Origin: Carposina sasakii
Taxonomy: Eukaryota > Arthropoda > Insecta > Lepidoptera > Carposinidae
Reading direction: 5' to 3'
NCBI GenBank assembly: GCA_014607495.2
Contig: CP053172.1
Span: forward strand, 4,478,888 to 4,542,887
Length of the DNA stretch: 64,000 nucleotides
The translations under genes and the position numbers were made by a program. The notes beneath the pieces were generated by a model. It saw nothing but the letters and a program-made list of their open reading frames with translations. It was not told the DNA's origin and ran no database searches. Shown one piece after another: positions 1-64,000 of the stretch. Position 1 is the first letter of the stretch. Every line of letters starts with the position of its first letter.

Positions 1-459
1 TAATAATAAAAAACGGTAGTTTTGCAAAATTTTCATTTTCTTTTCGCTTTTGAATCATAGTCTGAAGTCAGTTTATTAATATTTTCTTGGCTGGCACTTA
101 AGCTGTATAAAAGAATCGGAGATACAAAATATAAATAAGACCAGCGCCAGCCCGCGGTTTCGTTTGCGCATACTTTAGAGCTTTTTCTTTTCTCGTTCCC
201 GTGTTAATTTCAAGAATAAAAGAAAACTAAATTAATTATCATATCAACTATCTGTCAGTGAAAGTTCAATCGAAATCGGTACAGCTGATTCAGAGATTAG
301 TTGGAACAAACAAACAGAAAAATATTCTAAAAAGGATATTTATTTTAAATTAAATTATATTAATGTATCGTGTATAAATCCATATGTATTGATTAAAAAG
401 AGGTTTTTGAATATTACAAGTAACTGCCCAATTTTATTTTTTATCTTTAAATAGATGTA
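1..459. other. no gene seen (karst intron)
   Basis: AT-rich sequence downstream, in gene direction, of the last visible karst exon. No splice-bounded coding segment or recognisable repeat was found. Confidence 0.4.
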
Positions 460-832
460 TACAGGTGTTTTTTCGTTGCCACCCTTAACGAAGGGTACGT
501 ACTCTACCTATATACATCAAATAAAGTAAGTTTATGCCAAAAAAAAAAAATGCTGGGAAATGATGTAAATTTTTTTGAATTGTTTTTTACTACTTGATCG
601 GGCGAAATTTATAGTGTCCAGTGTTTATGTTAGTTTTTTCATAGGCAGATATTAATTATTTCTCATGAAAAAATCTTGCTACACGCGTCAATGAGCATTT
701 ATGCAGAAAAACGCAGTCTATTTACTCAACTTTGGACCAGACACTTCCCAGGTATGCTTCCATGGAGAAAAATGATCGTGATGATGAGGAGATTCCGTAG
801 TTTTCGGGAACGTTGACGATCAAAAATCACCC
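460..832 (+). repeat. MITE-B copy 1
   Basis: First of seven copies of a roughly 375-390 bp non-coding element. It opens with TACAGG-TG-TTTTT and closes with AAAAATCACCC, so the ends are short inverted repeats. Internal landmarks shared by all copies are AACGAAGGGTACG, AAATTTATAGTGTC and GAAAAATGATCGTGATGATG. Relative to the copy at 3451 it lacks a short internal piece near 737 and its right end has decayed. Probably a non-autonomous DNA transposon. Confidence 0.75.
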
Positions 833-860
833 ACACACAATGATAATTACTTTTACTTAC

Positions 861-991
861 CTAGCAAGTATATCAGCAGAAATCGCCTCATGTTTCTTGA
901 CAGTGGCGTCGACTTGTGCCAGATTGGATCCGTAGCGAGGGTCTGACAGTACTTGGATCATCTCTTTTAGATAGCCTTTACGGAGCACCAA
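861..991 (-). CDS. kst: beta-heavy spectrin (karst), ninth visible coding exon
   Basis: On the minus strand this exon lies between a CCCCAG acceptor and a GTAAGT donor. It encodes about 43 residues including GYLKEMIQVLSDPRYGSNL and VKKHEAISADI. This is the segment after the first helix of the first spectrin repeat and matches insect beta-heavy spectrin rather than the conventional beta chain. It ends in phase 2 (AG of an Arg codon), so the gene continues beyond position 1. It joins in frame to the exon at 2010-2235. Confidence 0.92.
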
Positions 992-1200
992 CTGGGGAAG
1001 AAATATAATTAATTAATAACTTAGTTATAGACCGCGCCTCGGCAAGCGTAGCGTGTAGGTGACCTGATACATATTTATATATATCTATATGTGTATTTAT
1101 ATTTATTAATACTAAACAGATACACTATATTTCATATATATGTACACCTACAAGAAGACAAGCATTACACACATCATAGTCATACATTCGCAACACTATA

Positions 1201-1688
1201 TTTAACGCACAAGCAACGCCGCGCGATATCCGTAGTTCAGCAAAACTGCTGACGGCGCCAAACGTGATCGCGCCACACCACGCTGCTCATGCGCTGGTAC
1301 CTCCAGTCGTCCGAGGACTGTGACGCAGAGTCCACGCCACCCTGTACCGCGACGACCCACATACGCGAGTGCCGCTACGCCACTGGTGGCCTATTTATAT
1401 ATATATGTGTTGTGTATGTACTTTCGTGTCTGTGAACTTTCTTCTGTCTTTGTGTACTTTCACTCTTCTCCTTCTGACTTTCTGTGTTGTGGTAATATAT
1501 TCATTTACTGCTGAAGCTGAAGTTTCCTTCACGCCGCCACAACCTACCTAGTGACCTCAATCATCACCACTAAAGCGTTGGGCGCCCTCCGGCCAGATGG
1601 ACCAAAGACTTAATGAGGACGGCTGGTAGTGACTGGATGGTGAAATTTCTGACTAAAATAAAGCTTTCATTCATTCATTCATTCATGT
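1201..1688 (+). repeat. possible LINE 3' end with TTCA tail
   Basis: A GC-rich block (1201-1400) is followed by a pyrimidine-rich stretch. A segment at 1575-1650 resembles the 3' end of the RTE-like reverse transcriptases seen elsewhere in the window (GAGGACGGCTGGTAGTGACT is nearly shared with 9540-9560). It ends in AAAATAAAGC and about four TTCA units, as expected of a retroposed tail. The two ORFs of 60-64 codons here are not convincing genes. Confidence 0.4.
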
Positions 1689-2009
1689 GTATGTATGTCG
1701 CTAGTAACTTTGTAGTAAAGTAGGTACATGGTAAATTTAGACTGACAGAACCATGTGAAGAATGACATGTCTACGATATTTAGTCGCAAGCTCGAGTTCT
1801 ACATTTTCTTTTAGCTCAAGCCGCACCGCATATGTACCCTACCCTAGAAATTAAAATGAGAGACAGCCGGATCCCACAAAGGATCCCTTGAACTATTCCG
1901 TCCTACCTTGGTGTGGAACTTGTGGGCACGAGGCGCTGCTGCACCCATACCCTACCCTAGGAGTGTCTATATCCTAACCCAGAAACCGAAATGAGAGACA
2001 GCAGCCTAC

Positions 2010-2235
2010 CTTGGTGTGGAACTTGTAGTTGAGGGTCTCGAGGCGCTGCTGCCGCAGCAGCTCCTCCCGCAGCGCCAGCTCCCGGGCATGTTCAGCCTGC
2101 TCCAGACGCTGCCAGGCTCGCTCCAGGTCCTGCGGCAGCTGCGACTCCAGGGGGGCCCAGGCTTCGCCGACCAGGCTCTTGTTCATTGTGTTTATGTCGA
2201 AGTAGAGCGCTTCGATTTCGGAGCGCTCTTTGTAC
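2010..2235 (-). CDS. kst: beta-heavy spectrin (karst), eighth visible coding exon
   Basis: Acceptor TTTCAG at the high-coordinate end, donor AAG|GTAGGC at the low end. The exon begins by completing a Lys codon, then encodes YKERSEIEALYFDINTMNKS and later ERAWQRLEQAEHARELALRE. This is the linker after the second CH domain and the helix opening the first spectrin repeat, as in karst. The part between the two motifs is less conserved. It ends in phase 0 and joins the exon at 861-991. Confidence 0.93.
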
Positions 2236-2319
2236 CTGAAACATGATTATGATGACGACCGATTACGATCATGGCGAACCTAGATTTAATTTTATTATGA
2301 TGAAAATCTATATTTTGGT

Positions 2320-2840
2320 TTAATGTGCCTCGCAAAGCACATAAAACTGTTGGCCCTGCGTCTAACCTCTCTCCGGTCGTGTCGGCTTTCCGTCTCATCG
2401 GCCCCCTGATTACGTAAAAGCAATAGCAAAGCCGCGTGATCGCGATAATCTCGGGTGTGCGTGCGCGCCCCGCGCTTCGCACCGCGCCCCGCACCTCGCC
2501 CCGCAACACGCCTCGCACCTCGCCCCGCACCTCGCCCCGCACCCTGCACCTCGCCCCGTGCCTTGCCCCGCGCCCCACACCTCGCCCCGTGCGCCGCATC
2601 TCGCCCTACACCTCGCTACGCACCTCGCCCCGCGCCCCAATCCTCGCCCAACACACACTCAAGATTATCGCAATCGCAAGGCTTCAACTTTACTATTGCT
2701 TTTACGTAATCAGGGGCGGACTGTGCGAGTAACGGAATAGAGAGTGCATCTGTGTTTGCGCACACACTTGTGCACTATAATATATCTTGCGCACCCGTCT
2801 AATCTCCGTACTGACCGCCTTATAGGTAGACGCGAGGTTT
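2320..2840 (+). repeat. dispersed repeat, interrupted by an R5 element
   Basis: The sequence around CTCTCCGGTCGTGTCGG and CGTCTCATCGG, continued after the insertion by GTAACGGAATAGAGAGTGCA, is repeated almost continuously at 56108-56300. The 56 kb copy has no insertion, so it shows the empty site. This region lies in the karst intron between 2235 and 4173. Confidence 0.75.
2402..2716. mobile_element. R5 palindromic element with GC-rich minisatellite core
   Basis: The ends are inverted repeats of roughly 40-50 bp with mismatches (CCCCCTGATTACGTAAAAGC and its complement GCTTTTACGTAATCAGGGG). CGG directly flanks both sides (2399-2401 and 2717-2719), read as a 3-bp target duplication. The interior at about 2465-2640 is a degenerate tandem array of CTCGCCCCGCAC-like 11-12-mers. 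Long Arg/Pro/Ala-rich ORFs on both strands here come from the tandem repeat and are not genes. Confidence 0.75.
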
Positions 2841-3186
2841 TATAGTGGTATATTTATAAAAAGTGGCACGAGTCAATCTATTTAAACGTAATAACTGCAT
2901 TAGACTAGATTTTAAAACTTGGATCTTATGTTATCACTATAAGGCTCGACTTCGCTTGTAATAATTTATGTCAATAGACGCCCAGCCATACATTTGAGCT
3001 TCTATTTGTCGTGCCATATTTTGAGCGCTCTCACTGAATCTAGAAATAATTTCATGTAAGCCCCTAAGGTATGAAAAGTAGATAGTAGCCGATTCTCAGG
3101 CCTACTGAAATGCACATAAAATTTCATACAAGCCGGCTCGGAGGAGTATGGTAACTAACATTGTGACACAAGAATTTTATATACTA

Positions 3187-3450
3187 TACAGGGTGTAACA
3201 AAAGGGGTATGTTAAGCGAAAAGCTATGTAAATAGACCACTATAGAGAACCTATTTCCAAAATTTGAGACTCGAAATCACATGTTTATTTTTCAAGATTG
3301 TATGAACATTCCTGACTTATTTAGGGATTCTCCATACTAAATGGAAAAATAAACATGTGATTAGGTGTCTGAAATTTTGTGGGTAAGTTCCTTTTAGTGG
3401 GCTATTGACATAGCTTTTCGCTTAACATACCCCTTTTGTTACATCCTGTA
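3187..3450. mobile_element. MITE-A copy 1 (snapback)
   Basis: About 264 bp. The two halves are near inverted copies: TACAGGGTGTAACAAAAGGG at the left pairs with CCCTTTTGTTACATCCTGTA at the right, and TTAAGCGAAAAGCTATGTAA with its complement further in. No coding capacity. It abuts MITE-B copy 2. Two other copies lie at about 4404-4640 and 57211-57456. Confidence 0.75.
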
Positions 3451-3838
3451 TATGGATGTCTTTTCGTTGCCACCCTTAACGAAGGGTACCTACGTACTCT
3501 ATACATCAAATAAAGTAAGTTTATGCCAAAAAAAAATGCTGGGAAACGATGTAAATTTTTTAAAAAACAATAATTTACTTGATCGGTTGAAATTTATAGT
3601 GTCCAGTGTTTATGCCAGTTTTTTCATAGACAGTTATTAATTATATCTCGTGAAAAAATCTTGCTACGCGCGTCAATGTGCATTTATGCAGAAAAACGCA
3701 GTCTATTTACTCAACTTTGGACCCTAATATCTTGGGAACCAGACACTTCCCAGGTATGCTTCCATGGAGAAAAATGATCGTGATGATGAGGAGATTCCGT
3801 AGTTTTCGGTGACGTTAACGATCAAAAATCACCCTGTA
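3451..3838 (+). repeat. MITE-B copy 2
   Basis: Nearly full-length copy with the shared AACGAAGGGTAC and ATGATCGTGATGATG landmarks, ending AAAAATCACCCTGTA. Its left terminus is degraded where it meets MITE-A. A 62-codon ORF starting at 3452 lies wholly inside it and is discounted. Confidence 0.75.
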
Positions 3839-3867
3839 TACAGTTATTGACTATCACAAATAAATAA

Positions 3868-4140
3868 TTATAAAATTATTAATAAAGAAAATTTGTCACC
3901 CGAGTGGGAATCGAACCCACGACCGCTGCAAACCGTGCCAGCCGCTATAACCACTAAGCCACCGGGTCAATTACTCGGATGACGAATTTTACCATCTCTT
4001 TTCTAAATTGCATATTGGCAACGTTATTTTTCATCCCGATAGCTATATATAAGCCAAATCTCGGCAAACAAAGCTGAATCCCTCAGCACAATGTTTAAAG
4101 ATGAAACGATCAACCATATCCTAAGGGATTATATGAAATA
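3868..4140 (-). repeat. SINE-2 copy (tRNA-derived)
   Basis: Read on the minus strand, the head resembles a tRNA gene: GACCCGGTGGCTTAGTGG (A-box region) and GGGTTCGATTCCCACTCGGG (B box and acceptor side). It lies between karst exons. The non-tRNA body (AATTACTCGGATGACGAATT side) recurs at 6140, 39885, 51848 and 59223. Confidence 0.7.
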
Positions 4141-4172
4141 AATAATTGCTAAAGACACAATAAAACACTGAC

Positions 4173-4360
4173 TTAGGCGGCTTCTCAATAGTGCGATACT
4201 GTTTAAACGCGAGCAACAATCGCTGTATTCCGTCCAAGGAGTTCGGAAGGTCGCGTCCGTTAAGCTCGTCTATCTTCAGTCGGATCCACTCCAGTAACGC
4301 GGTGAAGAGGCGACTGTATTCTGCCTTGCGACCGTCGCATTCCATTAGCTGACCGATTAT
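4173..4360 (-). CDS. kst: beta-heavy spectrin (karst), seventh visible coding exon
   Basis: Acceptor TTTTCCAG at 4361 and donor GTCAGT below 4173, which is non-consensus at +3 but keeps the frame. It encodes IIGQLMECDGRKAEYSRL, then RDLPNSLDGIQRLLLAFKQY and RTIEKPPK. These are hallmarks of the region just after the second CH domain in beta-type spectrins. It ends in phase 2 and the next exon supplies G to complete Lys. Confidence 0.93.
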
Positions 4361-4403
4361 CTGGAAAAGTATATATAAAAATTATTAATAAAGAAATTAA
4401 AAA

Positions 4404-4640
4404 AGAAAGGGCATGTTAAGCGAAAAGCTATGTAAATAGCCCACTGTAGAGAACCTATTTCCAAAATTTTACACCCGAAATCACTTCTTTATTTTAGAAG
4501 ATTGTATGAACATTCCTGAGTTGTTCAGGAATTCTCCATACTATCTGAAAAAATAGACATGTGATTTCGAGTAAAAAATTTTGTGGATAGGTTCCTTTTA
4601 GTGGGCTATTTACATAGCTTTTCGCTTAACATACCCTGTA
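4404..4640. mobile_element. MITE-A copy 2
   Basis: Inverted-repeat element like 3187-3450, with TTAAGCGAAAAGCTATGTAA near the left and its complement at 4610-4630, ending CATACCCTGTA. The left tip is eroded. It fits almost exactly in the 322-bp intron between karst exons 4173-4360 and 4683-4795. Confidence 0.7.
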
Positions 4641-4682
4641 TATTATTATGCGGTGTGGGTGTGTATATATATATATACTTAC

Positions 4683-4795
4683 GTTGGCGATCCGGCGCCC
4701 GCTCTTCTGTTCTGTCTTCATCCTCGCGAAGGTGTGATAGTAGCTCGCTACATACGTCATCACGGATTTCTCGTCAGGTCGTGTTTGGTCCACGT
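4683..4795 (-). CDS. kst: beta-heavy spectrin (karst), sixth visible coding exon
   Basis: Acceptor CCCTAG, donor AAC|GTAAGT. It encodes the end of the second CH domain: RPDEKSVMTYVASYYHTFAR followed by MKTEQKSGRRIAN. This stretch is strongly conserved in beta spectrins. The first two bases complete an Asp codon begun in the exon at 5804-5919, and it ends in phase 0. Confidence 0.95.
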
Positions 4796-4870
4796 CTAGG
4801 GAAATAGTACCAGTTAGTAATATAACGGGTAATCTAATACTATACAACTCATACCTACACATCGCCCTAC

Positions 4871-4875
<5 letters not shown>

Positions 4876-4905
<30 letters not shown>

Positions 4906-5060
4906 GCCTATTGCAGTCCACTGCTGGACGAAGGGGCACGCCACAAGACTGCCATGGGAGGTATTTGCCCATGGACACCGCAGTTTGTATTTTGGACTAT
5001 GTTGTCAACACGGGAGGCGCTGCTGCCCACCTCCCGGGAACCCTTAATCGCCTCGTACGA
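4876..5060 (-). repeat. RTE-like LINE 3' tail
   Basis: A run of about ten CAT/ATC triplets (4876-4907) is followed by CCTATTGCAGTCCACTGCTGGACG. Read on the minus strand this is a reverse-transcriptase 3' end and UTR finishing in an ATG-triplet tail. The 5' side shows GGGAGGCGCTGCTGCCCACC, shared with the tails near 9690, 47290, 58580 and 61090. It is severely 5'-truncated. Confidence 0.65.
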
Positions 5061-5454
5061 TACCCACGGGCGGACATGTGGTGGTACGAATTCTACTCTG
5101 CCGGCACCACGCGGTCCTTCAATAAAACGAGCAAAATACATACATAGTGTTTTTGTTGGCACCGTTGACGAGCGGTACGCACTCTATACTTACATTAAAT
5201 AAAGTTTTTTTTTTTCTAATTAAATCTGCAATCAGCTCTAGCTATAAGCAGGTTTGTTGAGGAAAGTTGCGTGTCAGTTGGAGTGTGTCCTTCAGTAAGG
5301 ACATCTCCTCTTCGTACACATAAAGTAAAGTACAAATAAGGTAAAGTTCTGTTTCGTAAAGTGTCTTTCTAATTTCTTTTATTCTGACGCGCTGCTATGT
5401 AAACCACCGATTTTAGATGTATAATATACACCGCCAGGTTTAGCTTAACTTATG

Positions 5455-5780
5455 TAGATATCTAGTGACATGTAGATATCTAGTGACATGTAGATATCTA
5501 GTGACATGTAGATTGTCGTGTAGCAACAGTTATGTAGGAGTTTGTAGCCTACCTAATAAATATATATAATACCTACCTAACGAAATAAAGCGGTCGCGGA
5601 GCGCGGTTACTGAATGCGACGAGATATCTAGTGATATGTAGATATCTAGTGATATGTGGATATCTGGTGATATGTGGATATCTAGTGATATGTGGATATC
5701 TAGTGATATGTGGATATCTAGTGATATGTAGATATCTAGTGATATGTAGATATCTAGTGACATATAGATATCTAGTGATG
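5455..5780. repeat. 18-bp minisatellite (GTAGATATCTAGTGACAT)
   Basis: Tandem 18-mers of the form GTAGATATCTAGTGACAT or GTGGATATCTAGTGATAT: three units at 5455-5510, then about nine from 5630 to 5780, separated by about 110 bp of non-repeated sequence. Because 18 is a multiple of 3, open frames with repeated SLDIYI, TRYLHI or GYLVIC words arise on both strands; these are not genes. The array ends about 20 bp from the donor site of karst exon 5804-5919. Confidence 0.85.
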
Positions 5781-5803
5781 TCTACAGTTCCAAAGGACCT
5801 TAC

Positions 5804-5919
5804 CTTCGGCATCAAGCAGCCTTGGTATCCCGAGATGGTTTTCCGCCATGTCGAAGGCATGGTTAAGGGTCTCCACGTGCTCTGTCACCGGCACTTCTGA
5901 CCAGCGGAACAGGTCTGGC
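5804..5919 (-). CDS. kst: beta-heavy spectrin (karst), fifth visible coding exon
   Basis: Acceptor TTCCTCAG and donor GAAG|GTAAGG. It encodes RPDLFRWSEVP, then VETLNHAFDMAENHLGIPRL and LDAE, the middle of the second CH domain. It starts by completing the Arg codon opened at 7211 and ends in phase 1. The minisatellite at 5455-5780 lies immediately beyond its donor in the intron. Confidence 0.94.
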
Positions 5920-6139
5920 CTGAGGAAGAAAATACATAGTGTTAGCTGAAGAGAAAACTATTAACTAGGACCATCACTGACCGCTTCCGTCCTCTGATTA
6001 CCTAATTTACAATAGTAAAGCCGGAGCAATCAAAATATTTGCAAGCCACAATTTTGGCAAAACATGTCTCTGCTCTAATAATGTAGGTGTAAGGTAATAA
6101 TAACCTTGTTGTAACATTTTTTGAGCAAATAAATAATCT

Positions 6140-6424
6140 TATAAAATTATTAATAAAGAAATGGAAAAAATTCCTCACCCGGGTGGGAATCGAACCCACG
6201 ACCTCTGCATTCCGTGCCAGCGCTCTTACCACTGAGCCACCGGGTCAATTACTCGGATGACGAATTTTACCATCTCTTTTTGAAATTACACTCTTGGAAA
6301 CGTTATTTTTTCATCCCGATAGCTATACACTAGCCAAATCTCGGCAAACAAAGCTGAATCCCTCAGCACTATGTTTTAATGATGAAACGATCAACCATAT
6401 CCTAACGGATTATATTAAATAAAT
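6140..6424 (-). repeat. SINE-2 copy
   Basis: Near duplicate of 3868-4140. On the minus strand it has a tRNA-like head with GGTTCGATTCCCACCCGGG, and on the plus strand the body GATGACGAATTTTACC and CAAAGCTGAATCCCTCAGCA. It is not a functional tRNA gene: no complete cloverleaf is evident and the module is dispersed. Confidence 0.7.
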
Positions 6425-6649
6425 AATCATTTCTATTTTATTCGGCAATGCGATAGCGAAAATTGAGAATGTGTCCTCCCGCGCCCCGCACCGTAACTGG
6501 TGAACAGTGAGTGTGTAATTCTGTCACTTCTCTTTGGGGTATAAAGGGCGTAACTTATGTATGTACCTATATGTACGTACATATTTACACTGCAGAGGCG
6601 CATTCGGTTATACAGTTGCACCCATACTTTCAAATCGTTTAGGCGCTTA

Positions 6650-6765
6650 AGGTCAAAAGCGCAAAATGACAAACGATGGCAAATTATCAAAAGAGCAAAA
6701 TGTCAAAAGCGCACAAAGTCAAAAGCGCAAAATGTCAAAGGCGCATAATGTCAAAAATCCTACTT
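6650..6765. repeat. short tandem repeat, GTCAAAAGCGCAAAAT type
   Basis: Five to six imperfect copies of a roughly 14-16 bp unit reading TCAAAAGCGCAAAATG. The ORF of Lys/Ser/Gln-rich words over it is a repeat artefact. Confidence 0.6.
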
Positions 6766-7210
6766 ATGAAGTTAATCATTGCGTTGTCAATTTTAGTAAC
6801 AATCAGCAAAAAGTTGTGATTACCACACTTGCTCGCTTACATAAATGGATACCGACGATATATACTCTAAAGTGGCTGGGCAAGTCCGTTTTCTTTAAAA
6901 GTGAAATTAATTGAAAATTACCACATCACATGACCACCATAAATTTTACTTATGTTACTTTTTAGGGTTCTACCTCGCAACGTACAAACGGAACCCTTAT
7001 AGGATCACTTTGTTGTCCGTACGTCTGTCAAGAGCCTTTTTCTCAGGAACGCGTGCAGGTATTAGGCTGAAATTTACATGAAATATCACAGCAAATCTAA
7101 TGTCACTACGAGCTGTGGAAAAATCAAACTTGTAAGCCAACGTAATCAAAAGATTGGTCTCGCGAACTATCATTCTATAGGTAGTATTTCGATAGGTAAG
7201 TACCACATAC

Positions 7211-7368
7211 CTGTGCGCATGTATAAGCGCATTAAACCCGAGTCCGGAGCGCCACGAGTCGGTAAAGTTGTGTATATGAACGCCCTGGTAACCGCTCGTC
7301 TTGCGCTGGCACCATAGGAGGAGAGCGTCTTTTGCCGACTTCTTTTCCGAGGATTCGTTCTCTTCATC
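7211..7368 (-). CDS. kst: beta-heavy spectrin (karst), fourth visible coding exon
   Basis: Acceptor GATTGCAG, donor ACAG|GTATGT. It encodes [20 protein letters not shown], then the start of the second CH domain with [19 protein letters not shown]. The acidic DEENESSEK linker is typical of beta-heavy spectrin and differs from the conventional beta chain linker as I know it. It ends in phase 2. Confidence 0.95.
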
Positions 7369-7380
7369 CTGCAATCAAGG

Positions 7381-7611
7381 TTCACACACTTAACAACACG
7401 TTAATCTAGTCGCACACTAAGATCTCTGAGGTCTTGTGTCGTGGTTAGTAAGCAACGGTATATCAATACATAGATAAGTATAGAAACATCCATTACTCGG
7501 AAACAAACATCGATATTCCTCATAATTTGATATGAGTTGCAACTACTGGGATTCGAACCCACCTATGGCGTCGCAGGCAGGGTCACTACCTACTACACCA
7601 ATCGGCCGTCA
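7381..7611 (-). repeat. SINE-1 copy (tRNA-derived)
   Basis: On the minus strand the head begins TGACGGCCGATTGGTGTAGT and contains GGTTCGAATCCC, like RNA polymerase III A and B boxes. The tail side carries CACGACACAAGACC. Other copies: 14040, 41939, 47841, 51232 (plus) and 53229. It sits just upstream of karst exon 7211-7368 in the intron, in the same orientation as the gene. Confidence 0.75.
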
Positions 7612-7659
7612 GGCTATGGGCATGGATATTCTACTCTACCTTGCTAAAAGTACACTCAC

Positions 7660-7776
7660 CACATCAATCTCGATCTCCTGTATCTGAAAGCGGAGGATGA
7701 TGGTCCAGATCAGACCGAGGATGAGGCGAGGGTTTCCGTCCACTATGTCTTCTGCCCCTATCGATTCGAGGCGGAC
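7660..7776 (-). CDS. kst: beta-heavy spectrin (karst), third visible coding exon
   Basis: Acceptor TCTTCAG, donor GTG|GTGAGT, 39 codons in phase 0 at both ends. It encodes [20 protein letters not shown] and [15 protein letters not shown], the end of the first CH domain and part of its actin-binding surface. This is among the most conserved sequence in beta-type spectrins. Confidence 0.96.
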
Positions 7777-7797
7777 CTGAAGAGATAATGTTCATTG

Positions 7798-8085
7798 TTA
7801 CAATAGATAATAATATTCTTCTATGCTGCTCTGGGAGTGTGTATAATACTACAGCTGCTTCTCTTTCCGGGCACACTGTACAAGTCAGTAGAGGGACAAG
7901 AGGGTCTTGGTGTTTTGTAGGCGATGGGCTGACCACCTGTCACTACTAACCGAACTTGTACATCTCAACTATACCCTCAAAATTGGTCAGAAGTGGCACC
8001 ATGTGGTTCTTTCGGCCCTTGGTGCTCTGCCTACTTCGTAAGGGATAAAGGCGTGATTATATGATTATGTATGTATGTATGTAGA
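7798..8085 (+). repeat. R6 dispersed repeat
   Basis: Non-coding repeat with CTCTTCTATGCTGCTCTGGGAG-like and GGGCACACTGTACAAGTCAG segments, GGGCTGACCACCTGTCACTA, and an end near GGGATAAAGGCGTGATTATA followed by GTAT tetranucleotides. Copies in either orientation are at 15736, 16540, 39565, 58158 and 59823. It was probably mobilised by a LINE; class not established. Confidence 0.65.
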
Positions 8086-8104
8086 TAGTAATAAATATTC
8101 ACAA

Positions 8105-8222
8105 ATCATTCATTAGTTACACCCGAGAAGGGTTGGCAGGTCAGGCAAGCAGCCGGCCGTAAAAATGCCAAAACTTTGGCATTTATGGCATATTCCCATA
8201 ACTATTGGGATATGGGCAGGAA
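8105..8222 (+). repeat. SINE-3, 3' half
   Basis: Matches the body and tail of the SINE at 19586-19847: CGAGAAGGGTTGGC, GGCCGTAAAAATGCCAAAAC and the tail GGGCAGGAAGATGA. The tRNA-like head is missing, so it is a 5'-truncated copy. Confidence 0.6.
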
Positions 8223-8250
8223 GATGACGAATAAACACATTAACCAAGTC

Positions 8251-8436
8251 CAGTGGTTCCCAAAGTGGTCCAGGTGGACCCCCAGGCATCCACAGGATAC
8301 TCGATGGGGGTCTACGTTGGCGTGAAAAAATGAAGGTTCACAATTAATTCGTATGTGGTGTAGGCCTGTAGGGGGTCCACCAGAATCAGTTAATTTTTGA
8401 AAGGGGTCTATGAGAAAAAGAGTTTGGGAACCTCTG
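8251..8436. mobile_element. hAT-type MITE, CAGTGGTTCCCAAA
   Basis: 186 bp with terminal inverted repeats CAGTGGTTCCCAAAGT and GTTTGGGAACCTCTG. Eight-base flanks ACCAAGTC (8243-8250) and ACCTAGTC (8437-8444) fit a hAT target duplication with one mismatch. A damaged inverted copy lies at about 19130-19294. Confidence 0.75.
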
Positions 8437-9271
8437 ACCTAGTCTCATACTAAGATCGCTAAGGTTTTGTATCGTGTGTACTAAGCAACGGTATATAAAT
8501 ACATAGGTTAGTCACTAATGATACCTAATGCCGGTCGGAATGGAGGTTGTTGGGGGAGGCCTATGTTCAGTAGTGGACTTCTCATGGATGCTAATGACGA
8601 TGATACTGACGCGGAGCTTCACTGGAATACATCAGCTGCAATTCAGGCATTGCCTGATGAGATTATTATGTGATTGTGTAACTTAGTAGATTAGATTAAT
8701 AAAAACTGCATTTAATTTCACCTTTTGGAACAGAATTACAATTAAGTGTCTTATATCTATTTTAAAAGTTATAGTATTGCCTACTCGTATTTATAATACC
8801 AAAACAGACCGAATAACATGACATAATTTTCACAAACATTCAGCTTAACATATTTACCTATAACCAAGTTTGATACCATACAAAAATAAACTAAAAGTTC
8901 ATACTAATACAGTTGAATATCTAAAACGGCAATGAACGGTGAAACCCGTATTGTCCGCGCATTTATTTGGCTTCCGCAGTTTATTTCATAGAGTAAGGGA
9001 TAGTTTCACAATGCGAAAGTATAATATTATGTTATTATTATAAAACTTACTACACTAAATGACACTAAATTTAGTCAATGTTTAGCTTAAAAGATGGCTG
9101 AATCCTTTTGTGATAACACAGACATGATATAAAAAAGAAATTGTAAGGGTTGTCTCTTTTTTGTACTAAGACAGTGCAATATCCTACTTTAAAATAAAGC
9201 GAGGTTTTCAGTACATTTGCCATGTGGGGTGGTTAGAGTAAAATAGCACCACCCCATACCGACCATAGCCG

Positions 9272-9640
9272 AGACGTGGAACATGACGGTGGGGCTGGCT
9301 CACCGATTGCATATCACTCAGAGAGCTATGGAAAGGTCAAGCTCGGAATCTCACTAATGGATAAAGTCCGAAACGAGATTGTCCGGCAGAAGACCAAAGT
9401 GACAGACATAGTCCCGAAATGTAGCAGACTGAAGTGGCAGTGGGCAGGTCACATCTGTCGTAGAACTGATGGACGGTGGAGTAAACGGGTTCTCGAATGG
9501 AGATCGCGCCTCGGCAAGCGTAGCGTAGCGATGACTTAAAGAGGACGGCTGGTAGTCACTGGATGGCAAAAACGGGAGATCGAGCCATGTGGCGTACACT
9601 GGGGGAGGCCTACGTCCAGCAGTTGACTGCAATAGGCTGA
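9272..9640 (+). pseudogene. RTE-like LINE, 3' end of reverse transcriptase ORF
   Basis: The frame from 9276 encodes LKWQWAGHICRRTDGRWSKR and VLEWRSRLGKRS, the C-terminal region of RTE-type reverse transcriptases in Lepidoptera. The downstream GLGEAYVQQ-like end lies in another frame after a shift near 9530, then GACTGCAATAGGCTGA closes the unit. The catalytic domains are absent, so it is a 5'-truncated dead copy. Confidence 0.7.
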
Positions 9641-9642
9641 CG

Positions 9643-9800
9643 ACGACCCCATTCCTGCCCATGGGTATCGTAAGATGCGATTAAGGATTCCCGATAGGTG
9701 GGCAGCAGCGCCTCCCGTGCTGACAACATAGTCCGAAAATCACACAGCGGTCACCAACCCGCCTGCCCAGCGTGGTGACTATGGGCAAAACCCCCCTATA
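9643..9800 (+). repeat. RTE-like LINE UTR fragment
   Basis: Contains GCGATTAAGGATTCCCGATA, GGTGGGCAGCAGCGCCTCCC and GGTGACTATGGGCAAAACCC, shared with the tails at 47204, 58041 and 61038. It directly follows the RT remnant at 9272-9640. Confidence 0.6.
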
Positions 9801-9942
9801 TTCGAAACTTATCGTTCACAATGTTACTTGACAAACCTAACTGCTACTGAAAATCATGAAATTAATAATTATTTTTATCGCATATTTTATCAACGATGCT
9901 CGCATACCTCAGATATGGTATGCTTACATCTATCTTCTATAC

Positions 9943-10270
9943 ATATAATAAAAACGTAACGGATCGCTGTCTGTACATGGAAGATATATAAGAAAAAATA
10001 TTATAGGAAACCTTTATAAACGCAATAGTACCCAAAACAATGATTTTTTTAATTTTTGTCTGTTTGTCGGTTTGTCTGTGCGTTTGTGCACGCCAATCTC
10101 AGAAACGGCTGAACCGATTTCGATGCAGTTTTCAGGAATATATTGTGACAGGTACCACTTAACATATAGGCTACTTTTTGTCCCGGGAAAATGTTTTCAT
10201 CCCTGATTATTTCGACATTTTCTTTTTTCTGTAGTCCACGCGGACGGAGTCTCGGGCGTCCACTGGTAAC
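9943..10270 (-). repeat. R7 dispersed repeat
   Basis: Contains AAAAACGTAACGGATCGCTG, GAACCGATTTCGATGCAGTT, GGCTACTTTTTGTCCCGGG and GTCCACGCGGACGGAGTC. This mosaic recurs at 11043, 42193, 52545, 58793, 60228 and 63197. I believe such modules are common in Lepidoptera but cannot assign a class. Confidence 0.6.
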
Positions 10271-10448
10271 TAATATATTTGCACTCCGTTCAGATAGTAG
10301 TAAGTACCCTATCGTAAGATTAAGATAAGTGGCTCTTACCTAAAGGTACCTTACATGACAAAAATAATATTTGAACGGTTTTGCAATAATTAAGTTATGT
10401 GCTTATCCATACACTTTGGCGGTAAGCACAGATAATACATGACTACCA

Positions 10449-10748
10449 GCACGCGTATGATGAATTTGGTGAGAGCGAGATGTCTCACTTTTAAACGTCA
10501 AATCCACAGAGCTAAGTAATAACTAGACAAGGCAAGTGTTTCTACTTGGTGTGTAAAAAGGGATTGCAAACCACTATCAGCATTAATTCAATCAGTCTGG
10601 CTTGAGAACGAGATGTCTATTCTAATTCTTGAAGTCTATTTATACATTCAAAGTACATACACTTAGTTTATCTAGTTATTAATAGCTCTGTGAATTTGAC
10701 GTTTAAAAGTGAGACATCTCGCTGTCACTAAATTCATCATACGCGTGC
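10449..10748. mobile_element. 300-bp terminal-inverted-repeat element
   Basis: The left end GCACGCGTATGATGAATTTG and right end AATTCATCATACGCGTGC are complementary. The pairing continues through GAGATGTCTCACTTTTAAAC to about 75-80 bp per arm, with small gaps. No ORF. It lies in the karst intron between exons 7660-7776 and 13856-14023. Confidence 0.7.
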
Positions 10749-11042
10749 AGTTTCAGACGAGCGACTTACGACATGCACGGAAGGAGATGCACAGAAACCC
10801 CGCAGTATCTATCAAGAGATGACTCAATAATCAATAGTCTAAACTCTAAGGTCACCGGTTCAAGTCCCGATCGATTACTAACGATTCCCCTTATCGATAA
10901 TGATGTTAGAAATGCATTCAGAGTTGTAAGTGACGTCATCGGACACATTCACAATGAGAAAACTTGTGTGTATACATAGAAATAGATAAATATAGTCAGA
11001 TAAGCGAAACGTGTCACAGAGCTATTTTTGCAAATATTAAAG

Positions 11043-11282
11043 ACTAGTGGACACCCGCGACTTCGTCCGCGTGGACTACAGAAAAAACAAAAATGTCAAA
11101 ATTATCCGGGATATAAACATTTCCCGGGATAAAGTAGCCTATGTGTTAACCCAGGGTGTCAGCTAACTCCATACCAAATTTTATTTAAATCGCTCCAGCC
11201 GTTTTTACGTGAAAGAGTAACAAACATCCATCCATCTATCCATCCATACTCACAAACTTTCGCGTTTATAATATCAGTAGGA
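11043..11282 (+). repeat. R7 dispersed repeat
   Basis: Starts ACTAGTGGACACCCGCGACT, includes GGGATAAAGTAGCCTATGTG and ends in CATCCATC tetramers with CTTTCGCGTTTATAATAT. It is the opposite orientation of the copy at 60228-60452. Confidence 0.65.
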
Positions 11283-11416
11283 TGTCGCTCAGACGACGAG
11301 CTAGCAACTTGTCACTGATCACTAACATCTGACCCCGCTATGCCAAACGTGACTGTAAGAATCTCCTTCATGATCCTTCAGATCTGGCTACACCATTTTG
11401 GAGATACAGTCGTGTA

Positions 11417-11585
11417 TATCATCATCGTCATGATCAGCCTATTGCAGTGCACTGCTGGACGTAGGCCTCCCCCAGGGCACGCAACAAGGCTACTGCCGCA
11501 GGGGGTTTGTCCATAGTCACCACGCTGGGCAGGCGGGTTGGTGACCGCAGTTTGTATTTTGGACTATGTTGTCAACACTGGATGA
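11417..11585 (-). repeat. RTE-like LINE 3' tail
   Basis: ATCATCATCG, then CCTATTGCAGTGCACTGCTG, GGCCTCCCCCAGGGCACGC and GGTGACCGCAGTTTGTATTT. Same module as 4876-5060. Confidence 0.65.
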
Positions 11586-11589
11586 ATAC

Positions 11590-12590
11590 ATATGTGTATA
11601 TGTATGTATGTATGTAAAGATGGAAACACTACGATCTGTAAAACGTTCAGTTAAATGTGAGTTCAAAGATTTTGATACATCACGTATGGACACTGTGTAA
11701 AATGGATGTTGCTATAGTTACGCAAGATCCTCTTTTATATAGAACATCCAATTCTCAAGCCATCATTTTTCTCTTGCATTTTATTTCATAAATCTACAAG
11801 TAAAGTTATTACGACGTTATATTATTTCCAGCAGAAATCTCTCTCTTAAGACTACTCATCTTGTGTGGTAGTGGAATTTAATGAACTTTTTAACAATATT
11901 ACATAGATAGTCATCGTTTTAATTAATCATTTCATTGACATAACAAGTGTTACATCACGTACCTGAGAATTAAAACGAAAATTTGATTAATAAGAATGCA
12001 TAATATTAAGAAATAAACACGTTTCATGATAAAAATGCTGACATTTAAAATGCACAAAATAATCCTTTAAAAAAAAACTGGTCCCAAGTTGTAACCTTGA
12101 GGCACACCTCATCACGATAGTCCGAATCACGGCCGTTAATAAAACAATTATATATATTCGTTTATCTTATACGATATACAAGGCGTTTACAAGGCGCAAG
12201 GTCAGAGATTAGATACCACACGTTGGTAATGCAAGGAGACATTATCAAACGCTTTATTAAAAACCAAAAATAATTTGAAGATTATCGCGGCACTGTTACC
12301 GGATTCTTGATATTTGGTTCTTTCAAGTCCGACTTTAAATAGACTAATAAAATGGTAGGAAATAGTAATGAAAATAATAAGTTAGTTTTAGTAACTATGT
12401 AATTAGTAAACATTGTTCTCAACGATATTGTACAGCAACTAACGCGTAAACAAGGAAAAATAAAATAATAAATTATTCATACTTCAGATAAGGGCACTGA
12501 AAGGAAATATAATTGTTTTTTCCGAAAAGGCAGTTTTTAAAAATTTGTAGTAATGGATAGTTTTAGATCGGCCCGCGAAGTTCTAGAAGG
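11590..12590. other. karst intron, no gene or clear repeat
   Basis: AT-rich single-copy-looking sequence. No splice-bounded coding segment, RNA gene or inverted repeat was recognised on either strand. Confidence 0.4.
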
Positions 12591-12721
12591 AAACTTTTGT
12601 GTTATATTTATTCAAAATGTGCATGTTTAATATGCAAGATATTAGAGAGGATACAATAATGTGCCTGCGACGACGACTTCGATGTGTCAATTTGTCTTCT
12701 GTATTTTGCACGGTTCTTACG

Positions 12722-12930
12722 CGCGGCTTCACTAGAATACATCAGCTGCATCTCCTTCCGACCTTCCGTGCATGTCGTAAGAATCATATAAGCAATTTAC
12801 CGGCATACTCTCAGGCTATGACCTAGCAACTTGTCAGTGACCATTAACATCTGTTCTCCCTAAGCTAAACGTGGCAGTTCGATCTCCTTTAGTGTGCAAT
12901 TCTGGCCACCCCAGCCGTGACTATATATGT
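12722..12930 (+). repeat. R8 dispersed repeat
   Basis: Begins GCGGCTTCACTAGAATACAT, contains CAGCTGCATCTCCTTCCG and ends near AATTCTGGCCACCCCAG. The family is scattered at 11285-11405, 13111, 14764, 16872, 18527, 20575, 42490, 45855 and 53500. Confidence 0.55.
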
Positions 12931-13110
12931 TACTAGAAATAATGTCCTTAGTCTCGTATCGGCTAACTATGATATCACTATATGACGGCATCCCTACCTA
13001 TCTATGTAGGTAAACATTGCAGCATATACATAGCATGACCTCATCCAATGATTTATCATTAGGTACATATATATAGTTGTAAAATTAGTTATTTTATATT
13101 ATGTTTGCCC

Positions 13111-13295
13111 GTGCTGATGGGGCTTCACTAGAAAATACATCAGCTGCATGTTCCGTGCATGTTGTACTCGTAAGAGTCGATTAAGGTGCTCAGAGGCGTT
13201 CTTTCAGGCAATAAGCTAACTACTAAGTTCCTTAATCGACTCTTACGACATGATGCAGCTGATGTATTCTAGTGAAGCCCCGCATCAGCACAGGA
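13111..13295. repeat. R8 copies as an inverted pair
   Basis: GCTTCACTAGAAAATACATC at the left and GATGTATTCTAGTGAAGC at the right, with GTAAGAGTCGATTAAGG and its complement further in, make an inverted repeat of about 90 bp per arm. Confidence 0.6.
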
Positions 13296-13855
13296 AACAT
13301 ATAAGTCATACAATGAAATATAAAATATACCTCTTAAACGCTTTAAGAACGCTGTTGAAAATTAATTTCTCAGTGTTCTCAGTAAATCCTTTTAAAACCT
13401 TAGAGCGTATAATTAATTGGTCACGCTGTGCCCACCGTGACGTCATTATGACATAGCACACTGCTCTTTATGCCCTTCTAGACCTTGGGTGACCTCTATT
13501 CGTTGAAGGAGAGTCGCCGTTCTTATCTTATACTCCGTTTATTAGCATAAGAAATTAGGCAAACAAACATTAGATAAGCTGTGAAAATAAAAAATATTTT
13601 TAAACTAGAACTCGACAGATCGACGGACAGCTGTCTGTCCATGCCCTAAGAATCGATTAAGGAACTCGGCCATTCTCTCAGACCTCAACGCAACCTGGAC
13701 CTGGATCCAGCATATTCCGATTCACGTTTGGACCGAACCCGCCACGCTGGTCCAGTGAGGGTTGGCGGACGACCAAAGCCTCGTTTGTTATTCTGCACGA
13801 CGGGCAGGTGAGGTCCCTTGGGTTCTACCATGGGATCTGACGGATAAATACTAAC

Positions 13856-14023
13856 CTTAGTATGCAGAAAGCTGAGACTTTTGTTAACATTCTCAATCTT
13901 GTGCACCCTCATTCTCCCAGAATTGGGTCGTGGCAGACGCTCCCCGCTGATGATCTCCAGGAGCTTCAGCAGACGCCTGCCGTCCGCCAGGTCGGCGAAT
14001 AGGTCGTCTACCTCCATGCGGGC
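13856..14023 (-). CDS. kst: beta-heavy spectrin (karst), second visible coding exon
   Basis: Acceptor TTCCCAG, donor AAG|GTTAGT, 56 codons with phase 0 at both ends. It encodes ARMEVDDLFADLADGRRLLK, LLEIISGERLPRPNSGRMRV and HKIENVNKSLSFLHTK, the central helices of the first CH (actin-binding) domain. The longer open frame running to 14170 continues into SINE-1 and is not coding beyond the acceptor. Confidence 0.96.
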
Positions 14024-14039
14024 CTGGGAACAGGGAATA

Positions 14040-14273
14040 AATAAATAAATATTCACACACTTCACAACACATTGACCTAGTGCAACACTAAGATCCCTAA
14101 GTTCTTGTGTCGTGGGTACTAAAGCAACGGTATATCTATAAGTAAAGAAACATCCATGACTCGGAAACAAACATCGATATTCATCATATCAATGTTTGTA
14201 CCTATCGGGATTCGAACCCAGGACCTATAGCGTCGCAGGCAGGGCCACTACCAACTACACCAATTGGCCGTCA
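14040..14273 (-). repeat. SINE-1 copy
   Basis: Same module as 7381-7611, with GGGATTCGAACCCAGGACC and CACCAATTGGCCGTCA. It begins only about 17 bp upstream (gene direction) of the karst exon at 13856-14023, in the same orientation as the gene. Its AT-rich tail therefore lies next to the splice acceptor. Confidence 0.75.
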
Positions 14274-14433
14274 GAAGATAGGTGGTTGAGACCCAGGACC
14301 TTCTATTACACCTTTGCCTTAGACAGTTGTAGGCATTGAGCATCCTGGCCAGCCAGGTAAGGCTTTTAAGTAACTTGCAGAAGCAAAGCCGAAGCAATGC
14401 GATCTTGAAAATTTTAAGGGTGTGAGTGCACGG

Positions 14434-14575
14434 CCCCCTGATTATGTAAAAGCAATAGCAAAGCCGAAGCCGCGCGATCGCGATAATTGAGAGTGTGCGT
14501 GCGCGCACACACGAACTCTCAATTATCGCGATCGCGCGGCTTCGGCTTTGCTATTGCTTTTACGTAATCAGGGGG
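14434..14575. mobile_element. R5 element, near-perfect 142-bp palindrome
   Basis: Arms of about 60 bp are complementary with a single visible mismatch (GATTATG versus GATTACG) around a short GTGCGTGCGCGCACAC centre. CGG flanks both sides (14431-14433 and 14576-14578). The halves generate mirrored ORFs starting MRAR on both strands, which are not genes. Confidence 0.85.
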
Positions 14576-14763
14576 CGGGATGGGTGCGAGGCGTCCTCTC
14601 GCGCCTCTCAAATCGCATTGCCAACTGCAAGCTACGTAATAGCCCTGCCCATTATATCAAAGTTTCAATCCCTTGGAGTAATCACCGTATAAAATCCGTC
14701 ATAACCAGTAATCTGTTACGTATATAAAAACGAATTTCAATATCGCATTGCTTTCCCCCCTGC

Positions 14764-14985
14764 CCTATAATGCTTCAGCTGCATCTCCTTCCGTGCATGT
14801 CGAACTACTGTCGACTAAGGAACAGGGGATTCCGCTAGCAGCTTGTCGTCGATCATTTACATCTGTCTCTTCTATGACAAACGCGCCTGAGGGATATGTT
14901 TTACGATCCTGCAGTTCTGGCTACCTCATTTCGGGATGTGCGCGCTCGTCTGCATATTGCTTGGTTGCTCCCTGGCTTCTCGCTC
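14764..14985 (+). repeat. R8 dispersed repeat
   Basis: Contains GCTGCATCTCCTTCCGTGCA and CAGTTCTGGCTACCTCATTT. The ORF over it is discounted. Confidence 0.5.
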
Positions 14986-15439
14986 CTTACAAGACTTGAG
15001 TGTACCAAGACTTGAGTGTTTGGACATTTAGTTATAACCAACGCTTTTTACTATATTGCTAAATCTGACTACATATTTCTATAACAGCAATAGAAATATG
15101 ATCTATAACAGCAAAACTTAAGTAATAAAATGTAATGCTCCTGCTAAAGTATACATGTAATTTTTCCTAAAAAATAAGTTATGTCTACACGATGTCATAT
15201 AAATATTGGTACTATCATCAATAACAAATCAATTTGTAAGTTAATAGAGGTATTCCATTAAAGAGACCCGACGAACGCTTCTATCTTACATGAATTTGTA
15301 CTGCTAGGAATTCTATACATAAATGTACACTAGCTTAGTACTAAAACCTATGTACCTTTTATTATTTAATAGATTTAAAAATAAAAAAGTTCTGGCTACC
15401 TCATTTAGGGAACACAGCCGCCATTGCTTTTTCTAGATA

Positions 15440-15551
15440 CGTAAGCGTGAACCTTTTTACGCGGCGTAACGCTATCGACTCGCAAGCAAAATCTATGAGA
15501 TATGACAATGTGACGATAGCGTTATGGACTATCGAGAGGTCCGTGCTTGCC
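15440..15551. mobile_element. 112-bp MITE, copy 1
   Basis: Ends GTAAGCGTGAACC and GGTCCGTGCTTGCC are inverted repeats. The interior has ACGCGGCGTAACGCTATCGA and GACGATAGCGTTATGGACTA. A better preserved copy is at 43501-43612. Confidence 0.65.
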
Positions 15552-15735
15552 CCGCGGGCTGTTAATTTACGATTCCCGCTACTAAAGGCGTCATTCTCAA
15601 ATTATGGATGACTAATATACAGTCAACAATTTGTACAATGCGAGGCGATATCCGACAGGAAGACGATCAGCGAAACGATTGGCGGAGAACGCTTCATGAC
15701 GATAATTAAATCTCTTCTCGAAAAATTTTGCTTTT

Positions 15736-15995
15736 AGATACATACATACATATATAATCACGCCTTTATCCCTTACGGGGTAGGCAGAGCACCAAGGGCC
15801 GATAGAACCACATGATGCCACTTCTGACCAAATTTTGAGGGTATAGTTGAGATGTACAAGTTCGGTTAGTAGTGACAGGTGGTCAGCCCATCGCCTACAA
15901 AACACCAAGACCTTGTCCCTCTACTGACTTGTACAGTATGCCCGGGAAGAGAAGCAGCTGTAGTATTATATGGTCCACAGAGCAGCATAGAAGAT
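15736..15995 (-). repeat. R6 dispersed repeat
   Basis: Opens with CATA tetramers and AATCACGCCTTTATCCCTTA, contains GTGACAGGTGGTCAGCCCAT and ends near CCACAGAGCAGCATAGAAGA. Opposite orientation to 7798-8085. Confidence 0.65.
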
Positions 15996-16539
15996 TTTGG
16001 CTTTGCTGATACGTAATACGGAGGAGGCTCTGACACTGATAGCTTATAATACCAATTTAGAATGACACTGGATTGCTGTATCTGTGTCCGAAAGCGGCGG
16101 TAGGCTCACCCCTTACCACGTGCCACTTAATAGGCTAACTGGAGAAAAGCGCGTTATATCTTGCACACTTCTGCCCTCTTTGGGGGATAATGGGCGTGAC
16201 TATATGTATGTAATACGGAGGCCGGGTTGTTAATTTACGATTCCCGCTACAAAAGGCGTCATCCTCAAATGATGGATGACTAATATAAAGTCAACAATTC
16301 GTACAAAGCGAGACGAACTAGACGGAGCGACACACGCATCTGTGCTTCAAACGCCGATATCCGACAGGAAGGCGGACAGCGAAACGATTGGCGGAGAACG
16401 CATTGTGACGACATTTAAATACCTTCTCGAAAAAATTTTGATACATATTCACACGGCTGGCTGGTGTTCTCAATATGAGATAGCTAGAACTGCAGGATTG
16501 CGAAGGTGATCCCTAAAGTCACGTTAAGACTTAGATTTT

Positions 16540-16806
16540 TACATACATACATATAATCACGCCTTTATCCCTTACGGGGTAGGCAGAGCACCAAGGGCCG
16601 ATAGAACCACACGGTGCCACTTCTGACCAATTTTGAGGGTATAGTTGAGATGTACAAGTTCGGTTAGTAGTGACAGGTGGTCAGCCCATCGCCTACAAAA
16701 CACCAAGACCCTCTTGTTCCTCTACTGACTTGTACAGTATGCCCGGGAAGAGAAGCAGCTGTTGTATTATACTTTCTTTTTTTTACTCCCAGAGCAGCAT
16801 AGAAGA
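16540..16806 (-). repeat. R6 dispersed repeat
   Basis: Near duplicate of 15736-15995. The upstream flanks also match (CGATATCCGACAGGAAG and AACGATTGGCGGAGAACGC at 15650 and 16360), so a larger segment of about 350 bp is duplicated here. Confidence 0.65.
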
Positions 16807-17320
16807 ATTAAATGATTAAATAACTAAAAAATAAACAAAGTAACAAGTTGCTAGATTATCGTCTGTGAGAACACCTCTAAATTCCTTAGTCCACGCTTAC
16901 GAGATGCACATAAGGAGATGCAGCTGATGCATTCTAGCGAAGCCCCGCATCAGTACGATATCGATAGATAACCAAATAGGATTCTGTACTGGTTGCGTAT
17001 TCGAAACAGCTCCGCCATACTTTCTACCTCTGTGGACCAAACTATCGTCCGTTCCATAGAACAATTCCTATGCCTGGTTTTGGAACTAACATTTCATGTA
17101 TGCATTGACATAGACAATTTAGTCACACACATAGTAACTAGCGCCCTCATTCAAAGGTACTATTTAGTGAACCGCACTCTAACATTGCCCTTGGCATTCA
17201 CAATAGCTAGACATTTGAAGATAAACAAATACTCATATTTGAAATACAATTATACACCTACGAATATGATAAATGTGAAAATGACACTGTATTTGTTATT
17301 CAAGGAAAATAACTCTTTAC

Positions 17321-17607
17321 GATAGCATAGAGGAATAAGATGTCATAGAGTGCTAATGTCATACTAACTGTTTCGATGCAACATTAGACTTTTCGGTGCC
17401 TCACAATTCCAGTCATTGACACTTCGATTCTATTAGTGTAATAATGTATATTAATGTACTACATTACTAATGTATTGTAACGTATAGTAATGCAATCTAA
17501 GTGTCAAGGACTGGAATTGTGAGGCACCGAAAAGTCTAATGGTGCATCGAAACTGTTAGTATGACATTAGCACTCTATGTCTACATCTTATTCCTCTATG
17601 ACGATAG
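17321..17607. mobile_element. 287-bp inverted-repeat element
   Basis: CATAGAGGAATAAGATGT near the left and CATCTTATTCCTCTATG near the right are complementary. Pairing continues inward through TCGATGCA and ACTTTTCGGTGCCTCACAAT to arms of more than 100 bp. The centre is AT-rich with TAATGTA words. Confidence 0.75.
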
Positions 17608-17698
17608 TAAATACACCACAACACTGTTGTCATTTTGCAAGCCGGTTAATATTATTTAATGATTTCGGCAGAATTAATCAGTTAGGTACTCGGGTTCG

Positions 17699-18120
17699 AA
17701 GTGATAATTATCACGATAGTTATCTTGATACATATACCTTGATAATTAATTATCTTTGTTAATTATTTATAAAAATCAGAAACCAAAATAAATCTAAGTT
17801 TATTTACGTATCCAAAGGTGCTAGACATTAAAAAAAACATTTGACTGACGAGAAAAGTGTGAATTTCTTTTCTTTACGTACTGTCATACCTTTGTTCAGA
17901 CTCCATAAAGGCAAACTCGAATTAAATTGTATCTTTCCCACATTATTCTTTGCTGTTTATTTAATAATGGCGAAAAACTGAGACCCTCTTTGAAATAAAT
18001 ATATTTTCATTGAAATAAAGAAAATTTTAGAAAGTTAAGTGGGAAATCAGCTAGGATAATAAAATTATCAGATAATTATCGGATAATCTTATCTTTTTAT
18101 CTTGATAATTTCGAACCATG
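17699..18120. mobile_element. hAT-like MITE with GATAATTATC ends, copy 1
   Basis: The left end TCGGGTTCGAAGTGATAATT and right end GATAATTTCGAACCATG are inverted repeats. GTTAGGTA directly flanks both sides (17691-17698 and 18121-18128), a perfect 8-bp duplication as hAT elements make. Related to 21913-22297. Confidence 0.75.
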
Positions 18121-18526
18121 GTTAGGTAATGTTTTTGCTGTCCCAACTGCGGGCTGATCCCTCGTCTCGGCTATATTTTTTGACAGTTCATAAAGACGAT
18201 TACGATGACTAGGATCGAACTCACGCCTTCTGCATGCGAGACGCACATCAAACCGAACGAGCTATCGCCGCTATCGCGATCTTCGCGAATTTCCTAACTA
18301 CAATCCAAAGCCACGATCGTTACTAGTATTGTTTCCGTTTTCTCCATCAATTACTATTGCCGGCGCGCGCATGCTCCGATTTCTCTAGAAATGTTAGCAC
18401 CTATTACTAGGTCACGTACCTACGTGCTACACAATTTTATTAACACTTGATTAACAGTTTATGACATAGTGTAAATCGACTAGCTGTCTTTCCAGTGATT
18501 ATATTTCAAACATACAGGCAGATGCG

Positions 18527-18866
18527 GGGCTTCACTAGAATACATCAGCTGCATCTCCTACCGTGCATGTCGTCGTCAGCCTATTGCAGCCCACTGCTGG
18601 ACGTAGGCCTCCCCACAGTGTACGCCGCATGGCTCGATCTCCCGTTTTCACCATCCAGTCACTACCAGCCGTCCTCTTTAAGTCATCGGTCCTGCCCACT
18701 GCCACTTCAGTCTGCTACATTTCGAGACTATGTCTGTCACTTTGGTCTTCTGCCGGATAATCTCGTTTCGGACTTTGTCCATTAGCGAGATTCCGATCAT
18801 TGACCTTTCCATAGTTCTCTAAGTGACATGCAATCGGTGAGCCAGCCCCACCGTCAGGTTCCACGT
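18527..18866 (-). repeat. R8 fragment joined to RTE-like LINE tail
   Basis: R8 words (GGCTTCACTAGAATACATCA) run to 18570. Then CCTATTGCAGCCCACTGCTG opens a minus-strand RTE-like 3' end whose protein fragment mirrors that at 9272-9540. Both are truncated. Confidence 0.55.
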
Positions 18867-19129
18867 CTCGTCTTTATCGTGCATGTCGTAAGAGTCGACT
18901 AAAGAACTATTTTATATTTATATATAACTATAATTATATTTTATTTATTTATATATAAAAAAAACCGTGTGTTTATTATTATTTGTCGTATGCCACCTTT
19001 CCACCCCATATTCATTGACATCATGGACCAATCAAATCACACGGATACTTACAGCGTACAACAACAACGTAGAAAATGTTATAGTTTTTATTACATTAGT
19101 ACAGGGATAGTTAAAGATAGATAGAGATA

Positions 19130-19294
19130 GATCTCATAGACCCCTTTTAAAAGTTAACTGGTTCTGGTGGACCCGCTACAGGCCTACAACACATACAAAT
19201 TAATTGTGGACCCACATTTTTTCACGCCAACGTAGACCCCATCGAGTCTCCTGTGGACCCCTGGAGGTCCACCTGGACCACTTTGGGAACCACT
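19130..19294. mobile_element. hAT-type MITE, damaged copy
   Basis: Inverse of 8251-8436. CCACTTTGGGAACCACTG forms an intact right end, and the left end near ATAGACCCCTTTTAAAAG has lost its terminus. Confidence 0.6.
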
Positions 19295-19384
19295 GCATTA
19301 GTAAATCAGAGACATGATTTGCCAAAAAAAGTGACAAAAAAAATGTATCATAGCACATATCTGATGAAAAGTACTTAATCATAC

Positions 19385-19557
19385 CTTCTGCAAGAACGAG
19401 TTGATCCATTTCGTGAAGGTCTTCTTCTGTATATGCAGGCGCTCCTCCTGCAGCGCCTTGATGCGGCCCTGCTCGAACTTGAGCGCGTCTTCTCGCTGCG
19501 TCATGTTGGTCCGCTGCTGCACCGCCGCTGAGTAGCCTCCTGGCTCATACTGCGGTC
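19385..19557 (-). CDS. kst: beta-heavy spectrin (karst), first visible coding exon with probable start
   Basis: The donor AAG|GTATGA is below 19385, and an acceptor CATCTACCAG lies just above 19557. The probable initiator is the ATG at 19504-19502, starting MTQREDALKFEQGRIKALQE and followed by KKTFTKWINSFLQK, the first helix of CH1. This fits my recollection of the start of insect karst. The 53 bases above it in the exon have no stop in frame (QYEPGGYSAAVQQRTN), so an upstream exon could carry an alternative start. No upstream exon was found. Beta-heavy spectrin pairs with alpha-spectrin in the apical membrane skeleton of epithelia. Only about a tenth of the large protein is in this window. 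Confidence 0.9.
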
Positions 19558-19585
19558 CTGGTAGATGGAGACGGATATTAGACAT

Positions 19586-19847
19586 CATCATCTTCCTGCC
19601 CTTATCCTATTATTTATGGGGTCGGCGCAATATGATTTCTTTCGAAACTCATATTGCCAAAGTTTTGGCATTTTATTTTTACGGCCGGCCGGCTGCCTGA
19701 CGCCAACCCTTCTCGGGTATAGCTAAGTGACAATTTTTAGAAAAATCCGTGCATGAAATAAATTCAGTTGTACAGGCCAGTCACTGGGATTGAACTCACG
19801 CCTCCCGACTGAAAGGCGCACGTCTTAACCACTGGGCTATCACCGCC
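19586..19847 (-). mobile_element. SINE-3, full copy with 16-bp target duplication
   Basis: GACGGATATTAGACAT occurs at 19570-19585 and again at 19848-19863, bracketing 262 bp. On the minus strand the insert has a tRNA-like head (GCGGTGATAGCCCAGTGG and GAGTTCAATCCCAGTGACTG), a body with GGCCGGCCGTAAAAATAAAA, and the tail GGGCAGGAAGATGATG. It sits 12 bp upstream of the acceptor of the first visible karst exon, in the gene's orientation. The duplicated target contains CTAAT, a plausible branch point. Confidence 0.85.
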
Positions 19848-20170
19848 GACGGATATTAGACATATTGATTAGAAATAAGTGGACTCTAAGGGAAAACTGA
19901 AGAGGAGGATTTGTGGAAAAGGAAATCGACGCGCCGTGCAGGTTGTGGGAGGTAGAGAATGAGAATGAAGTACAGAACGAGTGGAAGAGTGATTGGACAA
20001 GACAAAAAATATGTCAAGAATGCCAGAAATACACAGAGATAGCGACGGGGAAAATTTGAAATCGTCTGACAAAGGAAATGTCCGAACTCGGGTAACCAGA
20101 ACAGCTGAATAGCAAGGGAGCATCCACACGTTTAAGTAAGTGACGTAGAGACGTCGACTCTTAACTACAT

Positions 20171-20556
20171 CAGGGTTGCCAACCGTCCTGTTTTCCCAGG
20201 ACATGTCCTGCCTTTTGGGGTGTCCTGGGCTGTCCTGGATAGTTTTTAAGCATCGTTCTGGGTTTAAGTCCTGACACATTCGCTGTCGGCTGATTTTCTA
20301 AGGGTGCCGACATCAGGTCAACGCCTAGTGCGACTACGACGCAAATAAACGTCAGCGGCACCTCTAGAACGACTAAAAAAAAAGCAAATACGTAGTCGCC
20401 GGCACTGAATGTTTAAAAAAACTATTTTTTGGAATTCGCACGCCACTAACTCTCCCCAATCGTATTGTCACTGGGCCCGCACATGTATAGTTCTGGCTTT
20501 TAATCGAAATGTCTTCTTCAAATCCTGGTTTTCAAAGTTTTGAGATGGCAACCCTA
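20171..20556. mobile_element. hAT-type element, CAGGGTTGCCAAC
   Basis: 386 bp with ends CAGGGTTGCCAACC and GATGGCAACCCTA, flanked by perfect AACTACAT repeats (20163-20170 and 20557-20564). Inside, from about 20285, is a segment around GTCGCCGGCACTGAATGT that recurs at 45577-45720, probably a nested MITE. No transposase frame. Confidence 0.85.
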
Positions 20557-20914
20557 AACTACATGGACGGAAGGCCATGCAGCTGATGGTATTCTAGTGA
20601 AGCCCTGCTTCAGCACGGATATTAGAATACATTGATTTGGTTTTCGATACTTCATCACAAACACGTCATAATTTAAACGTCCTCCTAAATGTAGGCTTCC
20701 TTTTGAAGGAATTCTAACCGGGTGCCCAAGTCCCCAAGGACTAGAAAAAACAAACGCATGCACCCTAATTTAAGACAAACTCTGTATACATCTGGTGCAT
20801 TTTTTGTATGCAACATTGATTGTTATTTTAGGACATAACACAGGAAATAAAATAACCTTATTTACTTGACCAGAAAAAACCCGACTGCGTAAAAATTTTG
20901 ATCCAGTGTCACCC

Positions 20915-21206
20915 TAAGGGCTGATTTTTCCAAACGTCAGATAGCCTTTCAGAAGAATAAAGTTTCTGCTGTCTCTATCATCATCAAGTTTGAGAGCAAG
21001 ACAGCATCAACTTTATTCTTCTGATAGGCTATCAGCCCCCCTAGCATGACCACGCATTGTGGATATCGTATCGTCTCTATACAAAATTCAACATTGCGGC
21101 TATATTTATCGTATTTTGACAGGCTAAATGTCGATAAATCGGATTATCATATCGTGTTTCGCAGGTCATGCAACTGGAGCTTGACGTTTGGAAAAATCAG
21201 CCATAA
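20915..21206. mobile_element. MITE with GGCTGATTTTTCC ends
   Basis: GGGCTGATTTTTCCAAACGT at the left and ACGTTTGGAAAAATCAGCC at the right are inverted repeats. The left half has AGAATAAAGTTTCTGCTGTC paired with AGACAGCATCAACTTTATTC. A related shorter copy lies at 61913-62086. Confidence 0.7.
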
Positions 21207-21326
21207 GACAAATCTAATGAAACCTCTAAAGCTCAAATGCGAAAAGCCGTTTAGGCTTTAGAGTGAGCGTGCAAACATAGACACTCGAAAAACATAACCC
21301 TCCTTCTTGCGCAGTCCGGTAAAATC

Positions 21327-21784
21327 TAGAGATGTAACGGATATCCGGTAACTATCCGGCCGGATGGTGAAGACAAGGCCGGATACCGGATAGTAACTTA
21401 GTATCCGGCCGGATACCGTATTGTACTTAGTATAGTAAAATTCTCATAATTTTACAGAAATATATGGCAAATCATACCACATAATCGTTTTTTTGATGAT
21501 GACATTTCTTGTTAATTAAACACACAAAAAAAGCACGACTTCAAGTGAATAAACAATGGAATAAACTAGCGCAAACTGTCACGCGAGCGAAAACACTCAA
21601 ACGCTGTCTCTGCTATCGCTTTGCTTTTGCAAGATAGGTAATCAGGGGGCAGTTCACCGCGCCTATATTCAAATCAACCTGATCGCGTAATGCAAGGCAA
21701 TAAAAAGCCGGATATCCGGCGCTCCGTACTCGTAGCTGGCTGAATATTCGGTATCCGGACAAACCACTATCCGTTTCATCTCTA
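21327..21784. mobile_element. hAT-type element, TAGAGATG ends
   Basis: Terminal inverted repeats TAGAGATGTAACGGATA and TATCCGTTTCATCTCTA. Eight-base flanks GTAAAATC and GTAAAAAC (one mismatch) mark the target site. The subterminal DNA is dense in CCGGATA words, likely transposase-binding repeats. 458 bp, no ORF. Confidence 0.8.
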
Positions 21785-21912
21785 GTAAAAACTAAAGCGA
21801 TTTATTTGTAAAAATTATGTAGGAGACACCATTAGGTGACACATGCCACTCTAATTAAAAACAAAACCCGTTTGGCGCAGTCGGGTAAAATGACGTTAGT
21901 TAAGCCTAAAAC

Positions 21913-22297
21913 CAGGGTTTGAAGTGATAATTATCATATATACCTTGATAATTATCTTTGATAATTATAAAAATGAAACACTAAAATAATCTCACTAAAC
22001 GAAAAAAAAACCGTTTCTCTGACGAGATAAGTGTGAATTTCTGTTCTTTAGGTACTTTCTTACTTTTGTTTGACGTCATAAAAACAAATTCTGAAAGAAA
22101 TTGTATATTTCTCAAATTTATTGTTTGCTGTTTCATTAATAATACTGAAAAACCTACACCCTCCTTAAGATAAATATATTATCATTTAAATAATGAAAAT
22201 TTCAAGAAGTTATACGGAAATTCAGCTAGAATGATTATCAGATAATTATCAAGATAATTATCCAAAAAAATATTTATCTTGATAATTTCGAACCCTG
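21913..22297. mobile_element. hAT-like MITE with GATAATTATC ends, copy 2
   Basis: 385 bp with ends CAGGGTTTGAAGTGATAATT and GATAATTTCGAACCCTG. It is flanked by a perfect 8-bp CCTAAAAC duplication (21905-21912 and 22298-22305). The interior is AT-rich and shares AAATATATT with copy 1. Confidence 0.85.
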
Positions 22298-22594
22298 CCT
22301 AAAACATCCCTTACCATATTTCCTAGTAGGCTGGTACTCCTGATACGAGTGGAAGCTGACATTGCTCAACTGTCTCTGCATGATGTCAGCTCAGTTACAC
22401 TGTCACTTCTGTTCATTTCCTTAACATCTAATCTTTGGTTCAGGATTTGGTACCCCTGTGTAAGATGACGGTTAAGTGGTGGGGATGCGCGATTTTTGAT
22501 GCGGTTTTGGCCTTTACGTGTGACACTGTGTGTTTTTAACCTCGACGCAATACACCGGCGGGTGTGTTTGATCGATCTATTTAGTTTGTAGGTA

Positions 22595-23144
22595 CAGTGA
22601 AACCTGGATAATTGGGATCTCAAGGGACAAAGACATATGTACCAATTATTGAGGGTTTCCATCCAGTTTTAATCCAGTTTTCCAATAAGCAGGTTTAAAT
22701 TTATAGTTGTCTTATTTACAGAGGCCCCCACATTTCCACAATCATAATGTGATAGAAGTTTTAATTTTTCAGCTACTGATAACGTTTTATATTTACGTTT
22801 GGACATTTTGTACACATTTATTCCCTTGTTTTTAGGTCAAAACATGAGATGGTATACTGACAATCAAAGCATGCGCGAAAGACGACGCGAAATGTATGTA
22901 AACAAACACGTCAAAACGTGTTGAAACCTGATTAATTTGTCTCACTTATACAGGTAATTGAGCTACAGAGTCTCAATTATAGAGGTAAACATCGAAAAAG
23001 TCTTAGAATTCAAATCTTATTTGACCAGGTTCAAAAAGTCCCATTAACAGAGGTAATTTAATGAAAAAGAACCGGGACTTCGTTGCATCTCTCAATAATA
23101 GAGGTTTCTCATTTATCCAGGTCCCACTTAACCAGGTTTCACTG
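22595..23144. mobile_element. pogo/Tigger-like non-autonomous element
   Basis: 550 bp with ends CAGTGAAACCTGGATAATTG and ACTTAACCAGGTTTCACTG, flanked by TA on both sides. CAGTGAAACCT-type ends and TA duplication suggest the Tc1/mariner/pogo superfamily. The interior repeats ATTATAGAGGT and ACAGAGGT words. No transposase frame survives. Confidence 0.65.
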
Positions 23145-23230
23145 TACTTTTACTTATCCTATCCTAGTAGTATCTATGCTACGAGTGTCATAAATGTGAA
23201 AGATTGTAACAATGGATGTTTGTGACACTC

Positions 23231-23670
23231 ACGCAGATCTATTCCGTTTCGATCGCAGCATGTGATCCCCAAAAAGGATCCGTTTTATTTGATTTTATAA
23301 TTTTATTCCTATTCCCGTCGCGGGATCAGATGAATAGTTCATTTATTTTGTATTCCGTTCTGATCCCGTGTGTCTTCTCAATGATTTTTAGTACTGTTAG
23401 CAAGTAAAACAAGTAGACACATACAATATTGTTTTTCGAATGATTGTTGATATTTACTAAGATATCGAGACTATTTTACAAATTCTTAACTTTGTCGTTC
23501 TTCAATAAAAACAACTTGTAGAATTTTCATTCTTTTATTTCCTGATCAAAAAAGAACTCCACGAGATCAAACCGGAATGTAATAAAAAAAAATATCAGAC
23601 CGGAATTTTTTGTGGATTTAAAGTAAAAAGGGATTAGTTTAAGGGATCAGACCGGAATAGATCCTTACGC
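23231..23670. mobile_element. inverted-repeat element with GATCTATTCCG ends
   Basis: CGCAGATCTATTCCGTTTCG at the left and CCGGAATAGATCCTTACGC at the right are imperfect inverted repeats. Internal GATCAGACCGGAAT words recur. The boundary is approximate. The 63-codon ORF inside is discounted. Confidence 0.5.
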
Positions 23671-23674
23671 ATAA

Positions 23675-24735
23675 ACTACCGAACAGATTTTGGTAGAAAT
23701 TACAGTTATATACCTATAATATATCAAAATAGGCTAAATAGTTTGCGCAGACAAAGTCGCGGTCATGAAGATATATAAATGTAACTTCGGATTTAGAGAA
23801 GATTCAGCATAAATACACCGCTAAATTGTCCATACGTTTTGCTATCGGTACACCAGATTCCATCAAAACCCGTCCAGACATTTCGCACAATTGCCATATT
23901 TATCACAACAACATCGTTTTCTTTCCGCTTCATGGACGCATGCGTCCAAACACGTATTTCAGCAGTAAAATCATAAACCACATGCGCACGCGCACCGTAT
24001 GTTAATGGCGGCCTACCGGTGCATGGGCATTGCCCCGCGCAATTAAAAACTTATTCAATACCGCTACACGGTATTACATGGAATTTTACATATTATAGCG
24101 GTTCTTAGGGGCCGATGCGCGAGTACTAAACTAGGCCTTCAAAAGACTCTACAGTTAAAAAAATCTAAATATCTTCTTTCTTGTAATCTTTCTTTAGTAG
24201 CGTAGCGCTGCCATGGTCGCCTGGTAAAATATAGCCCCTATACAAAATCATGTCTTAATTTAGACACTGATTAAATATTTGACAGAAAGATATAACTAAT
24301 CTCAAATATCAAATTTAGACAATTTTTAGCTTAAATGATGTCTAAATTATTCTGTAATAACATGGTAAGGTACCTATCTAATAATGGTCGTCTTAAATTC
24401 ATCAAAGGTCCATTTCTAAAAAACATTTATCCTTTTTTAAATTAATAGTAAAATTTCTATAATTTTTATATTTCTACCAGCGATCTCGATTTATAGATTT
24501 TTTTTCTAAATGCGCGATTTTACCTAAAAACACTGTTTTGTCGAGCAATAAATGCTCAAACTTTTCAAATGACACACCTATACAATACTCCCTTAATTTA
24601 TTTATTAAATGTTAACTCTACAAATGTAAACAAACAACTCAAATCGCGAGCAATTTGTTAACCTATCGCGAACGCGCAGCAAACCGGATCGAAAAACTAG
24701 TTTCGCGTCCCATATTCGCTTGCAAACCGGCTAGA
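23675..24735. other. intergenic, nothing recognised
   Basis: AT-rich sequence with no convincing ORF, RNA gene or inverted repeat. A 62-codon minus-strand ORF at 23793-23981 has no recognisable motif. Confidence 0.4.
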
Positions 24736-24739
24736 ACGA

Positions 24740-24866
24740 TACATTAGCCTATTTCAGTCCACTGCTGGACGTGGGCCTCCCCCAGGGCACGCCACAAGGC
24801 TACAGCTATAGGGAGGTTTTTGCCCATAGTCACCACGCTGGGCAGGCGGGTTGGTGACGATAGACA
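24740..24866 (-). repeat. RTE-like LINE 3' tail
   Basis: CCTATTTCAGTCCACTGCTG, GGGCCTCCCCCAGGGCACGC and ATAGTCACCACGCTGGGCAG. Same module as elsewhere, strongly truncated. Confidence 0.6.
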
Positions 24867-25158
24867 AAATTCCTGCTGATGCGGGAACTCACTAGAAATA
24901 TATATAATAATAATAATTTATTTCAAATAATAATAAGAAATATTATAAGAAAATATAATAAGAAATAAATAAGAAATATCTACATATCGCCTCTTTACAA
25001 GAACAACGTGACATCTCACAAAGTTGTGGTTTTAAAATATCTAGTTGAAGTATTCTAGAGAAGCACCATATAAACAATCTAGTTTTTATTTAAGAGTTCA
25101 GTAGTAAACCCACAAGTTTGTGTTTCATATTCCGTGAGTAACCCCCTGTGCTGATCGG

Positions 25159-25344
25159 CCCCCTGATTATGTAAAAGCAATGGCAAAGCCGAAGCAAAGC
25201 GATAGCGAAAATTTGTACAATATTCGCCATGAAATGTCAAAGTTCCTTTGAAATTCATTTTACGTAATACGAATTTGACAAGCAATCAGCGATTTTTGTA
25301 CTCTTTTCGCTATCGCTTTGCTTTTTCTAACTAGGTAATAAGGG
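25159..25344. mobile_element. R5 element
   Basis: Starts CCCCCTGATTATGTAAAAGC just after CGG, and ends GGTAATAAGGG. The interior GTACAATATTCGCCATGAAA and TTGACAAGCAATCAGCGATT is shared with 51879-52065 and 55315-55495. The right flank no longer shows CGG. Confidence 0.7.
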
Positions 25345-25419
25345 ATACATACATGTAGTAAAATAATAATATAAATCAGAAGTGGGATACGTAGGACTAT
25401 TATCGGCGGTAGGTACATT

Positions 25420-25774
25420 TGTAATGTACCCTAATAGTGTTTAACTTTCTCACTAAGATAATTTGTTTACATGATAATTAGTAATTATTGTTTATGAACA
25501 AAGGTCGTGGTAAAATTCTCGAAATATGTCTATTTGTTAATGATAGATATCAGAATAGTTTAAATACTCCTTCCTGGACCATTAGAGCCAGTTGACTTCC
25601 AACCTTCGGCGAGAGTAGTTACTCTGAGATAACAGTGCGCTATAAGTCCTCCGAAATAAGCAAGTTTGTACATGTAAGTGTAATAAATAAGTTGCTTATA
25701 TTAAAAACTGTGTCACCATAAACTGTCTTGTGTGTTTCGTTGAAAAACTCCCCTTCTGCACGCCGCACATTACA
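25420..25774 (+). repeat. 5' LTR
   Basis: 355 bp with the 8-bp inverted termini TGTAATGT and ACATTACA. It contains an AATAAA at 25682-25687. No clear TATA box was identified; a GTTTAAATACTCC stretch lies near 25557. By eye it matches the 3' LTR at every base. Confidence 0.95.
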
Positions 25775-25776
25775 AT

Positions 25777-25790
25777 TGGTGTCAGAAGTG
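25777..25790 (+). promoter_or_regulatory. primer binding site, tRNA-Leu type
   Basis: TGGTGTCAGAAGTG begins 2 bp after the LTR. It complements the CACTTCTGACACCA 3' end found on animal tRNA-Leu isoacceptors, recalled rather than searched. Beyond 14 bases the match is offset by an extra TG before TGGGA. Confidence 0.75.
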
Positions 25791-25845
25791 TGGGATCGTG
25801 AAAACTGTGGACTCGAAAGAAACGTGGACTGCCTGACAAATCACG

Positions 25846-26091
25846 TTGGTTTCCACAAAATTCGGTAACAGAACGCGAATTAAAAAACTCGTGTACCGAT
25901 TCTGTACGGCAAAGCAGTGGGCAAGAACGACAACAGACGGGGTGCAAGACACGGAGAAGTTATCGAGCTGTAAGAAACAGACGAGGTGCCAAGGAATAGA
26001 CAAGGTTCCAGAAACAGACGAGGTGCAAAATAGCAGAAAAGCAGTTATCAGCCAACGAAGTGTTGCAACTCAAAATAATTTCGACAAGTGA
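25846..26091 (+). other. 81-codon leader ORF upstream of gag
   Basis: Opens at ATG 25846 in the untranslated leader and stops at 26089-26091, 26 bp before the gag ATG. It is basic and polar with no known motif. Its last Lys codon spans a candidate splice donor (GTGAGT at 26088). Splicing from there to the acceptor before env would keep this frame open into env. It may simply be an untranslated leader. Confidence 0.35.
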
Positions 26092-26093
26092 GT
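26088..26093 (+). promoter_or_regulatory. candidate splice donor for env mRNA
   Basis: GTGAGT in the leader 30 bp upstream of gag is close to the donor consensus, in the position from which errantivirus subgenomic env transcripts are spliced. Unproven. Confidence 0.45.
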
Positions 26094-26117
26094 TATATTA
26101 TATAAATTTAGATTAAA

Positions 26118-29100
26118 ATGTCATTTAAGGAAGAAGTAATAAATCCGTCACAAGGATACATTGATATAGGGCTTGCGGAAAGAATGATAAACAAATATGA
26201 TGGTGATAAGGCAAATTTGCACGTTTTCCTAGATAACTGTAATAATGCTTACAATCTTTTAAATCCAATATATAAAATAGCTTTTGTGTCAGTGGTGCTA
26301 TCAAAAATAGAAGGTAATATTAGGTCGACATTATTAAATAGGTCATTCGACTCCTGGAAGGATTTAGAAAAACATTTACTAGAAAATTACTCTGAAAAAC
26401 GAACGTTTGCTCAATGGCAGTTAGAGTTAAATTCATGTAAGCAAAATCACAATGAGCCGGTCTTAAAATATTCTGGTAGGGTTGAGAATTGCTATATTAA
26501 GTTGATTAAATCTTTGAGTCCAAATCTAACTAAGGAAGCACGGGAAGCTAATGTCGAATTATTAAAAAACCAAGCATTAAATATTTTTATTAGTGGTCTT
26601 ATACCACAGTTGCATATTCTATTAAAATCACAAAAACCTCAAAATTTCGAAGAAGCAGTTTCGATTGCTATTTCGGAAGAACAAGAAATTAAATCTAGGC
26701 AAGAAATGAGCACTAGGCAATATGATCCACGAGCAAAAAGATGTTCTAACTGTAACAGATTAGGACATCTAGCTTTTCAATGTAGGCAACAAGTTATGGT
26801 TAGACCAATGCAAACGAATAATGTAAATTCAATACCTACTTGCTTTAATTGTTCAAAAAAAGGGCATTACGCGAAGGACTGTTGGCATAGAAATCATGAT
26901 TATAATCGAACAAACAATAATCCACATTTTAATAGATTTCCAAACAATTATCGTGCAAATAAAAACAAGCCACCAAACAGATTACCGGGGAACTTGGTAG
27001 CTCAAGGAAATAGAGATAATACTCACTCGAGTAATTTAAACTCAAACGGTCCAAGGGCAGCACAGGGTGCAGGTCGAATAATGTTTATTAATACAGGCGT
27101 ATCCGTTTATGTCAACTTATCAGCTAACGAAATAAAAAATAATAGTAATAAATTTCTGATAGACACGGGTGCTGAAATAAGTTTAGTGAAATTAAAATAT
27201 TTAGAAGGAGAGACTCTAGTTTATGAAGATAAAAAGTATAAGTTACGAGGAATTGATAAAGATGCAAATCCGACTGAAACTAAAGGCTATACACATATAA
27301 CATTTAATATAGGTGAAAAACAAGTATATCATACCCTCTCTGTGGTCCCTGATAACTTTCCTATAGATTGTGTTGGTGTCATAGGTAGCGATTTCCTTCA
27401 GTCTACAAATTCTGTAATTGATTTTCAGCGAGGAAAAATCGAAATAATAGGAGTAAGTTTAGATATTGAGTTTGAAGGTGAAGGTGTAAGTTTGATTGAT
27501 AATTCTGAAGTTGAGAGCAATTGCGAAGTCTATAGTAACATTTCAGACGACGGAATATTTAATAAAAATATTGAAAAACCTGAATCTGATGAAAAAAGTT
27601 TTATAGAGTTTAAAAGGAAACAATTATTAAGGGATAATATTATAAGAAATAAAAATCGTACTAAGTTAAGTGATAAAAGCGAAAGTTGTAAACAAAAAGA
27701 TGATAATTATATAATAAACGATGAAATTCCTAAAAGTAAAAGCCAAAACGCGAATATTCAATGTGAAAATGAAATAATAATAGAACCTAGATGCGAGAAA
27801 ATAATACAAGTTAAAATTATAAATAAAGAATTAAAAGAAGGAGTTATCTTAGAACCATTGGAGATAACAAAAGGAGTTTATTTATGCCCAAGTATCATTA
27901 AAGTTAAAGATTTTATTGGTATAACAGCTTGTTTGAATACAACAAATGAAACAATTAAGATAAATAATGTTAGTGTCAAAATAGACCCATTAGTAAGCGA
28001 CGAGTCGGATGTGATTAAGACAATGCAAATTAACAAGATAAGAAATGAGAAGTCATTTAGTAGTAAGCGATTAGATAAATTAGAACAAGCGTTGAGAACT
28101 GAACACATGAACAAAGAAGAAAAAGAGTCATTAGTCGAAGTGTGTAAACAATATAATCACATATTTCATTTAGAAGGTGATTCATTGACTGCCACAGATA
28201 CAGTCATGCACGAAATACCAACTAATAATGAAATTCCAATTAATGCTAAATCATATAGGTATCCAGAAGCCTTAAAGGAAGAAGTTAATCAGCAAATAAC
28301 AAAACTACTTGAAGATAATATAATAAAACCTTCAAGCAGTCCATGGAATTCTCCAGTTTGGGTCGTACCAAAGAAAATGGACGCTTCCGGAAAGAAGAAA
28401 TGGAGACTCGTAATCGATTTTCGAAAATTGAACGAGATAAGTGTTGGAGATGTATATCCTTTACCACAGATTAACGATATTTTAGATCAGCTAGGTCACA
28501 GTAAATACTTTACTACACTAGATTTAGCTTCAGGATTTCATCAAATTAAAATGCATCCGAACGATCAAGCGAAAACAGCGTTCAGCGTACCTTTAGGTCA
28601 TTACGAATATAACCGTATGCCTTTTGGTTTGAAAAATGCGCCAGCAACGTTTCAACGTCTTATGAACAATGTGTTAACGGGAATACAAGGAGTTAAATGT
28701 TTTGTTTACCTTGATGATATCGTAATTTATGGAAATTCCTTACAAGATCATCATGAAAAATTAAGAGAAGTTTTTGATAGACTGTCACAACATAATTTGA
28801 AGTTACAACCAGACAAGTGTGAGTTTTTAAAAACCGAGGTTATGTATTTAGGTCATTTGATCACACAAAATGGTGTTAAACCAGATCCAAAAAAAGTTGA
28901 AGCTGTAAAAAACTTTCCGATACCTAAAAACCCTAAGGACATTAAAAGTTTTCTAGGTTTAGCCGGATATTACAGACGTTTCATAGAAGATTTCAGTAAA
29001 TTAACACAACCTCTTACTAAACTCTTAAAGAAAGATATACCGTTCTTATGGACAAGTTTACAACAAAATTCCTTCGAAACCTTAAAGTCGAAACTATGTG

Positions 29101-30842
29101 AAGAACCTATATTACAATATCCAAATTTTGCTGAAACTTTCAATTTAACTACAGACGCTAGCAATTATGCAATCGGTAGTGTACTATCACAAGGACTAGT
29201 ATCGAAAGATCTTCCTATCGCTTACGCAAGTAGAACACTAAACAAAGCTGAAGTAAACTATTCTACGACCGAGAAAGAACTATTAGCAATAGTGTGGTCC
29301 GTGAAACACTTCAGGCCTTATTTATATGGTAGAAAATTTCGAATTATAACTGATCACAAACCATTAACATGGTTATTCAACGTAAAGGATCCAGGTTCAA
29401 GGCTAGTTAGATGGAGACTACTTCTGGAAGAATATGACTATGAAATTATATATAAACAAGGAAAATTGAATCAAAATGCAGATGCTTTAAGTCGCATTAT
29501 GCCGGAACATAATGATTCCTTAAATAAATTTCGATTAGTTACAAGAAGCGGAGAAACCTACTCATCATTCCTAAAAGAAATGATAAGAAGACCAATCTTG
29601 TATAATAAACTTGAAGAACATAATGAAACAATTCCAGATAAAGCTAATAGAGTAATTTTTACCTCATGCGATTTAGATAAAGAAAATGAAACAAACCTCA
29701 ATAAATATGATAAATATATTGATTTGTTAAAATGTAATAAACCTAAATTATATGATACTTTAGAAATTGATACGGAGAATCAATCAACGATTTTCTTTTG
29801 CTTTATTCGAATGAATAATTGGGACAAAATCTCTTATAACGATATTTTTGATTGCATTAAGAATTTGAAAAACAAATTAATGCAACTTAATATTAAAGAA
29901 ATTAGTTTTGGAAATTTATCAGAACTTCATTTAAAATGGCACAAAATAAGAACAATAATAAGATATTTATTTAAAGATACTGATATTCAAATTCACGTTT
30001 ATCATTCTCAAGTACGAATTCCAAGTAAAGATGAAATACTTACCATCTTAGAGGAAAATCATTCAAATATTATGTCAGGACACACTGGATTTCATAAAAC
30101 CTATAAGAAAATCAAAGCTCGTTACCACTGGGAAACAATGAAAAAAGATATAAAGGAATTTATCAAAAAATGTAAATCGTGTCAAGAAAATAAAATTAAT
30201 AGGAACAAATATCGACAACCAATGGAAATAACATCAACCTCAACAGAAGCTTTCGAAAAGGTCGCTGTTGACATAGTAGGCCCTTTGCCTACTACAGAAA
30301 ATGGAAATAAATACATTTTGACATTACAAGACGACTTGACAAAATTTTCACAAGCATATCCTATATCTCAACATAACGCAGAAACAATAGCTGATTGTTT
30401 TGTACGTAATTTTATTTGTAAATTTGGTATTCCAAAGATTCTGTTATCCGATCAGGGAGCTGATTTTACTTCAAATTTAATAAAAGAAATCTCTAAACTA
30501 TTTAAGATAAAAAAGATAAACACAAGCGCGTATCATCCTCAATCTAATGGAGCATTGGAAAGAAGCCATTCTACTCTTGCAGACTATTTGAAACATTATG
30601 TAAATGAAGATCAAACCAATTGGGATAATTGGATTGATTTTGCTATGTTTTCGTACAATACTAGCGTTCATAATTCCACTAATTTCACTCCATTTGAATT
30701 AGTTTTCGGAATAAAAGCTTCTCTGCCGACTTCAATAATTAAAGAACCAGAATTTAAATATTTTTATAATAATTACATTGATGAATTAATATTAAGGTTA
30801 AGAAAATCTCGCGAAATTGCTAGAAAAAATATAATAGAATGA
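26118..30842 (+). CDS. gag-pol: gag-pol polyprotein, one frame, terminated early by TGA
   Basis: 1574 codons. The Gag part has a capsid-like N-terminal region and two CCHC zinc knuckles (from Cys209, CSNCNRLGHLAFQC, and from Cys242, CFNCSKKGHYAKDC), then an Asn-rich stretch. The aspartic protease has DTGAE at about 349. A long Lys/Asn/Glu-rich spacer follows. The reverse transcriptase includes VWVVPKK and YLDD at 864-867. RNase H follows with TDASNYAIGSVLS near 1013. Integrase has an HHCC zinc module at about 1315-1355 and the catalytic triad D1385, D1445, E1481 (59 and 35 residues between). The frame stops at 30840-30842 before the integrase C-terminal domain is complete. The start was chosen as the first ATG after the leader. 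Gag and pol are not separated by a frameshift, unlike gypsy itself. Confidence 0.93.
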   Translation: MSFKEEVINPSQGYIDIGLAERMINKYDGDKANLHVFLDNCNNAYNLLNPIYKIAFVSVVLSKIEGNIRSTLLNRSFDSWKDLEKHLLENYSEKRTFAQWQLELNSCKQNHNEPVLKYSGRVENCYIKLIKSLSPNLTKEAREANVELLKNQALNIFISGLIPQLHILLKSQKPQNFEEAVSIAISEEQEIKSRQEMSTRQYDPRAKRCSNCNRLGHLAFQCRQQVMVRPMQTNNVNSIPTCFNCSKKGHYAKDCWHRNHDYNRTNNNPHFNRFPNNYRANKNKPPNRLPGNLVAQGNRDNTHSSNLNSNGPRAAQGAGRIMFINTGVSVYVNLSANEIKNNSNKFLIDTGAEISLVKLKYLEGETLVYEDKKYKLRGIDKDANPTETKGYTHITFNIGEKQVYHTLSVVPDNFPIDCVGVIGSDFLQSTNSVIDFQRGKIEIIGVSLDIEFEGEGVSLIDNSEVESNCEVYSNISDDGIFNKNIEKPESDEKSFIEFKRKQLLRDNIIRNKNRTKLSDKSESCKQKDDNYIINDEIPKSKSQNANIQCENEIIIEPRCEKIIQVKIINKELKEGVILEPLEITKGVYLCPSIIKVKDFIGITACLNTTNETIKINNVSVKIDPLVSDESDVIKTMQINKIRNEKSFSSKRLDKLEQALRTEHMNKEEKESLVEVCKQYNHIFHLEGDSLTATDTVMHEIPTNNEIPINAKSYRYPEALKEEVNQQITKLLEDNIIKPSSSPWNSPVWVVPKKMDASGKKKWRLVIDFRKLNEISVGDVYPLPQINDILDQLGHSKYFTTLDLASGFHQIKMHPNDQAKTAFSVPLGHYEYNRMPFGLKNAPATFQRLMNNVLTGIQGVKCFVYLDDIVIYGNSLQDHHEKLREVFDRLSQHNLKLQPDKCEFLKTEVMYLGHLITQNGVKPDPKKVEAVKNFPIPKNPKDIKSFLGLAGYYRRFIEDFSKLTQPLTKLLKKDIPFLWTSLQQNSFETLKSKLCEEPILQYPNFAETFNLTTDASNYAIGSVLSQGLVSKDLPIAYASRTLNKAEVNYSTTEKELLAIVWSVKHFRPYLYGRKFRIITDHKPLTWLFNVKDPGSRLVRWRLLLEEYDYEIIYKQGKLNQNADALSRIMPEHNDSLNKFRLVTRSGETYSSFLKEMIRRPILYNKLEEHNETIPDKANRVIFTSCDLDKENETNLNKYDKYIDLLKCNKPKLYDTLEIDTENQSTIFFCFIRMNNWDKISYNDIFDCIKNLKNKLMQLNIKEISFGNLSELHLKWHKIRTIIRYLFKDTDIQIHVYHSQVRIPSKDEILTILEENHSNIMSGHTGFHKTYKKIKARYHWETMKKDIKEFIKKCKSCQENKINRNKYRQPMEITSTSTEAFEKVAVDIVGPLPTTENGNKYILTLQDDLTKFSQAYPISQHNAETIADCFVRNFICKFGIPKILLSDQGADFTSNLIKEISKLFKIKKINTSAYHPQSNGALERSHSTLADYLKHYVNEDQTNWDNWIDFAMFSYNTSVHNSTNFTPFELVFGIKASLPTSIIKEPEFKYFYNNYIDELILRLRKSREIARKNIIE

Positions 30843-31085
30843 AAGGAAATTAATAAAAGAATATATGACAAGAAAACTAAAATAAAAGAATTCAAAGTAG
30901 GAGATTCCGTATATTTAAGTAATGAACAGGTTAAGTTAGGAAAGTCCAAAAAATTGTCACCATATTGGTTAGGTCCATTTTCAGTCATAGAAGTAAACTC
31001 TCCAGTAAATGTAACGATTCGTATCAAGAAAAGAAAAATGAGAGTACATACTAATCGATTGAAACATGCATTTGTTTCAGGATGA
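30843..31085 (+). pseudogene. pol: 3' part of pol, cut off by the TGA (integrase C-terminal region)
   Basis: The same reading frame stays open for 80 codons after the TGA and shows a GPF-type core (SPYWLGPFSVIEV), the chromatin/DNA-binding C-terminal domain of Ty3/gypsy integrases. It ends at a TGA (31083-31085) that overlaps the env ATG. The break is a single nonsense codon with no frameshift. Read-through, or a mutation at a CGA or similar codon, could each explain it. Confidence 0.85.
31071..31081 (+). promoter_or_regulatory. candidate env splice acceptor
   Basis: TTTGTTTCAG ends one base before the env ATG at 31082. A pyrimidine-rich tract plus CAG fits an acceptor for a spliced env mRNA. 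Confidence 0.5.
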
Positions 31086-33046
31086 TCATCATCCTCATAT
31101 TGGTGATAACCGTTGTATATGGAAACGAAGCAATAAATGTAGATAATGTAGATTCTTATAATATAACTAAGATAGATAAAGGAGGTATATATTTTGAACA
31201 TTTAGGTAAGATTAATCATTATGATAGTGAGTGGACTCTAGTAAGTTATTTAGATATTTCAGAAATACACCGTAAAATTGATCTTATTGATAACACATAT
31301 AGAAAAACGAAAGAAATATGCAGTCATAAAAAGTTTAACGATTTTTCTCTTTGCAATACATCACTTATTGTCCTTGAACAAATAATTCCCCAATTATATA
31401 ACCAAGAAAACGTTCTTAAAGAATTGATAGGTAAAAATAACAATGTCCGTAGAGTAAAACGATCATATATTGATGGAGTAGGCAAACTGTTAAAAGTTTT
31501 CTTCGGAACTTTAGATACAGAAGATGCACAACGTTATGATGACGCAATAGGAAATTTAGATTCTAATGAACATCAGTTATTGAAATTGTTAAAGACTCAA
31601 ACTAATGTGATAAAGACAACTATTTCTAATTTTAATAGCACAATTACTGATCTAAGCATTCATGAGAAAATTTTTCTCATATATATTCTTACTAATTGTA
31701 CTAAAGATGTAAATAAAATTTTATTTAATATAAACCTAAAGCAGGACATTGATGAACACATGTCTCTTTTGACATTGATGACTTCAGAAATTAACAATGA
31801 AATTTCTACTATTATTAATGTAATATTATTTGCAAAGAATAATGTTTTACATCCATTAATCATTACTCCAGAACAATATATTGCAGAACTTAAGAAAACC
31901 GTGCCATATTTGCCATTACAAACCAAATATCCTTTAAGTCTTACTGTATATGATGCAGCAGAATTATTGTCACTAATTAATCTTGTTTCGTATTATATGA
32001 ACAATAAACTAGTTTTTGTTATTAGAACACCACTTATTACGCAAACTAATTATGAAATATATAATATTGTACCTGTACCAATTAGAAATAAGGATAACAC
32101 ATTTATTTTTATTTTACCAAAGGAAAAATATTTTTTGATATCGAATAATAAGTTACATTACACTTATATTAATGATTTTAATAATTGCAAAAAATTATCT
32201 AATAATTATATTTGTAGATTATATTCACCATTATACTCCACAAATAGTAACCCAACATGTGAAACACAGTTAATGTTTGGAAAATCAAACATTCCGAGTG
32301 AATGCGATACTAGAATTGCTTACATAGTTAATGAACAATGGTACAAAATGTATAGTGAAAATAATTGGTTATATGTAATTCCTAATAGAGTAATTGCGAC
32401 ACTTAGTTGTAAGAATAAAGAACCTTTTGACTTTGATTTAGTTGATACTGGTATATTATCCATTAAAGATAGTTGTAAATTATATACTGTCAATATTGTT
32501 CTTCAAACCGAAACTAAAGGACTTATAAGCGAATATAGTTCATTTTTACCTAAAATAGATATTATTAATGATGATTGTTGTAAGAAAATAAAAGATAAAA
32601 ATATTTCTCAATTAGAATTCATATCATTAAAGTCACACGAAAAGTTAAATTTAGAAGAATTAAATTTAGTTAGTCACAAAATTAATAAAGTTGAAGAGAT
32701 GATATCAAATTTAGAACAAAAACCTGTTTATGATAGAATTGTAAATAATGTTTATTTTATATACACTGTCTTAAGTATTTTAAAAATTGTTGGATTTTAT
32801 TTAATATATCGCATAGGAAAATACCTTTATAAACGTAAATTTCTTTGTACACATCAAAATAGACTGTTAGCTTTAGAAGACTCACAGAGATGCTGTTCTA
32901 GAGTTACAAATTGTATAACATTTAAACTGAACAATAACCCAAGAGATGATGTAGAATTAGAAGAAATACCGAGTAATAGTAATAATGAAACCGTAACTAC
33001 TCCTTTACGAAGAAGTAACAGAATTGCTCAATTAAAAATAAATTAA
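31082..33046 (+). CDS. env: envelope glycoprotein, F-protein-like
   Basis: 654 codons, uninterrupted. Residues 1-14 are a hydrophobic signal peptide. A furin-type site RRVKR at 123-127 is followed by SYIDGVGKLLKVFFGTLDTE, which resembles the fusion peptide and F2/F1 junction of baculovirus F proteins and errantivirus Env. The surface part has many potential N-glycosylation sites and cysteines. One transmembrane segment lies at about 557-580 (FIYTVLSILKIVGFYLIYRI), followed by a roughly 75-residue tail. The ATG overlaps the pol terminator. All features expected of a membrane-fusion Env are present; activity is not demonstrated. Confidence 0.92.
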   Translation: MIIILILVITVVYGNEAINVDNVDSYNITKIDKGGIYFEHLGKINHYDSEWTLVSYLDISEIHRKIDLIDNTYRKTKEICSHKKFNDFSLCNTSLIVLEQIIPQLYNQENVLKELIGKNNNVRRVKRSYIDGVGKLLKVFFGTLDTEDAQRYDDAIGNLDSNEHQLLKLLKTQTNVIKTTISNFNSTITDLSIHEKIFLIYILTNCTKDVNKILFNINLKQDIDEHMSLLTLMTSEINNEISTIINVILFAKNNVLHPLIITPEQYIAELKKTVPYLPLQTKYPLSLTVYDAAELLSLINLVSYYMNNKLVFVIRTPLITQTNYEIYNIVPVPIRNKDNTFIFILPKEKYFLISNNKLHYTYINDFNNCKKLSNNYICRLYSPLYSTNSNPTCETQLMFGKSNIPSECDTRIAYIVNEQWYKMYSENNWLYVIPNRVIATLSCKNKEPFDFDLVDTGILSIKDSCKLYTVNIVLQTETKGLISEYSSFLPKIDIINDDCCKKIKDKNISQLEFISLKSHEKLNLEELNLVSHKINKVEEMISNLEQKPVYDRIVNNVYFIYTVLSILKIVGFYLIYRIGKYLYKRKFLCTHQNRLLALEDSQRCCSRVTNCITFKLNNNPRDDVELEEIPSNSNNETVTTPLRRSNRIAQLKIN

Positions 33047-33284
33047 TTGTTTAAATGTTATTATATTTTCATAATGATGTATCTTGTTATTTGAATTAAG
33101 TTTTGCCGACTATGAAAATTAATGTTTCAATTTTAAATTTAAATGTATTCGTGTAGGATAGATAATTAAAATAAAAATAATAATTGTATTATGATTAAGT
33201 AATTTAGAAATGATTAAGTAATTTAGAAATGATTAAGTAGTAGTTATTGTATTAGTTATAAATAAAAACTGTGTTTTTATTCTT

Positions 33285-33297
33285 AAAGGGGGAGGAA
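33285..33297 (+). promoter_or_regulatory. polypurine tract
   Basis: AAAGGGGGAGGAA abuts the 3' LTR, the primer for plus-strand DNA synthesis. Confidence 0.9.
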
Positions 33298-33652
33298 TGT
33301 AATGTACCCTAATAGTGTTTAACTTTCTCACTAAGATAATTTGTTTACATGATAATTAGTAATTATTGTTTATGAACAAAGGTCGTGGTAAAATTCTCGA
33401 AATATGTCTATTTGTTAATGATAGATATCAGAATAGTTTAAATACTCCTTCCTGGACCATTAGAGCCAGTTGACTTCCAACCTTCGGCGAGAGTAGTTAC
33501 TCTGAGATAACAGTGCGCTATAAGTCCTCCGAAATAAGCAAGTTTGTACATGTAAGTGTAATAAATAAGTTGCTTATATTAAAAACTGTGTCACCATAAA
33601 CTGTCTTGTGTGTTTCGTTGAAAAACTCCCCTTCTGCACGCCGCACATTACA
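33298..33652 (+). repeat. 3' LTR
   Basis: 355 bp, identical by eye to the 5' LTR. The AATAAA at 33560-33565 is the likely poly(A) signal of the element's transcript. Confidence 0.95.
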
Positions 33653-33667
33653 CATTGAGTTGTTAAT

Positions 33668-33780
33668 TGACCCGGTGGCTTAGTGGTTATAGCGGCTGGC
33701 ACGGTTGGCAGCGGTGGTGGGTTCGACTCGCACTCGGGTGAAGAATTTTTTCCATTTTCTTTATTAATAATTTTATAACA
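33668..33780 (+). repeat. SINE-2 fragment
   Basis: GACCCGGTGGCTTAGTGG and GGGTTCGACTCGCACTCGGG in plus orientation, ending in TTATTAATAATTTTATAA. It starts 16 bp after the 3' LTR. Confidence 0.65.
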
Positions 33781-33932
33781 TTGAGTTGTATTAGTTAATA
33801 CAGGATGAACAGTTAATAAATACACCATATTTAACCGCGGAAGGAAAAATACAAAAATAATACGAGTAAGCTAATACTTACATAGTAATTTTTCTATCGA
33901 TAGTAAAGCCGGTAATGGCCTAGTTTTGTACA

Positions 33933-34320
33933 TACAGGATGTTTTTTTGTGGCCACCTTTAACGAAGGGTACGTACTCTATACATGAAATAAAGTAAGTT
34001 TATGCCAAAAAAAATGCTGGGAAAAAAAAAATCTTTTTTTGAAAAAAAATTTTTAATTCCTTGATCGTGCGAAATTTATAGTGTCCAGTGTTTATGTTAG
34101 TTTTTTTATAGACAGATATTAATTATTTTTCGTGAAAAAATCCTGCTACGCGCGTCTATGTGCATTTATGCAGAAAAACGCAGTCTATTTACTCAACTTT
34201 GGACCCTAATATTTTGGAAACCAGACACTTCCCAGGTATGCTTCCATGGAGAAAAATGATCGTGATGATGAGGAGATTCCGTAGTTTTCGGGAACGTTGA
34301 CGACCAAAAATCATCCTGTA
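33933..34320 (+). repeat. MITE-B copy 3
   Basis: TACAGGATGTTTTTTTGTGG to AAAAATCATCCTGTA, full length, with an A/T-homopolymer core near 34030. Confidence 0.8.
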
Positions 34321-34493
34321 TAATAAATCCCAACTAATATTATTAAAGCGCAAGTATGTTTGTTCGTATGTTTGTTTGTAACCTCTTCACGCTTTATTTA
34401 CTAAATCATTCTTCCTCAAATTTTGCATACATACATACATAATTGGGAGTACGAAGAAGGGCATTAAGCTACATTTTGTAAAATTAATAATAC

Positions 34494-34576
34494 ATAAATA
34501 AATGGAAAAAATTCCTCACCCGGGTGGGAATCGAACCCGCGACCTCTGCATTCTGTGCCAGCGCTCTTACCATTAA
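34494..34576 (-). repeat. SINE-2 fragment
   Basis: Carries CACCCGGGTGGGAATCGAAC and the anticodon-arm-like middle only. The rest is missing. Confidence 0.55.
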
Positions 34577-34633
34577 GCTACATTTTGTAGTCCACACTGA
34601 CGAAGTGTTACAAAAAAAAACTACAAATTAGTG

Positions 34634-34862
34634 ATTATCTTTTGACACGAAACTAGGGTAGGTAAAAAGAAACAACTTTCACTATGGGACCTACTCCGAA
34701 ATATTGAAAAAAAAATCGGCTGTTCTATACAATCTCGAATAATTACTGCACTGAAATGTATGGAACAGTTAATTTTTTTTTTTCAATATTTCGGAGTTGG
34801 TCCCATAGTAAAATGTTGTTTCTTTTTACCTACTTAGTTTCGTGTCAAAAGATAGATAATCA
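34634..34862. mobile_element. 229-bp inverted-repeat element
   Basis: ATTATCTTTTGACACGAAAC and its counterpart GTTTCGTGTCAAAAGATAGA, then GTAAAAAGAAACAAC and GTTGTTTCTTTTTAC, give arms of about 100 bp with mismatches. Confidence 0.7.
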
Positions 34863-34864
34863 TA

Positions 34865-35858
34865 AATTTTAAATAGACCATATACATGTGGGACCGGGTT
34901 ATGAGTAAACGAAGAATATTTAGTTCTCAAACTTTTATTTCCAAAAAAAACCAAAACTTTACACTGCTCGTTCTATCGCTAATCGCCATCTTATATTTTT
35001 ACTTTTTTAAAAACCTATCAACCAAACAACATTCATTCTCATACAGCCAAAACTCATTTTGAATTGCCACATACATATAATTCCCGCCAAAAAATCCGCC
35101 AATCCTGCAGCGATGTTCAAACTGTTCCAATTCCAAATATGTAACCGCATTCCAACGGTCGCTCTCAGATCGCGGAGTCAAGGTCAGAGAACAAGGCTTG
35201 TATGGGTTTAAATTTAAATATGGAATCACACATTAGACACGTTCCATTGTCGTTACGATAAGCCGGTTGTGTTAGCGGCCAGTGCGATTTTTTTTTCTTT
35301 TTTTGCTTGAATCCTTTTTTGTTGATTACATCATGAGTTGATGTGACTATTGTTCAGAAATAATAACGGACGAATGGTTTTTGTTTCAAACGTTATTTTT
35401 AAACGTATGGTAGTTTTAAGCTTACGCTACGAGTACATGATAAGCGTTTCGTCTCTAAATACCAGAAACTCAAGAATTCTTTACTAATATACATTACGCA
35501 ACTCTTTCGTTCGTATATGTGGCTTTCATGCCAAAAATATTGAACTGATTTAGATGAAATTTGGTACACATGTAGTCTAGATCCTGCTACAGGCAAAAAA
35601 AGGGTTCTCAGGGTTGAAAATATATAAAAAATCTATTGACCTACCTAATGTGTGAAGTTTGTTGTTATTTACATATATACTGTATTGCCAAAATGAGGAA
35701 ACCAGATCACGAAGGAGATCTTACACGTTTAGCATAGTAGGGCAGATGTTAAGAATCAGTAACAAGTTGCTACCTCATCGCCTGAGGTTACGTCCCTATC
35801 CATACCATATGTCATATGTCATACAATATGACGCTACAAAATGAGATATAAGTAGATA
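34865..35858. other. intergenic, nothing recognised
   Basis: No identifiable gene. A 76-codon minus-strand ORF (34999-35229) with an aromatic-rich, non-repetitive sequence was seen but has no recognisable domain and no splice context. Confidence 0.4.
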
Positions 35859-36233
35859 TACAGGATGATTTTTGGTCGTCAACGTTCCCGAAAACTACGG
35901 AATCTCCTCATCATCACGATCATTTTTCTCCATGGAAGCATACCTGGGAAGTGTCTGGTTTCCAAAATATTAGGGTCCAAAGTTGAGTAAATAGACTGCG
36001 TTTTTCTGCATGAATGCACATAGACGCGCGTAGCAGGATTTTTTCACGAAAAATAATTAATATCTGTCTATAAAAAAACTAACATAAACACTAGACACTA
36101 TAAATTTCGCACGATCAAGGAATTTAAAATTTAAAAAAAAAATCCCAGCATTTTTTTTTGGCATAAACTTACTTTATTTCATGTATAGAATACGTACCCT
36201 TCGTTAAAGGTGGCCACAAAAAAACATCCGGTA
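35859..36233 (-). repeat. MITE-B copy 4
   Basis: Reverse orientation: TACAGGATGATTTTTGGTCG to GTGGCCACAAAAAAACATCC. Confidence 0.8.
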
Positions 36234-37290
36234 TAGATATATTGTGATTTGTCTTTGTCGGTGTAAGTAGTTCTTAAGTTATTTTATTTTTTTATTAATG
36301 TTATTCGTTTCTTATTGTACGGCCCTAAGCTTTTCTCCAGTAATTGGGTTAACTGGTAGAAAATGCTATATTGCATTAAGTTCGCCCATGTACGAAATTT
36401 TTTGGTGTGTACAATAAAGTGTTTTATTATTATTATAAAGGAACTTGTAATACCTATGTAGATCACTTTTTGATCAGAAGAAATTACCTAAGTTAAAAAA
36501 AAAACCATTACACCTACTTCAAGTTCAGAAAATACTCTTCACATGAAATTATCAACATTTTTAGATTTTAACAAGATAACGCGTGACGTCTTCGAACTCG
36601 CAACCTACTTACGTCTTTATCTTTAGACGACACTTAAGTCATTCATAATGCACTGCAATAACCGAAATGCAATAACTTTTATAATAAATAACTATGTATA
36701 ACAAATCCATAATTTTTCTAACTTTCCAAATCATCATCATCATAAAATCATTAAAAAATCTGGCTGTATAAACGCAGTTCCCTTGCCTTTGCTACGATAA
36801 ACAAACGAAAAAAAAAGTGCTGGTATTATATCTCGCGAAATTTCGCTCATAAAGTCAACTGGTATGCAAATGATTTTGGTTACCGAATGTACTAAGTAAG
36901 TACACTAACAATGAAATATCCTAAAAGGCCAAAAACGCATCAAAAAACCAAATCACACAGACCACCAAAAAAGCCGGTTAAAAACAACACTAGCGCTCAC
37001 AAATTCAAACACTGCAATCCAAGGTAGTACTAGCACACCATAAGTTCGCATATAGTTCGCGAACAGTACGTAGCGACGGGCAGACGATCGCGGGGTGACT
37101 GAAGTGTGACGCGTATGCCCATGTATGGCTGGTTTCCGTCACGATGCGATACCGATTTTAGGGTTACGCGGGGAAATGTGTGGACTATTCTGTTTTGTCT
37201 GTCTATAACGCAGACGAGCTACGAGGCTCTTAAAATATCACATTGATACACGCCCCATATAGGAAACTAGACAGAAATGTTACTCATAAG
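36234..37290. other. intergenic; GC-rich patch at 37035-37170
   Basis: Mostly AT-rich with no gene. The patch at 37035-37170 is CpG-rich (TTCGCGAACAGTACGTAGCG, GATCGCGGGGTGACTGAAG). On the minus strand it contains CTTCAGTCA, matching the arthropod TCAGT initiator, so it may be a promoter or first exon for the minus-strand karst gene. No coding or splice evidence. Confidence 0.3.
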
Positions 37291-37823
37291 ATATGTCATC
37301 ATCATCATCATCATTTTCAGGCTTGAGAAATCCACTGCTGAACATAGGCCTCCCCCAAGAACCTCCATAAGAGATGTAATGTTACCCTATTTAGCAAATA
37401 AACATTTGATTTGATGCAAAGCCTTTACGCGTGAGATTGCACAGTAAATCTGCCGATGAATCTACAATTTTAGGGTAAATTTTTCTTATGTATAATTTAC
37501 ATCCTCTTCCTCTTAGTCATGTTCAGAGTACGGAGAAGGGCATATGCAACATCCACGCGGCAAAGTCGCGGACAACAGCTAGTATTATACAGGGTGTTTT
37601 TTTGTGGCCACCTTTAACGAAGGGTACGTACTCTATACATGAAATAAAGTAAGTTTATGCCAAAAATAATACTGGGAAAAAAAATTTTTTTTTTTGAAAA
37701 AAAATTTTTAATTCCTTGATCGTGCGAAATTTATAGTGTCTAGTGTTTATGTTAGTTTTTTTATAGACAGATATTAATTATTTTTCGTGAAAAAATCCTG
37801 CTACGCGCGTCTATGTGCATTTA

Positions 37824-39119
37824 CGAGGGCTGTTTGATAAGTCCTTTTAAAAACTATTTGTAAAACCTTTTTTCTGGTAAATGGCGTTAACACTGGCAGG
37901 CACAATCTTTCAAATGAAGACTGTCAAAAATTCAGCAAAAAAAAAACAAGTTTTTGTCAGTATAACCATTGTTTAACTGTGATCACTCGTAAATATTCAA
38001 CAACTATGGAAAAAACTGAATTTCGTGCCGTTATAAAACATTTTTTTATGAAGGGTTGCAGTGCTGCCACAATAAAAACTGAACTTGATTCTGTTCATGG
38101 CACTAACGCACCAACGTTGCAGACTGTTTATAACTGGATAAATGATTTTAAACGTGGTCGGTCAAGCACATCTGATGCTCCACGCTCTGGTCGCCCAATC
38201 GAAGTCACTACTGAGGATGTTGTTGAAGAAGTCCATAATATTGTACTCGACGACCGCCGAGTGAAGGTGCGTGAAATAGCTGAGAACACAGGCATCTCCA
38301 CTGAGCGAGTACATAAAATCCTGCATGAAGATTTGGGTATGACAAAGCTGTCTGCACGATGGGTGCCATGTTTGTTGACAATCGAACAAAAACACGAAAG
38401 AAAGCGAATTTCAAAACTGTGTTTGGATATGATGAAGCGTAATCCTCGGAATTTTTTGAGTCGATTTGTCACTGTGGACGAAACTTGGGTCCATCATTAT
38501 ACACCTGAATCAAAACAGCAATCAAAACAATGGATGGCGACTGGTGAACGTGCCCCAAAGAAGGCCAAGACTGTTTTGTCGGCTGGAAAGGTCATGGCGA
38601 CAGTCTTCTGGGATGGCGAAGGAATCATTATGATTGATTACTTGGAAAAGGGAAAGACTATCGCTGGCCGTTATTACGCAGAGTTATTGGACCGTTTTAA
38701 TGTCGAATTGTTGGAAAAACGACCAAAATTGTCCCCCAAGAAAGTCCTCTTACATCAAGACAATGCCCCAGTGCACACGTCAACTATTGCAATGGCCAAA
38801 ATCCACGAGTTAGGCTTCGAACTGGTTCCGCATGCTCCGTATTCGCCGGATCTAGCTCCGTGCGATTATTACCTATTCCCAAATCTGAAAAGATGGCTTG
38901 GAGGGCAAAAATTTTTGACAAATGAGGACTGCATCGCTGGTGTAAACGCCTATTTTGAAGACCTCGACAAAACGTATTTTTTGGAGGGGATAAAAAAATT
39001 GGAAACTCGCTGGAACAAGTGTTTGGCCCTCAAAGGAGACTATGTTGAGAAATAAATGTAAATTGTTTAAAAAAAATAAAAAAAATTACTTTTTAAAACG
39101 ACTTATCAAACAGCCCTCG
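37824..39119 (+). mobile_element. mariner element, apparently intact
   Basis: 1296 bp with terminal inverted repeats of about 30 bp, beginning CGAGGGCTGTTTGATAAGTC at each end and differing at one position in the first 30. A TA duplication lies at 37822-37823 and 39120-39121. It carries a single uninterrupted transposase frame. Confidence 0.95.
38006..39055 (+). CDS. mariner transposase
   Basis: 349 residues if translation starts at MEKTEF (38006). The frame is open nine codons further up (37979), but the family normally starts near this Met. The N-terminal half has helix-turn-helix DNA-binding segments (TLQTVYNWINDFKRGRSS, VKVREIAENTGISTERVHKI). The catalytic domain shows D,D34D: VDETWVHH, LHQDNAPVHTS and YSPDLAPCDYYLFPNLK, the third Asp being the one before YYLF. 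WVPCLL replaces the usual WVPHEL linker. It catalyses cut-and-paste at TA sites. No stop or frameshift was seen. Confidence 0.95.
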   Translation: MEKTEFRAVIKHFFMKGCSAATIKTELDSVHGTNAPTLQTVYNWINDFKRGRSSTSDAPRSGRPIEVTTEDVVEEVHNIVLDDRRVKVREIAENTGISTERVHKILHEDLGMTKLSARWVPCLLTIEQKHERKRISKLCLDMMKRNPRNFLSRFVTVDETWVHHYTPESKQQSKQWMATGERAPKKAKTVLSAGKVMATVFWDGEGIIMIDYLEKGKTIAGRYYAELLDRFNVELLEKRPKLSPKKVLLHQDNAPVHTSTIAMAKIHELGFELVPHAPYSPDLAPCDYYLFPNLKRWLGGQKFLTNEDCIAGVNAYFEDLDKTYFLEGIKKLETRWNKCLALKGDYVEK

Positions 39120-39564
39120 TATGCAGAAAAACGCAGTCTATTTACTCAACTTTGGACCCTAATATTTTGGAAACCAGACACTTCCCAGGTATGCTTCCAT
39201 GGAGAAAAATGATCGTGATGATGAGGAGATTCCGTAGTTTTCGGGAACGTTGACGACCAAAAATCATCCTGTATATACCTGTTTCTGTTATAATGATACT
39301 GAATTTCAGTAGGTCCAGAGAAGGTTAAATGCGTTTGCTAACTACGGAACCCTCTGTCGCGCGAGGCCCGACACGCACTTGGCAACTTTTTAAGTACTTA
39401 CTAAAAATAGAGGAGTAGATAATAACTTCATTGTTATTTTGCAATTTCATTTGGTACTAAGTAAATAAATTTTCTAATATCATAAGATACTTATCTACTT
39501 AGTATGAAAAGGACAATTTTTCTTACTTTTTTTCAAAAAATTATCTAGTCTAATTAATTACTTC

Positions 39565-39755
39565 TGTCAGTAGAGGGACAAGAGGGTCTTGTGGTTTAGA
39601 GGCGATGGGCTGACCACCTGTCACTACTAACCGAACTTGTACATCTCAACTATACCCTCAAAATTGGTCAGAAGTGGCACCATGTGGTCCTATAGGCCCT
39701 TGGTGCTCTGCCTACCCCGCAAGGGATAAAGGCGTGATTATATGTATGTATGTAT
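39565..39755 (+). repeat. R6 dispersed repeat, partial
   Basis: GTCAGTAGAGGGACAAGAGG, GGCTGACCACCTGTCACTAC and GGGATAAAGGCGTGATTATA, ending in GTAT tetramers. Confidence 0.65.
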
Positions 39756-39884
39756 GTAATTAATTGCTGAAAAGGTTAACATTTCAGTGATTTAAGTACA
39801 CAAGGCTATGTTTTGTAACTACAGGATCATAAAGTAATGTAAATAATCAATGACTAGATGCTCGACTCGTAAATAGGTACACCT

Positions 39885-40180
39885 CTTATTAATAAAAATC
39901 TTATAAATATGTTTTTAAGAAATGAAAAAATTCTTCACCCGAGTGGGACCTCTCGCATTCCGTGCAGAGCACCAACTGAGCTACCGGGTCAATTACTCGG
40001 ATGACGAATTTGACCATCTCTTTTAAACTTTTTATTCTTACATTACGTTTTTGGCAACGTTATTTTTTCATCCCGATAGCTATACACTAGCCAAATCTCA
40101 GTAAACAAAGCTGAATCCCTCAGCACAATGTTTAATGATGAAACGATCAACCACATCCCAGCGGATTATATTATGGAGAG
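39885..40180 (-). repeat. SINE-2 copy
   Basis: Decayed tRNA-like head (CACCCGAGTGGGACCTCTCG, CAACTGAGCTACCGGGTC) plus the body GATGACGAATTTGACCATCT and CAAAGCTGAATCCCTCAGCA. Confidence 0.65.
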
Positions 40181-40469
40181 GTATCTTAAATTTATATAAA
40201 ATTTGATAATATATAATAAAACTATGTTTTTAAGAAATGAAAATAATAAATTATATAATCTAGTCAAATTAGACCAAGCCTATTCCCATTTCAAACTTAA
40301 TATACCACAAAGATACACAAGATACCCATACAAAACAGTAAAGGAGTAAAGATACTCCATCTCTACCCCAGGTTTAACAATAGGAATACGGTCTAAAAGT
40401 CCCCAAAATGTCCTAAGCTATAAATAAATCGCAGCGTGTGGTACGCACGTGTGTACAAACAAAATGGTT

Positions 40470-40571
40470 CTCAAACGGTGAGCGTGGCCCCACCGATAAG
40501 CCTCACTTTGTGATGCGAAACCCCCCCACACAAAGTGAGGCTTATCGGTGGGGCCACGCTAACCGTTTGAG
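40470..40571. repeat. 102-bp hairpin
   Basis: Arms of about 43 bp (GTGGCCCCACCGATAAGCCT and AGGCTTATCGGTGGGGCCAC) are complementary almost base for base around a GATGCGAAACCCCCC loop. The outer ends are CTCAAACGGT and ACCGTTTGAG. Likely a small foldback MITE. Confidence 0.8.
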
Positions 40572-40579
40572 TGCCCATT

Positions 40580-41930
40580 CCGCCGAAAAGCATAAGGTGG
40601 TGTAACAAAGTAATAATATGCATTTAGTAATGTTTGTGAGGACGTATGTATGTATGTATGTATATTCGTTACCCTTCCACGCAAGAACTACTGAAACTTG
40701 CCAAGTATAATAGGCTATGAAGTACACGCTATTAATAATGAGAAATTAATCAACCAGAAAGATTAGTACTACACAAATTGACAGTTTTTAAAATTATCTC
40801 CGTTGTTTTGCCAGTTATCGACAGTTGAATTGCAATTTAAAAAATTGGCGGTTAGTCAGTGCGACGCGATGAATCAGTTAACCTCCGTAGAAATTTCAAA
40901 GGTGACAAAAAAGTCATTCCAAAAAAATCTAGGTATGTACCTTGAACTAAAATTATTGCTCATTGCAAACACTCATTATGTCACGTTCAAGCCACGATAG
41001 CGGCGGTGACACAATATTTTTACGACTGTTTTAATTACAACAAATGCCATAAAATGCTTAATACTTCAAAAACTACCATACGTACAGAAGAACAGTGCTC
41101 AAAAATATCTGGAAGATTAGACAAAGTAATACCTACCTACATCTCTAAATATCTCGATCGCATTAACAGAGGCTTAGTCAAACTCAAAACGCTAAAAACC
41201 AATAGGAAGCCATATTACCAGCAGAAGGAGAGTTATGTTTTTCGAGTGTGTTGAGCTGATTGTGGATGTGGAATGAAGTAGGCCGCTGATAGATTTAAGG
41301 TTGTATATTATTTTAAACTAGGATTTACAATAGTAAAAAATGTCTATCCGCCAACTGTGTCTGACGAACGGTGAGTGATCGGTAGTGTTCGGCGAGGGCC
41401 CGGTTGTACTCCATCCCCCGCGCCCCACAGATCTTGGTGATGGTGGTTAACAGAGTGTATGTTAGTAAGTACGAATATTTCTTTGGCACGCTCGAGGGCC
41501 TGGCTTGTCGCATTTGAGTTCGAGAGGTGTCATAGTCGTGAGAGTGGCACTGGGTCCAAATTTTTACGCAGTCGAATTTTTTCATTAAATACATGAGGCT
41601 ATTTACCCGCTTTCGTCACATCAGAGCAAACAGCTATTGGTGGGACAACGAACAATGAACTTCAATACCAAAAAATATGTTATCTAAGTACCCTGTGCAA
41701 TATTTTTTCGGTTAAACTTTGAGAATCAATGGCCTAATAGCAGTAGCCACATCTGGCGACGACCGTCGGAAATCGCATTGTTTGACTCATCTTATCTCTG
41801 GTTCCTATTTTAACAACCTGCTTGTTATTACTTTATGCAAAAATGCGTATTTAGGCACACATGCACCAAATGCGTAACGCTCGTATTCAGGTAACCCTTG
41901 AGAAGCAGTAACAGTAAACATTATCTTTTT
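40580..41930. other. intergenic, nothing recognised
   Basis: Several ORFs of 60-90 codons (40803-41000, 41006-41254 plus, 41325-41594 minus) have no recognisable domain or splice context. No repeat module was identified. Confidence 0.35.
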
Positions 41931-41938
41931 TTTTTTTT

Positions 41939-42161
41939 CACACACTTCACAACACATTAATTTAGTCCCACATTAAGATCCATACAGTCTTGTGTCGTGG
42001 GTACTAAGCAACGGTATATACCTATAAATACATAGATAAGTATAGAAACATCCATGACTCGGAAACAAACATTAATATTCATCATATCAATGTTTGCACC
42101 TACCGGGATTCGAACCCAGGACCTATGGCTTCGCAGGCACTACCTACTACACCAATCGGCC
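41939..42161 (-). repeat. SINE-1 copy
   Basis: Preceded by a T run, with GGGATTCGAACCCAGGACCT and ACACCAATCGGCC. A few bases of the head are lost. Confidence 0.7.
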
Positions 42162-42192
42162 TTTTCTATGGTTTGTTGGGATTGAAGTTTCA

Positions 42193-42375
42193 ATAACATA
42201 CCAGTGGGTTGCAGAAAAAACAAAATGTCGAAATTATCCGGGATAAAAAGTAGCCTATGTGTTAAATGGGACCTGTCACAATATATTCCTGAAAACTGCA
42301 TCGAAATCGGTCCAGCCGTTTTTGAGATTAGCGTGCACAAACATCGATGCGTTACAATTTTATTATATATGTATA
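42193..42375 (+). repeat. R7 fragment with GATA-type simple repeat
   Basis: AAACAAAATGTCGAAATTATCC, GCATCGAAATCGGTCCAGCC, then TAGATAGA/GATATAGA repeats to about 42460. Confidence 0.55.
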
Positions 42376-42824
42376 GATAGATGTATAGATAGAAGATATA
42401 GATATAAATAGATAGATATGTAGATATGTATAGAAGAATATACATAGATAGATAGATGGCATATTTCTATAACACAGGTCGAGATAAACAAATATACAAA
42501 TATGTACGACTATGTACCCAAAACACGGGTAGCCAGAACTGCACGATCGCAAACGAAATCTAACAGCCACGTTTATCAGATGTGAAACAAAAAATCGGAT
42601 TTATTGATTCCCATCACACCTCATCTAAGCGTGACCCTGAACATTGTGGTCAACAACGAAGGTACGAACGGCCCACGCTAGCCGCAAAAGGCATTTTTCT
42701 ATACGCTTCTAATTTATTCAATTTAACGTCTTTTTGTTGGAGCTCGGGATATAGAAATCCCATCAAAACATTTCCATGTAAAACTTTGCCAATGGTCGCG
42801 TCGTCAAAACGTTATTAGATCTCA

Positions 42825-43042
42825 CTAGCGGGTGCTTACGACTTCGTCCGCGTGACGGAGTATTGCACACGTGCGAAGCCAGGGCGGGTCCATAAGTCCC
42901 TTGTAATACATATAAACCTCACTCTTGAATTACAAAACCGCATCAAAATCCGTTGCGCAGTTTTAAAGATCCAAGCATACTTACATAGCTCATGGGACAG
43001 AGAGACAGCGGGAAGCGACTTTATTTTATATATAATACATAT
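42825..43042 (+). repeat. R7-related repeat
   Basis: CTAGCGGGTGCTTACGACTT, CGTCCGCGTGACGGAGT and AACCGCATCAAAATCCGTTG, ending in TATATATAATACATATG. Confidence 0.5.
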
Positions 43043-43500
43043 GTAGTGAAGTGATGATGATGTAGAGCCAAGCTTCTGACTCCACACGGCCTAACTCTAC
43101 AAAGGTAAATGTGAGTTTTGATTTCGAACTCGTTTGCGTTAACGTTAACGTAACGTTTGTGTAACGAGGAAGCCATAAACGTCTAACTATAATGGGTATA
43201 ATAATTATGTTCGTTAATTGAGTTATATTCTCGCTCTTTATGTGGTAACTGGCATACTCGCGACATGGGGCACTGGGCAATGCTTCTATAGAATAGAAAG
43301 TAAGTAGTATTAATAAGTACTTAGATATAAGTGGTGGGGGACAAGGGTCACGCATAAACCACCCAGGGATTATGTGACCCTTCATTAAAATTGTAAAAAA
43401 AACCTATATTATATAATAAAAAAAAAAAAAAACCACATTATGTCGTAATGACGTGAAGTAATAAGAGTCTGCGATAATCACCAGGGATTTGGTATCTTAT

Positions 43501-43612
43501 GGTAAGCACGAACCTTTTTACGCGGCGTAACGCTAGCGACTCGCAGGCAAAATCTATGTGATTTGACAGTTGGACGATAGCGTTACGGACTATCGAGAGG
43601 TTCGTGCTTACC
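43501..43612. mobile_element. 112-bp MITE, copy 2
   Basis: Perfect outer ends GGTAAGCACGAACCT and AGGTTCGTGCTTACC. The interior CGGCGTAACGCTAGCGACTC pairs partly with GGACGATAGCGTTACGGACT. Same element as 15440-15551. Confidence 0.8.
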
Positions 43613-43992
43613 CCTTTAGAACAACGGCCCTACGTGATAGGTTGTAGTTTACGTAAACGTGATCGAGTTCGAAGTGAAAACTCGCACCAAGTCCTCAGAC
43701 CAGTCTCGAGTAAAATCAGTCGATCACGGCACTACCTACATAATACTGAACCATGTTTCCTGAAGATTTCAAGAAGTATTTCATTGATAGATAGTGATTT
43801 TAAGTTACACCAAGCGACGTTGCGATGCGTCGCGCGGCGCATCGTGAAAATAAAGTTCGCTCTGCGTCGCATCGCGTTTAAGTGAGAGCTGAGTGACCTG
43901 ACCCTTGTACAAAGTAACATTATTTCTCGATAGAGGTTCGTCACCGTCATATTTGCTCAGGAAGCCTTAAGTCACGTGACTTGACGAAGGTG

Positions 43993-44078
43993 CTGCTTTA
44001 GGTGGCAGTCTTGTGGCGTGCCCTGGGGGAGGCCTACGTCCAGCAGTGGACTGCAATAGGCTGATGATGATGATGTGT
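43993..44078 (+). repeat. RTE-like LINE 3' tail
   Basis: GGTGGCAGTCTTGTGGCGTG, GGGGGAGGCCTACGTCCAGC and GACTGCAATAGGCTGATG, ending in ATG triplets. Confidence 0.7.
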
Positions 44079-44290
44079 TGCAACAACAAATAACTAGGTT
44101 GGCTTGAGTAGTGAGCAACCACCCCTACGCAAAATGGGCACCTAGTTTTCGAGATGGGGAAACGAGCCTGTACATCACATCACTTACTGATGAGGGTGAC
44201 CTTCCAGGATCTTAATAGATTACACCTACACAGATATACATATATAGTAACAATATAGTAAACGGGTTCTCGAATGTACTCCGCGCCTCG

Positions 44291-44420
44291 GTTTCGAACC
44301 CAGGACCTATGGCGTCGCAGGCAGGGTCACTATGGGTGCGCCCACCAAGTGCTTGTTTTTGCAGTTATGAGTTATCACATCGGAGGGTGTAGGGCCCGGT
44401 GGTGGGCGCATCCATAGTGA
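44291..44420. repeat. SINE-1 fragment and inverted CACCACCGGGCCC module
   Basis: GGTTTCGAACCCAGGACCTA (SINE-1) to 44332, then TCACTATGGGTGCGCCCACC paired with GGTGGGCGCATCCATAGTGA, a foldback module related to 50164-50524 and 53808-53940. Confidence 0.5.
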
Positions 44421-44684
44421 AAGGCGTGCTTGTCTATGTCCGCAAATTCTGGCTACAACAATATACAACTGTGTGTATACATATGGACAGACAGATAGTA
44501 ATGTATGACATTGTCTCATTCCTTCTTTCAATCTAATCTCCATTGTTGATTATTTACTATAGTGATATCTCATATTTAGGTGATGTGTGATTATATTATT
44601 TATTTACACTAATTGTTAAGACTATTGTGATTATTTGTGATTGTTTTATATCTACTCTATTATGTTTGACCACTGACATTTATA

Positions 44685-45410
44685 ATAATAATAATAATAA
44701 TAAGCCCGCAGGGCAGCTTGTGGCGAGCTGTTGGGAGGTAACGTTCCCACGGACCTGAAGTACTCCCGGGGGAAGACCCTGTTCCTCATCTCCGGCGCCG
44801 GAGTGAAGTCTGACGAGGAACAGTTCCCCCACCTCTGCCTTGCCTTCGCCGGCCGGGCAGAGTGGAGTCGCGAGAGCTATGACAGCTCGAGGGTGGACGT
44901 CCCCGTCAGTAAGTGGCGAGTTGGCTTCGGTTTAAAGTCCAGGGGCACCCCTCCACCCTAGCCACTCACCAAATGTTGCCCCCTTTGTCGCTCCGTGCGT
45001 GCGGCCGTTTCAGGGGGCCCATGAAATGAGTTGGTGAGTCACCGCCTGCCACCAAACAATTATGAGACTTGGTTGTAATGGCAGGCGTCCGTTAGTCTCC
45101 TTCAATAGACCAGTTACCCCAACCCCACCCAACATTCAGCCCCATAGCCCATGACGTTTGTTTCCATCGCATGACATAGATCTGCACTCCAATAGTCTTG
45201 CACATGGCGGGGACCATCGCCGGATGTATCATATTGTGCGGTCAGCGATGGTATCCGTCATGTGTATCCCACACCATATTAAAGTTCTCTAAAAAGGGCC
45301 TCTACATCTTGGCCACGGCCCGATGCACGCCTCTCAAAGGACCGGGACTCTGTAGTCCCGAGAATTTAAACAGAGATATAATAATAATAATAAAGCCTTT
45401 TTATTTCCAA
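44685..45410 (+). repeat. GC-rich non-LTR element 3' region (family uncertain)
   Basis: Bounded by TAA triplets at both ends (about 44680-44705 and 45377-45390). GC-rich with GAGAATTTAAACAGAGATAT before the tail and GCCTTTTTATTTCC after it. A 76-codon ORF at 44731 has no recognised domain. It looks like the 3' UTR of a LINE retroposed with its triplet tail. Confidence 0.45.
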
Positions 45411-45576
45411 ATTAAAATACATAAATTATCATAATAAAATTTATAAAATGTCATATCTAATGGAGAACCCATTTGTGGGCAAAGGCCTCCTCCAATGCGT
45501 GCCACTCGGCTCTATCTCTTGCCAACCTAGTCCAAGTCTATGGAATAGGAGTAGGTAAATATTAAAATCAAATCAT

Positions 45577-45720
45577 TTAACACATATGCTGCCAGTAGAT
45601 TTTCTAAGGATGCTGACATCAGGTCAACAGTTAGTGCCATGACGCAAATAAGCATCAGCGGCATCTCTAAAAAGCCCCAAAGACGCAAATATGTAGTCGC
45701 CGGCACTGAATGTGTTAAAC
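45577..45720. mobile_element. MITE with TTAACACAT ends
   Basis: TTTAACACATATGCTGCC at the left and GGCACTGAATGTGTTAAA at the right. The interior GACGCAAATAAGCATCAGCG matches the segment nested at 20285-20420. TTAA at the ends suggests a piggyBac-like target, unproven. Confidence 0.55.
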
Positions 45721-45854
45721 TTTTACATTATATTCTTTGCCTGACATAGATACAGCTGTGTTCCTAGAGGAGATCCCACAGCAATGTTTAGCGCAGAGGG
45801 GACAGATGTAAAAGATCGGGGACTAATTGCAGACTTAACCGACTGCCAGAGTAC

Positions 45855-45920
45855 ATTAGTTGACTCTTACGACATGCACGGAAGGAGATGCAGCTGATGT
45901 ATTCTAGTAAATCCCCGCAT
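45855..45920 (-). repeat. R8 fragment
   Basis: GACTCTTACGACATGCACGG and GCAGCTGATGTATTCTAGTA. Confidence 0.5.
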
Positions 45921-47091
45921 CTGTTTCTACTTATTGCAGAGGAATCTCTCATCATAAATGTCTAACATGGCTAGCTACTTATTACATAAAAGAGTACTTA
46001 AGATCTTAACTCGTTGGTGTAAGTATATTCTTTGCGCTAGGTAATAGAGTTCCATTCCCTACTCTACCTATATATAGCTAGTAATTTTTTAAAGTAATTA
46101 GCTGCATATCTTTGCTCTTGGCAGAAATTTTGCCATAATACATACAATAGTTATGCCCAATTAGTTTTTTCCAGAAAAACCTCAAACTTGCGTACCACGA
46201 ACGTAGAGAATGCAAGAATTTCGCTAATGAATGATACAGGCAAGTCACTTTGGCGGCATACTTTTACGAGCTAAAATGATACTCACCAAATCTTACTTAT
46301 TCTGATCTGCGGCTTATTAAGTTGGAGTTTCTAAGCACAAATTACACGGATGTTTATTAAAAAGCTACTTATTTACTTAATTATTATGAACTAACCTCAT
46401 TTCGGACCTGTGGCGTTGGCTCAGCCCGATTTCTTTCAACTTGTAACTTAAGCACTAAGTTACCATGCAAATACGCATATAACACAAAACACTATAGTCT
46501 AAGTAAGATTCACAGTTATCAGTTCAATTTCACAGTGCTATTATTTCCTGAAATTCATATGTATAGTATAGCAAAAGTTTATTCGACAAAACTTAACTTT
46601 CGTAAACTTAGAAGTCGCTCAAACAACAAGTATTTTTTTGACGTAAACTTTTAGGGCGTGCACACATCACATTGTTGTTTGACAGCCGTCCGCGCGTCCG
46701 ACCGTACACGCTGTCCGGTACATTTATCTGGTCGCTCTGGCGAGTAATTGTTATTTGTGTTCTGTGGCTCTGGCAGCGGCGATAGTCATAATTCAAATGA
46801 TTATGTGTAAGTTTTTTTCAATTATCTATCTACCTAATAAATCTATATGTAAATCAAAGAATAGTAGTTAATATCATCACAGATATGATACTATAGTAAT
46901 ATCATTTAGATGTTTGTAACTACAATGATTAATAACGTACATACATACGTAAACTTACACCTATATCTAATAGAGAGTACAGATCTCCATCTAGTATATT
47001 CCAAACATAACTCTCTCGCATCATCCACATTCATTACATTATTCATACGTGTTCATCGGGTTCTTGACTAAACATTTATTTAACCCATTAT
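45921..47091. other. intergenic, nothing recognised
   Basis: No gene found. A CpG-containing patch at 46670-46790 (GCCGTCCGCGCGTCCGACCG) stands out from AT-rich surroundings but shows no coding or splice signals. Confidence 0.35.
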
Positions 47092-47199
47092 ATGTGATTC
47101 ATGCTCTATTTCACCAAATAGTTCCTATGAATGATTGCACTGAGTAGTCTGTAATTGCTTAACCCTTATAGAACTAATCCACTTAACGCATTCACTGCC
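47092..47199 (+). repeat. 108-bp direct repeat, left copy
   Basis: Starts ATGTGATTCATG and ends GCATTCACTGCC. Repeated at 47458-47565 with about five mismatches. Interpreted as a long target-site duplication around the LINE tail between the copies. Confidence 0.8.
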
Positions 47200-47457
47200 A
47201 CGTGGTGCCGGCAGAGTAGAGTTTGTACCACCCCTGCCTGCCCGTGGGCATCGTATGAGGCGATTAAGGCTTTCCGGGAGGTGGGCAGCAGCGCCTCCTG
47301 TACTGACAACATAGTCCGAAAATCACACTGCGGTCACCAACCCACCTGCCCAGCGTGGTGACTATGGGCAAAACCCCCCTGTGGCCTTGTGGCGTGCCCT
47401 GGGGGAGGCCTACGTCCAGCAGTGGATTGCAATAGGCTGAAGAAGAAGAAGAAGAAG
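47200..47457 (+). mobile_element. RTE-like LINE 3' fragment inserted with long duplication
   Basis: Runs from GTGGTGCCGGCAGAGTAGAG through GAGGTGGGCAGCAGCGCCTC and GGGGGAGGCCTACGTCCAGC to AATAGGCTGA and an AAG-triplet tail. 258 bp, no RT domain. Confidence 0.75.
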
Positions 47458-47565
47458 ATGTGATTCATGTTCTTTTTCACCAAATAGTTCCTATGAATTA
47501 TTGCACTGAGTAGTCTGTAATTGCTTAAACCTAATAGAACTAATCCACTTAACGCATTCACTGCC
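47458..47565 (+). repeat. 108-bp direct repeat, right copy
   Basis: Right partner of 47092-47199. Its end runs on into TTAACGCATTCACTGCCGAC, a MITE closing at about 47645 with GCAGTGAATGCGTGAA. The insertion therefore hit an older MITE. Confidence 0.8.
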
Positions 47566-47840
47566 GACAGATTTCTATTACGGACATCAGTTCAACACCG
47601 AGTGTGAGGACGGACGTAAATACGAGTCGGCGCAGTGAATGCGTGAAAATTGTTTAGTTAAAAAAAAGTCAGCATTATTCTGGGATTTAAAAAGATTTCG
47701 GTCAAGTATTAGTTTAATATTATATTAATATTAATAATAGTTTTTATTTCACTCCCACCGTACCGTACCAATGACCGAGACAATTTATAACTTAGGCCTA
47801 ATAAATGTGGGCAATATAGAGTACTCTTATGAATTAATAA

Positions 47841-48077
47841 TAATACATAAATAATATTCACACACTACACAACACATTAACCTAGTCCCACACTAAGATT
47901 CTTAAGGTCTTGTGTCTTGGGTACCTACTAAGTAACGGTATATAAATAGAAACACTCGAAAGACTCGGAAATAAACATCAATATTCATCATATCAATGTT
48001 TGCACCTACCGGGATTCGAACCCAGGACCTATGGCGTCGTAGGCAGGGTCACTACCTACTGGACCAATCGGCTGTCA
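47841..48077 (-). repeat. SINE-1 copy
   Basis: GGGATTCGAACCCAGGACCT and GGACCAATCGGCTGTCA at the head, ACACTACACAACACATTAAC at the tail. Confidence 0.75.
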
Positions 48078-48875
48078 TAATATTGAATGAACCTAGGTAT
48101 CTAACGAATTGCATCTACATAATTTTTTGCTTACTAAGTTAGGCAGGTACGAAACCGATATGCTTCTATCGTCAAGAATATGAGGCTAAAGGTAAAATAT
48201 AGGTAGAAGTCTATGAAATTTTATTTAAGTCCGTGGGCACTATCTAAAATTCGAGGACAAATTCATAGAAGCCGTTGCCGCTACACTATATACACGGTAG
48301 CAATCCGTATATCCGTAATAACGGTATGCCCATCTGTATTAGCCCTAAATTAAATAATTGCCTATATACACACAGATGACGGGGACATACCTGTACAAAA
48401 TTGTATTAACAGAATGAGATGCAACTCTCTATATGAGTGAAACAACAAGATGATTATACATTTTCAAGGTCATATTAGTAGGTAAGTACCTTCAAATTTA
48501 ATTTTAGTATTAACAACCATATTACAAAATAATGATGAACATACTATTTATTTTTGTAGTGTTTTTAATCATTTATTTATGGCATAATTGACTCATTTAT
48601 TCTGACTAGAAATCACTGTTTTCATTGATAATTTATGTTTAACACATGTTTTTTTTTTACTTTTCGGGCTGCTGGTTAAGATAAAATGTTATAATATTAA
48701 TAAATTTAAACGCAGCCCTAAATGTCGGCATATCAGCTGGTCTGACAAACTGTCACTGTCATTTCATAACTTTTAGGTTATGTTTAGTAATACCTATGTG
48801 TTCTTTCAACTCTGTTTCCTAATGATAGTATTTATTTCGTTTTAAATAATTGCTAATTGATACTGTGTAACAACT
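48078..48875 (+). other. 5' flank and probable 5' UTR of eIF2B beta gene
   Basis: AT-rich. The unique-looking stretch from about 48720 (GGCATATCAGCTGGTCTGAC) to the ATG at 48876 probably includes the transcription start and 5' UTR. No clear TATA box was identified. Confidence 0.4.
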
Positions 48876-48961
48876 ATGTCACCCTTGGAAAGTGCTTCTA
48901 AAGCACTTGATCAGAAATATGTTGAAATGTTGGCACAATTCGTCGCTGATATTAGAAATGG
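48876..48961 (+). CDS. eIF2Bbeta: eIF2B subunit beta, exon 1
   Basis: ATG at 48876 opens MSPLESASKALDQKYVEMLA, the helical N-terminus before the Rossmann-like domain. Donor AATGG|GTTAGT, phase 2. eIF2B is the exchange factor that reloads eIF2 with GTP. Beta belongs with alpha and delta to the regulatory subcomplex that senses phosphorylated eIF2. The start is the first ATG of the frame and lies close to the expected family length. Confidence 0.85.
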
Positions 48962-49194
48962 GTTAGTTGTTGACTACTTTATAAGTACTTTGTGACCTGT
49001 TTTTTAAACAAATTATTAATTAACTAATGACTAAACTTACTTTCATCGATATAAACATACCTGCCCTTTTTACAACTTACATATACAACCAGTTTTTATA
49101 ATTTTACCCTACCTTATCTTATTTCTTGGATTGCTGGAAGTCAGAATTTCATGTGCACAATATCTTCTAAACTATAAATAAAGAATGAATGGAG

Positions 49195-49330
49195 ATCATA
49201 TATCAAGCATAGCATTGGATTTTGGTGGGGCAGTCCCCATAGATAGCAAAAACAGGAGATTAAGCCAGGTGCTATGCCTTGGGGGAGACCTAATGTCCAG
49301 CATTAGACTGATATATATGTGATGAAGTAG
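49195..49330 (+). repeat. decayed RTE-like LINE 3' tail
   Basis: GGCAGTCCCCATAGATAGCA, CTTGGGGGAGACCTAATGTC and AGCATTAGACTGAT. Heavily mutated. Confidence 0.45.
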
Positions 49331-49519
49331 TTGTTATTGCAGAATTTATTTATTATTGCACCAATATAGATAATACAATATTTGAGATAACCTTCCAATG
49401 TTACCGTGTAGGAATCCACTGCGAAGTCCAAAAATACAAACATACATATATGTAAACAATATAAATAATATTATTAAGTTATATCTATATACCTAACTAA
49501 AAACAAAATCCCACTACAA

Positions 49520-49880
49520 AAAGCTAGAAATTTGTCAAAACGCTATGGATCGAAGTATGATAGGAAAGCGACTATCTGATAAAGTTAGAAATATAGATAT
49601 AAAGAAATGTACTAAAACAAAAGATATTACTACAACAATTAAGAGGTTAAAGTGGAAATGGGCAAGTCACACAGTCAGAGGGAGAGAAAAGTGGTCTAAA
49701 GCAATAATGTACTGGTTTACCGGAGACAAAAAGAGGAAACGTGGCAGGCCAATAAGAAGATGGGATGATGAAATTAAAAGTGTGGCAGGAGGTTGCTGGA
49801 CTACAATAGCAAAGGATAGGGATAAATGGAAAGAGTTAGGGGAGGCCTTTGCCTACAAAAGGAATACAGACAGAAAATAG
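49520..49880 (+). pseudogene. LINE reverse transcriptase C-terminus (second RTE-like family)
   Basis: The frame from 49545 encodes TTTIKRLKWKWASHTVRGRE, RKRGRPIRRWDDEIKSVAGG and DRDKWKELGEAFAYK. This is the C-terminal end of a LINE reverse transcriptase related to but distinct from 9272-9640. The fragment is open for 111 codons and lacks catalytic domains. It lies in intron 1 of the eIF2B beta gene. Confidence 0.75.
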
Positions 49881-50040
49881 ATAATTATATTAGTTAAGAG
49901 CAAAAATGTATTTACAAAACGTTTGTCAGAAATAAAGGCTGTTTTATTTTATTTTTATTTATATATAACTAACTACTTACAACAATACACTTTGCTACTG
50001 TAATTTTTTTTTATTAATATGTTACTATGACTTGTTACAG

Positions 50041-50130
50041 AAAAATCAAAGGCTCCTTGAAGGTGGCATCAGAAACTGTCTCACTTATGGAGAAAATCAT
50101 AAATCATTCCCAAAACGCCACATCTGCTTA
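50041..50130 (+). CDS. eIF2Bbeta: eIF2B subunit beta, exon 2
   Basis: Acceptor CTTGTTACAG, donor TTA|GTAAGT. Joined to exon 1 it reads KIKGSLKVASETVSLMEKII then NHSQNATSA, helical N-terminal region. It leaves TA of a Tyr codon (phase 2). The overlapping 73-codon ORF in another frame is not the coding frame. Confidence 0.8.
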
Positions 50131-50163
50131 GTAAGTATAATAATAATAATAAACCTTTTATTT

Positions 50164-50524
50164 CTATTGAGGGATCGCCCGCCACCGGGCCCTATACCCT
50201 CCGCTGACCCTCGGATCTGCCTACTCATGATCACGAACACAAGACAAAACTAAAACCAATGTCAATGTTGTTATTTAGTTGGTTCGGTAGATAGAACTAA
50301 CATGGAAAACGAATCCTGATGATGCCACAGGTGTTGGCGAAACATATGTCGATTAAAATTTAAATTGGTTTTCGGATTAGCAGCTATGTATTTATGGTTG
50401 CATGCTAGGTGCTTGGATCTGGCTTCTCGTTGCGACTGTAGTGTCTTGTGTTCGTGATCGTGAGTAGGCAGATCCGAGGGTCAGCGGAGGGTATAGGGCC
50501 CGGTGGTGGGCGATCCCTCAATAG
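50164..50524. mobile_element. foldback element with CACCACCGGGCCC arms
   Basis: CTATTGAGGGATCGCCCGCC at the left and its complement ending CCCTCAATAG at the right. The arms of about 85 bp include GACCCTCGGATCTGCCTACT and TGATCACGAACACAAGAC. The middle has GATGATGCCACAGGTGTTGG and GCGAAACATATG. Related pieces are at 44333 and 53808. Confidence 0.7.
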
Positions 50525-50589
50525 AGATTTGAACTTCCGAATAGTGACGCCTGATACAATTCAAACCTTTTATTTCCTCAATAAAATAT

Positions 50590-50935
50590 TGCATTTTTAC
50601 ATCTTTAACTTATATATATATATATTTTTAAGGACCTCTATAGAGTAAAGGCCTCCTCCATCATCTTCCATAGTGTTCTGTTCTTTGCTTTCAATCAGTC
50701 CAATTTTTCCCAGCCACCTTTACAATTTCGTCAAGCCATCTCTCTGCCAGTCTACCAATCTTTCTTTTTCCCATAGGTCCATTCCATAGGGTTATCTTTT
50801 TGGCCCACCTTTCCTCGTTCATGCGTATGACGTGACCGGCTCATCTCCATTTCAGCCTTTTTGAGTGTTTTAGGGCATCAATTAATTTTGTTGCTCTCCT
50901 TATGTCTGTATTTCTCCTTCTATGATGCTTAGTAA
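50590..50935 (-). repeat. possible LINE RT 3' remnant
   Basis: TA dinucleotides, then AAGGCCTCCTCCATCATCTT, CAAGCCATCTCTCTGCCAGT and CATGCGTATGACGTGACCGG. On the minus strand this resembles a degraded reverse-transcriptase end (SRSRHTHERGKVGQK-like words). No intact frame. Confidence 0.4.
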
Positions 50936-51231
50936 GTAAATAAAATGAATCCTTTACCTAAGGGCTGATAAACATACTTTAAATAAAGTACAGAATATGT
51001 AAATTATATTAAACTAGCGGCCGCCCACGGCTTATCCCGCGTCAAAGTGCATTACTCCCGTGCAAAGCCGGGGCGGGTCCCTAGTTATACATTATAAACA
51101 TTTTTGTGATTAGTTATTATATTCCTTTATATTTAAATTCGAGTCTCTAAGCATTTACTATCAAAATACTCAAGGGTTGAGAACCAAGACCAACACATTT
51201 TATCGAAACCTTTGCTGTTTTACTTTGTTGT

Positions 51232-51456
51232 TTGACGGCCGATTGGTCTAGTAGGTAGTGATCCTGCCTACGACGCCATAGGTCCTGGGTTCGAATCCCG
51301 GTAGGTGCAAACATTGATATGATGAATATCGATGTTTGTTTCCGAGTCATGGATGTTTCTATACTTATCTATGTATATATATACCGTTACTTAGTGCCCA
51401 CGACACAAGACCCTAGGAATCTTAGTGTGGGACTAGGTTAATGTGTTGTGTAGTGT
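51232..51456 (+). repeat. SINE-1 copy
   Basis: Plus orientation from TGACGGCCGATTGGTCTAGT and GGTTCGAATCCCGGTAGGTG to GACTAGGTTAATGTGTTGTG. It abuts the LINE endonuclease fragment with no gap. Confidence 0.75.
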
Positions 51457-51457
51457 T

Positions 51458-51792
51458 GTAATTCCGATATCATAGTCTTAACTGAGACTTGGCTCAATGA
51501 TAGAGTCTCCAGTCATGAATTGTTTGATGACAGATATGTAGTGTACAGAAGGGATAGGCAGTCAACGGGGTTTCATGCAGATTTGGAAGGTGGGGGAGTT
51601 CTGATAGCAGTTTCAAAAAAAATTGAGTCCGCTAGAGTATATGCGTGGGAGAGTGCGTGCGAAGACTTATGGGTAAAAATAAGTATATGTCTGTCAGGGA
51701 GAATAAGACGGCTAGCTATCAGTGCTGTCTACTTACCATCGCCCATTCGGCGCCAAATTTTGGAGTGTTATGTTAGAACTATTCTACTCTGA
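51458..51792 (+). pseudogene. LINE endonuclease domain fragment
   Basis: The frame around 51470-51790 contains DIIVLTETWLNDRVSSHELF, YVVYRRDRQSTGFHA and GGGVLIAVSKKI, typical of the apurinic-like endonuclease of jockey/CR1-type non-LTR retrotransposons (TETWL and GGGV motifs). It ends at a stop near 51790 and has no RT. Isolated dead fragment in eIF2B beta intron 2. Confidence 0.8.
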
Positions 51793-51847
51793 CACCACCA
51801 CACAGCCAGCACAAGTCTTACATTTAATTTAATTAAGTCATTACATG

Positions 51848-52155
51848 GTCGAATTCGTCATCCGAGTTGATTGACCGGCCCCCTTATTACCTAACTAGCA
51901 AAAGCAAAGCGATAACGAAAATGTACAAACGCCGCTGATTGTTTGTCAAATTCGTATTACGTAAAATAAATTTTAAAGGAACTTTCACATTTCAAGACGA
52001 ATATTGTACAATTTTCGCTATCTCATTGCTTTGGCTTTGCTATTGCAAATTAGGTAATCAGGGGGCCGGTAGCTCGGTTGGTGAGAGCACTGCACGGATG
52101 CGAGAGGTCGTGGGTTCGGGTCCCACTCGGGTGAAAAGTTTTTTCATTTCTTAAA
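51848..52155 (+). repeat. SINE-2 copy split by an R5 element
   Basis: GAATTCGTCATCCGAGTTGA up to 51874, interrupted, then TAGCTCGGTTGGTGAGAGCA and GGGTTCGGGTCCCACTCGGG from 52070. Confidence 0.8.
51879..52065. mobile_element. R5 element nested in SINE-2
   Basis: 187 bp from CCCCCTTATTACCTAACTAG to TAGGTAATCAGGGGG, flanked by CCGG on both sides (51875-51878 and 52066-52069). Removing one CCGG and the element gives a continuous SINE. Confidence 0.85.
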
Positions 52156-52158
52156 ATA

Positions 52159-52539
52159 TACAGGATGTTTTTTTGTGGCCACCTTTAACGAAGGGTACGT
52201 ATTCTATACATGAAATAAAGTAAGTTTATGCCAAAAAAAATGCTGGGAATTTTTTTTTTTTTTTTTAATTTTAAATTCCTTGATCGTGCGAAATTTATAG
52301 TGTCTAGTGTTTATGTTAGTTTTTTTATAGACAGATATTAATTAGTTTTCGTGAAAAAATCCTGCTACGTGCGTCTATGTGCATTTATGCAGAAAAACGC
52401 AGTCTATTTACTCAACTTTGGACCCTAATATTTTGGAAACCAGACACTTCCCAGGTATGCTTCCATGGAGAAAAATGATCGTGATAATGAGGAGATTCCG
52501 TAGTTTTCGGGAACGTTGACGACCAAAAATCATTCTGTA
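52159..52539 (+). repeat. MITE-B copy 6
   Basis: TACAGGATGTTTTTTTGTGG to AAAAATCATTCTGTA, with a long T run near 52250. Confidence 0.8.
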
Positions 52540-52544
52540 TTTAT

Positions 52545-52800
52545 AACTAGTGGACGCCCGCGACTCCGTCCACGTGGACTAAAGAAAAAAACAAAATGTC
52601 GAAATAATTCGGGATAAAAACATTTTCCCGGGAGTAAAAAGTATAAATCGGTTCAGCCGTTCCTGAGATAAGCGTGCACAAATGCACAGACAAACCGACA
52701 AACAGATGTTTATAAAGGTCTCCTATAATATATTTTCTCATATATCTTCCATGTACAGACAGCGACCCGTTACATTTTTATTATATGTATAGATAGATAT
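52545..52800 (+). repeat. R7 dispersed repeat
   Basis: ACTAGTGGACGCCCGCGACT, GTATAAATCGGTTCAGCCGT and GACAGCGACCCGTTACATTT, ending in TAGATAGA repeats. It is adjacent to MITE-B copy 6. Confidence 0.6.
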
Positions 52801-52828
52801 AGATAAGTCTTACACTGCCAATTCTCAG

Positions 52829-52961
52829 CTCCCTAGTAAGCCTGGTGAGTGAATGCGGCCACCGGCTCAGCCAGGCGCTGCCGCAGGAGCTGGTTGCAGC
52901 GAACATGGTGCGGCGGGTGCTGCGGGCGATACGTGATGAGTGCCGCCCGGGAGCCAATCAG
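52829..52961 (+). CDS. eIF2Bbeta: eIF2B subunit beta, exon 3
   Basis: Acceptor AATTCTCAG, donor CAG|GTACTG. It encodes SECGHRLSQALPQELVAANM and VRRVLRAIRDECRPGANQ. The N-M-V-R-R-V-L-x-x-I-R-x-E motif is the signature of the eIF2B beta N-terminal domain. A second AG (CCCTAG) five bases downstream would lead to an early stop, which fixes the acceptor at 52828. Phase 0 end. Confidence 0.95.
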
Positions 52962-53228
52962 GTACTGCATTACATTGGGAATTATGTTTGTTATGAAAAG
53001 CAGGTGAAAAAATCAGTAGCCAATATATAAAACTGCCTGAAAAAACCAGACTGCGTCAAAATTTTGATGTTCCCAGTGCTCTCGTTAGAGAGTAGTATAT
53101 TCTTTGCTCTTGTGACTTTTAAGTAGGGGCGTGACTACGGGGTGGCAAGTCGGAAGAATCCTGACTATTGACATTATTTTCGGGGGCATCAGATGAATTT
53201 GCCTTTGCTTCGAAAGTCAAATAATAAA

Positions 53229-53470
53229 TAATAAATAAATATTCATACACTACACAACACATTAACCTAGTCCCACACTAAGATCCCTAAGGTCTTGTGT
53301 CGTGGGTACTAAGCAACGGTATATAAATACATAGATAAGTATAGAAACATCCATGACTCGGAAACAAACATCGATATTCATCATATCAATGTTTGCACCT
53401 ACCGGGATTCGAACCCAGGACCTATGGCGTCGCAGGCAGGGCCACTACCTACTAGACCAATCGGCCGTCA
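53229..53470 (-). repeat. SINE-1 copy
   Basis: Well preserved: GGGATTCGAACCCAGGACCT and AGACCAATCGGCCGTCA at the head. Confidence 0.8.
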
Positions 53471-53499
53471 TACGTTTCTATACGCAACGTCTCACTAAT

Positions 53500-53595
53500 C
53501 CTTACACTTGGCTGCTCTGTTTTAAACGTGGCTGTGGAATCTCGCTAATGATCCTGCTGTTCTGGCTACGCCATTCTTGAGAACACAGCCGTCTC
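53500..53595 (+). repeat. R8 fragment
   Basis: TAAACGTGGCTGTGGAATCT and TGTTCTGGCTACGCCATTCT. Confidence 0.45.
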
Positions 53596-53807
53596 TTATT
53601 ATTGTATTAGGAATTTTATTATTTTGTGATATTACAAATTTAGACATAGTTTTAACTTCAACTTTTTAAAATATAAATGGCTCCGCCGACTATCGACGAC
53701 TCTGCCAACGTCACGGTTAAACAAGACACAGTGCGGTAGCTGAAAATTGCCTAAATTTTACAGATATTCCATACATTTTGGTGTCATATGTCATTTTAAA
53801 ACAGTGT

Positions 53808-53940
53808 CTAATTTCACTATGGGTGCGCCCACCACCGGGCCCTACACCCTCCACTGACCCTCGGATCTGATAACTTATAACTGCGACAACAGGCACTTGC
53901 ACTAACTACAATCGCCACGAGAAACCAGACCCGAGCACCT
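53808..53940 (-). repeat. CACCACCGGGCCC module, single arm
   Basis: CACTATGGGTGCGCCCACCA, GACCCTCGGATCTGATAACT and AGAAACCAGACCCGAGCACC, continued by ATGTTTCGCCAACAACCGTG at about 54000. Half of a foldback element like 50164-50524. Confidence 0.5.
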
Positions 53941-54060
53941 AGCATGCAAGACAATACATTACACTATTCCGAAATCAAAAACTAGATAAATAATCTACAT
54001 ATGTTTCGCCAACAACCGTGGCATCATCAGGATTATATAAATTAGTAAATTAGTAAAACA

Positions 54061-54846
54061 CTAATTATTATGAAACTCTAAAACCCAACACATTACCTAC
54101 ACAGAATTAACTGTGTCTAATTGTAAAGGGACCGAAAGAAAATGCAACTGATTTTGACCGGTGAACTGGTAATTTGTTATTTAGTGCAATCGCTATGAGA
54201 TTTATGCAGAGATTTTGAGGCCGTCGCTGCAGCCCTATATATACCCCCTGAACAGCGCCTTCTGGACAGGTTATGTAGGTACCTTTTGATGCACCTAATG
54301 CGTTTACTTATACCTCATTTTATTTAGAAGTAGAAAGAATCCGAAAGAAGGAAATCAGGTTTTTTATTAGGCACAGTTTTGTGTATTATTATCATCAATA
54401 GTTCCTAAACAGTTTTCTACTCAATTCAATAGTACCTATTCATATAAAGTTTGCACTATAAAAAACCTAAAGAAGCTGATTTCGCAAACACAAAACTGAA
54501 CTTTTTAGTAGGATACATCAATATGGAAAAATGTCAAACTTCACTCCTATCTTACAAGTATGAGTGTTCTAATGTTTACAAACAATGCTTCTTCGAAAAT
54601 AAGATTTCTATCTTCAAAAAAAAAAAAACCGGGTATAGTAAGGTAAGATTTCCGTTTATAGATCTTCGTTAAGCAAGTCATCGCTAGATGGCGCTGTTTT
54701 ACACGAATTTAAAACGTAGTAGTACGTAAAACGTAAATCTTTGATATAGGCGCCACTCAATGAGATATTATGCTAAGGTACTCTTAACGCTTAATCCATC
54801 GCGTGTAGTATACATCTATGTAAAACATGTACCTCCGATTCCCTAG
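54061..54846. other. eIF2B beta intron 3, nothing recognised
   Basis: AT-rich and non-repetitive as far as seen. A 73-codon ORF (54451-54672) has no recognised domain. Confidence 0.4.
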
Positions 54847-54966
54847 TCTAGCGAAGGTGCCGGCGAGTCCCTACAACGCCTGGTGCTAGCTGCACCAGCT
54901 CGGAGAAGCACCCTCGGACCCTCGCAGCAGGACCTGGCGGAACCCATCCGAGATCACATCAGCGAG
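54847..54966 (+). CDS. eIF2Bbeta: eIF2B subunit beta, exon 4
   Basis: Acceptor TTCCCTAG, donor GAG|GTAAGG, 40 codons in phase 0. It encodes EGAGESLQRLVLAAP and RRSTLGPSQQDLAEPIRDHI, the variable linker and the start of the helix leading into the Rossmann fold. Less conserved than its neighbours but held in frame between exons 3 and 5. Confidence 0.85.
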
Positions 54967-54989
54967 GTAAGGATCCACAGGTTTAAAGA

Positions 54990-55045
54990 CCATCAGCCTA
55001 TTGCAGTCCACTGCTGGACGTAGGTCTCCCGCACGTGGTCTTTGT
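54990..55045 (-). repeat. RTE-like LINE tail remnant
   Basis: ATCAGCCTATTGCAGTCCAC and TGCTGGACGTAGGTCTCCC, about 55 bp only. Confidence 0.6.
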
Positions 55046-55314
55046 ATGACGTAGGCATCCAATACGACAGTAATCCTGAAATCCGTTTTGATTTTATTCA
55101 AGAAAGAAGACGAAATAATACTACAGCTGCTTATGCTTAACCTACAATATAGTTTATTACTTATGGATTACAGAAAAACCTATACAAATCTCTAGTTTTG
55201 TACAGAAGCATATCCAAGCGTATTTCACACGCACTTGGGCGTTATATTATCGACACCTACGATAAAATCACAGCCCCCCTTTATAACAGATAAATATCCT
55301 TCATAGCATTTCTG

Positions 55315-55495
55315 CCCCGTGATTACGTAAAAGCAATAGCAAAGCCGAAGCAAAGCGATAGCGAAAATTGTACAATATTCGCCTTGAAACGTCAAAGTTC
55401 CTTTGAAATTCATTTTGCGTAATACGAATTTGACAAGCAATCAGCGATTTTTGTACAATTTTCGCTATCGCTTTTGCTAGTTAGGTAATAAGGAG
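55315..55495. mobile_element. R5 element
   Basis: 181 bp from CCCCGTGATTACGTAAAAGC to AGGTAATAAGGAG, flanked by TCTG on both sides (55311-55314 and 55496-55499). It ends 19 bp before eIF2B beta exon 5. Confidence 0.8.
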
Positions 55496-55514
55496 TCTGA
55501 ACTTTTCTTTCCAG

Positions 55515-55688
55515 CTCCGCCTCGAGCTAGAGTCAAGCATCTCGTCAATCCGCAGCCAAGCTTCCGAGCACGTGGAGTCGGATGAACTGGTCCTCACTTA
55601 CGGCAGCAGCGGACTGGTGGAGAGCTTCCTGAGAGCCGCACCGGCGAAGTACAAGCTACTGGTTGTCGAGGGAACGGAGCATGGGAAG
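55515..55688 (+). CDS. eIF2Bbeta: eIF2B subunit beta, exon 5
   Basis: Acceptor TTTCCAG, donor AAG|GTGGGT, 58 codons. It encodes LRLELESSISSIRSQASEHV, DELVLTYGSSGLVESFLRAA and KYKLLVVEGTEHGK, the first strands of the Rossmann-like domain (LTYGSS for the family's MTIGxS). The run of R5 sequence ends 19 bp before the acceptor. Confidence 0.95.
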
Positions 55689-55987
55689 GTGGGTTAAGCT
55701 GGGTTTGGGTTTGGTTTGGATGGGGATGGGTGAAGAGTTAGTTATGATGATTTTATAGGTATATTTTATACTCGTATATACGTTTAAGTTAAACTAAAGC
55801 CTTGAAATATTTTGTAGAAGCAAACTTCATGATTTTTTCTTTCAAATATGAAAATCGTGTTTCTTGTGCATTATGTTAATTGATATAGGCGTTGTACCTG
55901 ATGATTGCATAGCCTAAAAGCCCTAAAACGCCAGTATAGTCGGCGTGGCTCAGCTGTGCATTATGCTATAGGCTGTTTATTCAATGC
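55689..55987. other. eIF2B beta intron 5, proximal part
   Basis: G-rich GGGTTTGGGTTTGGTTTGGA near the donor, then AT-rich sequence. Nothing else recognised. Confidence 0.35.
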
Positions 55988-56307
55988 ATAGCGGTGATAG
56001 CCCAGTAGTTAAGACGTGCACCTTCCAAGCGGGAGGCGTAAGTTCGATCCCAGTCACGGGCCTGTACCAATGAATTTATTTCATGTACAGATTTTAATGT
56101 TGCACGTCACTTAGCTCGTGCCTCGGAAAGCACGTAAAACCGTTGGTCCTGCGCCTGATCTCTCTCCGGTCGTGTCGGTTTTCCGTCTCATCGGACTACG
56201 AGAGTAACGGAATAGAGAGTGCATTTGTGTTTGCGCACACACTTGTGCACTATAATATCTCATGCGTACCTGGCCAATCTCCGTAGAGATTAGCCGCCTA
56301 TATATAT
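55988..56307 (+). repeat. SINE-3 head joined to the repeat seen at 2320-2840
   Basis: tRNA-like head GCGGTGATAGCCCAGTAGTT and AAGTTCGATCCCAGTCACGG, then CTCTCCGGTCGTGTCGGTTT and GAGTAACGGAATAGAGAGTG. At 56192-56194 the CGG is uninterrupted: the empty target of the R5 insertion at 2402. Confidence 0.75.
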
Positions 56308-57146
56308 GTCGTGGCCATATCGTAGAATTGATCATTTCATGAAATGGTCGAGCATTTCATGAAATGGTCGCATTTCATGAAAAGTTCAACTGTCTATTGG
56401 CCACATCATGATATGGTTTGGGCAGATCGATGATAAAAATCGTTTCTCGATATGGGCAACTAAACGCCCGATCATTTCATGAAGTGGTCAAGATTATTGA
56501 TCATATCGTAAAAAAGTTACATGAATCACCGGTAGAGGCGCTGCGCGCGTTTTATTTATGTGTGAAGATGGCGGATTTTTCTTTTTAGGTTATAAAACAA
56601 ATTAAAGAGAGTAGGGTGACTATGCAGAAGAAGTTCACGGATAGTGTGTTATATTGTATAATGTATATTAGACTTAATGGTGGTTTATAATAATATTGTT
56701 AAACAAAATCCTTAGATTACGATAGGTTAGGTTAGGTTAGGTTAGACTATGACAAATGACGCACGAGCCGAGCGAGCGGAGCGAGCGTGCCCAGGCAGCG
56801 TCCGGCGATGTGCCAGATGCGAATCGCTTTTGTAAATTCTTTTATGTTTTTAAATATTATATTGTGAAAATATCACATAAATAATAGCAAAAAAAATCAT
56901 ACCATCATACCTTATGGTATACTTATATATGGTGTACGGTATATATTATTTATATAAGCTCTTACCACATTCGGATTTTATGGACACCCTGTTAATACGA
57001 TTTGGCCAAACGTGGATGACAAAATCGTGAAATGTAGACGATTTAACGATCTGGTCAAATTGAATTGGCCACTTCATGAAATGCGACCACTTCATGAAAT
57101 GCTCGACCATTTCATGAAATGATCAATTTTACAATATGGCCACGAC
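56308..57146. mobile_element. 839-bp TIR element with repeated TTCATGAA motifs
   Basis: The ends GTCGTGGCCATATCGTAGAA and the complement of AATATGGCCACGAC pair over about 75 bp with few mismatches. Seven copies of CATTTCATGAAATG or close variants lie in the two ends (four left, three right). The interior holds GAAGATGGCGGATT, four TTAGG units (56723-56745) and CGAGCGAGCGGAGCGAGCGT. TAT-rich flanks surround it. No ORF of note; unassigned superfamily. Confidence 0.75.
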
Positions 57147-57210
57147 ATATATATATATAAATACGGTCGGAGATCATCATCATCATCATCAAATTTATTT
57201 GCTCAAATAT

Positions 57211-57456
57211 ATGTATGTTAAGCGAAAAACTATGTAAATAGCCCACTATAGAGAACTTATTCCCAAAATTTGAGACTCGAAATCACATGTTTATTTTTCA
57301 AAATTGTATGAACATTCCTGAGTTGTATAGGAATTCTCCATACTATCTGGAAAAATAAACATACGATTTCGAGTCTCAAATTTTGTGGGTATGTTCCTTT
57401 TAGCGGGCTATTTACATAGGTTTTCGCTTAACATGCCCCTTTTGTTACATCCTGTA
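57211..57456. mobile_element. MITE-A copy 3
   Basis: TATGTTAAGCGAAAAACTAT at the left and TTTTCGCTTAACATGCCCC at the right, ending CATCCTGTA. The left tip is eroded. Confidence 0.7.
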
Positions 57457-57525
57457 TACATGTTATTAATTGTATTTCCAACAAGTCCTCCATATTTCGT
57501 CACGTCCGACATGCATTCCTTGCAG

Positions 57526-57621
57526 AGTCACGCAATGGCAGCTCGACTGAGTGCAGCCGGAGTGTCGGTGACGGTGGTCACAACGGCGGCTGTGTTTGGT
57601 GTCATGTGCCGGGTCAATAAG
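57526..57621 (+). CDS. eIF2Bbeta: eIF2B subunit beta, exon 6
   Basis: Acceptor TCCTTGCAG, donor AAG|GTACTC, 32 codons. It encodes SHAMAARLSAAGVSVTVVTT and AAVFGVMCRVNK, matching the conserved beta-subunit stretch with A-x-F-x-V-M-x-R-V-N-K. Confidence 0.96.
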
Positions 57622-57713
57622 GTACTCCTTACATCCTTATACTTCTTTTTTTTTAAATATTAAATAGGCTTACGCTTGACCACAACGCGCCTGATGATAA
57701 GCACCGTTGCAGT

Positions 57714-58040
57714 CTAAGATGGAGCGCGCTTGCCTAAAAGAAACCGGTTCACTCTCGACTTGAAGACCGCAAGATTATAGTTCATGGAGAACAGGGATTC
57801 AGGCAGGGAGTTCCACAGCTTGGCCGTTCGCACTATGAATGTAGAAGCAAAACGCTCAGTACGAGTTTTCGGCACTTCAACTGTGAACCGGTGTCGCCTT
57901 GACGTTTCCCTGGTCGTCCGGTGGTAGAAGGGTGCTGGGGGAATTAGGTCGTGAAGTCCCAACGCACACTCCCCGAAACCTGTAGAATACCGAGAGACTT
58001 GCAACTTTACGTCGACTAGGTTTAGGTGAACTTTACTTTC
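57714..58040 (-). pseudogene. LINE reverse transcriptase C-terminus (CR1/jockey-like)
   Basis: On the minus strand the frame reads RTERFASTFIVRTAKLWNSL and PESLFSMNYNLAVFKSRVNR, ending LLGKRAPS. This WNSLPES...FKSRVNR ending is the well-known C-terminus of a non-LTR reverse transcriptase. Only the last 105 or so residues remain, in eIF2B beta intron 6. Confidence 0.8.
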
Positions 58041-58157
58041 GGTCACCAACCCGCCTGCCCAGCATGGTGACTATGGGCAAAACCCCCCTGCGGCAGTAGC
58101 CTTGTGGCGTGCCCTGGGGGAGGCTTACGTCCAGCAGTGTACTGCGATAGGCAGAAG
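58041..58157 (+). repeat. RTE-like LINE 3' tail
   Basis: GGTCACCAACCCGCCTGCCC, TGGTGACTATGGGCAAAACC and GACTGCGATAGG-like ending, directly next to R6. Confidence 0.65.
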
Positions 58158-58415
58158 ATACATATAATCACGCCTTTATCCGTTACGGGGTAGGCAGAGC
58201 GCCAAGGGCCGACAGAACCACATGGTGCCACTTCTGACCAATTTTGAGGGTATAGTTGAGATGTACAAGTTCGGTTAGTAGTGACAGGTGGTCAGCCCAT
58301 CGCCTACAAAACACCAAGACCCTCTTGTCCCTCTACTGGCTTGTACAGTATGCCCGGGAAGAGAAGCAGCTGTAGTATTATACGTTTTTTTTTCACTCCC
58401 AGAGCAGCATAGAAG
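58158..58415 (-). repeat. R6 dispersed repeat
   Basis: AATCACGCCTTTATCCGTTA, GGTGGTCAGCCCATCGCCTA and CTCCCAGAGCAGCATAGAAG. Confidence 0.7.
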
Positions 58416-58444
58416 ATTACATTGCCCTATACTTATTCGTCTTC

Positions 58445-58665
58445 GTATTCTTGCTGGACGTAGGCCTCCCCCAGGGCACGCCACAAGGCTACTGTCACAG
58501 GGGGGTTTTGTCCATAGTCACCACGCTGGGCAGGCGGGTTGGTGACCGCAGTGTGATTTTCGGACTATGTTGTCAGCACGGGAGGCGCTGCTGTCCGCCT
58601 CCCGGAAACCTTTAATCGCCTCGTACGATACTCACGGGCGGTGCTATAACCTCTACTCTGCCGGT
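58445..58665 (-). repeat. RTE-like LINE 3' tail
   Basis: TTGCTGGACGTAGGCCTCCC, ATAGTCACCACGCTGGGCAG and AATCGCCTCGTACGATACTC, opposite orientation to 58041-58157. Confidence 0.65.
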
Positions 58666-58705
58666 ATCGATAAATAAGACCGACGCTTCCATGTATTATT
58701 CTATA

Positions 58706-58778
58706 TATATATATATATATATAGCAACATATATATATAACCTATATATATATATATATATATATATATACCCACTAT
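58706..58778. repeat. (TA)n microsatellite
   Basis: Three TA runs (about 10, 6 and 15 units) broken by GCAACA and ACC. Confidence 0.9.
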
Positions 58779-58792
58779 ATCTACAGTCTTAC

Positions 58793-59182
58793 TGCTGAAT
58801 ACACATTATAAACGCGAAGGTTTTTGAGGATGTGTGTTCTTTCCGGCAAAAACTACTGAATGGATTTTGATGAAACTTCACAATAATATAACGTACATAC
58901 AGGCTTCTTTTAATCCCGGAAAGGGAAAGTATTTTTTATCTGGTTAATTTCGACATTTTGTTTTTTCTGCAGTCCACGCGGACGGAGTCGCGGGCGTACA
59001 CTAGTATTAGATGTAAATGCGAAAGTAACTCTGTCTGTCTGTCTGTCTGTCGTTATTTTCCAAAACTAAGGGGGTGTTTTGATGGATTTTCTGAAATTCC
59101 CACGGGAACAACTCGACCCGCAACCTGCCCGGCTTCGCTCGTCTGCAATACGCGGACAAAGTCGTGGGCGGCAGCTAGTAAT
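58793..59182 (+). repeat. R7 and related repeat pair
   Basis: ACACATTATAAACGCGAAGG and GTCCACGCGGACGGAGTCGC (R7) to about 59005. Then TCTGTCTGTCTGTCTGTCGT and GGGGTGTTTTGATGGATTTT to GTCGTGGGCGGCAGCTAGTA, a second module of the same style. Confidence 0.55.
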
Positions 59183-59222
59183 GGGATACGCCTTATAAGT
59201 CATGTAATTATAAAATATTAAT

Positions 59223-59345
59223 AAGAAAACTAAAAAATTCTTTACCCGAGTGAGATTTGAACTCACGACCTCTCGCATTCCGTGCATCGCTCTAACCAAC
59301 TGAGCTATCGGGTCGATTAACTCGGATGACGAATTTTACCATCTC
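59223..59345 (-). repeat. SINE-2 fragment
   Basis: CACGACCTCTCGCATTCCGT, AACCAACTGAGCTATCGGGT and GGATGACGAATTTTACCATC. Confidence 0.7.
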
Positions 59346-59404
59346 TTTTTTTTATATAATTGTCATGTAATTGATTAATGTCATTGTTTGATTTCCATAC
59401 AAAA

Positions 59405-59428
59405 AAAAATAAGGGCAGGAAGATGATG
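59405..59428 (+). repeat. SINE-3 tail remnant next to a splice acceptor
   Basis: ATAAGGGCAGGAAGATGATG repeats, base for base, the terminal 20 nt of the SINE at 19586-19847. It lies 14 bp upstream of eIF2B beta exon 7, in the gene's orientation. Confidence 0.6.
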
Positions 59429-59442
59429 TGTCACGTTTGCAG

Positions 59443-59541
59443 GTGATAGTCGGCACTATAGCGGCTCTGGCGGGTGGAGCCCTACTCTCTGAAGCCGGGC
59501 TCCATTCCGTCACCACAGCTGCCGCGCATTATAGCGTGCCG
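59443..59541 (+). CDS. eIF2Bbeta: eIF2B subunit beta, exon 7
   Basis: Acceptor GTTTGCAG, donor CCG|GTATGT, 33 codons. It encodes VIVGTIAALAGGALLSEAGL and HSVTTAAAHYSVP. The family motif is VIxGTxxxLANGAL, with Asn changed to Gly here. Confidence 0.95.
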
Positions 59542-59822
59542 GTATGTACCTGTCACATAGATATATAGATAATACACGCACATAAATACATAAAATCACG
59601 GTAAGTGGGTATAGAGAGATAATACAGCAGATATATGTATATCGAAGGTATTACAAAACGGTTAGGCTTATTTAATAGTTTAGGTGTTAGAGGGAGACAA
59701 TTTGGCTTCTATCACTTTGTCTGCTCAATTAATTATGTTAAAGTTGTATTAGAACTGATTAAATAACAACGCATGAGCCGAGCGAGCGAAGCGAGCGTGT
59801 CGCTTTAACTAGAATGGAATTT

Positions 59823-60093
59823 TTACATACATAATCATATAATCACGCCTTTATCCCTTACGGGGTAGGCAGAGCACCAAGGGCCGATAGAACCACATGG
59901 TGCCACTTCTGACCAATTTTGAGGGTATAGTTGAGATGTACAAGTTCAGTTAGTAGTGACAGGTGGTCAGCCCATCGCCTACAAAACACCAAGACCCTCT
60001 TGTCCCTCTACTGACCTGTACAGTATGCCCGGGAAGAGAAGCAGCTGTAGTATTTATATGTTTTTTTTTCTCTCCCAGAGCATCATAGAAGAA
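59823..60093 (-). repeat. R6 dispersed repeat
   Basis: AATCACGCCTTTATCCCTTA through GTACAGTATGCCCGGGAAGA to TCTCCCAGAGCATCATAGAA. Confidence 0.7.
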
Positions 60094-60227
60094 ATGGAAT
60101 TTTTCTTTCATATTATTCAAAATGCCTAGCCGTTTTGTAAATACGGCGTGTTCAATATTATGTATTTGACATATATGTATGATTCTAATCTATATATGTA
60201 TGTACTACTATCTTACTTCTTACTAAT

Positions 60228-60452
60228 AATATTATAAACGCGAAAGTTTGTAAGTATGGATGGATGGATGTTTGGTATTCTTTCACGTAAAAACGGCTGA
60301 AGCGATTTTAATAAAATTTGGTATGAAGTTAGCTGACACACTGGATTAACACATAGGCTACTTTTTATCCCGGGAAAATATTTTTATCCCGGATAATTTC
60401 GACATTTTGTTTTTTTCTGCAGTCCACGCGGACGAGGTCGCGGGCGTCCATA
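60228..60452 (-). repeat. R7 dispersed repeat
   Basis: ATTATAAACGCGAAAGTTTG, GGTATGAAGTTAGCTGACAC and AGTCCACGCGGACGAGGTCG, reverse of 11043-11282. Confidence 0.65.
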
Positions 60453-60454
60453 AT

Positions 60455-60902
60455 ACATGTATAATGCGTATTGTGCATGTCTACCTCTAGTATATACAAA
60501 ACTTTGTTCTTTTAATACCTTGTATTCTTTGTAATATTACGATCATTTTTTCTATGGAAGCACCCCTGAGAAAGCACGGGTTTCCAAGATATTAAGGTCC
60601 AAAGTTACATTGATATTATAATTTTTTTTTACATAAATTCATCTAAAATCGGTTAACAAACATTTTTTCAAAGATACCATGTCAATATGTTATAATATAT
60701 AGTTTTGTAGGTACATTTCTACTTTGCTCATCAAACGAATATAGGTACCTACATTGCTTGCATTAAAATGGCAGTATTTTTCATAATCTTCTTGTCTTTC
60801 CCAGGGTTGGTTCCATAGAAGAAAATGATCGTAACCTTACAAAGAATACGAGGTATAAAAAAATCATCGTTGTCTTTTTACACCCTGTATGTATATGTAC
60901 AG
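60455..60902. other. eIF2B beta intron 7, distal part
   Basis: AT-rich. ACGATCATTTTTTCTATGGA and CCAAGATATTAAGGTCCAAA are distant echoes of MITE-B, with TACACCCTGTA at 60880-60890, so a decayed relative of it probably lies at about 60535-60890. Confidence 0.4.
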
Positions 60903-61003
60903 GTAATAGTGTTGGCTCCGCTGTACAAGCTGAGCCCGCTGTACGCGTGCGATCAGCATCACTACAATGCGCTCGCGCCGCCGCATCGAGCCATCAGCTA
61001 TGA
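60903..61003 (+). CDS. eIF2Bbeta: eIF2B subunit beta, exon 8
   Basis: Acceptor ATATGTACAG, donor GA|GTGAGT, phase 2. It encodes VIVLAPLYKLSPLYACDQHH and YNALAPPHRAISYE, matching the beta-specific V-x-x-P-x-F/Y-K-L-S-P motif. Confidence 0.95.
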
Positions 61004-61037
61004 GTGAGTAGTAATATCACTTAAGTAAGAAAATCTT

Positions 61038-61267
61038 AGCCGCGTGGTGCCGTACGGGGTATCGTACGAGGCGATTAAGGGTTTCCGGGAGGTGGGCAGC
61101 AGCGCCTCCCGTACTGACAACATAGTCCGAAAATCACACTACGGTCACCAACCTGCCTGCCCAGCATGGTGACTATGGGCAAAACCCCTCTGTGGCAGTA
61201 ACCTTGTGACGTGCTCTGGGGGAGGCCTACGTCCAGCAGTGGACTGCAATAGGCCGAAGAAGAAGAA
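61038..61267 (+). repeat. RTE-like LINE 3' fragment
   Basis: GCCGCGTGGTGCCGTACGGG, GGTGGGCAGCAGCGCCTCCC and GACTGCAATAGGCCGAAGAA with an AAG-triplet tail. Same structure as 47200-47457. Confidence 0.7.
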
Positions 61268-61912
61268 AATAGCGTGTTTATGGGGTTTTGCTTTCACTTT
61301 GTATAATGCTTCTATAGCTCTTGGTAAATATATCGTGCAAAAGGATTAATGGTTTAAGAAGTTAAGTTTTTAAATTATTGCTTATTTTAAAAAAATTACA
61401 CGCCGCAGCGCCGGAAAGAGTTGTTTATATGTATGTATGTATATATTTCTTTGACACGCTCTAAAGCAGCGGTCGTCACACTTTACCGACCAAGGGCCGC
61501 ACATGACAATGTGAGTGCCAGCACCGGGCCGCAGACTATGTAAAAGCGCTTCACGATCGTTTGCACACTTATACATATCTAGGGTTGCCAGGTTGAAAAA
61601 CCTAAAAGCCGAGAAGACCAGCCTGTTTGGCCGGACATTTGGGTAAAAAAGCCGGACACCTTACTTTATTTAGGATTCTGTCTTTTCCTTTCTTTCATTT
61701 CATTCCAAGAATTTGTGGAGTTTACGAAAAAAGGTAAAATCTACTTAAGTATAGATAGAATACATGCGCGAGCGGAGAGAGCGCGAATTTTTTTCTCATA
61801 TTTAGCACGTAACTCACCATTGCTAAATCATGAGATGGGTTACATCAGGGTTGATATCTCAACATTTATCACGTTTAATTTAACAACATTGGCAAAATCT
61901 TCATGTAACTTG
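61268..61912. other. eIF2B beta intron 8; hAT-like fragments
   Basis: No gene. AGCGGTCGTCACACTTTACC with GGGCCGCAGAC (61468-61535) and TAGGGTTGCCAGGTTGAAAA (61581) resemble ends of hAT-type MITEs. No complete pair was found. Confidence 0.4.
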
Positions 61913-62086
61913 TAAGCGATTTTTCCAACGTCAGATGGCTTATCAGAAGAATAAAGTTGATGCTGTCTTTCTCTCAAACTTGGTGAAGATGGAGACAGCA
62001 TCAACTTTACTCTATAATAGTAAAATTACTCTAAAATATAAAATTACTCGATAGGCTATCTGACGTTCGGAAAAATCGGCCCTTAA
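61913..62086. mobile_element. MITE with GATTTTTCCAACGTCAG ends
   Basis: GCGATTTTTCCAACGTCAGA at the left, CTGACGTTCGGAAAAATCGG at the right. The inner GAATAAAGTTGATGCTGTCT pairs with AGACAGCATCAACTTTACTC. Relative of 20915-21206. Confidence 0.75.
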
Positions 62087-62553
62087 TCTAACTATTTTGT
62101 CGCTGGGTCAAAATTACGCAGCGGTTAGTTTTTTTTTCTATAAATAAATCTTGTAGAATAAATAAAAGAGGAGTAGCGGCAAAGTATATTTTCATACAAA
62201 AAATAGTGTGCCACGAAGCGGGGGTGAAGTATGAGACGAGGGGAGCATTGAACACTGTAGCCTTGCCCATTTACATAGAAACCACCTTGTAGTGACTAGT
62301 CAAACTACTTGCTCATTATCAATATGGTTCATGATTGTTTTACTAGTGCAATTACTCATTACTAGATGGAATATTATACTACGTTTTTAGTAAAAAAGTG
62401 CCCTGATAAAAGCGCTAGTCTCTTTGTAATTTTAATACGGTTACATTTCGGAGCACAAGCGTGTGGTTACAGCTACTGCGTTACGCTGAAGCTCCGCCCC
62501 TATCATGACGTCATGACCTCACGATTGCCACATGACTCACTTCTATACCTATA

Positions 62554-62932
62554 TACAGGGTGATTTTTGGTCGTCAACGTTCCCGAAAACTACGGAATCT
62601 CCTCATCATCACGATCATTTTTCTCCATTGAAGCATACCTGTGAAGGGTCTGGTTTCCAAAATATTAGGGTCCAAAGTTGAGTAAATAGACTGCGTTTTT
62701 CTGCATAAATGCACATAGACGCGCGTGGCAGGATTTTTTCACGAAAAATAATTAATATCTGTCTATAAAAAAACTAACATAAACACTAGACACTATAAAT
62801 TTCGCACGAATTTAAAAATTTAAAAATTATTAAAAAAAAAAAAAAAACCCAGCATTTTTTTTGCCATAAACTTTATTTCATGTATAGAGTGCGTACCCTT
62901 CGTTAAAGGTGGCCACAAAAAAACACCCTGTA
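62554..62932 (-). repeat. MITE-B copy 7
   Basis: TACAGGGTGATTTTTGGTCG to AAAAACACCCTGTA, full length and reversed. Confidence 0.8.
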
Positions 62933-63068
62933 TACTTTTATACCTTCTTCATTAAATAAATGTTTTTTACTATTTTAATTAGGTATTGCAGTGAGACCCT
63001 TTACCTGTGAGACGTTGCCACTTAGTATTTGTAAAGAGTAACGTGAAAAACTGAAACCTTTTTATCAG

Positions 63069-63152
63069 GAGCGTCAAAGGCGGGGGTCATGTGTACGCTC
63101 CGATGTATGACTTCGTTCCACCTGAACACGTGACACTCTTCATCACCAACTT
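63069..63152 (+). CDS. eIF2Bbeta: eIF2B subunit beta, exon 9 (last visible)
   Basis: Acceptor TTTTTATCAG, donor TT|GTGAGT. It encodes ESVKGGGHVYAPMYDFVPPE and HVTLFITN, matching the family's F-D-Y-V-P-P-E-L-I-T-L-F-I-S-N. About 327 codons are now accounted for against a usual length near 350, so one short final exon should lie beyond position 64000. Confidence 0.95.
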
Positions 63153-63196
63153 GTGAGTATATTACAGTTTTTTCAGGACACATGCCATCTCAATAT

Positions 63197-64000
63197 ATGT
63201 ACATATAATAAAAATGTAACGGATCGCTGTCTGTACATGGAAGATATATGAGAAAAAATATTATAGGAGACCTTTATCAACGCTGTTAGTGACTTATGAA
63301 CGCAACCAATTTTATTATATAGTCTGTGGTACGTTTTCCCTCGCTTTTTACTTTTGACGTCTCTCTTGTAAAATTCAATACCGTGAACATTATATATTTG
63401 TGTCGCACGATAATCTAATTAAAACAAACAGTTACAAGTACACAGTGTTATTTATTTTCTTGCTTAATAAACCTTCAAACGCAATAGTACCCTAAATCAC
63501 AATTTTTGTCTGTTTGTCTGTGCGTTTGTGCACGCTAATCTCAGAAACGGCTGAACCGATTTCGATGCAGTTTTCTGGAATATATTGTGACAGGTCCCAC
63601 TTAACATATAGGCTACTTTTATCTATACTAATATTATAAAGAGGAAAACTTTGTTTGTTTGGTTGTAATGAATAGGCTCCGAAACTACTGGACCGATTTC
63701 AAAAATTCTTTCACCGTTAGAATCCTTATTGGACCTAGATGAACATAGGCTACAAGAATTTCCCGATATTCCCACGGGAAGGCGACCAACGGGAATTCTA
63801 TATTTTTTACGAAAACCGCTATACATATGAAGCTGAAATCGGGCATATATGTTCATTGGGGACAGCGAGGGAGGACTAAAAACGGATTTCCCGAAATTCC
63901 CACGGGAAGGGGACAAACGGGAATTCATAATTTTTACGAAAACCGCTATACATATGAAGCTGAAATTGGGCATATAAGTTAATTAGGGACTGCGAGGAAG
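63197..64000. repeat. R7-type repeats to the window end
   Basis: AAAAATGTAACGGATCGCTG (63208), GAACCGATTTCGATGCAGTT (63553) and then a second module with ATTTCCCGATATTCCCACGG and ACGAAAACCGCTATACATAT repeated twice (63760-63840 and 63880-63960). The ORF on the minus strand at 63623-63973 comes from this duplication. Confidence 0.55.

What the first reader, a model, noticed from the sequence alone, without database searches (positions are those of the whole stretch)
25420..33652. Young, nearly intact endogenous retrovirus with env in a lepidopteran genome
Seen: LTRs identical by eye over 355 bp, a CATT target duplication, primer site, polypurine tract, and open gag-pol and env frames with all catalytic motifs. 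Known: env-bearing Ty3/gypsy elements of insects can be infectious. Inferred: insertion was very recent, so the insertion may be polymorphic and related active copies may exist.
Basis: partly seen in the sequence, partly recalled or inferred. Interest (0 to 1): 0.8.

Follow-up and report, generated by a model that had tools for sequence, protein, structure and literature searches.

The report
Recent moth retrovirus-like element, integrase truncated
The window holds a recently inserted retrovirus-like element with an envelope gene, one of a small family in this insect genome; it is a fairly ordinary find, and it is not intact because a stop codon cuts off the end of its integrase.

Summary
Window 25420-33652 is an 8,233-bp Ty3/gypsy (Metaviridae) provirus with identical 355-bp LTRs, a CATT target duplication, a tRNA-Leu primer site, a polypurine tract, gag-pol and an F-type (baculovirus F-like) env. 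"Nearly intact" needs correcting: the gag-pol ORF ends at an in-frame stop (30840-30842), after which the same frame encodes the integrase C-terminal GPY/F domain. Three of three sister copies examined differ from the window there, so the stop looks private to this copy. Five other loci of the family were found in the host genome: one near-full-length copy with several stops, three deleted copies, one solo LTR. None of these is coding-complete as far as examined. Few amino-acid changes separate the window from sister C17b (8 nonsynonymous, 17 synonymous), so both descend from recently functional lines. The LTR clock allows any age up to about 1.5 million generations; polymorphism was not testable. 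Gag and integrase traits do not match those printed for Errantivirus, but the clade stays unresolved. Env-bearing Ty3/gypsy elements of Lepidoptera are known; this is a new member.

The parts
25416..25419 (.). 5' copy of the target-site duplication, CATT
   Evidence: matching 4-bp duplications also at sister loci C17b (CTTA), C23 (GCTA) and solo LTR C9 (GCAG)
25420..25774 (+). 5' LTR, 355 bp
   Evidence: identical to the 3' LTR
25777..25790 (+). primer binding site, 14 nt complementary to tRNA-Leu 3' end plus CCA; starts 2 nt after the LTR
25775..26117 (+). leader, 343 bp
   Evidence: 98-99.7% alike in sister copies C23 and C17b, 95% in C17a
26118..30842 (+). gag-pol, one ORF of 1574 aa, ending at a premature stop
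26742..26882 (+). two CCHC zinc knuckles of Gag (26742-26783, 26841-26882)
27162..27173 (+). protease active site DTGA
   Evidence: PF00077
28365..29435 (+). reverse transcriptase (YLDD at 28707-28718) and RNase H
30027..30842 (+). integrase zinc-binding and catalytic core domains
   Evidence: PF17921, PF00665
30843..31085 (+). integrase C-terminal (GPY/F) coding stretch, cut off from the ORF by the stop at 30840-30842
   Evidence: relatives P0055-P0059 align across the stop at 75-81% identity
31082..33046 (+). env, 654 aa, F-type class I fusion protein; furin-type site at 31451-31462
33285..33297 (+). polypurine tract
33298..33652 (+). 3' LTR, 355 bp
33653..33656 (.). 3' copy of the target-site duplication, CATT

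Best explanation
It is a provirus of a small, recently mobile family of env-bearing Ty3/gypsy elements. Inferred from known Metaviridae biology: a genomic RNA made from the LTR promoter was reverse-transcribed inside a Gag particle from a tRNA-Leu primer, and integrase placed it with a 4-bp stagger in germline DNA. The parent particle may also have carried the F-type envelope, which would allow passage from soma to germline as in Drosophila gypsy or ZAM. Shown here: the anatomy, the small number of copies found, purifying selection among copies, and that env and pol have diverged together. Also shown: this copy carries a premature stop that removes the integrase C-terminal domain. That it therefore cannot integrate on its own is inferred.
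Against: No expression, particle or infection data. A near-full-length sister (C17a) has edges that do not match and several stops, and C17b has 20 gap columns against the window in gag, so the family is not uniformly young or sound. The gag-piece and RT-piece DNA searches of the genome did not complete, so copies without LTR, env and integrase could be missed. Readthrough of the stop, or an assembly error there, cannot be excluded without RNA or reads.
Confidence: 0.85

Rival explanations
1. A fully competent, currently replicating endogenous retrovirus, with the stop either an assembly error or read through.
For: All catalytic motifs and env are open; LTRs identical; selection signature between copies.
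Against: In-frame stop before the integrase C-terminal domain, at a codon that differs in three of three sister copies examined. No coding-complete copy among the loci examined.
Confidence: 0.1
2. An older, fixed insertion whose LTRs look identical because the LTR clock is coarse or because of gene conversion.
For: 355 bp has little resolving power: at 0.5 million generations 36% of such pairs would still be identical at 2.9e-9.
Against: The target duplication is intact; the nine LTRs compared (of twelve matches) differ by 0-4 substitutions, so the family as a whole is young (one further match is a 79% relative, two were not compared).
Confidence: 0.15
3. An errantivirus in the strict sense (gypsy/gypsy clade).
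For: F-type env, insect host, gag, pol and env regions.
Against: Two CCHC knuckles, a GPY/F-type motif in the integrase C-terminal stretch, primer site 2 nt beyond the LTR, gag and pol in one frame, against criteria in passages of PMC2577118, section 10 of PMC3286476 and passages of PMC4276936.
Confidence: 0.3

Closest known systems
Env-bearing LTR elements of Lepidoptera (BmERVs of Bombyx mori, AyLTRs of Antheraea yamamai, TED of Trichoplusia ni)
   Same: LTR-gag-pol-env-LTR layout and env related to insect-ERV and baculovirus F proteins; env-bearing copies are few and seldom complete: 7 of 256 in B. mori, 3 with full structure and none intact (PMC6085415 Results section); 11 of 541 in A. yamamai, 4 with full structure (PMC6563192 passages)
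   Different: No sequence of these was at hand, so no direct comparison; here env is complete and the damage seen is one stop in integrase
Drosophila errantiviruses (gypsy, ZAM)
   Same: F-type env downstream of pol, insect germline host
   Different: Gag has two CCHC knuckles, the integrase C-terminal stretch keeps a GPY/F-type motif, gag-pol is one frame, primer site lies 2 nt beyond the LTR
Micropia/Mdg3 lineage
   Same: Two CCHC knuckles (criterion in passages of PMC2577118); a tRNA-Leu primer is recalled for this lineage, not checked
   Different: Carries env; the protease flap is not the GIGG form; no named sequence compared
Unnamed public contigs P0055-P0059 (pol) and P0001-P0003 (env)
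   Same: 77-80% identity over RT-integrase, 58-68% over env
   Different: Unnamed source organisms; single proteins on short contigs

Membership tests
Metaviridae (Ty3/gypsy) | LTRs, tRNA primer site, polypurine tract, order protease-RT-RNase H-integrase | tested here: met
   RT-RNase H matches Ty3 (4ol8) at 300 bits
Errantivirus | F-type env gene | tested here: met
   PF12259, 189 bits; env fold
Errantivirus | Gag without CCHC arrays (PMC2577118 passages) | tested here: not met
   two CCHC arrays
Errantivirus | integrase without GPY/F motif (PMC2577118 passages) | tested here: not met
   GPF in the frame after the stop; GPY in relatives P0055-P0060
Errantivirus | primer site overlaps last base of 5' LTR (PMC3286476 section 10) | tested here: not met
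   primer site starts 2 nt after the LTR
Errantivirus | pol read by frameshift from gag (gypsy; PMC4276936 passages) | tested here: not met
   one ORF 26118-30842
Errantivirus | pol groups with named errantiviruses | not tested
   no named reference sequence obtained
Errantivirus | env from a spliced mRNA | not testable with these tools
   no RNA data; one donor-like site at 26088 only
Micropia/Mdg3 lineage | two CCHC arrays in Gag (PMC2577118 passages) | tested here: met
Micropia/Mdg3 lineage | GIGG protease flap (PMC2577118 passages) | tested here: inconclusive
   flap region reads GID, neither GIGG nor TIHG
Micropia/Mdg3 lineage | pol groups with micropia/mdg3 | not tested
   no named reference sequence obtained
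Intact, coding-complete provirus | open gag, pol and env with all domains | tested here: not met
   integrase C-terminal domain cut off by a stop
Recent insertion | identical LTRs and intact target duplication | tested here: met
   95% bound about 1.46 million generations

The most novel reading that the evidence does not exclude
The element belongs to an env-bearing Ty3/gypsy lineage that is not Errantivirus: its Gag and integrase are of the CCHC, GPY/F type, and its F-type env has co-diverged with pol over a long time. F-type retrovirus-like elements would then exist in at least two Ty3/gypsy branches of insects, besides the BEL/Pao elements of the same genome.
Probability: 0.25. Interest if true: 0.5.

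Novelty: new member of a known kind. Interest (0 to 1): 0.3.

Why it matters
Env-bearing Ty3/gypsy elements are the insect counterpart of vertebrate endogenous retroviruses and a main target of ovarian somatic piRNA defence (PMC13172572, abstract and passages). This genome holds several such families next to BEL/Pao elements with F-type env, so it is a compact place to ask how env genes are kept and lost. The finding itself mainly corrects a claim: an element that looks intact by eye is broken in integrase.

Tried and rejected
Considered and rejected: (1) 'C9 element with foreign cargo': two LTRs on C9 enclose 8.6 kb; the roughly 1.9 and 2.5 kb next to them matched nothing of the window's internal pieces (the middle part, L071-L072, was fetched but not compared). 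Both LTRs have the same flanks with GCAG on each side, so it is one solo LTR copied in a tandem duplication of period 8,981 bp. (2) Naming the clade by a fold search of the RT-integrase piece: the 50 rows shown (of 159 with E <= 0.001) were mainly retroviruses and caulimovirus-type viruses, with one 38% hit labelled Aedes aegypti To virus 1 on top and no named gypsy element (model pTM 0.34). (3) Named relatives in viral contigs: 1 and 26 stretches matched a pattern, none was confirmed. Phage records: none. (4) An env alignment search of viral contigs could not be run. (5) Whether the stretch between RNase H and integrase is a remnant macro domain: no Pfam match, dropped. (6) A paralogous empty target site in the same genome: none seen; among scored hits (40 of 1,204 and 40 of 2,812 candidates) the flank next to the junction had only one other match, 88% over 75 bases of the 3' flank on C14. 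(7) L060 as a comparison: its RT is too distant to place. (8) My first LTR comparison had three copies in the wrong orientation; one search replaces it and covers nine of the twelve matches. (9) Before the RT tree: of 40 RT loci fetched, 13 gave no RT match and one was under 300 aa and dropped. The paper by Chary and Hayashi on env-carrying elements across metazoans is not held, so overlap with its catalogue could not be checked; I saw it only as a citation in PMC13172572.

Full report
Check of the observation. The two LTRs are 25420-25774 and 33298-33652, 355 bp each, with no difference. CATT stands directly outside both ends. The 14-nt primer site at 25777-25790 matches the 3' end of tRNA-Leu plus CCA; seven exact copies of that tRNA end are in the genome, none of the reversed control pattern, and ARAGORN calls tRNA-Leu(CAG) at 2 of the 4 loci tested. 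The polypurine tract is 33285-33297. Gag-pol is one ORF, 26118-30842, with two zinc knuckles, protease, RT, RNase H and integrase; env is 31082-33046, 654 aa, PF12259 at 189 bits.

The gag-pol ORF stops at 30840-30842 inside the integrase. The same frame then runs on to 31083-31085 and encodes the C-terminal domain with a GPF motif. Eight of eight relatives whose last 200 residues were compared align across the stop, the closest five at 75-81% identity over 198 residues. In three of three sister copies examined (C17b, C17a, C13) the codon differs; C17b is open to the natural end, while C17a and C13 have other stops in the region. So the stop looks private to the window copy. The natural pol end overlaps the env start by 4 nt (31082-31085). 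The integrase C-terminal domain is generally needed for integration (recalled), so this copy is probably not autonomous.

The family in this genome. The window lies in G000, 399 Mb in 31 contigs, at C25:4478888-4542887. The LTR search gave 12 matches, all 12 candidates scored. With the env and integrase searches they make six loci of the family plus one 79% LTR: the window copy; C17b, 7,015 bp, identical LTRs, open env, about 1.2 kb missing between gag and integrase; C17a, 8,288 bp, 97-98% alike over the gag, RT and integrase pieces, several stops; C23, 6,067 bp, leader followed by env pieces; C13, a 3' part with env pieces; C9, one solo LTR lying in a tandem duplication. Matching 4-bp duplications are at the window, C17b, C23 and C9; the C17a edges do not match. 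The nine LTRs compared differ by 0-4 substitutions. Copy counts are lower bounds, and the gag-piece and RT-piece DNA searches did not complete.

Selection and age. Between the window and C17b, in the parts of gag, integrase and env that could be aligned, 8 differences are nonsynonymous and 17 synonymous; 0.767 of changes would be nonsynonymous without selection, P = 2.6e-6. Codons with gaps (20 gap columns in gag) and the stop codon are not in this count. Against C17a the counts are 23 and 19, P = 0.0014, with 57 gap columns left out (same calls). So the family's lines were under purifying selection until shortly before these insertions. With 0 of 355 differences the 95% bound is 0.0085 substitutions per site, about 1.46 million generations at 2.9e-9; that rate for Heliconius, and 4.1e-9 for silkworm, which would shorten the bound to about 1.0 million, are from passages of PMC10048334. 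Identical LTRs are therefore weak evidence for an insertion young enough to be polymorphic; 56 of 256 Bombyx mori elements have them too (PMC6085415 Results section).

Kinship. Env relatives: 54 proteins, best 68, 60 and 58% in unnamed contigs, with Spodoptera litura, Bicyclus anynana and Brenthis ino proteins at 55-64% over 30-71% of the length, and Diabrotica at 40%. Pol relatives: 77-80% in five unnamed contigs. In a tree of 51 RT rows the window joins P0055-P0059 with support 100/99; no other row of this genome falls in its group. Thirteen rows of this genome, nine of them with an env match within 2.5 kb downstream, fall in a group of 18 rows (100/98), and five more in a group of their own (99/95). 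The env tree of 21 rows gives the same main groups, but 7 of its 18 inner forks are open, and P0163, P0070 and the Diabrotica env are unresolved in it. So env seems to have been inherited with pol and is not a recent capture. In the same genome 60 of 68 scored env matches (of 237 candidates) belong to other elements at 22-33% identity.

Clade. Four traits given in print for errantiviruses or gypsy are not met: no CCHC in Gag and no GPY/F in integrase (PMC2577118 passages), primer site overlapping the LTR (PMC3286476 section 10), and a frameshift between gag and pol (PMC4276936 passages). As far as I know those statements rest mainly on dipteran elements, so they may not bind for Lepidoptera. 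ICTV notes that env presence does not follow the genus split (PMC7879559, whole text). In Drosophila melanogaster all 17 env-bearing Metaviridae lineages are gypsy/gypsy (PMC12992720 passages). Without named reference sequences I cannot place the pol, and I leave the clade open.

Verdict. A real, recent, retrovirus-like provirus with a complete env and a truncated integrase, one of a small family in what is very probably a lepidopteran genome. It is a new member of a known kind.

Noticed in passing
G000 loci L050, L051, L053, L055, L062 (upstream of env matches, whose open frames reach 2,548 aa): BEL/Pao elements (Peptidase_A17 in L050, L051, L053, L055; DUF5641 in L050, L053, L055, L062) stand before F-type env matches; in L062 integrase, DUF5641 and Baculo_F share one open frame of 1,151 aa, so env seems fused in frame to pol.
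   Followed up: partly
window 37979-39055 (+): A 358-aa open frame with mariner-type transposase domains (PF01359, HTH_48); looks like a young mariner element.
   Followed up: no
window 25154-25344: A repeat of about 190 bp with an inverted-repeat structure, 93-96% alike at many places in the genome, MITE-like, just upstream of the provirus.
   Followed up: no
window 33930-34052: A repeat of about 120 bp found at many places at 95-98% identity.
   Followed up: no
window 13685-14170 (-): An exon-like frame with a calponin-homology domain nearest to beta-spectrin and alpha-actinin.
   Followed up: no
window 3896-3968, 6175-6246, 34523-34581, 59242-59314 (-): Four tRNA-family matches on the minus strand with similar sequences; ARAGORN reports two of them, one with an undetermined anticodon. 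They may be tRNA-derived SINE heads rather than tRNA genes.
   Followed up: no
G000:C17:4296381-4296713: An LTR 79% identical to this family's, beside another env-bearing element (RT at 4289521, env at 4292945) only 69% alike in RT and 29% in env.
   Followed up: partly
G000:C9:1777024-1786360: A tandem duplication with a period of 8,981 bp that contains a solo LTR of this family in each copy.
   Followed up: yes
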